Shown piece after piece: positions 1-64,000 of a stretch of DNA of 64,000 nucleotides. This stretch comes from Gordius sp. MW1 (lineage: Eukaryota > Nematomorpha > Gordioida > Gordea > Gordiidae), in NCBI GenBank assembly GCA_964036665.1, contig OZ038531.1:9486168-9550167 (forward strand), given 5' to 3'. A model generated the notes under the pieces. It was not told the DNA's origin, searched no databases, and was given only the letters and a program-made list of their open reading frames with translations. The position numbers and the translations under genes are program-made. Numbering within the stretch: position 1 is the stretch's first letter; each line of letters begins with the position of its first letter.

Positions 1-1295
1 TTTGGAACCATTTAATATAGTTTAGTATTCAAAAACGTTCAGAGGCTTTTACGGTTCAGGGCATAAATGATTTGTATTGTTTATATTCTAACTAAATTAA
101 GAAGTAATGACTTTAGAAGGTGTATTGACTAGGGTAATATATATTAGATCAATGAACCACTTTGGTTGAGCAGCGCCTTATTTCCCAGATCATGGAATTC
201 TTAATTTATTCCTTTACATAAAAAGACTATTTACTAATTGAAAATTTTAAAGTGCGTTGGCAAGCTATTGTTAACATACTCGTAATTCTAAGTGTGTTTG
301 GAAGGTAAAATCTATACTATCGACTACATTTAATAGTATATTTTGTGAAGACTTAAACTCTATTAAATTCGTTTACAATTTAAATGAATTGGCGTTCCAT
401 TGGTCACAAATTGTATGTCAGCCATTAAGATTTAAATTAGAAAGAAATTATAGATATTTTCCGAATGGAAGATTTAATAGAAGGTTCACAGTGAAGCCTA
501 TTTGCAATCAAATTTTAAAATTCTCACATGTGTGGGACATTTTTTAGACGATTTCTAAAAATGAATCATTAATTATTCTGGCCGTCATTCTGCCCAGAAA
601 TTTATAACGGATTTGAGCTGGGCTTCAGCAATCTCTCACGATTTACAGCAAGTCATTGGAAGTTTTTGTTGCCCTCTGGGGCTTAGAGTTTTAAAATCTG
701 TTCTAGGGTACATACGATCAACAAAAACTAAACATTTCTAGGCATACGAAACTTGTGTTATATGCCACAATCGTGGTCACTGCAAAGGTACTAATAACAT
801 TGTTTCGCCTCCCCTTATTTTTGAATTCGATGTAAATTTTATTATTTACGTGCTTATATTTTTTGAACATTAAAATGTATTTTTATTGTCTATGTAAAAA
901 ATATTGCATGCGGATGATTCTTATCACCTTATCCCCGGACTTTTAATATGAAATTAGAAAATAATGTTGGTTTCCTAATTAAGATGTTTGCATATGCTCT
1001 TTTAAGACCTAATGTTTTCCTGACTCCCAAGATTAAATATTGTGCTTGAAGGCTTTTCAAAGCTCCTGTCCTGCGTTTTGACATTTATAAGTTAGTTTTT
1101 TGGCAAAATATGCATTGAAATTTGTCAAAATATTCCAAAACTTATCTATTAATCAGATGACCTTTTCTCCTGCAAAAGTTTAAATAAACTCTTTGATATC
1201 TTGGCAGGTTATAATTTCTAAATCACAGATACGAGAACTTTTTAATAGTTTGAAAACAGTCTTTTGAATCTATATTATAACTTCCTACAACGCAG
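1..1295. other. Upstream intron of CTR9, no exon seen
   Basis: AT-rich sequence ending in a splice acceptor (acgcag) directly before the first recognisable CTR9 exon. I looked for the preceding TPR exons of CTR9 in the plus frames and found none, so this is most simply the 3' part of a long intron. No repeat or RNA gene was recognised. Confidence 0.6.
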
Positions 1296-4200
1296 GACAA
1301 CCCAGATACGTGGTCGTTGATAGGCAACTTGCACGTGGCTAAACAAGAATACGGTCCGGGCCAAAAGAAGTTTGAACGAGTGTTGGGGATGACTGGCCGA
1401 GCTCACGATAGTTATTCGCTCGTAGCATTGGGCAATATATGGCTCCAAACCCTGCATGGCCCTCAAATTAAGGATCCAGAAAAGGTTTGATTTAACGCTT
1501 ATTTCTTAGATTTCGTTAATAATCGTGTTTATAATGTTTGAATAGTTTTGGCATTCACGCCATTTCTATGTTTGACTTGAGCTATTTATGACAAACCACT
1601 AGCGATATATACCGTTAAATTTGTTATTAATTGGGTTTATATACGCGCAATATATACTTTTACATATTTGGGGTTTAGCGATAAAATTTTATATTATGTT
1701 GGTATTCTAGTTTAATTTCACCTAGACAATTTCGCGTGGGATCAGAAGTCACATTATATCATGACTTAATAGAGTTAAAATTTGTAAGCGGACTGGTTGC
1801 ATTTCATAATTTCAACGCATCGCTAGAATTTAATTTAGTTTTGATTAAAAGCAAAACTTGCTGATGTTGAAATCATTTGAAAAGGATAATCACACTCCAA
1901 TATAGTCTAAATCGTCCTACGCTCAAAAATACTCTGGGCCAAAAACGAAAAAATTAGATGATTAATAACCAAGATCTCCATAACTTGGCCTCGATTTTGT
2001 AAATAGGCGATTTATAAACGATTGCCTTGAAATTCATTATACGAAATAGTGTTTATGAAAGTAAATAACATTTATTATATTTCTGTATATCCTTTAGGAG
2101 AAGAGGCATCAAGATAGGGCGCTCTCGTTTTACAAACAAGTCCTGCGCCGAGACCCAACCAATATATGGGCTGCCAATGGGGTTGGGGCCGTCCTAGCAC
2201 ATCGGGGTCACCCCACCGAGGCTCGGGATATTTTTGCTTCGGTGCGCGAAGCTACCGCTTCTTTCAGTGACGTGTGGCTTAACATCGCCCACCTCTACGT
2301 CGAGCAAAAGCAATACGTCAGCGCCATTCAAATGGTATGACACCGCTTGGAAATTATTATTTGCAGTATGGTCTTCTATTAAGGTTAAGTCTTCTATAAT
2401 TAAAACTATCTCGCCAAATTTTTGAATTGTTATTTTGTGGGTTAGTTAAAAATTTTGGAGTAATTTTATTTTAGTGGTCTCGAGGCGTGATAAGTTCAAT
2501 GCATGCATTTAACTATTTCGGGTCGTTTTAAAGGATTGGGGCCCCGGTCTGTCAGCGAAGCTTCAATTTATATACTGCCTATATTTCCATTAAAAGACAT
2601 GCACATAGTTTATTTTAACCTGTAAGAAAATATCAAAATTATTTGCCTCATAAACTTATGAAGTTAATTTTCATTTGTGATATTGGTGTAAAAATGAGTC
2701 ATCATGTAAATCCGAAGAAGACTTTTTTGTTTTTTTAGAGATTTTATTACCTCTAATTTAATTTTTTATATCATATCATGATAAAGTGACAATTCTATGG
2801 TAGACTATTCTTTATTCATGTCTGTGCTAAATCCTACCCTTATAATCTCGTGAGCTTAGGTGGGTGAATTAATATTAACCGGCTAGGCTTTATTTAATAA
2901 CAACTATTTTTCTTTATATTATGCTTACGTTAACTTTTTTAGAATGTGTCCGTATATAATTTACAATAAAATCACCTAGATATAGATTATCATCATACAC
3001 CTTTTGATTTAAATACGCATAAATATTTCAAAAATTGATTTATTAATTTATCACATTTGCTTGAAGTATTACCCTGAATTTATCATTAGCTAAATATGAC
3101 CTATATGAAAATTTATTATTCTCTACGTTTAGTACGACAATTGTCTGCATAAATTTTTCCAAAGTCATGATGTGGAAATTTTGATGTACCTGAGTCGGGC
3201 TTATTTTAAACTGGGTAAACTAGAAGACGCAAAACGTACTTTGTTGAAAGTAAGGCCCTCATTTTCATGCTATAACGTTTATTTTTAATCCTTAATTTGA
3301 AAATTTTTAAATGTTAAGTGGTTTTAAGGAAATGTCGTTTTTTTTATGTAAATCTAAAATCCATGATTTTGTGCATTGAAGGCAAGGCACACAGCTCCCC
3401 ATGATATGATACTACTGTACAACACGGCATTCATCCTTCAAAAATTGGCGACTTCTTCTTTGAGAGACGAAAAAAGTGATCTCACCACCGTTCTAAAAGC
3501 TGTCCATCATCTCGAACTAGCGCAGAAGTAACTTTAACCATTCCACCCAATATATTCCTTGTTCATTACTTCATACATATTCGCAAAAGTTTTAGTTGGA
3601 AATTTAACATAAAAAGCTCATAACTATGATATCCGATGTTTAAAAAGTGTAAGGTTAGATTGATAAGACATTTATGGAATTTATATATCCAAAGCAATTA
3701 GCGATTAATATAACCTGACCTCTTTTAAACGGCATATATTAAAAGGAAGCATTGATAGTAACTTTCAAAAGCTCATAAATGAATGTGCTTTTATATTCGG
3801 GTTTGAAAATAGGTATTTCAATCACTTAAGCCAATCCCTGTCTTCTAGCACTTCGGTGCTAGCATCGGAGAGGCATAAATACCCAGTTGAATTGACGGCA
3901 GCATTAGCTAGTGCCGAGGGTAGAAGGTGTGGGGACTTGTTGTCTCAAGCACAATATCACGTCACCCGAGCCCGAAAGGCTGATGAAGAGGAAAAAGAAG
4001 CCAGGCGCAAACAAGAAGAGGAGAGGGGCGAGCTCAAGAGAAAAATTGCCGAGGAGAGGGTATATTCCCCTTGCGCCACTTTAAATTTAAAAATTTAATT
4101 GCTTGTTAATTGAATAGGTGTAAAAATTTTGGGGAGAGGGGTTCAAAAAGCGTAGATTTTATAAAGAGCTGGAATAATATGTATCCTTTCAGATAAATCT

Positions 4201-7200
4201 AAATTAGAAGGGTATTTGATCATATTTCACCCGCTTAGAAATTTTGGCCTGGGCTTTGTATAGTGGGAGCTTGCTATATTTTAAAAATTCGCCTATTACT
4301 TAGTATTTGCATTCCATTGCTCTAGTATGTATATAGGGTAGTTTTATCACAATTTTTAAGCTTGTTAATTATGTTGACAACAACAATGAATTATTTAATT
4401 ATCCAAATAATTAGGCACTTATTTTTCTGGCCACTTGAGGTCCAAAATATTGGAATTCTTTTCTCCTATCAGACCATTATCAAACACAAATTTTTGCTTT
4501 ATGTTACTTAAAAATATCAAAAAGGCTACTCTGAATTGATCTATGATTTGGACACAATGATTTTAAGCTGTTAACGCCATTTTATATAGGAGAAGCAGGC
4601 GGAAGAACGCAAGAAAGTGGAATTCGAAATGGCTCAAAAACGTGCTTTGTACATCGAAAAGGCGAAAACACTGAAAGTGGTGGAAGAAGAAATCGAAAAT
4701 ACCGGCAAATCTAAAAGCGGTCGAAAGGTGCTTTTTTGTTATGCAAAGCATACAATTCAAATATTTCCTATAACTATTAGTTTTCTCGTTTTGTTATTTT
4801 CGGCTACTGTCTATAATCATTTCTTTACGCCTGTGCAAATCTCTTAGGGAATTTTCTTAATGTTATCAATTTTGAATTCTGATGAAACATACTTAGCAAT
4901 TTTCATCTAGATCTTTAAGAGCTTTATGGCTTTTAGTCCTAGAAAATTCAACTTAGCCACTCCCACCTCTATGACTTTAAATTACTATTGATTTTCCTCC
5001 ATGGTAATTTAGCCTTACCTATGTAAAGTGTATATATAATAGAATCATTTATAAATTGCTCACCTCAAGTTTGAAATTATAAGATAAATTAACTTATCTA
5101 TTGCTATGTGTTTAGAGGGAAAGATATGCTGATGATAAATTTATCGACGACGAAGATCAGGCGGGGTACGGTGATTATGATGAAAATGAAGCTTACACAA
5201 GCGGTGAAGATGGTTCTTACAAAGGCGAAGATGGCGATAATTCCCCATCCGAACCGGGCAAGGAGGGGCAGGAAGAGAGTTCATCTACTAAGAAACGGAG
5301 ACAGTTGGAAAAGTTGAAAAAGTATATTTATACAGACAAATCATACTTTCTTATTTTGTTCATTGTCGAATTGCATGAACAGTATTAGTGGTCAGGCTAG
5401 GGTGGAAATATAGTGAACACTAACTGTTTTTCAAGTTAAAATTTCGTGGCATTGTGCATACTGTCTTTTTATAATATCAAATTGAGGGAATATATTTTAT
5501 AATTAAATTCCATGGCTTTCCAAGTTATCCCTCTCAACAAGTATATTTAATTAAGAAAGCATTGTTAGTTTTATTAATTATATTTACTTGCCTATAAACA
5601 CTTACTTCCTCGTCTAATAACCGATTTTGGAAAAATTCTAGTTATTATGCACAAAATTAAGTGTAGCTCTAATATGAATTTTTATTAAATTAGCTTTCCA
5701 TACCTGCGCATGGGGCACAATATGGTAATTAGCTAATTTTCTAAACATCCATAAGAATAAACTACCCATATTTTAGGTGTTGTAAACTAAGTTTTTCCTG
5801 ATCTTATATTTTATAGCAAAGAAATTTTTTTTTAAACTAAAAATTGCAGAGATGTTAACAACGACTTATATATTTGTTAAATTTAGGAATGAGGGGTTAT
5901 TTAATGACTAATTGTTTATTTTTTGGGCACTGGGAAGTATTAAATGTCGTTACTTAATGTCCTCTAAGATGGACATTAAGTAATGACATTTAGTACTTCC
6001 TTGTCTCCAAAAATATTAATTTGATAAAATGTCGCGTCCTGAGTCTACCGATAGAAATATTTTTGATATATATTAAATCGCCACCTTATTCACATTTTAT
6101 GTATTCTATCAGTTCAATTTGCGTATTACTTACATCGTGCATTATGCATGTTAGGAAAAGGATGATGGCGTTCGCTATGAAGCAAAAAAAGGCGAAACAC
6201 GAGAGGGCACAACAAGAGCACAAGAAAAAGACGGGATCGACTTCTCAATCGCACAAAAAGAAAAAGTATTTATCGAAAGAAGTCCTATCCGACACTTCTG
6301 GATCTTCCTCTTCAATCGACTCACCCATTGCCGAATCGCGGGCAAATATTGCTTCCCAAGATGAACCATCCTCTGACGAGGGCTCTGACAAAGAAATTCA
6401 AGCCCCGCCGGGTGCTGTTACAAACGACGAAAACGAACAGAACGACAGTAATAACAGTCGCGCTGTGTTCATTTAAGTTCTAAGTTTGAGTAAAGTTGGA
6501 AAAAATATTTGCCTCCCTGTGATGTGCGTTAACATAGGGACTTGGGGGCTTATTGATATAGGCCTTCTCTTTAAATCAAGGGCTCTCGGTCACGCTCAGG
6601 CCGCTTTCGTTCGAAAGACTTAAAATATATCACATCGTCAATAAGGCTGTCAAGCCAGGATAGCCTGATGTGACAAACAGCTATAGGGGATTTTTACCAA
6701 ACATCTGAAATCTTAATCAATTGTAGTGTGAATAAGCTTAAACTTTACATGGTTGCTGTAGCAGTGGTGTCAAGACTAAATATACGCAATTCCATTTTCA
6801 GTGGGCTCTATACGATACAAAATTCACGTCGTGCCATTTGCCTATTTTAAATAATTTACCCAATCTTTGGTCTTAACGCATTTTGCCTTGATTTTTACTC
6901 TTTTAACTGGGTTGCCGCCAATTGTTTCTTTTCTATACATTTTTAAGGTACAACCATTCTTAGGGCTTTATCGAATTCAGATTCAAATGGCGCAAATTTA
7001 TCTTTATCAAATCGATTCAATTTCATGTGTCAAACTCGGTTGTAATTATTAATATTTTGTTTTTTGATAGTTAAAATGTTTTTTTGTTTATTTCAACTCT
7101 TGAGATTAATCGCTTTTATGTTATACGTCTGAAATGTAAGTCTGCTGTGATTCGAGTTAAGACACGGCTATATTATAACCCGTACAACGATTTTTGCTGC

Positions 7201-7713
7201 GCAGCAAAATCCGATATTAAGACAAGCCCTTATATATATTTGTGAATATGTTGTCAGGGAAAATAACGAAATTTAAAACTTTGAACCGTTTAGAGCAAGT
7301 AAATATAATAGATAAGTGTAGGCCTCCATATTTTTGAGATTCAATGTTGTCGTTATTTTTTTTTAGGAAACATATTTATAAATAAAATAAGGGTGGTTTA
7401 ATGGTTTGCCTTATTAGAAGGGCGACAGTCTTTATGCTATAGAAGTCTGCTAATGACTGAATTTTACACCCTAATACCCGTTGCTTATATTTATTACCCA
7501 CCTCAATTTAGTAAATGATTAATATATCGTCACTCAACTTAAGTCCAGTATATAGCTTCCCTTGTGTTTTTGACGGGGGCAAGCAACCTCTATTATCTTT
7601 TATAAAAAATAAAATTTGAAAGTAATGGGTATTTTATTGTTTTTATAATTAAAGGTCCTAAAGAAATGGATTTGGAGGTTGCCGATTATCAGTCAAATGA
7701 GGACGAAGAATGA
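1296..7713 (+). CDS. CTR9: CTR9, PAF1 complex subunit (C-terminal nine exons)
   Basis: CTR9 is the TPR scaffold of the nuclear PAF1 complex, which rides on RNA polymerase II during elongation and promotes histone H2B ubiquitination. Exons: 1296-1484, 2098-2334, 3133-3249, 3382-3527, 3813-4059, 4590-4727, 5116-5321, 6155-6447, 7655-7713. All introns are GT-AG and all phases agree, giving 543 codons plus TGA. The first four exons encode TPR helices with near-identical family blocks ([31 protein letters not shown]). Exon 5 has the signature [16 protein letters not shown] followed by the charged coiled coil, and exons 6-9 form the Lys/Glu/Ser-rich disordered tail ending in an acidic stretch. Human CTR9 is about 1,170 residues, so roughly half is here and the start lies upstream of the window. 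If the last intron is retained, translation stops instead at 6474-6476, giving a slightly different tail. Identity is very secure; the last exon is a little less certain. Confidence 0.95.
5932..6001. repeat. Near-perfect 30-bp hairpin in CTR9 intron
   Basis: Arms 5933-5962 and 5971-6000 are inverted copies around an 8-nt spacer (tctaagat). They differ at two positions, and in RNA read from the plus strand both become G-U wobbles, so the transcript would form an unbroken 30-bp stem. It lies in the CTR9 intron between 5321 and 6155. It could be a hairpin-RNA precursor, a tiny palindromic transposon relic or a replication-generated inverted repeat; the sequence alone does not decide. Confidence 0.8.
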
Positions 7714-7835
7714 TCTTATCAAATTAAACTTAATTTTTATACGCTAGTTCTTATGTCATATATACCTATATTTAATTATGATTGTTTTAGGGTTTTCTAG
7801 TTTCTACGATTTTGTAAAATGAATATATTGTATAT

Positions 7836-7845
7836 AATAAATAAA
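7836..7845 (+). terminator. Overlapping AATAAA poly(A) signals of CTR9
   Basis: Two overlapping AATAAA hexamers begin about 120 nt after the proposed CTR9 stop codon and are followed by a T-rich stretch. This supports 7655-7713 as the true terminal coding exon, because no such signal cluster closely follows the alternative stop at 6476. Confidence 0.6.
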
Positions 7846-8175
7846 AATTTTATTTTTTGTTTCGATAGTGTCTAATAATTTACAATTTTTTTTGGAATAT
7901 TGTATTGTTAAATTCAATGCAATGTTGATTGTTTGGATTTACTTAGATAATTTATATATCCGTTTATAAATTTAAAAATTTTAAGTATCACAGGTCTACA
8001 ATAATACATCTCGCAATTATTCCAATATTTCTAATTAGTTTTCCCCCAAAACATGTGATAAATGAGGTTAAAGGCGTAAAAATGGCCTTTTTAACGGTTT
8101 TTGCGGCTATATTCAACGCCTATTTCATTAAATAATTTTAATATAATTCATGATCAATCAATACGGATATAATTT

Positions 8176-9425
8176 AATTGTCTATGCAATTTATGGGCTC
8201 GTTTTTTGTTGTCCGTCCGTTGTCCACCAAGTTATGGCGCCAGCTTTATGACCTGGAGGTCTTGAGTTCAAGCTAGGGAGAGGACGAATTTTTTTTTTTT
8301 AAATTAATATTTTGTTCTTGTTAATAACATTGATAATATGACTTTTTGACCGTCCGCTGGCTACTGACCAATGAAAAAATGACCATTGGCCAAATAAATC
8401 AAAATTTTATTTTTCGTCTTTGAATTGGGTATATTAGGCTAACATTGATAAATACCCTATGCCCTTTCCTACAAGGGCCTACGCCTCTACTAATATGGGT
8501 CCCTATGCCCCTACAAAAGCCTATGCCTTTACTAATATGGGTCCCTGTGCCCCTACAAAAGCCTATGCCTTTACTAATGTGAGTTCGAATCCCGAGGAGG
8601 GCAAAATTTTTATTTTTTTTAAATTAAATTAATATATTGTTCTTGTTAATACCATTGATAATATGACTTTTTGACAGTGTTCTGGCTACTGACCAATGAA
8701 AAAATGACCATTGGCCAAAGTATAAATCGAAATTTTTTTTTCGTTTTGAATTGGTTAACATTGCTAATTACCCTGTGCCCTCCCCTACAAATGCCTATGC
8801 CCCTACTGATATGGGTCCCTGTGCCCCTACAAAAGCCTATGCCTCTACTATGTGGGTTCGAATCCCGGAGAGGGCAAAATTTTTATTTCTTTTTAAAATT
8901 AAATTAATAAATTGTTCTTGTTAATACCATTGATTATATGACTTTTTGACCGTCCGCTGGCTACTGACCAATGAAAAAAATCACCATTGGTCAAAGTGTG
9001 AATCAAAAATTTTTTTTCGTTTTGTTAATACCACTATAATGTGACTTTTTGGCCGTCCGTTGGCTGCTGACCAATGGAAAAAATCACCATTAGCCAAAGT
9101 GTGAATCAAAAATTTTTTTTCGTTTTTTTTCAAATTAATATATTGTTTTTGTTAATACCATTGATGTGACTTTTTGGCCGTCCGTTGGCTGCTGACCAAT
9201 GGAAAAAATCACCATTGGCCAAAGTGTGAATCAACATTTTTTTTTTCGTTTTTTTACTCGTATGTATTTATAGACCGTCTATTGTTACTGACTAATGGAA
9301 AAAAGTGACCATTGGCCAAATTTTTTTTTTCGTATTTTAATCGTCTCTTATGTATTTATATCCTTTTTGACCGTATCCTGGCTACTGACCAATGAAAAAA
9401 ATGACCATTTGCCAAATTGTTTTTA
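8176..9425 (+). repeat. Tandem array of tRNA-derived SINE-like units
   Basis: The first unit opens with gctcgttttttgttgtccgt and a tRNA-like head: an A-box-like run near 8235 (tggcgccagctttatgacc) and a B-box-like run near 8265 (gtcttgagttcaagct). Later units carry gtgagttcgaatcccgagg (about 8580) and gtgggttcgaatcccgg (about 8853), which fit the RNA polymerase III B box. Each is followed by a gggcaaaattttt run and a shared tail: ttgttcttgttaatac, gaccgtccgctggctactga, and a palindrome of CCAATG and CATTGG arms around an A-rich centre. The tail module alone repeats several times from about 8940 to 9420. Related copies lie at 10280-10560 and 57369-58305. Confidence 0.65.
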
Positions 9426-10279
9426 AGTATCTTTCTAATTATTTTTTAAAATAATAATGATATTAAATTAAAATTTAAACCATATGTGTATTTTTTCATA
9501 AGGCAAAAGTCAAAAAAAATTTGTTTAGAAAAAATAAAATTCGCATTTTGTCAAAAATTTAATCAAAAAAATTACATGTATATATAAACTTTTTATTTTA
9601 AAGTCTTTGATGTAACTTAACGATAATATTTTAACCATTTTAATTTCCGTCGTTTTATATTTGCTATGTTTAAAAATATATGATTGGAATTAAATTTACT
9701 GCATGTCACTATACTCTTATCTTAACTCCTTCATATGTTATAATTATATTTATATGCCAAGTAAACTACAGTTTATTACCATAGTATTATAAGGGCGGGG
9801 GGGGGGGGGTTTAGGGGACGGGAGTAGAGGAGATGGGAGAAAGAGATGTGTTAGTATTATTTTTAATTTATTCATAGGAGTGGGGGGGGGGTGGTAGATT
9901 TATTGAACAGAAGTTATTAATTGAGGGGGGAGGGTTGGAATTTTCTATATGAATTTTAAATTTCCGTCGTGTTTACCACTGCGACTGTTATTAATAATAT
10001 TAACTTAGGCGAACTAACCAAAAAGGTTAAGTTTAATAGCAATTAACAAAGCATTGTTAAAATTAATTTAAAATACTTAAATCTCAAGTTTGCCTCTAAT
10101 TTAAAGCTTTTGCTCACTTTCACTTATCAAGAATATCGTTTTATATTTAAGTTTCTTATAATTTCCTCTTCTTTAGGGTATTTTCGCTTTTCTCATATTA
10201 ACAACCTTTGACACCCATTAGTTAAAAAAACCAAAGTATGACCTTTTCCCCTAAAAAAAAATTAGTTATGAATAATTCA
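9426..10279. other. AT-rich intergenic DNA with poly(G) runs
   Basis: No gene seen. Contains long G runs near 9797-9810 and 9881-9891 and a shorter one near 9925, embedded in purine-rich sequence. These are low-complexity tracts likely to be length-variable. Confidence 0.6.
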
Positions 10280-10560
10280 AATGGTTAACATCGATAATTA
10301 CCCTATGCCCTCCGATACAAGGGCCTATGCCTCTACTGATATGGGTCCCTGTGCCCCTACAAAAGCCTGTGCCTCTACTGATGTGGGTTCAAATCCCGGC
10401 GAGGGCAAAATTTTGATTTTTTTTAAATTAAATTAATATATTGTTCTTGTTAATACTTTTGAAAATACGACTTTTTAACCGTGTCCTGGCTACTGACCAA
10501 TGGGAAAAATGACCATTGGCCAAATTGTGAATCGAAATTTTAATTTTTTTCTATTTGGAA
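10280..10560 (+). repeat. Single dispersed copy of the SINE-like unit
   Basis: Same order as the array at 8176-9425: a pair of related phrases (ccctgtgcccctacaaaagc), a B-box-like gatgtgggttcaaatcccgg, a gggcaaaattttg run, ttgttcttgttaatac, and the CCAATG/CATTGG palindromic tail at about 10497-10520. No gene overlaps it. Confidence 0.6.
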
Positions 10561-11462
10561 TTGGTTAACTTGATATTTACCCTATGCCCGTCAGTCCAAT
10601 TATTTTGCATTTAAAATTCCCTATAGGCATTCTCGCCCCTTCCCACCTTTCTCGCCCATAAATTGCATAGCAAATATGATACATTTATACGGAGTATAGA
10701 TGAGTCGTTCCCCCTTCCCTTCCCCCCTCCCCCTTCCCACGAGGGCCGAAGGCCCGAGTTTTCATATTCTTTCGAAAGGGGGCTGTTTTCATTTCATTTC
10801 TATACTTATATCTAAACGCGAACCCTTTCTAATCATCAATTTTTTCTTCCACTATGGAAAAACAAAATACAAAGTAATTATGCGGTTTTTCTACACTCTA
10901 TCCACTTACTCTCCATCTCCCCCACTCCCTTCCCCTTCCTAATGCTTGACTAGATGTGTCAAGAAAGAGGAGATAATAAGTGGAGAGAGCGAATGAAATG
11001 CTAGTAAACATCGCGTTAGTACCATGTAATGTTATATCATTAAATATATAAAGAATGGGAAAAGTTTATTGGCGTGATAAAAGTATTTGCAGACTACATT
11101 ATTAACTAATTTCAATAAATTCTAATTTTTAAAATTAAGTTATTCAGCTAGTTGATTCAAATAGAAAGCAGCAGATCGTTTATCAGACAGCAATATATGG
11201 TAAATAATATTTATTAAGGTTAAAGGAATGCTTTTCAATCATAACGCTTAAAATGTTGTTAGCATTATTATTGTGTTGGACCTATTCAGGTTAAAAACTC
11301 CATAATTTAAAAATGGCTTGATCAGTGTAAACTAATATAATATGAATTGATATTATTGCTTGTTTTTATAAAACTCTTATAAAAATGGATAACTTATTTA
11401 AAATTGTGTATCTTGATCATTCGCAATTGGTTTTAAACTATTAAGAATTTCTTAATTCGTCA
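10561..11462. other. Intergenic DNA with C-rich tract
   Basis: Contains a C/T-rich run at 10705-10740 and another near 10912-10938. A phrase gctagtaaacatcgcgttag near 11001 recurs in diverged form at about 49304, suggesting an old dispersed repeat. No gene seen. Confidence 0.45.
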
Positions 11463-11672
11463 CTACTTTGATGAATGCATTATAGCAAAATTAGTATATC
11501 TGTTTGCTGTGATAACCCAAGGGTAGGTATTCTTATAAATTAGGTTATCGTCTGAATTTCGCACAAAAGCACGAAATGGTTCTCTATAATATAAAGGTAT
11601 AGCCAAAGAAGCAGTAACTGAATTTATTAATGAGTAAATTATATATGCAGCAGGTAAAGGCCGATAAAACAA
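11463..11672 (-). CDS. Possible orphan terminal exon (weak)
   Basis: An open stretch on the minus strand, preceded by a plausible acceptor (aacaaacacag), reads about 69 codons to TAG. Its composition is less repetitive than neighbouring chance ORFs, with a hydrophobic N-terminal part and a segment YYREPFRAFVRNSDDNLIYK. No partner exon was found upstream on this strand between here and 12300, and I do not recognise the sequence. It may be a chance ORF, a gene remnant, or the last exon of a gene overlapping the locus at 12300. Confidence 0.2.
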   Translation of the reverse strand: MFYRPLPAAYIIYSLINSVTASLAIPLYYREPFRAFVRNSDDNLIYKNTYPWVITANRYTNFAIMHSSK

Positions 11673-12299
11673 CTGTGTTTGTTACACAACCAAAAAAATG
11701 GTCGGTGAATAGTGGACATTACTTAATAAATATATGAGGCAAAAATATTCTCGCTACTCTAAAAAACCTCACAGCATCTTCTTACTTCCCCCTTGCTTTG
11801 TATGTGGGTCAACTATCACATCACAATTTTTGGCATTTTTGTGGGAAAACGAAAGCTACAATCCTAAGAGGAGCGCTATAGGCATAACAAGATGTCTTTG
11901 CTATGCGATTTAAGGGACAGTTTGTTTTAAGCTCTTGATGTAATAGTTATGCCGCTTTAACATTACTCGCATATTTATGGTCGATTTCCTTCAAGCAAGA
12001 AATAGTAGTTGCCCATTATTAGAGTTCCACCTAGCATTTAAACGTTTTAACTCACACAAATGCCCTAATTTTAAGAAACCGCCTAGCCTTGTGAAAATTA
12101 CGCTATAGTCCATTCTTCTTGTTCACGCATTATTGCTGTGTTTAAAACTCTCGCGCTTGGAACATGGATTCACTTGAAATAGCACTGCATAAATGTTGAA
12201 TAATGTGCACTATCTGGATCGCTCAACAAATTAACCAATATGTTTTTCGAATAAATAAGAGCATCTAATCTTTCGAATTAAACTTAAAACGATACAAAC
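11673..12299. promoter_or_regulatory. Upstream region of the 12300 gene
   Basis: AT-rich sequence that must hold the promoter and 5' UTR of the following gene. No convincing TATA box or other defined site was identified. The start ATG at 12300 sits in a reasonable context (acaaacATGg). Confidence 0.35.
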
Positions 12300-15200
12300 A
12301 TGGTTTATACTCCTTTCGATAATCGACTTCTTAAACCTCAGAGCACGATGATTAATTCAAAGAACGGAATCAAGAGCCTGTCGCTAATTGCGGCATTTAT
12401 GTTTGGCATTATTTTGGGTGCTTTAATCGCAACTATAATGATGTCTACTTATAACAAAGTACCATTCGGATATACTTCTACTAAGAATAATTCTAACGTT
12501 GACAATGACGTTAGTCAAATTGTTTCTGACGCGTCAAACATTTTTGTTACTTTAGAAGATAATGCATCAGTAAGTGCTTTAGTATGCGATATTTTTCAGT
12601 ATATTTCACGTGGCGCCTCTAATTTCATTCTAAAAACTATCCTGCACCTTTATGCGTGCATTGCTTAAGATAAAAGATTTAGTCTTGAATGTATTAATTG
12701 AAATTTTTACGTACTTGCACAAACTATTATAAGTATATCAATTTCTGAATATCATAAACTTTATTCAACTCAATATAATATAGTAAAAAAATTGTGGAAA
12801 GTTTTATATTTTTATAATTTTCAGCTTAAAAAAGTGTTGGCATTATTGAACCTAATCTAAGCATTCCGTAAATTAGCGACTTAATAATTTTATCCATAAT
12901 ATCATATAGATTAAGTTCATTTTGTATCGTTATTAAAATTAGCTAATTTGTAATTCCACATGTTTTTGTATAATTAATTCAATTTTCAGCTCTTTTGATG
13001 TATCAATTTTTCGTGTATATGGAAATAGGAGGATATGCAATTTAAACTGAATAGCGTGAAATAGAAATGTTCCATATTTCACGCCACTTTGTAGGTCTCG
13101 TCCAAAAAATTCGTTAAAATGATTGTAGGTGTTATTGTCAATATAATATAAGAAATTTGGCATAAAATGATTTTTAAATATAAAACAAATTTAAATTTAA
13201 TGGATAAAATCGTAAGCTACATAATGAATTTTAGTAAAATGAGCGAGAGCGTTTTATTTATAGCTACCCCTAATTTATACAACATTTTTTAATGAATAAT
13301 GATGCGCATATGAAATGTTAACTTACTTTAATTTTCATAGGACCAACCTAATCTATTCTTATAATATAAAATCTAATATATAAAACTATTGAATTTCTGC
13401 AATTATAAAGTTTGTTCCTTATATTGAAAATACTTTTCAAAATCAGAATTTGGAAGTATTGGTAGACAGATTTGTAAAAGGAGTTTAAATATAATTTGGG
13501 TGAGTTTGGATTTCTAAAATGAATAAAGGGAAATGGCATTAGAGCGAATCATATGACAAAATATAGAGAGTACCTAGAATCAGTTAAAATAATATACATT
13601 GTTGTGATCCAAGAAAAGACGCTTCTTTGTTCTTAAAAGGTTTATTTATGATGAAGTTATTTAAATTAGTCACATTTGTTTTACATTGCTAACTTGCTCT
13701 ATCGATTAAACTATTAAAATAAATAACACAATTAATAAAAAAAATCTCACATGTTTTATGATAAATTTGTAATTTTAGAAATAGTGTTTTTAAGGTTTTG
13801 ATTTGATAGTAAACTATGTGAAAACTAATGTTGATGATGATTCATTAACAGCTTATGAAAATAATATTTGCTTTTAGAAAAATAAAGTTATTTTATAATT
13901 TTTAACGAATAAAATTGTTTAACACTTTCGGGTCGGGTTTAAGTTTAAAAATTTGATACGGTTTTGTGTCGTGTCGTGTAGAATTCGGGTTGAAAAAGTG
14001 GCTAAACAGGCTTCTATACTATATTACTCAAAACCTTTTCAATTGCATTGAAATATTTGAAAGATTTTTAATTATACATACATCTATTTAATATTAAGAC
14101 ATTAACGATTATCTTCTTTTATCTTTTTAGAACATTACCGATTATGTTGATGATTACTTCTACCCAGCATTAGAGAAACTCGAAGAAGTCACTGATGATT
14201 TTGAAGACTTCAATAATTACGACCCTAGTTATTATGAAAATGACTTTTCTGATATCATAAAGCCGCAAATAAAAGAATTGAAGCTTAGTAGCTTCTCGGA
14301 ATTAGCTAATCAAGTTAATAATATCAAAAGTAGAACCCGACGATCACCTCTTTTTATTATGAGTGATGGAAAAGATGAACATGATAAAGATACGCATTTA
14401 TCTAGTAAAACTGCCTCAAACATTCGGACAAAACGAACCAGCAAAAAAAGAGACGGTGTTGATGAACTGGCTGATAATTCAAACAGACAACCATCTCCTC
14501 CCGACAATATTGGCAATAATGTTTATGGGCAAAAGAGGCGACGTAAACGCGACCATAACTTATTATTCATGCCTTTAAGTCATCCTAAGCATCTAACTAT
14601 GTACGTTGAAAGGGAGACCGGCAAAATAGCAAGCATTGAGCAGAAACTTGATCCCTTTTATATCAATGACGGTGAGTTGCAAAGGAAAAGAATTAAACGC
14701 ACCGTTTCAAGGGAACCCCATAAAATAACTAATCTGCGACGCCTTAGCAGTAACAATCAAAATAAATCCAAACCTAAAAAACGGGCATCAAAGCAAGTAC
14801 ATAAAAAATATGAGAAAAACCAAATCAAAAAATTAAATGTCAGGCGTAACATAGCTTCGAATCGAGGTTTAAAGCCTCGTCCCTTATCAGCGCATACAAA
14901 ATCTCACAAGCCTAAAAAACCGATGGTCAAAGCAGTTAAAAAAAGAGAACATAAGTCAATAAGATTAAACAGACGCTTACCAGGCAAAGGTACGGTAAGA
15001 AAGGCAAGAAAAACGCTTAATGGTACAAGGGGGCAGAGAGGTGCTAAGGCTCGCTCTTTATACGGTTTAGCTATTGACCTTTCAAGAAAAAAGCACGATC
15101 ACTTTTATGGATTTAGATCTCTCTTAAAAAATCGTTATAAGTATGGATACCCTAAAACAATAGGCCCATTGAAAAAGACGTCAACCGCCAAATACGCAGC

Positions 15201-18077
15201 CTCAAGTGCAACTACTAAAGGTTATACGAGCTTTGCACTTCCTAAGATAACGAGTAAATTGGCACAAACATTTGAAACTATTAAGCACCCTAAATATGGA
15301 AGTAGCGTAATAAAAGCTGCAGGAGTTGTTGCTGGATTAGCAGGCGTAGTTGCAGGATTGGCTTTAGGAAAAGAAATCAATTCCACAAAAGACACTTTCA
15401 ATTATAATGTTATCCAACAAGGCACACTACCTGTTGGCTTGACAAGTTTAGGCGAATCAATCAAAACTTTAGCCTTCATTAAAATGCCCGATACTTCTTT
15501 GAATAATAGCACCAAAAATCCACCTCCTAACACCTCCATTATGTTTAATATTAATACAGCAACACAAAAAAATTTCATCGATAACTCTGTGTCGCCTACA
15601 TCAACACAAGCTTCCTATGCGTTTACAACCATTCCTAATATATCAACGGCTCCTACGTTCCCTGTTGACTATAATCAGGAAGATTTATTTAAAACTAAGT
15701 TAAAACAAAAAAATCTTAATCATATTCCATTAATTAAAAAAAAAATTTAAATGCGTCTTATTAAGGCCAAAACTTTGTCACATTCTTAGTATGGGATTTA
15801 AATTAATGTTTAAATTGTTAACGTTCTTGCTCTGTGTCTTATTGACACAATTAAAAAAAACAAAGTAAATAGCCATATAAATAAATAAATTGCAAACTTT
15901 AAGCTTTCTATTAGCTGGCTTTATAATAAAAATATAATTTAACCTCATAATTCTTTTTATTAAGATGATTATATTCTTATAATTTTTTGTTCAATAGGGA
16001 CACATCTATTTTAAATTATCAAACAACCATATCTACTAGAGCCTTGTCAAGCACAGAATATGGAATAGAACCTGAAATAACCACTATAGCATATGGCCCC
16101 ACTTTCTCATCAACAACGGGTATGGATCATAGCGACTCCAGCTTCACGACTGGAAGTGTGTCTGACATAACATATGTTATGGAAACTACTTTATCTTCCT
16201 CAGGAGAACAATTTTCATATTCAAGTCCTGATCGTGGCTATTCAATTAGTAGTTACGCTCCGCTAACTGGAACACATGACTATTACGAGATAGCACATAG
16301 TCAGTATGATAAGAATTATAGGCACCCATCCACATTTTTTAATCAGAATACCACACTATCAACCATTACAACAATGGATATCCATTCTTCAAATATTCCC
16401 ACTAATGATAAATATACACATAGTGATGCAACTCAGAGTATGACGCCTAATGTATTTTCAACTAGTTCAGAGGAGACTACATCGTTTAGTAGTAGTATCT
16501 CGACCTTACTCACTTCCGAATATAATGATCAAGAATCAAGCACAATGTCCGGTATTTCAAATACACAACCTTTCGCAAATTCATTTAGTACTGAAACCAA
16601 CCTAATTCTTAAATCTGAATATGATTCTGCAAATTATAATCATGAGTCTTTCTCTCCTAATATGTTAACCAACACAATGACCAGTAGCTCCATGCAAGAA
16701 ATGCAATCTGTACCATATTCTATTCAGACTTCCTCAATATTAAGTTTCTCTGATTTAGAAGTATCTTCAAAACTTCATAGTTCTGACTTTGACGGAAAAC
16801 ACACTTTTGATCCTATATTTACTGATAAAAAGACTTTGAACGCGTTAGAAACATCATCATTTTATTCATCTACCTCCAGAGAGACGGATTCAGAACATGA
16901 TTACTCTACAGAAACATCTAGTTCGATGATGTCAACCCAATCAAACACTCAGAACCTCTCTGAACTATATTCGTCATATAGCAACTTTGATGGCATATCT
17001 ACACATATATCACCCGATTCGACATCCGGTAAATTGTTTGATGATTCAGAACACCGCGAGGATAATATACCATATTACCAAACAGCCGAAGCTTACTACT
17101 TTAGCAGCAAGGATTCTCTTAGGTATTCAGAAACAACCAGTAGCAGTATTTACGATAATAATCGTTATAATTACCATTATGATTTATCGTTTTTGGATAA
17201 AAGGAAAGATTTTTCCCGCAGTGAACTCCATCAGGGTCATTATAACTATAATTTTGAAACAAGTACTATATCCTCTGATATTGGTACGTCCTATAGCTCT
17301 GCACAAACAAATCCGGAAACGACATATGAACAATATGATAATACACTTAGTTACTTAGAATCTAGTCAAGATTTTAATTTTAATCATAACATTTATACTA
17401 ATCCAACACATTTAGATGCACATACTTTTAATGGCCCTGACAGTGTGTTGCAGGCCACTTCACCATACCTTTACTATCCCGGGAAAGATCCAGGGGAAGC
17501 TGCTAGAGAGAATTCAGACCCCGAAGTATTTTTGAAATTGAATAACGCCAAACTAGAGAAAAAATACGGAAAGGATTTTTTGAGCTCGAACGTAAACTTC
17601 AATGGCCGAAACCTGCAATCGTCTCATTCACAGCCACGATATCATCCTGGTCTATTAACCTTACCAGATAATGAAGCCATAGAAGAAGATTACCCAGACT
17701 TTACGATAGACCCAAATGAGTTTGACGAAGAGCAGAGACGAGATATAAAAGCCTTATCAGATATAGATATACCTGAGTATCTGGAAGTAACTACGACTAA
17801 AAAAGAAATGCTCGAAATTCAAAGTAATATTTTATATAAATTTGATAAAAAAAATATCTCTTATTAGTTTTATTCAATAAAAAAATTGCAAATAATTTTA
17901 TTAAATATATTAGGATGCCATTGCAAAAGTTTTAGCCCAGAAGATACTGGCGTTTATTATCAATGTCGTTATGACCCTACTAGGTCTAAACGGACTTTAA
18001 TGGCAATGGATTGTCACCTTTCAGAGCTACCGGCTGAAATACTGTTTCCTAAGGATTGCTCAAAAAGAAATGCTTAA
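12300..18077 (+). CDS. Unrecognised single-pass membrane protein, ~1275 aa
   Basis: Proposed exons 12300-12569, 14131-15698, 15998-17823 and 17914-18077, all GT-AG with matching phases. The donor at 15699 (GTTAAA) is weak; the others are ordinary. Residues 1-26 are polar and about 27-48 form one hydrophobic segment (LSLIAAFMFGIILGALIATI), so it is probably a type II membrane protein, or a secreted one if that segment is cleaved. Next come an acidic Tyr-rich stretch and about 350 residues very rich in Lys and Arg, with several multibasic sites (RTRR, RTKR, QKRRRKRD, RIKRT) like proprotein-convertase targets. A Gly/Ala/Val segment lies near residue 486-504, followed by about 610 residues rich in Ser, Thr, Tyr and Asn (a possible O-glycosylated region). 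The final exon carries five cysteines beginning CHCKSF. No enzyme domain is visible and I do not recognise the family. The ordered exons and long frames make a real gene likely; function is unknown. Confidence 0.75.
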
Positions 18078-18314
18078 TACATTTTAAACCAACAAAAAAT
18101 TTTATGCATTTGAGCGTTCCTCGAAATTGTTTTGATTTGCAATCATATTTAATCTAACCTATAAATTACTGTTTTTTAAAATTTTACTTTTAAGCTGAAA
18201 GCTATATAACTATGCACTTGATATTAATTTATATTCAAATTGTGTTTTTAACCTAGTTACCTGTATAAAATGTAAGCCATTCCTGGTGTAACCTAATTAA
18301 ATTTTAGCGGTCGG

Positions 18315-18320
18315 AATAAA
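18315..18320 (+). terminator. AATAAA poly(A) signal of the 12300 gene
   Basis: First clear AATAAA downstream of the stop codon at 18075-18077, about 240 nt into the presumed 3' UTR. Confidence 0.5.
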
Positions 18321-21300
18321 CGAAGTAAGTATATTTACATGTCTCTGTATCACCTAACTATATAATTGGTTATAATTATGGAGTTAACATTAGGAATTTT
18401 GATGTAATATAATATCTACGTATTTAAATAATTATAATTATGTGAGTTTTTATTGCTAAATTATCTATTTAAATAATATATCGCTATTTAATTATTTAAA
18501 CAAACAAATTAGCTAGATTGCCATTAGATGTAAAAGTAAATTCTACACCTTAATATGATTCAGCAATGAATATTAGATTCAATTGCTTTTCATTTATCTA
18601 ATTTCGTAATGAAGTTCTATAAAAGAGAAGTATAATACTAGTAGTGTAACCTTAGAAAGGAATATAAACCTGTATAACTTTATATAAACACTAAAAATTA
18701 TCGCCGATGCACGATTTAGAAAACCTGTAACAATATTTGAATAGAATAATGTTTAAGATAATAACTGTTTTATGTAGATATTTACTTCCAAATTAACTGA
18801 TTTCATAGTATTCAATGTTTGCCAGACTAAAAATGTTTGCTGTTGCATCTTAATTATATAAATTTGTGTTTTATGCAATCTATAAACATAACGAACAAGC
18901 GGGATTAGTAATGTTCAATTGCGCTGGGTGTAAAATTAATAATGTGTTAGCAAAGTAGAGTCCAACTTGGGCACGAGTCAAACGACTCTCAAGCGGTTTT
19001 GTAAAAGTTTACATTACAAAACAAATTCTCTCGGATCGCAAATAAACTAGCTCCAAAATTTTTTTTATTAAACAATATATTTAAATAAATCTTTACTTGA
19101 TTAGTTGTCATACTTGCTCATACTTCGATAAACATTCTAAGTAACGTACCGAAGTTGGATTCAATTAAATTAATAATTGATCTATTTCCCGTTTTCTTTA
19201 AATGCAACTGAATATCTAACTTATTTTATATAGGGAGTTTTTTACAATTTCTTATAAAAAGCTTATATTTTATTAAAGTTGACAGATTGAAGCGATTTGC
19301 ACGTGTGACCTGTCAATTTTTTTGGTATATCGCCACGGTTCGGAAATATATATAAATTAAACTCGATAATTTTTTGACTTCCTATGTCTTTGGATTTAAC
19401 TCTCATATTGGGTTATTAAATTAAATTTCCCCGCCTGAATGCAATCGAATAAATGTAAATAAAGCAATATTTTTAAGCTGAGATTTTATAGAATAGGCAT
19501 AGGAGGATAAATAAATCATTATCTCTCTAAATTTATTTAAGACAATTTTATTACCTTTAAAGACAACTTTGTCAAAGTGTTACGCTGTTAATGTCTAGTG
19601 GGTGCCTCAAACCGCTGAACCACACCTGAAATTTTTAATGTCTAACTCGAAGCCCACTTGCGTGAAAAAAATTATTTGAAACTCGACCAAAAGGTAAAAT
19701 TATAAGATTTTAACTAATATTAATTAGAAACATTATATACTTTAAGTGCATTTTGGCCTTGTACCAAATATTTATTAGGTTCAGTATTTTGCCTATCTAA
19801 TTTCATTTCGTGTTTCAAATCAATTTAATTTAAATTTTTTTCACCTGAGAGATATAACTATTTTTAACTAGTTATTTGGTAAAAAAGTTATCAATTTTTT
19901 AATTGACCCCATCATAATTCGAATTAGGATTGGGTTCTGATCAGCTTTGATTGGTCGAGTAGAGCTCTACGTTTAATGCAATATGTTAGCTAATAAGACA
20001 CTGTGCAATGAAAAATGCATTTAAATGTATGTTTATTAATAAAAGCACATATTGCTAAAATTTTGAATGTAGATGCCTTGTTAATGAATGTTGTTAATTG
20101 ACGCCTTTTAGACCGCATATACTATAATACATCAAGTAGTGAATCGTGCTTATATTAAATTTATTGAAGCCACAGTCATTTTAAGCACTTTGAGATTTTA
20201 TCGTTTTAATTGATTACTGTCGATTTTTATCCCGACTATTGACTTGTTAAATACTTAGCCCAAACTATGTCAATTAAGTATTTGCTTTGTTAGTTTTTTA
20301 CGCCAAGCCACCTTTATCACAAGGTAAGGCAGAGTGAGAAGCACACATATGTTTTATATATAATGAAAATACATGTGAAAATGTTCACATTTTTTGCTAT
20401 TATCTAAGATTCATAAATCAACATAGCACGAGCAGAATTATGCACATACATATTAACAGGCACAAGTTATACAATAGGTGGGTATTTAAAAGTTTGACAA
20501 GCGTTTTAATAGTAGTTACTCTACAGCCATACATCTTTTGTTGATAGTATATTTTAAAAATACCATTAGGCTACCTAGCTTTTTAAGGGTTTAGCTGGAC
20601 GGCTTGAGCTTTCATATTTTATGATCGTAGCGCTTGGAATAAGCTAAAGCATACTATCCATGGAAGTTAGTTATTCCAATACCCGGCCAACAATTTTAAA
20701 AATGTATGACAACTAGTTAATAATTTAATTCTGCCTGAAAAGGTTTTTAGTTGCAATTAACTAGAAATTTTCGACCTTTATTGGAAGAAAGGAAGGAAGG
20801 AAGGAAGGAAGCGGCTTAACCATTGCACAATAGACTGATAGTTTCTTTAAATGGAACCAAAGCAGCATCGAGTTTACCACTTTCACAACTTCCTCCTGAA
20901 TAATGCAAAGATAAAAAATTCAAGAAGCACCAAGCCCTATTGGTTTTTATTATTTACATCTACAATCTAAAATTTTATTAAGAACCCTTACAAATCAAAA
21001 AGGTTTTTATGAGAAAATAAGACGGCATTTATAAAATTCAACTAATCATTTTACTGCAACTACAATAAGCGTTGGAAAATAGAAGACATAAATATTCAAA
21101 TTCGTTTTTAATGTAGTTATATCCTTATTAATATATTAATTTCAATAAATAGTAAATCTTGCAAAATGTATTAACTGTCCCAAGGTGTGATTTATTTATC
21201 TTAATTACTTTGTAGAAATTGTAATTTTTATATATATTTGCAAATAATAACATTCTCATTATATATGAAGACCAATATCATATCGTATTTTTAGTTGCTC

Positions 21301-21829
21301 TTAAGAAAATGACATTTATTGGCAATTAAAGGGCCACTATGAACCAAGATATTTATTAAAGTTTCATAATATAGAAAGTCATCAAATGTATGTGAATAAA
21401 ATGTACCTAAGAGTCAATAGAGATTGGATGAGCTCATATTAAGCGTGATTTGATATATGTTAATCATATCTTAACTCCTAATAATTTGAAAATTAAAGCA
21501 ATTAAAACTTCTTGATCATACACTCGATACCAACCGAGATGAGAATGTAAGATCAATGAAGGATTAAGACAGATAATTACGTCGACATCTATACATAAAT
21601 GGCTGCAAATACATAGACGTGTTAGCAATTGATTTGCGAATGGGAATGATGCTACAAAAAGGCTATATAAAAACGCAAGGTTTCTTATATTTACCTTTAA
21701 ATAAAAAGGAACTAAATACCTTGGCCATTTTACTGCCTTTGTTCTAGATTAAGGTTCCTGATTTTGAAAACTAATCTAATGATGCATGGCACTAGCCATA
21801 TATAAACTATAGAAAAAGTTAATAACTTG
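18321..21829. other. AT-rich intergenic DNA
   Basis: No exon with conserved coding character was found on either strand. A GGAA microsatellite lies at about 20784-20811. A short stretch near 19597-19640 resembles a tRNA A box on the minus strand but has no matching B box. Confidence 0.55.
20784..20811. repeat. (GGAA)n microsatellite
   Basis: About six tandem GGAA units in otherwise unique AT-rich DNA. Confidence 0.9.
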
Positions 21830-22170
21830 AAATTGGTGCCAAGATTGCGCGAATGCTTTTAAAAAATATCCAAAAAGCAGTTCCCCATAATATTTTCGAC
21901 GGATGCTTCGTTCAAAGAACTTGGCGGACTACTTGCACACGAAAATAGATATTATGAGCGCACCCTTAACGCCGTCAAGAAAATTATAGTCAGATTGAAA
22001 AAGATACTTAGCTATAATGTTTGCTTTTCCTAAATCAACTTTTTTTTAGGTTTAATATCATTAATCTATACCAGCAAGCCGTACTGACGGGACTACAGAG
22101 ATGGGCCTTATATACGACACCCTGCCCTTATATCATCAAATACAAAACTGGTAAAGAAAATGTGCATAAT
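21830..22170 (+). mobile_element. Gypsy-type LTR retrotransposon fragment (RNase H region)
   Basis: Two short peptide runs typical of the RNase H part of Ty3/Gypsy polymerases are visible: STDASFKELGGLLAHE near 21897 and, further on, QRWALYTTPCPYIIKYKTGKEN near 22096 (the RWAL, IKY and GKEN landmarks). No LTR, integrase or gag is present nearby. This is an old, clearly broken fossil fragment with several disruptions and no capacity to move. Confidence 0.7.
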
Positions 22171-25100
22171 AAGTTAAACCGGAGTTTTATAAGGGTGTAA
22201 GCAATAGACAATATATATAAATTGTATATGACAATGGTCTATCAACAAAAGGACATATAAATAAAAATTATTCAGCTTTCAAAGCTCGCCATTGGAAGGA
22301 AGAATTTTATGCGTAAAGTATTAATTATTCAAATAAGCATTAGATTCAGAGGGGGCTGCGTTTCACAACTGCTTAAATCTGGACTTCTGATTATACAAAT
22401 CTCCTTTTTTACGTATTTGTGTAACAAAAAATAAGAAATGAATAGTGAAAATGTAAGATTGAACAAATTATCGTATACTGAATAAAATAGTGTAATTAAT
22501 TTTAAATATGTTAACTTGATAATATAATGTCATGGCATTTTTTGATGCATATTCAAATCAAGGCCAATAGACTTGTATATCAAATGTTATACAAGTAATT
22601 TTTAAAATCTTGCAGTAAAATCTAGTTGTTATGTGGAATTTCTACGGCAGGGCTATTGGATGAATGGTGAACCCGTTTGGAACCCTATGTTACTAAAAAT
22701 AATATTATTTTTACATTAATAAAAATTATGATTCATATTAAACATGTTAAAATCGCAATATTTCATTTATTAAATTTTCACTTACTAAATGGATTGGGCC
22801 AAACAGGCCAAATCAAGTAGTAAGCCATGTCTGGCATAGAAATAAGGACAAGTTGGGAGGGGGGCTGGAGGTTTCCAATTTGGTAGGTGCTGGGAAGGTC
22901 CGTTGCAGATCTCTAATTTATCCAAAATTTACTAACTTGAAGTTCAAACACTACAGAGAAGTATTTTGCACGTAATAGTAGATATGAGAATTTTGTAAAA
23001 CATGACAAATGTAATTTAGTTAATTTTAAATTACGACTTTTATACTGAAAATTTGCCCTGAACACATCTTGTAAATTGTATGTAGTATTTTACCTAGTAA
23101 ACTTTATGTAGCATTTTACCTAGTAAAATTTATGTAGTATTTATGTAATACTGATTTTTGTCCCTCATTTTAGCATCTATGTGCCTTCCATTCACATCTA
23201 ATTTTAAATCCAAAGATAATAGTGAATTTGTATGTTTACAACTATGTTTAACCAAACTTAACACCTTTTTTAAATATAATCGTATTGAAATCCGTTCGTA
23301 TTAACTTAAGATAAATATATCAATTTGGGGTAAAAGTTTTAAAAATATCAAATTTGTCCTGATTTAATCTTCACATACAACGCCTAGTAAATTTGCTCGA
23401 CTTGAATTAATAAAAACGAAAATAAAAAGTTATAAGCAAGATTTTAAAACTCTAATTATATAAATTTACTTTCACTTAATTTATGTTGATGGCCTCGTTA
23501 ACTTATTTAAAATCTAGTCCAAGGTAGCCATGGCTAAAAAGTAGTTTATCTAATGGTCTTTTTTTGTGTTAAGACAATTGTGATTATGGATGAAAAACGC
23601 GTATACACAATAAAGTGTTATGCTATATGACCCATTTTCGGTTGCCGAAAGTGAGAGAAACGTTTTTTACAAAATAAAGACACCACTGCAACCAACAAAC
23701 CAAAAATTCATAAATTATCTATTCTCATTTATGTGTTACGAGAAGGGCGATTGTATAAATTTTCAATTGACGAAATTATTCCAGAAATAATTAAACTTCA
23801 GCATACTATATTCTGTTTCAAAGTAATATCTTTTCTAAACAGGTTAACAGCGATATCTTGTAAGTAATTTATATTGATACACTAAATGATTAACTAATGC
23901 TTATATATTTAGTGATTAGTTAATCGATAAGTAATTTTTATTTACGATGATTAAATTTATATATATGTCTATTTTTCACATTTCTATAGTTTTATGATAG
24001 ATTTGTTTTCTAACAATTTTCCGGCATTATACTAATACATATTTTAAAACTAGGTCACTATGCCTATTATGACCACAACATTTATTCTTGCAGTACAAGT
24101 ATCTTTCCTGATATTAAGATGATTCGCAAGTCAGTATACATATAACATTTCGTCGCTATATAATTAATTATTTAAATTTTAACGATTTAAGAATTTTAGC
24201 CTAAATGACCATAAAACTAATTCAATTAATTTTTTTCGACTATTTAAAAAAAAACAATTAATACATAACATTTATCGAAGTATTTTATAAAACCTTTTCG
24301 ACAGTACCAAAATTAAATATAATTCTATTTGTTTTTAAGTCTGTGAAGCGCCTTATAGTATTTTTATCAAGAATGATTGGTGTAGGAGAAATCTTAAGTA
24401 GTGAGAGCTATTTATATTAAATTTGCCCCATTTATTTTGGTCATCGGTACAAAAAACATTAAGGGTCCATAAGTGCTTGATGGTGGAGATAGATTGGTAG
24501 GAGGGATACGTGTGTTTCATCTAAAATATTGATTTTTGTGCAACATATTCGGACATCAGATTGGTCCATGTGTATAGGATGTATGGGTGGCTTGGGATTG
24601 ATGTTGGGCTAGTCTGTGAGGGCATAATGGTGGTTTTATGCGATAGCTTAGGGCGCGTGAATAGTCCGGTAGGGGGATAAAGCATTAATAATAGTAAAAA
24701 ATTCGCGAGTGTCGTGTGCGGGAGGGGAAAAAAAATTGGGAGGAGGCACAAGATTGTATATAACACATATTGAGAATGGTAATATTATTCGCACTCTCGA
24801 TGTTGGCTCGTATTGTACATATGGGGGTATTTGGGGTGCAGGGACCCAAACGACATCCAAAAATCAATTTATTCATTCCCCATGGATCGTTTCTCCATCT
24901 AAAGACCAACCCTCCTTTGTACCCCTTTATTATCTCGAATGCCCAATAACTTCAACGCAGGCGCCAGAGCCCTAAATGCTCAATATCGACTCAACAAGCC
25001 GACGACCTGATAAAGCGACTAACATGATCGTGACAACATAAATTAGGAAAAGGTATAATGGTAGCTCGAATGAATAATTGATAGCACTGCACTGACCATC

Positions 25101-27177
25101 AAATCAAGTGAATAATGAATGCTACATAGGCAGATTCTATTCAAAATAAAATTTAACATACTCCAAACTCTCTATCAAAAGTAATTAGTTATATCAAAAT
25201 TCCGATGCTACAATTTTTATATACGGTAAGTCTAATTTATTTGCATATTATAAATAACCTTCCCAATGTATCTTATAAGATTTCCTTATAATAATTATTT
25301 TTAATGTCGACTTGTTCAATGAAAATATTTTATTACATTATTATTATTTTACATTTACTGGATTTTGGTTTATAATAATCTAACATATTATATGTGCAAC
25401 CCACTGCTAAGTTTTCGAATCGCCAACCTTAAACTTAATGCATAAATTAATGTTCTTTAGCATGCATGTGCATTTTATGAGTGTCTAGTGTTTCTAATTG
25501 TATTCTCCGTCTCAAAGTTTCACTTGTAAACAAAAAATCGGAAGTTTTTTTTTGAAATGTATCTTTACATTTAGACGCTTAATATTTAACTTTGCTTTTT
25601 AATTTTGTATTTGCTTCATCATACTTTTTTACACTATAGAACTATAATGTTAAATTATTAATATATCTAAAGCAACACTTGTCAAACTTGCATATAAGTA
25701 TTATATAAATCAGCGCTTAATGTATTCTTTGGTTCATCTTCTTAGTAAAAAGTATATAAATGCAATAATTACTATAGTTAATATACTTATATATACACAT
25801 GCATAGATTGCAATCAATCTCAAGACGTAAAAAAATATTAATGGCAATCAAATCCTTTGAGCCATAAAGATCCCTCAATAGGCAAGACTTTGCGCTGCTA
25901 AGAGTGGTCTATTGATTGTCCTAACGCATTTCTTGTCATGTTTACTCAGCAACAGAGTATTTAAAATATAATTTGCATCTTAAGATATATAATATATATA
26001 TCAAAACATGCTAATAGCAAGAATTGTGTGCGGACATCAAAAAGAACACTTTAAACTTCTACAAGTTCACATTATAATATTTCATTGAATATTATATATA
26101 TTCTTTTATAAATTTAACGGGTCGATGTCAATTTTTTTTAGAAATTCTCGCATCCAAAATCAAAATCAACTTTGTGTTGCCGACTAATGTTTGCAATAAT
26201 TAATTTAGACAAGTTTCATTAAGTGTTTACCATTTTAATGTATTCGGTGATAAACAAAAGTCTAAATAATATATTAAAGCTTTATACATTTTAGTAAGCA
26301 TAACTTTGGATATCTAAAAGAAAAGGCAATCCACAAATGAAGCTTAAGCTTCTTATATGTAATAGAAAAATAGGTAAAATCAATTTAAAATAATACACTT
26401 TTTACCTAATTGAAAAAATAGGGTTATTTTATCTTATGAATATTTGTTGTATTTGACACCGCGTACAAAATTTTTTTGCTTCGCAAATATTTTGCGCATA
26501 CATAGGAATTCTTTGATAATAATTCTTAATTAAATAAATCATTATTAAGATCTTAAGACTTTTTGTTTGCACCAAAGAAAACATGAAAGACAATACTAAA
26601 ATTTATTTAAGTTAAGACAAATATAATAATAGAGATTAATTGATATTATAAGGTAAAAAAAATCTACATTGATAACACGTTATTTTAATGAACGATAAAG
26701 TATGTAGATATCATTAGACCAGAATGATGCGTGTATGACCTTAAAATCAAAGCATACAAATGTGTTAATAATTACGAGAGCCTATAGACTAAATAGACTG
26801 CTCATCCCCTTTGTAAAAGTGTCGCCTTTTCTTATCGCCATTTTAAAAAGTGCTAATGATGAGACTGTTATACTGTTAGAGAATGGTAATCAATATATAC
26901 CCTCTATTAACATAAGAATTTTATAATATATTTTTATGATTCTACGACTGAAATTATAATATATGCAATATAGTTTGATGGAATGTATGTCCCCTTTTTA
27001 AAATGGCGAAAAATTGGTTACACAATTTTTTAATGAATGCCACTTCGATAAGCAGTCTATTAGTCAATGGCCTAAACAAACTTAACAGGAGATCAAAATC
27101 TATAACAATAAGTCTATAAGATACCTAAGCTTTTATTCATACAATTTACGCGTATTACATTACACACAAAGTATATA
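22171..27177. other. AT-rich intergenic DNA, no gene recognised
   Basis: Includes a G-rich stretch at about 24470-24980 where both strands are open for 200-270 nt by composition, and an open frame at 26735-26926 with no recognisable domain. Neither is convincing as a gene. No RNA gene or mobile-element terminus was recognised. Confidence 0.5.
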
Positions 27178-30100
27178 TCAAACAATAAGCGACTGTTTAT
27201 TCGAATCGTCATTAACTAATGGTAGCTGAGCATTTGTATAGACTGATTCCTTTTCGGGCTCTGCGATTGGGAGGTAGTAATTAGATTCATCCCCTACTGC
27301 TACATATAATACGGGATATTCGATGACAACTTTTCTCCGCAAATTTTCCTTCATACTCTTTTCCAAATCAAATCTATGCCAACTTAAAATAGAATAGAGA
27401 CACTTGATATAGAATTTAAATAAGGTTTGCTATAAAAAACAGCTATAAATAATGTAGTTAATAATTATAACACAGTGTCACTCTACCTAACACCCTTTGA
27501 ACGCCTACACTCGTTTTTCATAAAAATGCACACGTCTTCTAAATCGCTGGGGTAAGATAGCAAGGATTTATGGATGGAGAATGAGTGATTTGGATCAAAA
27601 AATTTCTTGAGTCCGTCTCGTATGGTAATACTTTCAAGTACTCTGTATTAAGGATGCATTAAGTATTAAATAACATTACTTATATATTTAAAGGTACCTA
27701 CCAATTGATTTTAAAAAGAATTTTAAGGTTAGTAATAGAAAAGATCTTAATCCTTATCATCCAAAGCAAATCGAAGATTTTTTTAAACATATATATAATT
27801 TTAGAAGATTTTTACCCTCATAATCAAGGTTCTTCATAGATTTATTATCGGGAATGTTAGAGGGTGTAAAACAAATTATAATTATTATAATATTTCGTCC
27901 TTATAAAGGACATCATTAGAAAAATTTAAAAAAAAATAATACGTCAAAACCTAAACAATCAATTTTACTTTTTACAAAATCATATTTTGAAATGAGGACG
28001 TTGAAGTCCTTTTTTATTAGAAGACTTAACCCAACTTTAAATGAAGATATGGGAAGGGTACCCCTTTACCCTTGGCTACACAGAAACTTGTCACTTCCAA
28101 TAGAACATTCTCTTTAGTTTATATTCTATTCTATTTACATTTATTTTGTTTAATTTTTCTGTGATGTCCTTTATAAGGACAAAATGTATAATATTTATAA
28201 TTTGTTTTTAACACCCTCTAACATTCCCGTTAATAAATCTATGAAGAATATATATAATGTTATTCACAAATTACCTTTTATCGTGATAATGAACCTTGGC
28301 CCGGGGGAAAATCCATTTGATGTGCCATAAGAATTTTTTTGTACTAAATAATAAAAATGCGGCTTTTAAAATAATTAAAACAGAACGCAAGACTTTAGAA
28401 GTTTTAAAGCGATGGAATATGTAGTAGTAATTCAAACTTAGAAAGTAGTAAAAAAATTGATAAAGTGATTCCCTTGCAAGCTAATGGCTAAAAAAATATC
28501 TACAAATATTGACTTTGTAATCACATTCCGTGATCTGACAAATAATTCTGATAAAATTATGATCCTGTAAATCAAAATATGGTCTACAGGATTACATAAT
28601 TAATATTTTTAAAAGGCGTGGGAATTTAGCTTCAAAAAAGTTAAAAAGGCCATTTTTTGCACCTTCAGTCTTATTTCACACCGGACGACAAGGGAAAAAA
28701 ATAAGAACATTTTAATGTTCAGGGTATAATTCTCTATCCGAATATTGTTCCGATGGCGGGATATTTTTAACTGTCGACTTTAATTTTAGTAATTTTAATC
28801 CAAAGTTTTTTTATATATCATTTTAAACGAGAATTAAATTTTTGAAAGCATTATATATCAAAATAGCACCTTATTTGTTATAAATTCTTGCTAAACAAAA
28901 AAGTTGGCACACGATTGAGTTTTCGCAATTTCAAATATGTAATGTCTTGCCGCTTGTTATAAATTTTTTTTGAGAGATAAAGTTAGTTTATTGATATATA
29001 TCTAAACATAATATTAAATTGTACAATTATATAATAATTATGTTAAAAAAAACATTATATGAGTAATATTTCTTCATCTTCCTCTTTTTTTAGAAGAGGC
29101 CAGGAATCCAAAAAAGATTTGAAATTAAATTTTGCAATTAAGATATTGCTATTGATCGTTTCAATAAAAATGCGGGGGAGTATTTGGAGGGAGGGGATCG
29201 CCTGCCTATTTTTTTGAATAAAGCCAACGCCATATTCCCATAGGATCTTGAAAAGGAGGAAACTATTGGGATAATAATACTAGAGTCCAAAAGGGCCTTG
29301 TATTTTTAGAGATTGCGTTCTTCAGCGAGGGCCATGGGGTCATAATTAAGATTAGAGGGGGCAAATAGGTCTATGCATGTAAAATCCCACTTTAAAAGGA
29401 GACCATTTTCCCATGGGACTAGCGAGGAACCGTCAGGACGCATTCGACCTTCAAGGGCAGGATCTGAAGGTTCAAGTGTGGATGGAATTATTGAATATTG
29501 CTAATAAAGTTAACCCTAGCCATGTCAAATTTACCTCCCCAGGCGCATAGACTTTCTAAGTGTTAAAATTCGATACATTTAGAGATAAACCATCTTCTCT
29601 TTCTGTTTTTAAAAGTTTGTCCAATTAAAATAAAGATTTGTTTAATTAAATTTAAACGCAAAAAATAGTATAGCCTTGTTGATTTTTATAAACTAGCTGT
29701 GCCCGGCCAAGCGTTGCTTTGGCTTAGTTCCTTATTAGCTAAATAATTAGTATAAATAAATCTGTAAGAGAGTTTAACATCGCACTTTTTGACCTATAAA
29801 AGTAAAAAATACCAAATAAATATTTAAAACGGTTGTAAATCTATTCAATCGTTTATAAATATACTTTTTCTTTTATAAAACTATATAATATATTATTAAA
29901 AATATGCTTCTATGATCGACCGCGTAATAATAATGGCAAAAATTGCATAATTCTTATTTATTTAATTTAAATAGTTTGTTAAACCCCAATAATTTTGACC
30001 GTATACTGTAACATTTTTATTATACCTTTAAATATCTAATTCGAAAAAACATCAGCCTTGTTTGTATGACGTCATTATTGTATATGATGCTACAAATGAA

Positions 30101-33100
30101 ACCGCTGGCCGGGAAATGTACGATATTTTTAAAACGAAAAGGTATTTTAGGAATCTGAAAAAGCTATTTTCCCCCGGCCGCCCTGGGCATCTACGGCTAA
30201 ATCGCGCGAATCGGGCCGGTAGTTTCAGAATTTAGCCCTTTTTTAAAACTAAAAGGAATTTTAGGATTCTGCAAAAGCTATTTTACCCCTGGCCGTCCTG
30301 GGAACTACGGGTAAAGTTTCGCGCGAATCGGGCCGGTAGTTTCAGAATTTAGCCCTTACATACATACACTTTACTTTATAAAATAAAGGTGTGCCGACAC
30401 GGGAGCAGGCTACATATAGTTGGCCATGCGAAAAGCATGGATTTTCTAGATTTAAGCCAACAACGGTTAATGATTGTCCCTGAGCTTTATTGATTGTCAT
30501 TGCGAATGCTAGGCGTACAGGAAACTGAACGCGCTTGAATTCAAAGGGCACATCGGTGGGGATCATGGGGATGCGTGGGATCATCACGTCCTCGCCTATA
30601 TACGTTCCGCAGATTATAGTAGCCGCAATGACGTTTGGACGCAGTTGTTTTACGGCAAGTCTGGTGCCATTACACAACCTCGGGGGATGTAAGTTACGCA
30701 GGAGTATAGGGCACCCAAAATTTAAAAACTCAACTAATAAAACTGGCAACAAAATTAATGAGCTGCCATTATTATCACCTGGCCATAGAAGCATGTTATT
30801 TATTTGGGGACACGACCTTGCATAAGTTATGTAATAACAATGCACATTATAAGAACGTATTATATAAAAAGATACAAATGTCACACGTATGGGGGCGATG
30901 TGGATGCATGCCACACCGTTGATCAGTTTCAGCCAAAAATTAATTTAAGGGTAATGGGCAAGGTAGTCTGAAAAATTGTATCAAAATTGACTGAACATGT
31001 ATAAAAAACAGAGTAAGTTATTACTAAGCTAAAAATATAAATAAATAAAATTTAAAAAAGGTGTGGGCGGGAAATGCCCATATTTTGGCAACTAAAAGAC
31101 CTTTTTGGATGCGGCAAACGCTATTTTACCCCTGGCCGCCCTGGGAGCCTACGAGTAAAATTTGGATGCTTACTTAAGTAACAACACAACATAATTTCTT
31201 TAATTCTTGCCCTTTAAATTATCACATAAAATTTCACAATATAAATAAGAAATAAATAAGTATAAACATCAATCTTACCATAATTTGAAGCTGGCAACTA
31301 ATTCTTTGATGCTGACAAATTATCATAAGTAAATATATAGGCAATGATATAAGAGATATGCAAAATAGGCAATTTGTATACATTATTCTAAAATTATATA
31401 AGGTTTTATAAACAGAAAATTAAAAAAAGAACATCAGTTTAATTTGAATTTGTCAATTATGTATGACATCATTATTGTATATGATGCTATAAATGAAGCT
31501 GGCCGGAAAATTTCCAAAATTTTTAAAACGAAAAGGTATTTTAAGAATCTGAAAAAGCTATTTTACCCCTGGTCGCCCTGGGAACCTACGGGTAAAGTTT
31601 CGCGCGAATCGGGCCGGTAGTTTCAGAATTTAGCCCTTACATACACACACTTTACATTATATACATATAGATAATATATGTCCTACCCACTCAGCAAGCC
31701 AAGCTGCAAGTTTATTATTATTTTGGATCAAAACTAAGATGCCATGTAAGAAAAAATGTTTAAAGTATAAACCAAATGAATGTTGATTTGGTATGCATTT
31801 AACTTTTAATTTTGGTTAAATTAAAAAAATTATTAGCCAAATTCTATTTATCCGTTCTTAATATTTAAGAATATTTATAGTTCATCTAATCAGGTAAAGT
31901 ATGTTTCGTTAAACCTTGGTGCTTACACAAATTTATATATATTCTTACAAGCCTCTATCAATAATAATAACAAAAAATAAGTTTGAATTTATTTGATTTT
32001 AACTGATGTGGCACTTGAGTAATGAGGCTGGTTGACGTAAATAGAAAAATCCCTTTTCATTTGTTTCAAAATATAATTGTTTAAAATCAAATGTTATGTA
32101 TGATGTGTGTTAATGATTTTAGATGAAAAAGCATGTCTTTAAAATGGTATATTTGTCAACCTAAAGGCAACAAGGATTCAGGCAAATTTGGATTATATAC
32201 TTATTACTTTTGTTTACTGGAGGGAATGGATGTATAAAGATTTTTAACACTTCCCTTATTTTTCTATAATAGTAATTTTTTATATTTAGTAGCTCACAAA
32301 ATATTTTTAATAAAAATTAAAATTGTTTCTGCAAATTTTTTAACAAAATATCTTACATATGCACTTTTAAATCATTAATTATCTCAATATTAAAAGTATA
32401 GCCTATAATATATGCATTTAAAATGATAACAACCCTTATTTATAATTATGATAATGACTTAAAATAAAATAACTGTTCAAAGTATTGAATATGCATTAGA
32501 AACTATTTGTTTAACTAACAAAATTCGAAAATGCAATTAGCATAAAATTTATACTACCTCATGTCAAATATTGTAGAGTTTTGAGTATGTCTTGCCATAC
32601 CATAGGACATAATTCTTAAATATATTTTTTGCATGTTTGCAAATCTTTTCATTAACAAAATCTATTGAACATTCTTTAAAAACTCATATATATAAACTCT
32701 TTTAGGGAGATCATGTTGCTGTAACCAATGATTTTTGTGATTAGCATTTAGATTACGATTAATATCTTCAAGAAAATTGTAATCTGGCAAAATAATTAAA
32801 CAAAAAATTATTCATACCTGATAGAATAACATTATCATCAAATTTATCAATAGGAACATATTTGCTTTTATAATTATTCCCATGACAATCATATTTCTTT
32901 TTATGTCTTAATACACAAGGTAAGGAACATGTTATACAATTACATTCAGGACATTTATACTTTGCATCCTGATGGCAAAATTCACACCTGTATTTGTCAA
33001 AAATGTAAGTTATATAAATCTTTGCTAAAAAATCATAGTTAGCAATAGTAATTTGTAATCAAATAACCAAATTCCCCAAAAGGTTAGTTTTAAAAAAAAT

Positions 33101-33177
33101 TGAATGATTGTACAATTAAATGTTTTATACATAAATTAAATATTCCTTTACCTTTTAATTATGCCTGCAACTTCCAT
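27178..33177 (-). CDS. ZNHIT6: BCD1 / ZNHIT6 homologue, box C/D snoRNP assembly factor
   Basis: Exons in transcript order: 33177-33152, 32987-32818, 32783-32698, 32661-32558, 28343-28275, 27642-27487, 27382-27178. These give 271 codons plus stop with all phases matching. The protein starts MEVAGIIKRCEFC, and residues 10-43 form a HIT zinc finger (C10, C13, C21, C24, C29, C33, H37, C43). The family landmarks follow in order: LSDYNFLEDI, NSTIFDM, a run with the W-H-I-K pattern (FLWHIKWIFP), a short acidic and aromatic stretch, and RRKVVIEYPVLYV near the C-terminus. Spacing matches my memory of human ZNHIT6 almost residue for residue. BCD1 acts in the nucleus and nucleolus, stabilising box C/D snoRNA precursors with NUFIP and R2TP partners. 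The long acidic N-terminus of vertebrate ZNHIT6 is absent. Without the proposed 36-nt intron (32662-32697) the third exon would contain an in-frame TAG. Confidence 0.9.
27800..28247. mobile_element. MITE copy 1 with long inverted ends, in BCD1 intron
   Basis: Arms around 27830-27930 and 28150-28248 are inverted copies (ttcttcatagatttatta, cgggaatgttagagggtgt, and gtccttataaaggacatc internally). An 11-bp direct repeat atatatataat flanks it (27789-27799 and 28248-28258). One end carries an extra stretch starting tttagaagatttttaccc. A second copy is at 35779-36049. The 11-bp flank is low complexity, but the second copy has a clearer long flank, which suggests a Mutator-like non-autonomous element. 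Confidence 0.65.
29080..29500 (-). mobile_element. Fragment of retroelement-associated RPDG...WD protein domain
   Basis: On the minus strand the peptide runs GRMRPDGSSLVPWENG, LKWDFTCIDLFAPS and MALALFKKIGRR appear in order. I recall this arrangement (R-P-D-G, then W-D-x-T-x-x-D-x-x-A-x-S, then an E/F-x-K-x-x-G-R-R block) from proteins in many invertebrate genomes, often beside reverse transcriptase fragments. The host element class is not identified. It is broken and truncated, a fossil lying in the 4.2-kb BCD1 intron. Confidence 0.5.
29693..31671 (-). mobile_element. Helitron family 2, inside BCD1 intron
   Basis: On the minus strand the element opens TCTATATGTATATAATG at 31671 and ends in a hairpin (GCCAA and TTGGC arms) followed by CTAG at 29693. 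It is flanked by A and T as expected for Helitron insertion between A and T. It carries repeated blocks ending cgcgaatcgggccggtagtt at about 30201, 30320 and 31603, and a helicase C-terminal remnant. It has no Rep domain, so it is an incomplete Helitron. Confidence 0.8.
30342..30914 (-). pseudogene. Helitron helicase C-terminal fragment
   Basis: The minus-strand frame contains the PIF1-like helicase end typical of Helitron Rep/Hel proteins: LCNGTRLAVKQLRPNVIAAT, then FPVRLAFAMTINKAQGQSL and FSHGQLYVACSRVGTP (helicase motifs V and VI). The N-terminal Rep, Walker A and Walker B parts are missing and the last residues diverge. This is a truncated remnant belonging to the Helitron that surrounds it. 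Confidence 0.85.
32662..32697 (-). other. Proposed 36-nt intron in BCD1
   Basis: On the minus strand the segment begins GTTTAT and ends CAATAG. It is phase 0, 36 nt, AT-rich and contains an in-frame TAG at its 3' end. Removing it restores both the open frame and the usual family spacing between LSDY and NST; leaving it in adds 12 codons including the stop. Alternatives are a pseudogenising stop or an assembly error. Confidence 0.55.
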
Positions 33178-33417
33178 TTGTTTAAATCAAAATAGGGACT
33201 AGCATTGGCAACTTTCAAAACGTAGCGGACACGAGAAATCTTAAATAGATGATAATTCCTTTTTGCCAACCTTAATTAATCCATCTAAATAGACTGCAAA
33301 TATTTTAATACTTATTTATAAAAATAAAGTGTAACTTTAAAAAATATATTTTTTTGCATAACATAGGCAAGTCACTGACAACACAAAAGTTTGCGTTTTC
33401 GCTATAACACTAGGATT

Positions 33418-33659
33418 TGTAGCGTTGCCTTAATTGATTTAATTGACCACCAAGCATACCTCGAGGTATCACCACTATATATAATTGATTTGTTTATACC
33501 TCGCGGAGGCAACACTAAACTTAATTGATTTCAATTAATATATGTGTATATAAAGGAATTTTATATACACCAGAACCGACTTTGTTCTCGCATACAATTT
33601 ACTTTAATTGGATATTTAATAAAGTACTTATTACTTTATCCTTGTTATTTAACCCGAAA
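33418..33659 (+). repeat. 5' LTR of the TRIM-like element
   Basis: Begins TGTAGCGTTGCC and ends near aacccgaaa. It contains tatataaagg as a possible TATA box near 33547 and AATAAAG near 33618 as a possible poly(A) signal. Confidence 0.75.
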
Positions 33660-34197
33660 TTGGTGACCCCGCGGGGGAGCCATATATATTTTTTTTAACC
33701 TCCCCCTTGAATACGTTCTTAAATGTTAGGCACTATTTTTGTCAATCCGGCATCCACGATCGAGCTACAACAACCTCTCAACACCTCTAGCAATACGTGT
33801 CTGACTGCTGTGACAAGTTGCCTACCTACCTGTGTGTTTCTACGAGGAAAACCAGGATGCCCTGCTACATCTCTACATAGACAACAACAAGGTCTGCCGA
33901 ACGCCCAACCACTGCTGCCCAACCACTGCTCTTCGCATGGCCCCAATCGAAAAATCCATCTCAACATCAACACCACATGGCCTCTTGCAACGAGCAAAGA
34001 CTACGTTCGACAAAAACAATAACACCTACTACCAACGTTCTCACCACCGCTTACCGGTTTAGTTGATGGACGATTGCGATTCCAATATAGATACCTCTGC
34101 CCGAGGCATGTAACTTATTAATATATTGGATAGCACCACAACGACACACACACAACTCACACCTCGGCCACTTCACTAACAACCATGGTAGGCGGTA

Positions 34198-34320
34198 GAA
34201 AACTGGCTAGTATTACGAACATCCCTTACACATACTAAACTGGCTAGTATTACGAACATTCCTTACACATACTTTAAACTGGCTTTTATTACGAACATCC
34301 CTTACACATACTTTACATCA
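34198..34320 (+). repeat. Three tandem ~40-bp repeats inside the TRIM-like element
   Basis: Three near-identical units containing tattacgaacatcccttac lie in tandem in the internal region of the small LTR element, just before its 3' LTR. Confidence 0.85.
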
Positions 34321-34374
34321 ACTAAGAAATTTTTCAATTTTTTATAACGCTCCACTTCTACGAAGGAGACTAAT

Positions 34375-34621
34375 TGTAGCGTTGCCTTAATTGATTTAAT
34401 TGACCACCAAGCATACCTCGAGGTATCACCACTATATATAATTGATTTGTTTATACCTCGCGGAGGCAACACTAAACTTAATTGATTTCAATTAATATAT
34501 GTGTATATAAAGGAATTTTATATACACCAGAAGGGACTTTGTTCTCGCATACAATTTACTTTATTTGGATAATAAATAAAGCACTTATTACTTTAACTTA
34601 GTGGTATTTTTTATCCCGAAA
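34375..34621 (+). repeat. 3' LTR of the TRIM-like element
   Basis: Copy of the left LTR with the same start and the same cccgaaa end, followed by the direct repeat GATT. Confidence 0.75.
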
Positions 34622-34625
34622 GATT

Positions 34626-35092
34626 TGCTATTTTACTTTAGTTTTTACACAAAATAAAAATTCAACTAATTTATATACTGAGAGGTTATGGACTTAACCA
34701 GATGAATAAAAATGGGGGGGGGGGGATATGGATTCATTTAGGGAGGGGCAAAATAATTATATATACTAAAGTGTTTATCATAATATTGTTGAATCTAACT
34801 TCTTTAACTAAGGATTTAGCTGGTCCTTCCTACCACCAACAAATATTAGAATTAAAATTAATAAATTGTAACGATTGTCAAAAGGCTTTATATTATGATA
34901 TTTATATATGAAACAAAGAAGGATATGTTTTGTTCCAATGGTTCGATGCGCAAAGATATAAAATTGTTTGTTTAGACGCGCAGATAAAAGGGGGAATATC
35001 TGGGAGATGTTTTATTTTTTATAGGGACAATAATCTAATTGAGTTTGTGAACGCCGTCTCCCCTTTTTATATTAAAAGTAGAAGAAGGGGTG
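34626..35092. other. AT-rich DNA between elements
   Basis: Contains a poly(G) run near 34714-34724 and no recognisable gene. The last eight bases (aaggggtg) form the left target-site copy of the following hAT element. Confidence 0.5.
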
Positions 35093-35778
35093 CAGGGTTT
35101 CTTTCAGGGGGGAGCCCGGGGGGTATAACCCCCCGGGCAATTTCAAATACCCCCCCCGGAGAGTTTTGATTGAAGGAAGCATGAACTCAAGTTCCATCAT
35201 GAAGTCATAAATTATATTAATAAGCTAAAATTGAAATTCAATAAATTATTGTAATTTGTCAATAAAAAAAATATAAAATTGGCGAAATTAAATTTTTTTT
35301 ACAAATCAGGTGGAAATCATTCATAGACATTTTTTAACATCTGTGAACCTTAATTTACAATTTTGAAAGTTACAAATTATCCTTAATTAAAAAATATCAA
35401 TAGGTAAATAAACATAAATAAATGCTTTTAGAATTATTAAATCACTATCTTACTTATAAACTTAAAAATAATTATTATTAATAATAGACTCTATTGTTTG
35501 TTTTTTATTGATATAATATGCTTATTTTGAATTGCAGATGTCTGGTAAATATAAAAGTCTTTTACGCTACTTTAGTAAAAAGGAAAATCCTAATAAAAAA
35601 GATGGTAAAATGTTCAATTTGGAATAATTTTAATTATGTATGGGTATTTGTGTTTATATAAAACTAGGTGAACCCGGCAAACGTTGTTTTGCCATTTACC
35701 CGGGTGTATTAGCAGAATATATATCATCTTATAAAAAATTTCAATAGATTAAGAATATATCAAATATAATTGGTAAGT

Positions 35779-36049
35779 TTTTAATGGATAAATTTTCGGG
35801 AATTGTCGAGGGTGTTAAAAAGAAAACCTGTATCCTTTCTTACATTATAATATTAACCTCCCTTTAGAACGTTCGATTTAATTGTATTATTTTATTTTAT
35901 TTTGTAATTCTATTTTATTTTAATCCGAAGATGTCCTTAAATAGGACGAAATATTATTATAATAATTATAATTTCTTTTTAACACCCTCAACAATTCCCG
36001 AAAATTTATCCATTAAAAACATCGAATATGAGGGTAAAAATCTTCTAAA
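35779..36049. mobile_element. MITE copy 2 with inverted ends
   Basis: Inverted arms (aatggataaattttcggga, gagggtgttaaaaag) and an internal gtccttaaataggacg palindrome match the MITE at 27800-28247, here in the opposite orientation. A 13-bp direct repeat ataattggtaagt flanks it (35766-35778 and 36050-36062). The end with the extra stretch aaaaatcttctaaa is on the right, consistent with inversion. It lies within the 3' part of the 10-kb Helitron. Confidence 0.7.
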
Positions 36050-36429
36050 ATAATTGGTAAGTGTTTAGTATGCAAAAATTTTTAAACAGATAGTTAAAGA
36101 GGGTCCAAGGCCCAGGCCCACTTTAATTTATTTAGCCACGCAGGAGGGATTTCTTTCTTTCATCTTCATAAAATATGTATTTTTATCATCACGCAGGAGG
36201 GGACACGACCGTCCTATAATAATAATAATTGACGTGAAAAATAAGCAAAAAAATGACTTTAATTTAACATGGGCGTACTCAGGTTTTGAAATAGGGTGAG
36301 GCAGAATTAAAAAAAAAATTTACTGACACCAAAAATAATAATTTAAAAATTTTTTAGCGAGCAAAAAAAAGGTCCCGACATCCAAAAATTGTCCTTACCA
36401 AAAAGAGTATGGGGAATAAACTGTGAAAT

Positions 36430-37455
36430 TTTGAGCCAAATCGGTCTGGTCACCCCACCGTCCTTTGATTGGAAGATCTGGATAAAAATAATTTAGATGA
36501 TTTGTTGATTTTATACATTTTTAGACACTTACATAAACGATGAAAATAAATCCGTAATGCGCTCGCCTTCTCTCCTTTCCACCCCACCGTCCTTCGATTG
36601 GAAGATCTGGAAAAACATAATTTAGAGGATTTATTTTATCATAGTCTATAAACAGGAGAAATATTGTCTATTTTTACATTTTTAGACACTTACATAAACG
36701 ATGAAAATAAATCCGTAATACGCCCGCCATCCCTCCTCTCCACCCCACCGTCTTTCGATTGGAAGATCTGGAAAAACATAATTTTGACAACTCCTCTCCA
36801 CCCCACGGTCCTTCGATTGGAAGATCTAGAAAAACATAAACATAAACGATGAAAATAAATCCGTAATGCGCCCGCCATCCCTCCTCTCCACCCCACCGTC
36901 CTTCGATTGGAAGATCTGGAAAAACATAATTTTGACAATTTAGATTATCATAGGCTATAAACAGGAGAAATTTTGTCTATTTTTACATTTTTTGAAACTT
37001 ACATAAACGATGAAAATAAATCCGTAATGCGACCGCCATCCCTCCTCTCCACCCCACAGTCCTTTGATTGGAAGATCTGGAAAAACATAATTTTGACAAC
37101 TCCTCTCCACCCCACCGTCCTTCGATTGGAAGATCTGGAAAAACATAATTTTGACAATTTAGATTATCATCCAACAGGAGAAATACTATCTATTTTATAC
37201 ATTTTTAAACACTTAAATAAACGATGAAAATAAATCCGTAATGCGCCCGCCATCCCTCCTCTCCACCCCACCGTCCTTCGATTGGAAGATCTGGAAAAAC
37301 ATAATTTTGACAATTTAGATTATCATAGGCTATAAACAGGAGAAATTTTGTCTATTTTTACATTTTTTGAAACTTACATAAACGATGAAAATAAATCCGT
37401 AATGCGCCCGCCATCCTTCCTCTCCACCCCACAGTCCTTTGATTGGACGATCTAA
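36430..37455 (-). repeat. Minisatellite near the Helitron 3' end
   Basis: About seven units of roughly 160 bp and shorter internal duplications, each with ccaccccaccgtccttcgat and aaacgatgaaaataaatccg. The same unit occurs in the opposite orientation at 39405-40080 within the nested Helitron, so the array is a structural part of this Helitron family. Confidence 0.9.
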
Positions 37456-38639
37456 ATAAAAATTTAAATAAAGTAAACATTTAAAAGTGATACCACATAA
37501 CAGGCCGCAGTAATGATATATTGGCAGGACGGGTGATCATCGCAATGCAAGAGGATATACGACATTTTTGGTTTTTCCATCAGGTGCAAAAATGAACAGA
37601 TTCCTCGGTGTGCCAACTCTGGAGCAAGCAACATATAATTGACCATGTGAAAAACATGGTTTTTCCAAATTCAATCCAGCAACGCTCAGTGATTGTCCTT
37701 GAGCTTTATTGATTGTAATTACAAAAGCTAAGCGCACAGGGAACTGTAGGCGCTTGAATTCGAAGGGCAAATTGGTTGGAAGCATTGGCATGCGCGGAAT
37801 CAGTACATCTTCTCCTTTACTTTTGCCGCTGATGATCGTCGCTTCAATGACGTTTGGCAGTAGTTGTTTTACGGCAAGCCTGGTTCCGTTACACAGCTTA
37901 GGTGGATTTAAATTGCGAAGGACCATTATAGGTGAGCCAATTTTCAGAGTCAATTTGTAGGGTGGCCCCGATGGTTCCAAGGAATTTAGAAATTGAGTTG
38001 GATAATTTACCGCCTGATCTTCATCAATAACTGTGTCAACAGATATGTAAGTAAATGGTTCACTGGGAATGTTCAATAGGATGCGATCATTAATTTTGTG
38101 ACGTCGTCATTCTTCGGAGCCAAGATTGCCCGTTCACATAGCCAGTCGTGATTTGTAAAGTTAATAGCAATTTCAGGAAACACCATATTTTCGACATCTT
38201 CAATTGATGACTGTATGTTGCAAAAGTGCGATGGAAATGATATTTCGTGCGTTGTGGGTTCAATTGGAAATTTACCGTTTCCCAAGTCCAACAGTTGATT
38301 GGCAAATGGTTGAGCCAAATCATCTTGAAGTAAATGAACACGCATGTTGGTGGTTAGCGTGATTATCTTCACACTTCTCCAAAGATATGACGCTTACAGG
38401 CAAGCATTGAGCTCATCTGAGGGTGTTGACTTTGGGATGACTGGCAAGGTTTGACGGAAATCACCGGCTAGCAGCAAGAGAGCTCCTCCCATTGGACGTG
38501 CAATCTGTCTCAAATCTCGGAGTGTACGATCCAGCGCCTCGAGTGCTTTTTTATGTGCCATCTAGAGCTGTTAAAAGTTCCTTTTATATGTTTGTGTGTT
38601 TGTTTGATTGTGTTTGTTTGTATCTATGCCACCACCAAA

Positions 38640-39405
38640 TTTGGAAAACTAACAGACCGATTTGGCTCAAAATTTCACAGTTTATTCCCCATACTCTGGA
38701 GCATGTTTTAAGATTTGTTTGAGCCAAATCGGTCCAGTAGTTTTTGAGGGGTCACGTTCTTTTGTTTTATACATTTTGGCACTTAATAAAGACGTCCCTC
38801 AAAAACTACTAGACCGATTTGGCTCAAAATTTCACAGTTTATTCCTTATACTTCGGAGCATGTTTTAAGATTTGTTTGAGCCAAATCGGTCCAGTAGTTT
38901 TCGAGGGGTTACGTTTTTTTGTTTTATACGTTGGTTTATACGTTTTGACACTTAATAAAGACGGCCCTCAAAAACTACTCGACCGATTTGGCTCAAAATT
39001 TCATACTTTATTCCCCATACTTCGTAGCATGTTTTAAGATTTGTTTGAGCCAAATCGGTCCAGTAGTTTTTGAGGGGTTACGTTCTTTTGTTTTATACAT
39101 TTTGGCACTTAATAAAGACGTCCCTCAAAAACTACTAGACCGATTTGGCTCAAAATTTCACAGTTTATTCCCTATACTTCGGAGCATGTTTTAAGATTTG
39201 TTCGAGCCAAATCGGTCCAGTAGTTTTTGAGGGGTCACGATTTTTTGTTTTATACGTTGGTTTATACGTTTTGACACTTAATAAAGACGTCCCTCAAAAA
39301 CTACTGGTCCGATTTGGCTCAAAATTGCATACTTTATTCCCTATACTCCGGAGCATGTTTTAAAATTTGTTCAAGCCAAAAATTTGTTCAAGCCAAATCG
39401 GTTAT
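38640..39405 (+). repeat. Hairpin-unit minisatellite (~160 bp x 4-5)
   Basis: Each unit of about 157-169 bp is an imperfect palindrome: one arm contains ctagaccgatttggctcaaa and the other ttgagccaaatcggtccagt, joined by ttcgttttgttttatac-type spacers. The same palindrome occurs singly at 45465-45600 and 60380-60625 and twice at 63640-63960 in related Helitrons, so it is a normal Helitron part amplified here. Confidence 0.9.
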
Positions 39406-40080
39406 TTTCATCGTTTATGTAAGTTTTAAAAAATGTAAAAATAGACAAAATTTCTCCTGTTTATAAACTATGATAATTTAAATCCTCTAAATTATGTTTT
39501 TCCAGATCTTTCAATCGAAGGACGGTGGGGTGGAGAGGAGGGATGGCGGGCGCATAAAGGATTTATTTTCATCGTTTATGTAAGTTTTAAAAAATGTAAA
39601 AATAGACAAAATTTCTCCTGTTTATAAACTATGATAATCTAAATCCTCTAAATTATGTTTTTCCAGATCTTCCAATCGAAGGACGGTGGGGTGGAGAGGA
39701 GGGATGGCGGGCGCATAAAGGATTTATTTTCATCGTTTATGTAAGTTTTAAAAACTGTAAAAATAGACAAAATTTCTCCTGTTAATAAACTATGATAATT
39801 TAAAACCTCTAAATTATGTTTTTCCAGATCTTCCAATCGAAGGACGGTGGGGTGGAGAGGAGGGATGGCGGGCGCATAAAGGATTTATTTTCATCGTTTA
39901 TGTAAGTTTTAAAAAATGTAAAAATAGACAAAATTTCTCCTGTTTATAAACTATGATAATCTAAATCCTCTAAATTATGTTTTCTAGATCTTCTAATCGA
40001 AGGACGGTGGGGTGGAGAGGAGGGATGGCGGGCGCATAAAGGATTTATTTTCATCGTTTATGTAAGTTTTGAAAAAGTAG
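39405..40080 (+). repeat. Minisatellite (~161 bp x 4) in nested Helitron
   Basis: Four units with a period of about 161 bp, each with tttccagatcttccaatcga and cggtggggtggagaggaggg; inverse orientation of the array at 36430-37455. Confidence 0.9.
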
Positions 40081-40244
40081 AACATATAGATATTAATTGG
40101 TAGTTTTTTTCTTATATAAATTTTTTATTTTTTTAATATTTTTAATAGGGCAAAACAACGTTTGCCGGGTCAGCTAGTATATTATATATTACAATTTATA
40201 AAAATCATCAGGTTATAAATGTTTATCTGATTTTAACAAAATAT

Positions 40245-40480
40245 GATTTTCAAAGTTGTCATCTAAAAGACATGTTCGCTTGTCTCCAAATAAAATTTTG
40301 CCCAAGCTAAATAATCTTTCCACAGGGGCACTTGATGGTAATGGCGTATTATATTTAATAAATAGTTTTTTTAATGGGGAAAACTGTCTAAAAGACTTAA
40401 ATTCTTGGAGAGCATAAAGAGTTATTGATTTTGCATCCTTTTGAATAAGCGTAAAAATATTCTCAAATAAAGGTCAGGGT
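40245..40480 (-). pseudogene. hAT transposase C-terminal dimerisation remnant
   Basis: The minus-strand frame reads KKLFIKYNTPLPSSAPVERL followed by FSLGKILFGDKRTCL, the hATC dimerisation signature (S/A-x-V-E-R-x-F-S, then K-R at the expected distance). The catalytic DDE part and zinc finger are missing. It belongs to hAT A. Confidence 0.85.
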
Positions 40481-43400
40481 ATATTTTTCTAGGCTATATT
40501 ATGGTTAATATGTCATGCAACTCGTAATCTTTATTTCCAGCCAATCAATAAGTACAACAAGTGTAATAACGACAAATCACGATCAATCGATTGAATAATG
40601 TTTTTCCAGTCAATCAATAAATATAAGTGAATATGTAAGTGTTAGGATGATGGCCTTGAGAGATCGTCGTGGAATCGGTCCGGTAGGATGAGTGTCAACT
40701 AAGTGTAATCGGAGGTATTTAATTGCGGGATGTTAAGCTTGTGGTTGATAATCGTAGTAAGGGAGAAGGGCAGGTATCTGGTCTGGCTCTTGATGGATTA
40801 TTGCCGCTGGAACCACGTGTCTACAATGAGAAATAAACATCCCCCCACCCGCAGGACTAAACGTGTCCTGATTAAAAAACTAACAACCTCCTCCTGCAGG
40901 ACTAAAAAATAACTAAACAAAATAACTAAATAAAATAACTGATCTTTCGTGGTCAACATCTCGCTATTTAAAACCCTGTCGAAGTGCCTCTCATTTGAAT
41001 GGAGAATGCTTCCAGACAATTGGATATATTGCACGTCTCCACTAACTTGAGACTGCCATTAGCATATTCGTTTACTTCTAATTTTAGTTAGCACGCTATC
41101 TCATTTGCGTAAGCGCCTTCATTAGTTTGTAAACATTAACTAAATCATACCTACAACAGAACCATTGGTATATCTTTTATGCAAATAATTTCACACCTAC
41201 AACAATGGTAATGTCACTCTCACTCATATCTAAACTCAGAAAATTATATACTTAATATTTATAAACTTACTATTACTAGGAATATGATAAAAATTAAAAA
41301 CCATTTAAAGGAAATGAACTTTATATAAATTACCATAAGTCGAAAAATTTATTTAACAAACACTACCGTGAATAAAATACTAAATAATATTAGCAAAAGA
41401 AACTTAAAAGGAACTTGTAAATAGTTCCTTTTGCGATAAATTGAGAAAAAAAGGAACTAGTTCTAGTTCCAGTTCCGCATTTTAAAAAGGAACTTATTAG
41501 TTCCTTTTTTTTTAAAAAGGAACTAGTTCCTTGGAACTAGTTCCTTTAACAGCTCTAGTGCCATCGTACATTCATCCCAAATGATGATTGTGCATGTCTT
41601 TAGTACCGTGGCAATACCCGAATTCCTACTGATGTTGCAAGTAGGAGTTTCATTTATATTTAGATTTAATGGGAGTTTGAAAGTTGAATGTGCTGTGCGG
41701 CCTCCATCGAGTAGCGTGGCTGCTATGCCCGATGACGCGACAGCGAGAGCTATCTTATTATTTCTCCGAATTTCAGCCAATATCAGATTAAGAAGAAATG
41801 TTTTTCCTGTTCCTCCTGGCGCATCTAGGAAAAGTAGGCCTCCGTTACCGTTTGTGACGTATTTCATGACGGTGGTATAGGCATGTTTTTTGTCAGCGAC
41901 TAAGAGCATTTCCTGAGCGTTGACAAACAATTGTAGCTGAGCCATGTCTTATTGTTTTTCACGCCATAAGTCACTGTCGTGAGCGTTGCTTCTATTACGT
42001 TTAGGTGCAGGCAATCCGATATGACATAACATTTTATTGTTTATGGATAGACAGATGTCCTCAAGTAATATAAGAGCTCGATTGAAGATGTCTTCGGAAA
42101 ATGGTATCTCCATATCCGGATGCATTCTACGTACTTGTAAAAGGATATCTTCACTGAGGCTTTCTTTGTGTGTATCCCAAAGATCTTTTGGATTAGATGG
42201 TGCGCAAGTTGTCAAAATGATCGCAAATAAAGTGCGTATTTGGTGAGGGAGACATGTGAGCGATGCTTCCTCTAATGTCGTATTCCAATGTCGGTCATTT
42301 TCGAGGAAGCGAAGTTTGAGACATGCTTGTCTATATGTGTCACACACTTCACCATAGATGGTTCTAATGGATTGAAATGATGTTGGTCCTTTGACATTGT
42401 GGAGCAACATTCTTAAAAAATTGCATTCGGCGTTATTGGGATGAACAGTATACATTCGACCCAAAGCATCAGACATACGTACGCTTGAATTTCCAGGAAC
42501 TATTGTACCTTGTTTTCTTCTTTGAAACACTTTTTTTGATGAGTTCCAAGTGTAATATTTTGGGATTTCGTGGTAGAGCAAAGTTTTTGCGAAAACATCC
42601 GTTTGGCACAACAGGAAAAAAGCTGTCAGTGTTGTATTAGGTGGTTGCGGCGCTCTTTGCATAGCGTTCTCTTCCGTGAAGTAGACACGTTGGCCATTAT
42701 CCAGGTGAACGGCGAGATGTACAACACTTGGATAGCGTTCGTGAATAGGGAACCCGAGAATGCGCCAGACAACTTCATTACTGCTGATGTAACGTCCCAT
42801 TTGAAATTGTGTGATTTCATCGGATTGCGTATTAATAAGTTTAAAAACTGCCATATCACTGCCTTTGGTGACGTATTTGCAGATGTATTTTATAGATTTC
42901 ACTGAATTGCAATACTCCACGTTTATGTGGGCCTTGAACATTTTTGAAAGCAACGAAGTGTAAGGGACGATCCATCTATTGTCGATTTCTACGGGAACAG
43001 TTTTCACTTTGACGGTGAATCAATGACCTCCATCGTTTACATTACGGCGTCTATACAGCGGATAGATGCCGCCACCAGTTTTAGTTTCTCGGCTCATTTC
43101 TCTTGGATATTTTTTGGTGCATTTTCCCTCTTTCATACATAGTGAATCTCTATTTATTGCTCCGCAGGGTCTATGAATCATATGACGAATGACGACTAAT
43201 GATTTCAAATAGTAGCGGATTTTCTTGCGGATCGGGCAGTTCAGCCGATATAATATTATCAATATGAGTAGGAAAAATTGTGTCCTTCAGCCAAATTAGG
43301 ATGTGAGCGTGTAATAAGCCTCTTTTTTGCCATTCTATGGAATAGAGCCAGCAGGTAGTTTCTCCGTAAATGTGATCTTTGGTGATGACATCGATGAGGC

Positions 43401-46400
43401 GCATAAGTTTTTGCCTGAAAACTCTGGCGGTGAGATCATGTCGATGAGATGAGGCTGGCCTGCCAAAAGCAACTGAGTGATCTCAGTCCAAGCCGGATTG
43501 CAGGTGAAGGTAATAAAAAGATGTGGACTTCCGTATTTGCGCACATATGTCATCGCATCTTGTGTATATTCATGCATGTGTCTAGGACTGCCGGTATACG
43601 TAGCTGGAAGTATGACCATTTGTCCAACATTGCTTGCGTGACCATCATGTTCGATTGCATCTCGCAAGTGAATTTCGGCACGGAGTAACCTCTGATTAAG
43701 ACGGATGAAAAGAAGTCGTTCGCTCTCGATTTTTGCATACATATCGACAATGTATTGGTGGAATAGGTGCCGGCACTTCAAGATGTGGTTGTATTGCTCT
43801 CTAATCATTATGCGATATGCATAAAAATCCATAGAAGACACCTGTAAGAGAAAGAAATCAGTAGATTAAGATCACATATTATCATTTTCGCTAGAACATT
43901 GAAATAACAAAGAGTATAACATTCACCTTTTTTGTTGCCGCGGCCCCTGAACCAGGATTAATTTGCATCACATTAAAGTGGTATCCGTCTTCTCCTTGCC
44001 AAAATAGTATGGGATATTGAAGGGCATCATATGATCTGTGTGTTGCATCAATACTTTGCAGAGTTTCATCCCTTCTGGAGATAATGATATCTCGACGATC
44101 AAATTCTATTCCGACCATTACGATTGCCACTTCATCGATTGTTGGTGCATTAAAGCATCTCTCATGTGCGCCTGATGGTGTTCTATCTGCTTTTATTACT
44201 ATTTTGTAATCATCCGTTGGCATTCGCTCTAATGCGATTTTGAATAATTTAATTAAATGATTTTTGTTGTGGAATAAATGTTGCAAGTCTATGATGATAT
44301 CACGTTTGACTCCTGCATGAATCCCACAACGTCAATCAGCCTCCGTATCGCCCATGAAATAAATTTGCAGAAACCTTTGCTCGACATCTGATAATGGTAG
44401 AAGGGAACCGATTTGATGGTAAATTTGTCCTTGTACTTTTAATGTGGGCATGTAACATCCATCATTCAAAATTTTCGTTGCTCCGAACGATGTCATTTGG
44501 AAGCATGCGTTGTACTTGCGAATGTGTTGGAGGAAGTGTTTGGACAATGTATTAGTTTCAGATACATAAGATAAGAGCGGTTCAGGTGGATCAACCAGAG
44601 GTGGCAAATTGACTTTGCCACTCGAACAACACATTCCAGGATTTTCTTTAGGGAACCGCAAAGCACGACAATGCAAACACATCGTATCCATTTGGCCAAT
44701 CATGACATTGGGGTGCATGCTGTAATCAAATACTACATCATAATGAAACGCTGCTAATTTCAAACTGGCTCGCGAACTATATATTGAGCGTCTGTATCGT
44801 GAGCGCATATTGTTTAGTCTTTCGATTCGCTCTTCAGCTGATTCGGTAGCTCGTGAAGTTGTGGTTCGTGAGCGTTTAGTGGCTAGTCTTTCGATTCGCT
44901 CTTCAGCTGATTTGGTAGCTCGTGAAGTTGTCCCTGAATGCATCTATAAGTCAATAAAAATACCTTTGATAAAGCTTCCAACGCTGGAATGTTAGCATTA
45001 AGTTGATTTGTATTACTTTTACCTCTGCTACGAAGATTGCTAAATAGAAATATTGGTTTAAATATAAATATTGGTTTAAATTATGATAATTGGGTATTGT
45101 GAGAATATATTTGTTCTAGAAACTTTTTAAGTGTTTCTAATGGCTGAAGACTTACACTTTATGAATTGACTAAAAACATAAAATATTCATAACGCAGTAT
45201 AGATATAACCCAAATAAGTTTATCCAATAATATAATTTACACGGAAAAGCTTCTTTTATCATATGGAATAAAAAGCATATATGTAATTAATTGGGGAAGA
45301 GCATATTAATACTTATTGTAGAATCTAATGTTTATATTCCTCTGGTTCATTCATATGGTAATGGGTCTGACCTAATTTAATATGAAAGAAAATTTTTATG
45401 CAGCAATAAAACATTTAAGCTTCATATACTATACGTCATATGACGTCATTATTAAGTGCTAAAACGTATAAAACAAAAAAACGTGACCCCTCAAAAACTA
45501 CTGGACCGATTTGGCTCGAACAAATCTTAAAACATGCTCCGGAGTATGGGGAATAAACTGTGAAATTTTGAGCCAAATCGGTGTGGTAGTTTTCTAAATT
45601 TGGTGGTGGCATACACACAAACATACAAACAAACACACAAACACACATAGTTTCATTTTTATATATAAGATAAGACATGAATATGTTTGTTTGTAATAGG
45701 TAAAGATAGGACTGAATTAAAAAAAACTCTTGTTTTATCTCTTACTATGGGAAATTATGGTAATTATTTTTAAGCATTAGATATTATAAATATATATAGG
45801 TTAAAGGCAGATATTATTCTGCTTCCAGCAGTGAAATTCACTTGAACTCTGAAAGAGGCAAGAAAGATTTTGGTTTTAATATAGAAGTATTATATATATT
45901 TTCATGTTTTAGGTCAAGATGAAAATTGTAATTCTGTTGGAGTGGGGAAAACTGTCTCTTCTATTTCTTATGATAAAAATGCTGGTAATTAAAATTATGC
46001 AAGTTGTTTTTATTTTATCAATATACATTGATAAAGATGAGTGTATTGGCAGCTCTACTAATTGGTCAGTCTCTGAAAGTGAAAAACATGGGCAAAATTT
46101 AAAACTTAAACCATCATATAAATTTATGATTTCATGGACATCTAAATACAAATGGCTAATTTTTTATGAAGCCTTAGGTGGGGCTTTATGCTCTGTCTGT
46201 TCTCTTTACAATATACTTTCTTAAAAGAACACTTGCCCGTGAAAATATTACATTAATGATTATGCGTGTATGTATCTATTTATATATCACTTATATCACC
46301 AATAAAAATCAGTAAATATAGTACAAAATGGTTTAGCAATTAAAAAAAAATTTTACCCCCCCCCCCGGAAGTTGAAAATACCCCCCCGAGCATTTTTTCT

Positions 46401-46654
46401 GAAAGAAACCCTGAAGGGATGCGTGAGGTCAAAGTCATAATAATTTTGAAATTATATCATTGCATCATTTAATTCGGAGCAGCTCTATGATTATTGACCG
46501 CTTGTCTTATTAGATTGAATATAAAATCATATGCTTTTGTATGTGAGGAGGGCAAAAGATTGATTAATCGTATATTTCGGTTGAGGGTTGAAAGATCGTG
46601 ATTACGTTTGTGTAATATGTCGATAAATGTATTATTTACATAGGGTTATTCCTA

Positions 46655-47860
46655 GTGTGACGATATGAGTTATGAAGTTCGATTGTTCTATTATTACCAT
46701 TAACGGTTGTCCAAATTATGTGTCGCGGTTTTTCTATACTGGTAATAAAGTGTGTTAGTGTGGTGATGTTATTCCTTTGTTCGTTAATATATTCCTTCTT
46801 CTCCTTCCTTTTAACATTTTGGCGTCGTTGGACAACGATTTGAACCTACATGGAATCCTATAAATTGGGAGATTCGATTGATATTTTTCTTCTGCAATTT
46901 GAAGTGCACGTCATAAGCCAAGTAATTCCACCGACTGTAGCCCAAAAAACGTGCAAACTGCTTAGTTGTCTATCAACGGAAGCCTTTCGGGTAGTGGCAA
47001 AGGATGCCATTCCGGATAATACTATAGAATGGGCATTCAAGGAATTAGCAGACAGGTTAAAGACATCATTCAAAAGTAGAAATTCCCCCCCCCCTGGCTC
47101 AATGATTTCGACTGGGAAACGTCAGACAGAAGGAAGGGGAGCCAATAACGTAATTTTTACGTAGACTGAAACCCGCGTCAAGGGATTGCAATTTCGCAAG
47201 CGGAGAGTTACCCAACAGGCTGTTGGATCAGTTCATTATGGGATTGCAGAATCCGACGGTTCAAGCCAGATTGATGGCTGAGAATGAACTAAAATGGGGC
47301 AGGGCCATTGAGTTAGCCATGAGGATAGAGGCGATCGAAGAAGGGATATTAACGGTGCACGTGCCAGTAGAAGAAGCATTCGCGGTGGATATGTTAAGGG
47401 CGGGCCATAACTTGACCAGGTTCACTTATGCTTTAGATATTTTAACTATCGATTTATATGTTAATAATAATTTGGTGCAATTTTTATTGGACACCGGGTC
47501 TTCGGTTACGATCGTGCCGGACAAGCTTTGGAGGAAGCCCCTACCAACCGTAGCAGAACCCACGCCCACCGTCTACGGATATGGAAAAAAAGAGATAAGG
47601 ATAATCGCCGACCTAAAGGTCGAGGCCCGACTAGGTCAGACACGGAAAATGCTGCCACTGTTATGTGTTTTGTAGTTCGATTGTTCTATTATTACCATTA
47701 ACGGTTGTCGAATTGTGTGTCGCGGTTTTTCTTTCCTGGTAATAAAGTGTATTAGTGTTGTTGGTAATGTTATTCCTTTGTTCGTGAATATATTCTTCCT
47801 TCTTCTTGGGGATGTTATTCCTTTGCTCGTAAAGATATCCCATCTTTTCCTATTCCCTAA
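46655..47860 (+). mobile_element. Gypsy-type LTR retrotransposon, internally reduced
   Basis: Two copies of an LTR-like sequence (46655-46816, and 47672 to about 47860, sharing gttcgattgttctattatta) surround about 855 bp. A primer-binding-like tggcgtcgttggacaacg follows the left LTR. Inside are a gag-like region (from 46850) and an aspartic protease-like stretch with LLDTGSSVTIVP near 47488. Reverse transcriptase, RNase H and integrase are gone. It is broken, with at least one major loss and a few smaller disruptions, and is a fossil of moderate age judging by LTR divergence. Confidence 0.75.
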
Positions 47861-50116
47861 AAATTACCTTACTACCATTATTAATTTATTTATTGATATA
47901 TGCTAAACGGCTTAAGAAATAAAAGAGTGTATTGCCATGCGATAAAAGTTACTCTGTTGACATATTGTTGAAGTGTTACCTGCTTTGTTAACCTTTTGAG
48001 CATTTAAAATAAAAGTGCATTGCCCAAATGTTCTGGTGGATGATAAGTAACTGCAATTATCATTGTAATTCAATTATGTTTTACTAAAAAATATTCATCA
48101 AATCGCTAAACAAGGTGTGTCTTTAGCCTTTTTATCATAATCAAATGTAAAGGCGTTTTTAGCAGGTCAACAATTAGAACTAACTAATCAGCATAAATTT
48201 AATTAAGTTAAAAAGCAGAGGTAATTCAGATATTTATGTTGGTTGAATTGATTAAAAAAAATTAAGTGAGCTTTAAAAATAAAAAAATGGCCATTAAATT
48301 CATAAAAAGAGTCATGTGATAGATAACCTTCACACATAACAAATACTTAGGTAAAATGATAATAAAACCAATATTTATTAATATTATTTTAAAAAGTAAA
48401 CACATTTTTTATTGCACATTTAGCTTTATAAACATCTTTATAATTGATAAATTTTTTACCTACAAATTAAATAAACTGTATATAGTTGTTTAATATAGAC
48501 GGCTTAGTCACTTAACCTAATAAAATTTGCTAACCGTCATATAAAACCTACTCTCTTTAGAAATAGCTACTAATTAAATATAGTTGATTTTTTACACATT
48601 TGTATGAAACTTTTCATTAAAATCTAACATATGATTGGCAGATTAATGGGCAACCACTCTTTTATAAGGCAATAATTATGGCTGTGTGTTGTGATCAAGT
48701 GGGACAAGAATCTTGCATGAATTGTTCACATAGCATCGAGGTTTTGAGCATATTTTTATACGACTCCGCTTAAGGGTACTCGGGCTTATGAGGATATCCA
48801 TCATAACCATGCAACCTTGGCGCAGATACTAACACACGCCTCGATTGTATTAACGTTGACCGTAGAATTGATGGATCACTATTTTGCCCCCTTTTTCATA
48901 TTTAACTACAAAAAAGTAGATACATACAAGCATACAAACGATATTATAAACCGTGGCGGCAGATACACAGCGAGGATGGGGGGGGGGGGGGGAAGCTTGA
49001 TGCGGTAGGTAGATTAGAAGGGTGAGGTCTATATTTAAGGCCGCGTGGGCAGCTAGGATCAATAGAAATTTTATCCTTAATATGTTTTAAAAGAATGACT
49101 TCTCTGGTAATAAAAGAAGTCATAATTTTTGTCTGCGATATTAGCTCTCAATCACTTTGACGCGATACGTTGCAGTCGATCAATAACACAGGTCTACAGA
49201 TACTGACTTTGTAATTCATTTTGTGATCTGAAAAATAAATATGATAGAGAGTTTTATACTGAACAATCACAGAAGGGAGTTAGTGCAGGGAGAGAGTGAA
49301 GTGTTAGTAAACATCGCATAAGTACGATGTGATCAGTTGCACTCCATTTTTTTGTAGATAGTGGTAGGAAATTTCCTACGGGGAAGGTTCCGCGTTAACA
49401 CGGATAAATTAAATATAGAGGTCAAATGAAAATATATGCCTTGTAGATTAATCAATCGTCTAAAGGATAGTGTAAATATTAATTATAATAAATTGAAAAT
49501 AAAATAGAGAAATAGCCTTAAAAAACGAAGAGCCTTTATTTAAACCCTAGGCGTCATTTATATCTAAGGATGGATGTGTCTGGATAAACCAAAAAAACAT
49601 ACGATTGTCCAGCCTAAAATTATCTATCAGAAATATTATCCGATTGATGGATATTTTTAGACTGTGTAACTTATTTATTAATAATGAGAAAAACTTTTGA
49701 ATTTTGCCAAAGGGGGAGGGAGGAATTCCCCTTTTTTCTTTCCAATTTACTAAGATCCTGGTAAGTATACATATAACTCGAGTGTCATACAACAAAGAAA
49801 ATTTTGGATGGCTACTAAAAAAAATTCAATGAACATAAATAATTATAAAATAAAATACAGATGGCAGTAAATTTTAACACAGTTTTACTACAGTTTTTAT
49901 ATTTTTTTACTTTTTTTAATCGTGTAAATGCCGCATTATTTAAAATGCCATTTTTGATATTTAACTTGTTTATTATCTTGTTTTAACTTCTTTCTAACCA
50001 CCAAGGCGAAATGGCAGAATTTGTTATTTTGTATATTTGTTCGTTGAGCTAATCCAGCTTATCCTTGAAATATAAGAGGACTGAACCTACAGTATTGTTC
50101 GACTTTGGGCTCATTT
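47861..50116. other. AT-rich intergenic DNA
   Basis: No gene recognised. Contains a poly(G) run at about 48977-48991 and a diverged copy of the 11001 repeat phrase at about 49304. Open frames here look like chance AT-rich ORFs. Confidence 0.5.
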
Positions 50117-52267
50117 CTAACGTGTTGTCATAAAATTTTGAGAATCGCCTCCAAGTACTAAATAATGAATGTCTTCGGTCGAAAACATATGGTTTTTTTG
50201 CATGATTTCGTCCGCAGGGGTGGATCGAGGGAGCACCGGTAAAGTTTGCCTGAAATCTCCTGCAAGCAATAATATTGTGTTACCAAAAGGTTTGCAGTTT
50301 CCTCGCAAATCTTGCAACCGCTTGAGAGCTTCGAGTAGTGCTGTAAACATTTTTAAAAAAATCGAACGCGTTCAGCGTTCATTGACAAAAATCGAATGCG
50401 TTCACGTTCACGTTCGTTTTCAAAAAAAAGGAACGCGTTCACGTTCGTTCAATATTTTATGATAATTTTTTTTAATTTAATATAAATAAATGTTTTATAT
50501 TTTTTAACACAATATATTAGCAATGATAAAAAATAATAGGTTTATTTCGATAATATAATTATAATATAATAGAGCGAATATAAAGATTTTTTATTTATAA
50601 AAATTTTTTCTTATCAATATATTAATTGTTTTTCAATATTTTCGTCGGATAAGCAGGAACGCTTGGCAGTCAATACATTAGCTATACTAAAAACCCGCTC
50701 CACAGGGGCAGATGAGGGGATTTGAGTATTATACTTAATGAACAAATCTTTTAAAGCAGGAAATTTATTAAAAACATTATTGTTTTGTCCTTCGCTTCAA
50801 AAAATTGCGATAAGATATCATCCTCCAATCCGCCCGCTACTTCCTTGTCAAAAAATGATATTTCGGAATCGACAGTTCTTTCATTATCAATTTTAGGGGT
50901 TTCAAACCCTTTTTTATAAAACTAAAAGTTTATTTTTTTGTACATTTAGTAATTATTGAATTCAGTCCTTTATATAAAATGAAATGAGTGATTATCATAT
51001 TTTTATTGTGGCAATGTCAATTCATCTGATGATTTTGAATATTCAGAATCTGAAGATGTCGACGATATAATAATATGGTTGTCCATATTAACCTATAAAT
51101 TAAAATATAATTAATAATATTAAATTAATGAACTTTTATCTTATCTTTTGCACGTCATGGTAAGTTAAAAGTATTTCAGAATAGGTTGGAAAAAGGAAAA
51201 ACAGTTAATTAAAAACTATAAGACTTTTTTGTTACAAAATTCGGATTAACATTATTTTTCAAATAAATAAAAATAAAAAAGGGTTTTTAAAATTTAACGA
51301 ACGTTAAATTCGAACGCGTTTATCAAAAAAAAGGAACGCGTTCACGTTCAAAGTTCACCAAAAAAGGAACGCGTTCATCAATTTTTATAAAATATTTGAA
51401 CGCGTTCGTGAACGCGTTCAAATTGAACGCGTTTATTTACAACACTAGCTTCGAGCGATTTTTTATGAGCCATTGTGCATTCATCCACACGATAATTTTG
51501 CACTTCTGTAATACTTTACCCATTCCAGATGTTCTGAAAATGTTGCAGAATGGGGTTTCACTATAGTGAACGTTTAAAAGCAATTTTAATGCGGAATGAG
51601 CAGTTTTTCCACCGGGAAAAAATTTAGCAGCTATTCCGGAAGACGCTAGAGCCACGGCTACATCATTCTGAGAACGAATAGTTGCCAGGAGCAATGTCAG
51701 TAGGAAAGTTTTTAGTACCTCCAGGAGCATCTAAGAAGAAGACTTCTCCATAGCAAGCAAAATCTTATCGTAAACGGCTTTTTGTTGCGTCGTTAGCTTT
51801 GGAACATTAAATCGCATATAAGATCGCTTTGATTGTAATTTTGTTCCCGATGTAGGTCAGGTTGGCATGAATTGAGTTGTAATAATATCTGCGCCAAAGG
51901 AAGCAGCAGTTGTATTTCCTAATGTTAGATATGTTACCAGTAAGCAGAGATATGGCTCTGGGGGTTCTCCAAGTTTGGGTAATTTAACTTTCCCAGACGC
52001 GCAACACATGCCGTTCGTTTCTCCAGAAAATTTTAGAGCATTGCAGTAAGGACATACAATGTTTATAGCGCCAATTCGAACATGGCGACGCAAACTTTCA
52101 ATATGAGAAGAGTTGCATAAAAATGCAACGCGGCTGAATAAGCGTAATTGTTGATAAGGTGTAGGTGGCTCAAGCAAACTCGATGAATTTTGTAGATTGG
52201 CTTGTTCAGTTGGTTGAGAAGCTCTATTATCGAAGCAGAAGAATGCGAGTGCGAAAGCAGTGGGCAC
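50117..52267 (-). pseudogene. Second Helitron fragment: zinc-finger start fused to helicase
   Basis: On the minus strand, 52267-51860 encodes the Helitron N-terminal Cys-rich part (CPYCNALKFSGETNGMCCAS, KLPKLGEPPEP). The sequence then jumps directly to helicase (from about 51820: VALASSGIAAKFFPGGKTAH, a Walker B relic near 51480) and, after a hAT insertion, FGNTILLLAGDFRQTLPVLP near 50270. The whole HUH Rep region is missing, with frame breaks near the Walker A site, so it is a deleted remnant. Element ends could not be defined. The sequence is diverged from the Rep/helicase at 37537-44943. Confidence 0.85.
50336..51447 (-). mobile_element. hAT element B inside the second Helitron helicase
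   Basis: Inverted ends TAGTGCTGTAAA and TTTACAACACTA with a perfect 8-bp target duplication GCTTCGAG (50328-50335 and 51448-51455). Both subterminal regions carry several gaacgcgttc palindromes (50367-50450 and 51300-51432). A minus-strand remnant encodes SAPVERVFSIANVLTAKRSC (about 50650-50715), the hATC dimerisation signature. The rest of the transposase is missing. Confidence 0.9.
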
Positions 52268-53090
52268 TAATCAAGTCTCAGAGTACGTACTTGATGCTAT
52301 CTATTTGCAGTTCGTGTACGACACCCTATCGTTGATCTCTTGCGACGCATGTAGGTCTAAAAGTAGATATACCATGTTTATAGTAAAAGAAATAATTTAA
52401 TTCACTATATATCAGCTTTACATGTTATGGAGATATCATGTAATAATAATAACCGGACTGCTCAAAAAGACAAATCATATAAACATGTATTTAAACATTT
52501 GACCAAATTTTATACTGATTTAAATTTTTATACTTAGAATATTAATAACTGATCTTACTAAAAAGACAAATTATAAAGATATCTAAAAATTTAAGCTTGA
52601 TCATTATTGCCCCTCTCTAATTCCAACCCACGAAGACATAGGGTAAGGGGCTGAGTACCCCAAGCCATTTATAAAGGGATTATGCAAATATTACTTTTGT
52701 AGTGAAATTATGGTTACCTTGGAACACCCTTCTTACTCGATATGAATACACACTATTCATACTCTGCCGTATTCTATTCACAATCATTACAATTTGAATA
52801 ATCCCCAACTAACGTACGAGTTATGCATATTAACCTCGATAGTATGATATATAAACTAATGCGTGTCATCGAATATGATTATATTTTATCTTTTGATATA
52901 AATAAAGTTCCTTTAGTCAGAATAAAGTAGGCTTAAATGCCTACACTTTCCTCCAACGAATAGCAGAAATATGTGAATGTTTTGGTAGGGACCGGGTCAA
53001 AACCGCAGAAAAAAAACAGCAGAATTGGTCAGAACTGATCAAGACTGGTCAGAACTGGTCAAGATTGAACATCTGTTTTTTGATATGGTG
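52268..53090. other. Intergenic DNA
   Basis: No gene seen. Near 53018-53055 there are short tandem repeats of ctggtcagaa. Confidence 0.5.
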
Positions 53091-53094
53091 AATT

Positions 53095-53717
53095 AAAATG
53101 TAAGTTTTAACCTATCTTTTATTCATAATTTATATTATAGATGTTGTATACTAATACTTACATGGATATCATATTATATTTACAATTTTGGAAATAAAGG
53201 AAATAGAATTAAAAGTTTTAACCTAAAATTCTATTCATAATTTATATTAAAGATGTTGAATACTAATACTTCCATGGATATGATATTATATTTATAATTT
53301 TGGAAATAAAGGAAGTAGAATTTAAGTTTTAACCTATCTTTTATTCATAATTTATATTATAGATGTTGTATACTAATACTTCCATGGATATCATATTATA
53401 TTTACAATTTTGGAAATAAAGGAAATAGAATTAAAAGTTTTAACCACAGATTCTATTCATAATTTATATTAAAGATGTTGAATACTAATACTTCCATGGA
53501 TATGATATTATATTTATAATTTTGGAAATAAAGGAAATAGAATTTAAGTTTTAACCTATCTTTTATTCATAATTTATATTATAGATGTTGAATACTAATA
53601 CTTCCATGGATATGATATTATTTTTACAATTTTGGAAATAAAGGAAATAGAATTTAAGTTTTAACCTATCTTTTATTCATAGTTAATATTATAGATGTTA
53701 AATACTAATACTTCCAT
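53095..53717. repeat. Minisatellite with two-monomer higher-order structure
   Basis: Six monomers of about 112 bp starting near 53100, 53211, 53323, 53434, 53547 and 53657. They alternate between type A (gttttaacctatcttttatt, then tatagatgttg) and type B (an A-rich start, attctattcataattta, then taaagatgttg) in the order A-B-A-B-A-A', so the true period is a dimer of about 223 bp. The last monomer is cut after aatacttccat. Confidence 0.9.
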
Positions 53718-53725
53718 CTTAGATT

Positions 53726-53805
53726 GGTGAGGAGGGTTAGTGTTTTAGGTCGGGGTTAGTGTTTTAGGTTAGGGTTAGTGTTTTAGGTCAAGGTTAGGGT
53801 TATAT
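53726..53805 (+). repeat. Telomere-like TTAGGG-related repeats
   Basis: Repeats of ggttagtgttttagg with embedded ttaggttagggttag, directly after the minisatellite. They resemble degenerate TTAGG or TTAGGG arrays but the main unit is about 17 bp. Confidence 0.6.
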
Positions 53806-53965
53806 TGATTATCTAAAAGTCATATTATTCTGCTACTTTTTAATCCTGCTACTTTGACCCTTTAAAATGTTTTGCCTTTACACTCATTTAAGTTTTTTTT
53901 AAATATTTACTAGATTATAACAGACCAATTTTATTAATATTTACTAAATTATAACAGACAAATAA

Positions 53966-54590
53966 TCAAGTGGTAATAATATTTAACATTGCATCTCTTT
54001 CTTTATATTTTAGATAACATGATATTGTTTTTAGAAATTGAGATGAGTCTATTTCACTGTTAGTATAATGTTCTTTTAAATTATTGATACAAGATTCTTT
54101 GTTGATTTCTTTCTTAGATTTTGGGTTTATTGTTTTTCCTTGGTTTATTTTATAGATATTTGAGTTAGTTTCTTTCTGTATCTTTTTGAGATAATCAATA
54201 AATTGATAAATATTGGGATGGGAAGCCTTTACAAGTTTCTTTAGCTTATTGTGGAATCCTTCTATGTGATTATTAGTTCTTGGGAGATTTGTCTCTTCAT
54301 ATCTTCCCCACATTTCATACTTAAATCGTGCTGCTTCACCAACCCATGTCTCATTTATATATTTCATATACTTTTCTAATACGGGATTATTAATTTGCTT
54401 TGATTCATGATCTAAAGACAAAAATTGTGATTTTACATCCTGCTCCTTTAAATGGCAAAGCCATTAAGCTTCTTATTGTACTATATATATTTTTATTGAC
54501 TTTATAGTCAATGGCTAACCCTAAAGACTTAGCTTTTTTGTATAAAGCTTGAGAATAGTGAAAATAACATCCTAATAACATATAGATTAA
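53966..54590 (-). pseudogene. Mutator-like (MULE) transposase C-terminal fragment
   Basis: The minus strand shows LLGCYFHYSQALYKKAKSLG near 54570, typical of MULE transposases just after the DDE region. After a frame break near 54430 comes a 151-codon open frame with RTNNHIEGFHNKLKKLV and ASHPNIYQFIDYLKK, the standard MULE C-terminal block. The catalytic N-terminal half and any FLYWCH finger are absent. No terminal inverted repeats were found. Probably an old remnant; it could also be part of a domesticated MULE gene, but nothing supports that. Confidence 0.85.
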
Positions 54591-56400
54591 TTTAATATTA
54601 ATAAACCTTTTATTCTTCTTGAAGATTTTTTAAATTCTAACCAAATATGCATTAAAATCTATATTTTGTATACTTATTCTCTTCTTGCTCAAAAATGAGA
54701 CAAATTCTTTAAAATAAGACATGAAAATAACAATTAAATATATGCTGTTTTGTCGTATAATTCTAAAATGTCTATGCGCTTCGCATTTTCCATCCCCCCG
54801 ACTTTTTCTGCTATTTTTTCATAAAATCATCCGCTAGATGGCGGTAAGCACTACCAAAAAACAGGGTCTGTCGCAGGTCGATAAAACGTATATATAAACC
54901 ATCTAGGATGCTAAGGTAATGATTCGGCTAAATTTAGTCGCAATAGGTCGAGAACTTTAGGAGTTATTAAAGGACAAAGAACGGAGTGACATTTATATAT
55001 ATAGAGATAATATTAAGACCAGCGATATGCTAGATATAATCAGAAATATTCAAAAAATGATACCTTATTAACCTCCTTCAACAAAAGGTCGATTGAATAC
55101 CGTAGTCGTTATAAAATTCTAATTTTGGTGCATTTTTTTAAATACTCTTCGCTTAAGGAAAAAGATTTGTACTAGAAAATATGTTCAGCGGCTTTTTTTT
55201 ACTGAGACAAATTATCCTTTACCACGAAGTTTATTATGCACTTACGATGGCATATAACAGTTTTCATTGTCTTGTATACATTTTTATTATGCATCTCCTA
55301 GTTTTCAAATACCCTAATTATTTGATGGAAAAAGATGTTAGATAAATGGGAATTTTGCGAATAATTGATCCGGTCACCATTGGCCACAAAATATTATAAA
55401 TATATCCTTTAAAATACTTAATTCGTCGTTAAAAAAGACTCTAGTTGTTGATGTCATCTGTTCTAACAACTATTACATTTAACAATATTCCCCCGCATTT
55501 GCTCAATAACTGGGCCATTTATCCTAGAGACAAATTAATACTATTATACGCAAATTTTAAAAAATCAAATGGGATTTTTGTTAATTTAAATATAGTATAC
55601 ATACACATATCAAGCTCTAATGATATAATTATTGTAATGGAATTATCAACAGAAATACAAAAAAAGTTGTATAAACTATAAATTTCTGGTTCTATTGCGT
55701 TTCTGCACGCGACCCGCAGGTGCCACCCTATGTTGACTTGACAGCATGGAGTAGACAGGGGTAAAAAAAATTTTCAATGCAAAAATTTTGAAAAATTAAA
55801 AAGTTGTATGTTTTGCCCCCCCCCCCTAATTCAAAACCTGGCTACGCCCATGCTTGACAGATAGTCATTTTTAGTAATCACCACACATGGGATGTGTATG
55901 CCTTTTGTTAACATTAGTCGTTTATTGGTAAAATGATTTTTTATTTAATTTTTTAACAATTATTAAAAAATGTCAAAAATAGATATAAGTTGCTCAACAA
56001 AAAATAAAATTAGCAATTACTCCTATTTAAAATTTTGGTTTACATAATCAAAATTATTTATTTAAAATGTTTTCTTTATAGCAATTAACAAAAATACTTT
56101 TAATATGAGTTTAAAAAAACCCTCCTTTTATTCGAACAGGACACATTTTTAAAATTATTTTCATAAATAGCAGCTCTTTTATGATTTATTTTATTATTTC
56201 AACTGTATTAATAAATGTAATAAGAGACAGGCAGCTCCTTCTCTTAAATCTAAAAATTGTTAAAATTAAATTCAGTTTAAACCATCATTTAAATTTAGAT
56301 TTTAGGGCGAACACACGCGGGCACCATAAGAACACTTGGGCAATCGGGCTCAAAAATACTATTTATATAGTTTATTATTTTGTTTTCATATATTCTTGTC
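54591..56400. other. Intergenic DNA with transposon terminus
   Basis: No gene recognised. At about 55805-55855 the minus strand reads gggcgtagccaggttttg after a G run. This transposon-end-like phrase also occurs near 36272 and 60038. Confidence 0.45.
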
Positions 56401-56527
56401 TCTTTTAATTGCTATGCAATTTATGGGCTCGTTTTTTGGTGTCTGTTGTCCGTTGTCCGTTGTCCGTTTACCCTCCCTATCTATTTGCATTGGGTATATT
56501 AGGTTATCGCTTTTTTAAATTAATGCA

Positions 56528-56602
56528 TGAGAAAGAGGTGCCCCACCCCTCATCCCTATCTCATGCATAAGAGGTGCCCCACCCCTCATCCCTATCTCCC
56601 TC
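56528..56602. repeat. Two tandem copies of a ~41-bp unit
   Basis: gaggtgccccacccctcatc followed by cctatctc occurs twice in tandem, ending in the next repeat region. Confidence 0.85.
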
Positions 56603-56637
56603 GGTGTGTTATATATAAGATTTGTTAAATTATCTAT

Positions 56638-56880
56638 TATATAATAAACATAAATAAAAGTTGTTTACTTTTAATTGCTATGCAATTTAACTAGTTATAT
56701 AATAAACATAAATAAAAGTTGTTTACTTTTAATTGCTATGCAATTTAACTAGTTTTTGTTATATAATAAACATAGATGAAAGTTGTTTACTTTTAATGCT
56801 ATGCAATTTAACTAGTTATATAATAAACATAAATAAAAGTTGTTTACTTTTAATTGCTATGCAATTTAACTAGTTTTGGG
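56638..56880 (+). repeat. Tandem array of ~57-64 bp units
   Basis: Four units beginning tatataataaacataaataa and ending gctatgcaatttaactagt, starting near 56638, 56695, 56759 and 56816. A fifth copy is at 57564-57623. The gctatgcaattt end recurs near 8184 and 56413, before the head of the SINE-like family. Confidence 0.9.
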
Positions 56881-56911
56881 GTTAGAATCCCGGAGTTTTT
56901 TTTGACTCTTA

Positions 56912-57368
56912 CCCCGCGTTCGTGATGACGCGCGAAGCGAAAAAAAGCGAAGTAAATTTTTGTGCTAATTTATCAAACTTTTCATAATTTTTATTTTAAT
57001 ATCTTATATTCATTGTGAATTTTATCATATATCACGAAAATAACAATTGTAAATATGAGATGTTCATAGCGAAACCGCAGACGATTATTTTCGCCTGCGG
57101 CAAAAAGCGAACCAAAATAATTTTTTAACCATTGCGCGAAAAGTACAAAATGATTTGTATCTTAATTTTAATTCGCTTTTTGCCGCAGGCGAAAATAATT
57201 GTCTGCAGTTTCGCTATGAACTCATATTTACAATTGTTATTTTCGTGATATATGATAAAAATCACAATGAATATAAGATATTTAAAAAAAAATAATGAAA
57301 AGTTTGATAATTTAGCACAAAAATTCACTTCGCTTTTTTTCGCTTCGCGCGTCATCACGAACGCGGGG
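56912..57368. mobile_element. Fold-back MITE, probable PIF/Harbinger type
   Basis: 457 bp with inverted arms of about 200 bp. It starts ccccgcgttcgtgatgacgc and ends with the inverted copy, with cgcctgcggcaaaaagcg inner arms. A TTA target duplication flanks it (56909-56911 and 57369-57371). A neighbouring duplicated copy of the same host repeat at 57652-57662 has the uninterrupted site gactcttatgattg, which proves the insertion borders. A 3-bp TTA target is characteristic of PIF/Harbinger elements. No coding capacity. Confidence 0.9.
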
Positions 57369-58305
57369 TTATGATTGTTCTTGTTACTATCATTGATAAT
57401 AAGAATTTTTGGCCGTCCGCTGGCTGCTGACCAATGAAAAAAATGACCATTGGCCAAAATGTGAATCGAAATTATTTTTTTCGTTTTTTTTTATTATTAT
57501 GATTGTTCCTGTTTCTACCATTGCTATTATGACTTTTTGGCCGTCCGCTGGCTGCTGACCAATGTTATATAATAAACATAAATAAAAGTTGTTTACTTCT
57601 AATTGCTATGCAATTTAACTAGTTTTTGGGTTAGAATCCCGGAGTTTTTTTGACTCTTATGATTGTTCTTGTTACTATCATTGATAATAAGACTTTTTGG
57701 CCGTCCGCTGGCTGCTGACCAATGAAAAAAATGACCATTGGCCAAAATGTGAATCCGAGTTTATTTTTTCGTTTTTTTTTGACTATTATGATTGTTCCTG
57801 TTACTACCATTGCTATTATGACTTTTTGGCCGTCCGTTGGCTGCTGACCAATGGAAAAAAATCACCATTGGCCAAAATGTGATTCGAAATTTTTTTTTTC
57901 GTTTTTTTTGACTATTATGAATTTATATCCACTTTTACCGTGTCCTGGCTGCTGACCAATGGAAAAAAATGACCATTGGCCAAAATGTAATTCGAAAATT
58001 TTTTTTTAGTTTTTTTTTGACTATTATGAATTTATATCCACTTTTACCGTGTCCTGGCTGCTGACCGATAGAAAAAAATGACCATTGGCCAAATGTGATT
58101 CGAAAATTTTTTTTAGTTTTTTTTTGACTATTATAAGTTTATATCCACATTTACCGTGTCCTGGCTGCTGACCAATGGAAAAAAACGACCATTGGCCAAA
58201 ATGTGATTCAAAAATTTTTTTTTCGTTTTTTTTACTCTTATGAATTTATATCCACTTTTACCGTGTGCTGGCTGCTGACCAATGGAAAAAAATGACCATT
58301 GGCCA
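57369..58305 (+). repeat. Tandem array of SINE tail modules
   Basis: Seven or more units of roughly 110-120 bp, each with a ttatgattgttcttgtta or aatttatatccacttttacc start, ctggctgctgaccaatg, an A-rich centre, gaccattggccaaa and a long T run. A segment of about 280 bp, including one 57-bp unit from the previous array, is itself duplicated (56816-57560 without the MITE, against 57564-57830). Confidence 0.85.
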
Positions 58306-60030
58306 AATTTTATATATAACCTAAAAATTTATTATAGATGGTCTAACAGACAGCCAACTATGTAATATATATTTTTAACCTTATAAATGCATATATATTT
58401 TTTTATTGGGTTAATATATTTCATTTAATTAGATTTTGATTTCATAGAAAACCTAAAAAGTAATATTTAAAAAAATAATATAGGTATTAGATTCTAATTT
58501 ACGATAAAATATATCGATAGAAACTAACACAAAATTCGAAACCTCCTTCAAAGGTATAAGCATAGCCCGTTATTTCTAATTAAATTGAATCTACTATTAA
58601 ACTCAAACACGAATTGTACTTTATTAGATGGCGCGCGTATTTTTAATTGCATATTATTTAAAAATCGTAGTTCTTATCTATTAAAAACAGGTCTAAATTT
58701 AAAATCTTAAATATAACGATAATACTGCCAAAATACAAAATTATCCTTTTAGACCGGGCATTTCCACTAATTCGGGCATCGCTGGGATAACACTCAGAAA
58801 GGTTCGGAACCATAGACTATTATTAATTTTAAACAGGCCTTTAAGGACCCTAAATTAAACAATTTAACAATTGCCTTTTATATGATAACATAATTTTAAC
58901 GTTTAAAATGTCATTGATCCGCATATGTAATGGAGTTGTCATATATTTAATCTGTGTGCCTATTTAAAATCGCTCTTGGCCTCGGATTTTTAATTCATCT
59001 GATAGTATTCTAGGTTGTTTTCTTTTAATTAGCTTATTTCACGTCATATACTGTTTCACATTAATCGCAATAATAGTGTAAGGTGTCTTACAATGAATTA
59101 TAAATATTATGTATGTAATACTAAAAAATTAAGTATTAATATTGTAAGTGAGAGGAGCGGTTATGGTTTTATAATTCCATTTCATAACCCTAGAATTTAT
59201 TTTATATATAATAATCTTCAGATAACTTATATTTAAGCCTTGTACGCCAGGTCTAAAATATATTCCTAGCCATCCCCTAAATCCACACCAAACAACTAGC
59301 TAAATTTTTTTATATTAGCTAGATTTTTTGGCGTTATTATATAAAGTGCACTGAGCGCATGAACAAGATGACTAGTAGTATACTAGAATGACTATGAAAT
59401 AGTTGTTAAAATGAAATTTATATGTAATGGCTATAATGATGGATTCTTTTTGAAGCAATAATGGTTCGCCATTTTAATTTGTTAATTTTTATCGTGATTA
59501 AAAAATATTAGGGGAAATATTTTTATAGTATAAAATTTTTTTCAAAAGTCAAGACATGTCAAAAATTTTCGTCGAGACCGAGATTTTTCTAACCCGAGAC
59601 GAGATAATCATAATGGCACCCGAGACGTTGCTTTTGAGATCGAGACCGAAACACTTGATAGGGACTACTGACCTTTCATGTGTTTTAAAAATGTCGTTTT
59701 CTAAATAAATTTCCTTCAAAATATGTTTAAGAGGTAAGGATGTGCCATTATTATCGTTATAATCGCCAATAATTTGTTTAAAAAAGACGTAATAATTTGT
59801 AAATATAATTTACTTGCTAAATATTGTTCTAAAAATATTTAAGCACTTAAATATTCTTATTTATCCATTCTTTTTCACAAATAAATTATTTTATAACTAA
59901 AAATAATAAATCTAATTTTATTACGAAATTTGATAAAATTTAGCCATCAAAATATTTTAAATACTCTAATCACAACCGGGAAAATCAAAATATTTTTCAT
60001 ATAATTAGCCTGGCTTAATTGGGATCCGGG
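58306..60030. other. AT-rich DNA with one hAT-like end
   Basis: No gene seen. At about 59565-59670 the sequence is rich in cgagaccgag repeats and, on the minus strand, begins CAGTAGTCCCTATCAAG. This looks like one end of a hAT-type element with subterminal repeats; no partner end was found. Confidence 0.4.
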
Positions 60031-60033
60031 GGA

Positions 60034-60172
60034 CCCAGGGGCGTAGCCAGGATTTTCTCAAAGGGGTAGAAATTTTCCAATTTTTTAAAAACATTTTTAT
60101 TTCAATAAATTATTTATAAGGCGGAGCCCCCGAGGAGATGGGGGTCTGGGGACGAAGCCCCCAGCTACGCCC
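60034..60172. mobile_element. Short inverted-repeat transposon remnant
   Basis: Starts caggggcgtagccagg and ends agctacgcccg, giving inverted ends of about 10 bp (GGGCGTAGC). The inner part contains aggcggagcccccgaggaga. Too short to code. Its start matches the phrases near 36272 and, inverted, near 55850. Confidence 0.6.
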
Positions 60173-60212
60173 GAAGGGCTTATTTTTCTATTTACTAATA
60201 TAATATTATTAA

Positions 60213-60676
60213 CTAGATGAACCCGGCAAACGTTGTTTTGCCATTTACCCGGGTGTATTAAATTATGTTGGAATTTTAGGGCATATATGATGATAAAGCG
60301 GTTATTGAAGTAAAAATAAAGTTTGATGTCTATATGTTCTACTTCTATTGTTCTATTTCCGTATACAGTGCAAGGCGTACGAATACTCGAAAACTACTGG
60401 ACCGATTTGCATTTGGCTCGAACAATCTTAAAACCTCCGGAGTGTCAGGAATAAACTGTGAAATTTTGAGCCAAATCGGATTGGTAGTTTTCCAAAAAAG
60501 TTGAGAATCAGGCGCTAAACTGTTCTCGAAAACTACTGGACCGATTTGGCTCAAACAAATCTTAAAACATGCTCCGGAGTGTCAGGAATAAACTATGAAA
60601 TTTTGAGCCAAATTGGTCTGGTATTTTTCAAAATTGGTGGCGGCATACACACATAGTTTCATTTTTATATATAAGA
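60213..60676 (-). mobile_element. Non-autonomous Helitron (464 bp)
   Basis: On the minus strand it starts TCTTATATATAAAAATGAAA at 60676 and ends with the GGCAAA/TTTGCC hairpin and CTAG at 60213, followed by T. It keeps the palindromic gaccgatttggctc block. Ends match the 10-kb Helitron at 35664-45670. Confidence 0.9.
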
Positions 60677-63600
60677 CTAGATGAACCCGGCAAACGTTGT
60701 TTTGCCATTTATTTTTGCATTTTGCAGTATCACTTTTAAGTGTTTCTAATGGCTGTAGACTTACACTTTATGATAATTGACTAAAAACATAAAATATTCA
60801 TAACGCAGTACAGATATAACCCAAATAATTTATAGTAAAGTTTAGCATAAGCCTTAAAGAAATGTCACTTAGTTTTAAATGTAATTTAAGTATCTTCTAC
60901 AAAATAAACGCATAACCATGACATAAAATACATTGTAGAATCTAATGTTTATATTGGTTCCTAGGCTAAATCCCGAAAGCGCACAATCCCGAATTTTAAT
61001 GCTACACTTTTACGGCAATTAACATATGGTAAAAAATATGCAATCATATAATCAAGCTTTTAATGAATATTTGGTTGAGAGAACAAATCAAGATAATACA
61101 GAAAGTATAAGTAAGCTTAATATCTAAATATTTATAAATTATCTTTAGAATTTAAAAAGTCGAGTAGAAAAAATTTGATTCTGACCCATAAAGACTTGGA
61201 TTATACCAAAATTAAAGATGGAAAACTTTATCATTTGTTAATTGTTAAAGCTTAATTTCATCAAATAAAAGTCTATTCTAGATATAAATAGGTTATCATA
61301 ATTCCTTAAATTAATACTGAGATTCTTAAAAGTGCAGGAGATATTTAGATAACTCTTGACATCTCACATGAAGGTAACTTATAATTCTTAGCACTTATAT
61401 ATTATATAGCTTATTCAAATTATTTGTAAGTTTATTTATAACATTCTATGATTTTTTAGGAGAGGGTGTATCAGTTCTTCCTACAAATCTTTAGATTATA
61501 CAACAGAGCTAGAGTATTATCATTTGTTAATTGTTAAAGCTTAATTACATCAAATAAAAGTCTATTCTAGATATAAATAGGTTAAATCAATGATTCCTTA
61601 AATTAATACTGAGATTCTTAAAAGTGCAGGAGATATTTAGATAACTCTTAGGTAAAGTTTCTTTGAATATGACTAATTTTGCTCATAACAAAAATAGCTT
61701 TTTTAATTTTATGATGAACATATTAAATAAGGTACAAACTATAAATTTAGAAAATTTGGCTAAAAAAAACTTAAAAACAAAAATTAATAGAATCGTCCAA
61801 ACTTAAGGAAGTGTTGACACTTTAAATAAAAATACATCATATAAGGTTATATTTAATAATATGAAAAAATCTAAATGTAATGTCTATAAACATATACAAC
61901 TATAAAAATGATAATTTTTGTGTAAAAATGAGTATCAAATTTAATTTATTGTAGATTAAAATGAAAATTATAATTAAGTAACTTAATAAACATAGTATAA
62001 TGAGTTCATTAATTTAGAATTTTTGTGTATTAAGTTGCTAAGCTTTAATAATATTTACTATAATGTATAAACTCTTAAAACTATAAAATTAGATTATAAA
62101 ACAAAGCTAAAATATTGTTATTTGTTGATTGTTAGAGCTTAATTTTATCAAATAAAAGCCTATGCTAGATATATATAGATTAAATGAATGAAAGTATAAC
62201 CAATCTTTTACTCATTGATAGATTACTCATTATTTACAATTTTATAACCATAAATTCAACAAATTCCATAAAATGGTATCAGAAATATACATGTAATATT
62301 TTCCAAAACAAAATTTTTATAATGTGGGTCTAACTTAAATTTCTATATGACAATAAGTATATTATTGATATTTCTTGAAATTAAGTTTGGTAAAATATAA
62401 AATTTTTCACATTCCTAAAAAAGTTATTGATAGGTACCAGATTTTCATAACCTGCTATAACATTTTCTAATTAGACTTTTTAAAACAAGAACAAGATTTT
62501 AAGGCATTTTTTTGCTAGGCTCTTTGGTAAGCATTAAATGTAAAAATTGGGGTAAGAGTTTCATCCATCAATCATCTTATATATCAATATAACAGCACAT
62601 CAATAAGTAAACATTAGTTGAGGTAGATAAAAATAAAATAGAAATAGTTAGTGATTTAGTTATAAATAAATTTGCCTTATAATAATAGCAAAAACTTAAT
62701 ACAAAAGCTTATCTAATCACATGCACATTGATACTAATCATATTTAACAATGATCCCTTTACAATCTTATAGGATCTAAATTAAGTTATATAGCATCATA
62801 AATTGTATGAATAATTTCTATTTAATCTAATGGCTAAAGAGATTGCCCTTTTAAAATTTAATATTTTTTCTATTAAAGTACAAAAAAACTTTAACAAATT
62901 TCTTATATGTTTACTTGCTGAGATTATACTCTGTAACTATATCACTTAACGTTCTAAATATTCCATTAATCAACTTTTATAAAAGAATCTAGAGGCATGG
63001 GATAGCACTGGGATGATATCCTTTATATAATACTTAAATTTATTATATATTGCTTATTTATACACCACCTTATACCAAACAAACGTATATCAGTTAATTA
63101 TATAATTAGTAAATTGTAAAGGTTCCACCCAAATATAGCTCTTGAGTACATAATACCCAAACATTATTGTATACCTAATAGGATTAATGATTCCCTGATT
63201 TTAAATACGTTAAAATTACCTTAGATATTGATTCCAAACGATTATTATTAATGGCATCCTTTAATTTATACCTTGTCACTAAATATTAATACTCATCAGT
63301 GATCTGTAAATAAAGCTATATTATGTTACTTGGTGCAGAGGTTAATTAAATGTGATTCTTACATAAGTAAATTGTAAAGGGGCACCCAAATCTTGCTCTT
63401 GATTATGGATAAAACTTTAAAATTAAAAAACATATGGAAATTTGAAAATCGTAGCAGTAGCATTATTGTAGCTTCGGGATTGTGCCTTTTCGGGATTTAG
63501 CCTATATCCCCTCTGGTTCATTCATATGGTAACGGGTCTGACCTGATTTAATATGCAAGAAAATTTTTATGCAGCCATAAAACATTTAAGCTTCATATAT

Positions 63601-64000
63601 TATACTGCATAGCATATGACGTCTTTATTAATTGCCAAAACTTATAAAACAAAAAAACGTGACCCTTCGAAAACTACTGGCCCGATTTGACTCAAACAAG
63701 TCTTAAAACATGCTCCGGAGTATGGGGAATAAACTCTGAAATTTTGAGCCAAATCGGTCTGGTAGTTATCCAAATTTGGTTTTATTAAGTGCCAAAACGT
63801 ATAAAACAACGTATAAAACAAAAAAACGTGACCCCTCGAAAACTACTGAATCGATTTGGCTCGAACAAATCTTAAAACATGCTCCGGAGTATGGGAAATA
63901 AACTGTAAAACTTTGAGCCAAATCGGTCTGGTAGTTTTCCAAATTTGGTTTTATTAAGTGCCAAAACGTATAAAACAAATTAATTTTTGGCCAAGGGGGG
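60677..64000 (-). mobile_element. Non-autonomous Helitron, end-to-end with the previous one
   Basis: Its CTAG terminus (60677-60680) abuts the TC start of the previous Helitron with no base between. It has the same 3' hairpin, then sequence matching 45130-45230, and at 63510-63640 sequence matching 45335-45480, followed by two palindromic units. It is interrupted by an inverted-repeat element (about 60962-63504), and its 5' end lies beyond the window. Rep/helicase sequence is absent. Confidence 0.8.
60962..63504. mobile_element. 2.5-kb inverted-repeat element of unknown family
   Basis: Ends are inverted copies of about 32 bp (taggctaaatcccgaaa, then gcacaatcccgaa). The matching Helitron region at 45320-45340 lacks it, which confirms an insertion; no clean target duplication could be fixed. 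The interior is very AT-rich with dispersed internal repeats (aataaaagtctattctagat near 61266 and 61554 and a diverged one near 62149). No transposase was recognised. Confidence 0.7.

Follow-up and report, generated by a model that had tools for sequence, protein, structure and literature searches.

Helitrons of the canonical kind start with TC, end in CTAG with a short 3′ palindrome, insert between A and T, and carry RepHel domains, as PMC4778049 and PMC6544945 describe; PMC5876387 reports Helitrons joined head to tail, and in tandem arrays, from plants and bats. Penelope-like elements with a GIY-YIG endonuclease show inverted repeats and short duplications, according to PMC3846280. The chronology of transposable elements has been derived from interruptions, using genome-wide interruption matrices in TRANScendence (PMC5657132), and REANNOTATE (PMC2672092) and TinT (PMC3014933) offer further methods for nested elements.

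The locus described here is ordered, as in those three methods, from which element interrupts which. It differs from their genome-wide interruption counts in being a single locus, from which whole families cannot be ordered. Its Helitrons have the canonical TC start, CTAG end, palindrome, A|T insertion and RepHel domains, but the outer copy has broken frames and tandem arrays, and the inner copy is non-autonomous and without its 5′ end. A longer copy of its Penelope-like insert has a GIY-YIG domain, and the family matches the published description in its constant 3′ and variable 5′ ends, inverted piece and short duplication; unlike elements with GIY-YIG, the copy at this locus is a 273-bp fragment with no coding sequence of its own.

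A stack of six insertions

We analysed a 64-kb stretch of DNA (the window, G000:C5:9486168-9550167), which is free of N, and searched the genome (211.8 Mb, 12 contigs), scoring the best 40 candidates of each search, so that all copy counts given below are lower bounds. The locus almost certainly arose by six separate transpositions, stacked four levels deep (Table 1). In the proposed history, a non-autonomous hAT of ∼1.3 kb would first have inserted into host DNA, duplicating 8 bp (step 1), and a RepHel Helitron would then have entered this outer hAT in minus-strand orientation, between A and T and with no duplication (step 2). The outer Helitron would in turn have received a fragment of a Penelope-like retroelement and a non-autonomous hAT of ∼0.9 kb from another family, the latter breaking the PIF1-type helicase region (step 3). 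Into this inner hAT would have gone an LTR element, of which one LTR remains, and a non-autonomous Helitron related to the outer one (step 4); a deletion of about 185–195 bp, later or simultaneous, would have taken the 5′ end of the inner Helitron together with the adjoining hAT end. Nesting leaves layers 3a and 3b unordered relative to each other, and likewise 4a and 4b.

Table 1. Features of the nest, in window coordinates
Feature	Position	Strand	Evidence or remark
Layer 1, outer non-autonomous hAT	35093..46413	.	TIRs, 8-bp flanks, copies across the Helitron site
Target-site duplication of outer hAT	left AAGGGGTG 35085..35092; right AAGGGATG 46414-46421		identical at 7 of 8 bases
Layer 2, outer Helitron, RepHel frames broken	35664..45670	-	A|TC...CTAG|T; Helitron_like_N, PIF1, Pif1_2B
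Layer 3a, Penelope-like fragment, inverted piece at 5′ side	35779..36051	+	high-copy relatives, 11-bp duplication, empty sites
Tandem array in outer Helitron, unit about 161 bp	36451..37463	-	also in inner Helitron, 39402-40076
Layer 3b, non-autonomous inner hAT with minus-strand coding remnant	38563..41557	-	target-site duplication, TIR relatives, continuous RepHel
Deletion junction	38586..38587	.	∼29 nt of Helitron and roughly 155–165 nt of hAT gone
Layer 4b, non-autonomous Helitron, 5′-truncated by ∼29 nt	38587..40177	+	3′ hairpin and CTAG, siblings L076–L081
Tandem array in inner Helitron, unit about 169 bp	38645..39380	+	related single stretch in outer Helitron, 45442-45647
Layer 4a, solo-LTR-like insert	40505..41204	.	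ATGG duplication, paired copies, empty sites

An earlier note on this DNA had read four levels, inserted in the order outer hAT, Helitron, inner hAT and inner Helitron, and both the depth and the order hold, with relatives of the layers running through without the inserts. The end signatures that it listed are likewise present: the 8-bp near-duplication of the outer hAT, the A/T flanks and TC...CTAG ends of the 10-kb Helitron, the perfect 8-bp duplication of the inner hAT, and the hairpin-CTAG end of the innermost Helitron. Its tally of four elements falls short, as the Penelope-like and solo-LTR-like inserts had been overlooked.

The layers from the inside outwards

The inner Helitron ends in a hairpin and CTAG at 40177, followed by T. 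This hairpin folds no better than many shuffles (z -1.74), nor does that of the outer Helitron (z -0.62), and the case for the Helitron ends therefore rests on copies. The two Helitrons have in common the 3′ hairpin and both tandem-array units, and their 5′ ends are near-identical, the inner one being judged via its siblings; related Helitrons thus landed both before and after the inner hAT, as the earlier note had held for this family. Further copies of the 169-bp unit lie elsewhere in the window, at 63618-63979 and 60386-60653.

All six siblings whose 5′ ends were read (L076–L081) have the complete end A|TCTTATATATAAAAATG, while the window copy has no TC after A, a loss that the earlier note overlooked. 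The accompanying loss of hAT sequence was judged against four relatives (L070, L071, L073 and L075), and no listed match to the joined inner-hAT query starts before base 20. The insertion point itself is continuous in L070, L071, L072, L073 and L075. We favour a single deletion, which would account for both losses and was probably later than the insertion or simultaneous with it. It is improbable that the inner Helitron arrived already 5′-truncated, making a later deletion unnecessary for the missing end: hAT base 24 is followed directly, and without clear overlap, by Helitron sequence that starts ∼29 nt in, which would suit such an arrival, but the absent hAT sequence beside the junction would then go unexplained, and the six complete sibling ends also argue against it. 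Three inner-Helitron matches reaching into the hAT flank were considered as extra copies of the nest and rejected, since their flanks are unrelated AT-rich DNA.

The solo-LTR-like insert lies between 4-bp ATGG duplications (40501-40504 and 41205-41208). It resembles solo LTRs of non-autonomous LTR elements in being a lone repeat of ∼700 bp, flanked by a 4-bp duplication, that occurs in pairs elsewhere; unlike solo LTRs generally, it ends TTAATA...CAACA and not TG...CA, and the single internal ORF tested for gag/pol (110 aa) gave no Pfam match. Near-full copies occupy 38 other places at 93–98% identity among the best 40 candidates, and 11 same-strand pairs 2.5–2.7 kb apart occur among the matches listed. 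This points to an LTR element that is short and non-autonomous, of which the insert was probably once a full copy. Target duplications were read by eye in two of the LTR pairs. The inner hAT is continuous over the empty LTR site at 19 places (best 40 candidates), and the hAT/LTR junction is ungapped in six of seven fetched copies, with 6–8 mismatches each (L075 being the one missed). At L057 and L058 (G000 C1:25864413-25867762) internal sequence precedes both LTRs of a pair, as in LTR-internal-LTR tandem arrays.

The inner hAT comprises 700 bp of its own sequence (38563-38586, 40178-40504 and 41209-41557), flanked by GTGCCATC at 38555-38562 and 41558-41565, and it interrupts the PIF1-type region of the outer Helitron immediately after residues DECTMA. 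The RepHel region is continuous over this site at 39 places with 91–98% identity (best 40 candidates). The single copy checked in detail, L083, is an uninterrupted outer-Helitron comparison covering the 5′ part as far as the array, with the 3′ end outside it; here one GTGCCATC stands at the site, the junction is exact, and identity is 97% on either side. The inner-hAT family measures ∼0.9 kb: both TIRs are present in four of seven fetched relatives (876–924 bp), three of them with a perfect 8-bp duplication and the fourth with one mismatch. The inner and outer hATs have different TIRs and belong to different families. Like non-autonomous hAT elements, both families have short TIRs and 8-bp duplications; unlike hAT elements at large, neither nest copy has a transposase domain above the Pfam cut-off, with the hAT dimerisation domain (PF05699) in the inner copy reaching 12.9 bits (E 0.097) where the cut-off is 21.4. 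Against some copies, the identity of the inner hAT is 97–98% in one part but only 75–85% in the other (40178-40402 versus 41209-41557), and the family looks as if it were mosaic.

The Penelope-like insert is bounded by an 11-bp duplication, AATTGGTAAGT, at 35768-35778 and 36052-36062. Dozens of genomic places match the stretch 35819-36053, most of them at 95–99% identity, and the outer Helitron aligns across the empty site at 39 places with 94–97% identity (best 40 candidates). Seven fetched copies have one common 3′ end point and differing starts, with the inverted piece in at least four. In the longer copy L003, a 315-aa ORF encodes a GIY-YIG domain, and among 29 homologues of this ORF several have RVT_1 and three have GIY-YIG; RVT_1 was seen on the homologues only, and the window fragment itself has neither GIY-YIG nor reverse transcriptase. 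Elsewhere, copies recur at an exact spacing of 3672 bp in several places within G000 C2:12291204-12308158, which suggests tandem duplication.

Spanning 10007 bp, the outer Helitron retains 6720 bp of its own once the inserts are subtracted. It has a CTRR end, a TC start and an A|T target, with A at 35663, T at 45671 and no duplication, and all three domains of its RepHel protein score above the Pfam cut-off, in broken frames. Named relatives of one RepHel frame are mostly from arthropods among the 120 matches listed of 1253. Two other stretches of the window resemble part of the RepHel protein: a fragment at 30342-30944, of which 30388-30703 is 78% identical to 37607-37922, and 51857-52270, where the resemblance is by eye alone and no Pfam match was found.

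The outer hAT, with 1314 bp of its own sequence (35093-35663 and 45671-46413), ends in the TIRs CAGGGTTTCTTTCAG and CTGAAAGAAACCCTG, which we take to fit the hAT type. It gave no Pfam match and hence no hAT transposase domain in the one frame tested (103 aa), as expected for a non-autonomous copy, and its hAT label therefore rests on the duplication and the TIRs. With the Helitron removed, the joined sequence aligned singly across the joint at 39 places with 89–94% identity (best 40 candidates). In 30 fetched copies both TIRs were present 26 times; 15 of these 26 have a perfect 8-bp duplication and five have one with a single mismatch. The Helitron site is ungapped in 27 of the 30, and mismatch-free in 17 of those 27 (L022, L026 and L029 were missed). 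The joined host flanks returned only the self-match at the joint and no place without the outer hAT among the best 40 candidates, and step 1 is presumably an insertion on the strength of the TIRs and 8-bp flanks. The other matches to these flanks fall in an old dispersed repeat of the right flank (46580-46880), which is 70–89% identical at other places; beyond it, 47154-47675 has a weak aspartyl-protease-like match under the cut-off.

Integrity and age of the nest

The search for uninterrupted copies and empty sites that the earlier note proposed found insert-free relatives for five of the six inserts (best 40 candidates for each search), and the inserts are therefore not chance arrangements. 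All pieces are high-copy repeats, of the sort that an assembly could misjoin, yet an artefact of this kind is very improbable: four inserts have duplications of the right length (8 bp with one mismatch in layer 1, 11 bp in 3a, 8 bp in 3b and 4 bp in 4a) and the two Helitrons are flanked as expected (A|T or CTAG|T), which misjoins would not create, and the window is without N. Also very improbable, and rejected, is a single composite element normally moving as a unit, for which the segments' contiguity here and the arrays and 3′ hairpin common to both Helitrons might speak, but relatives of the host layers run through without insert across the junctions (the opposite of the normally joined segments that the earlier note had named as evidence against a nest), and inner-Helitron siblings with fetched flanks sit in unrelated DNA.

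This is ordinary nested-transposon biology, clearly resolved, and nothing general is overturned. The open-access literature, in the portions accessible to us, yielded no published nest of such make-up. What the locus adds is a single ordered history in which related Helitrons occupy two levels, and it shows that whole-looking elements can conceal further layers. With its six insertions in order, and insert-free relatives behind five of these, it is also well suited to testing software for the dissection of nested repeats.

Substitutions private to the window copy mostly decrease inward, with small counts and one contrary result. They number 22/1307 in the outer hAT, 5/735 in RepHel, 3/699 in the LTR, 2/225 in an inner-hAT sub-region, 1/225 in the Penelope-like insert, and 0/108 (three siblings) or 1/106 (two siblings) in the inner Helitron; in the count behind the sub-region, Penelope-like and inner-Helitron figures, L077 and L079 were dropped as too short and L081 was absent, while no rows were dropped for the outer hAT, RepHel, LTR and full inner-hAT counts. 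The contrary result comes from the full inner-hAT alignment, which gives 13/635 private substitutions; the terminal branch of the inner hAT, at 0.037, is longer than the 0.0073 of the surrounding Helitron. As only seven relatives at 85–90% identity underlie it, we read this result as an upper bound and not a date; terminal branches gave no date for the inner hAT. Alternating periods of hAT and Helitron activity, which the earlier note had gone on to propose, are not supported: the inner and outer hATs come from separate families, and a single nest puts individual copies in order, not bursts.

Head-to-tail Helitrons

Outside the nest, at 60640-60710 of the window, two related Helitrons lie head to tail, the TC of the second coming immediately after the CTAG of the first. 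Genome-wide, the exact 26-bp 5′ end of the Helitron family occurs 879 times, 787 of them after A, 82 after CTAG and 10 after other sequence; some of the 82 may be duplicates, as four on C1 lie 29–35 kb apart. Tentatively, the CTAG|TC junctions may mean that resident Helitrons in this genome attract further Helitron insertions at one exact base. Insertion of a newcomer between a resident's TC start and the A that precedes it would fit such junctions, and if this is true, Helitrons pile up end to end besides nesting. Twelve CTAG junctions were read, and the family hairpin lies upstream in ten; L103 has a different hairpin, and the twelfth, L108, is too short for the hairpin test, with a visible end that fits the family.
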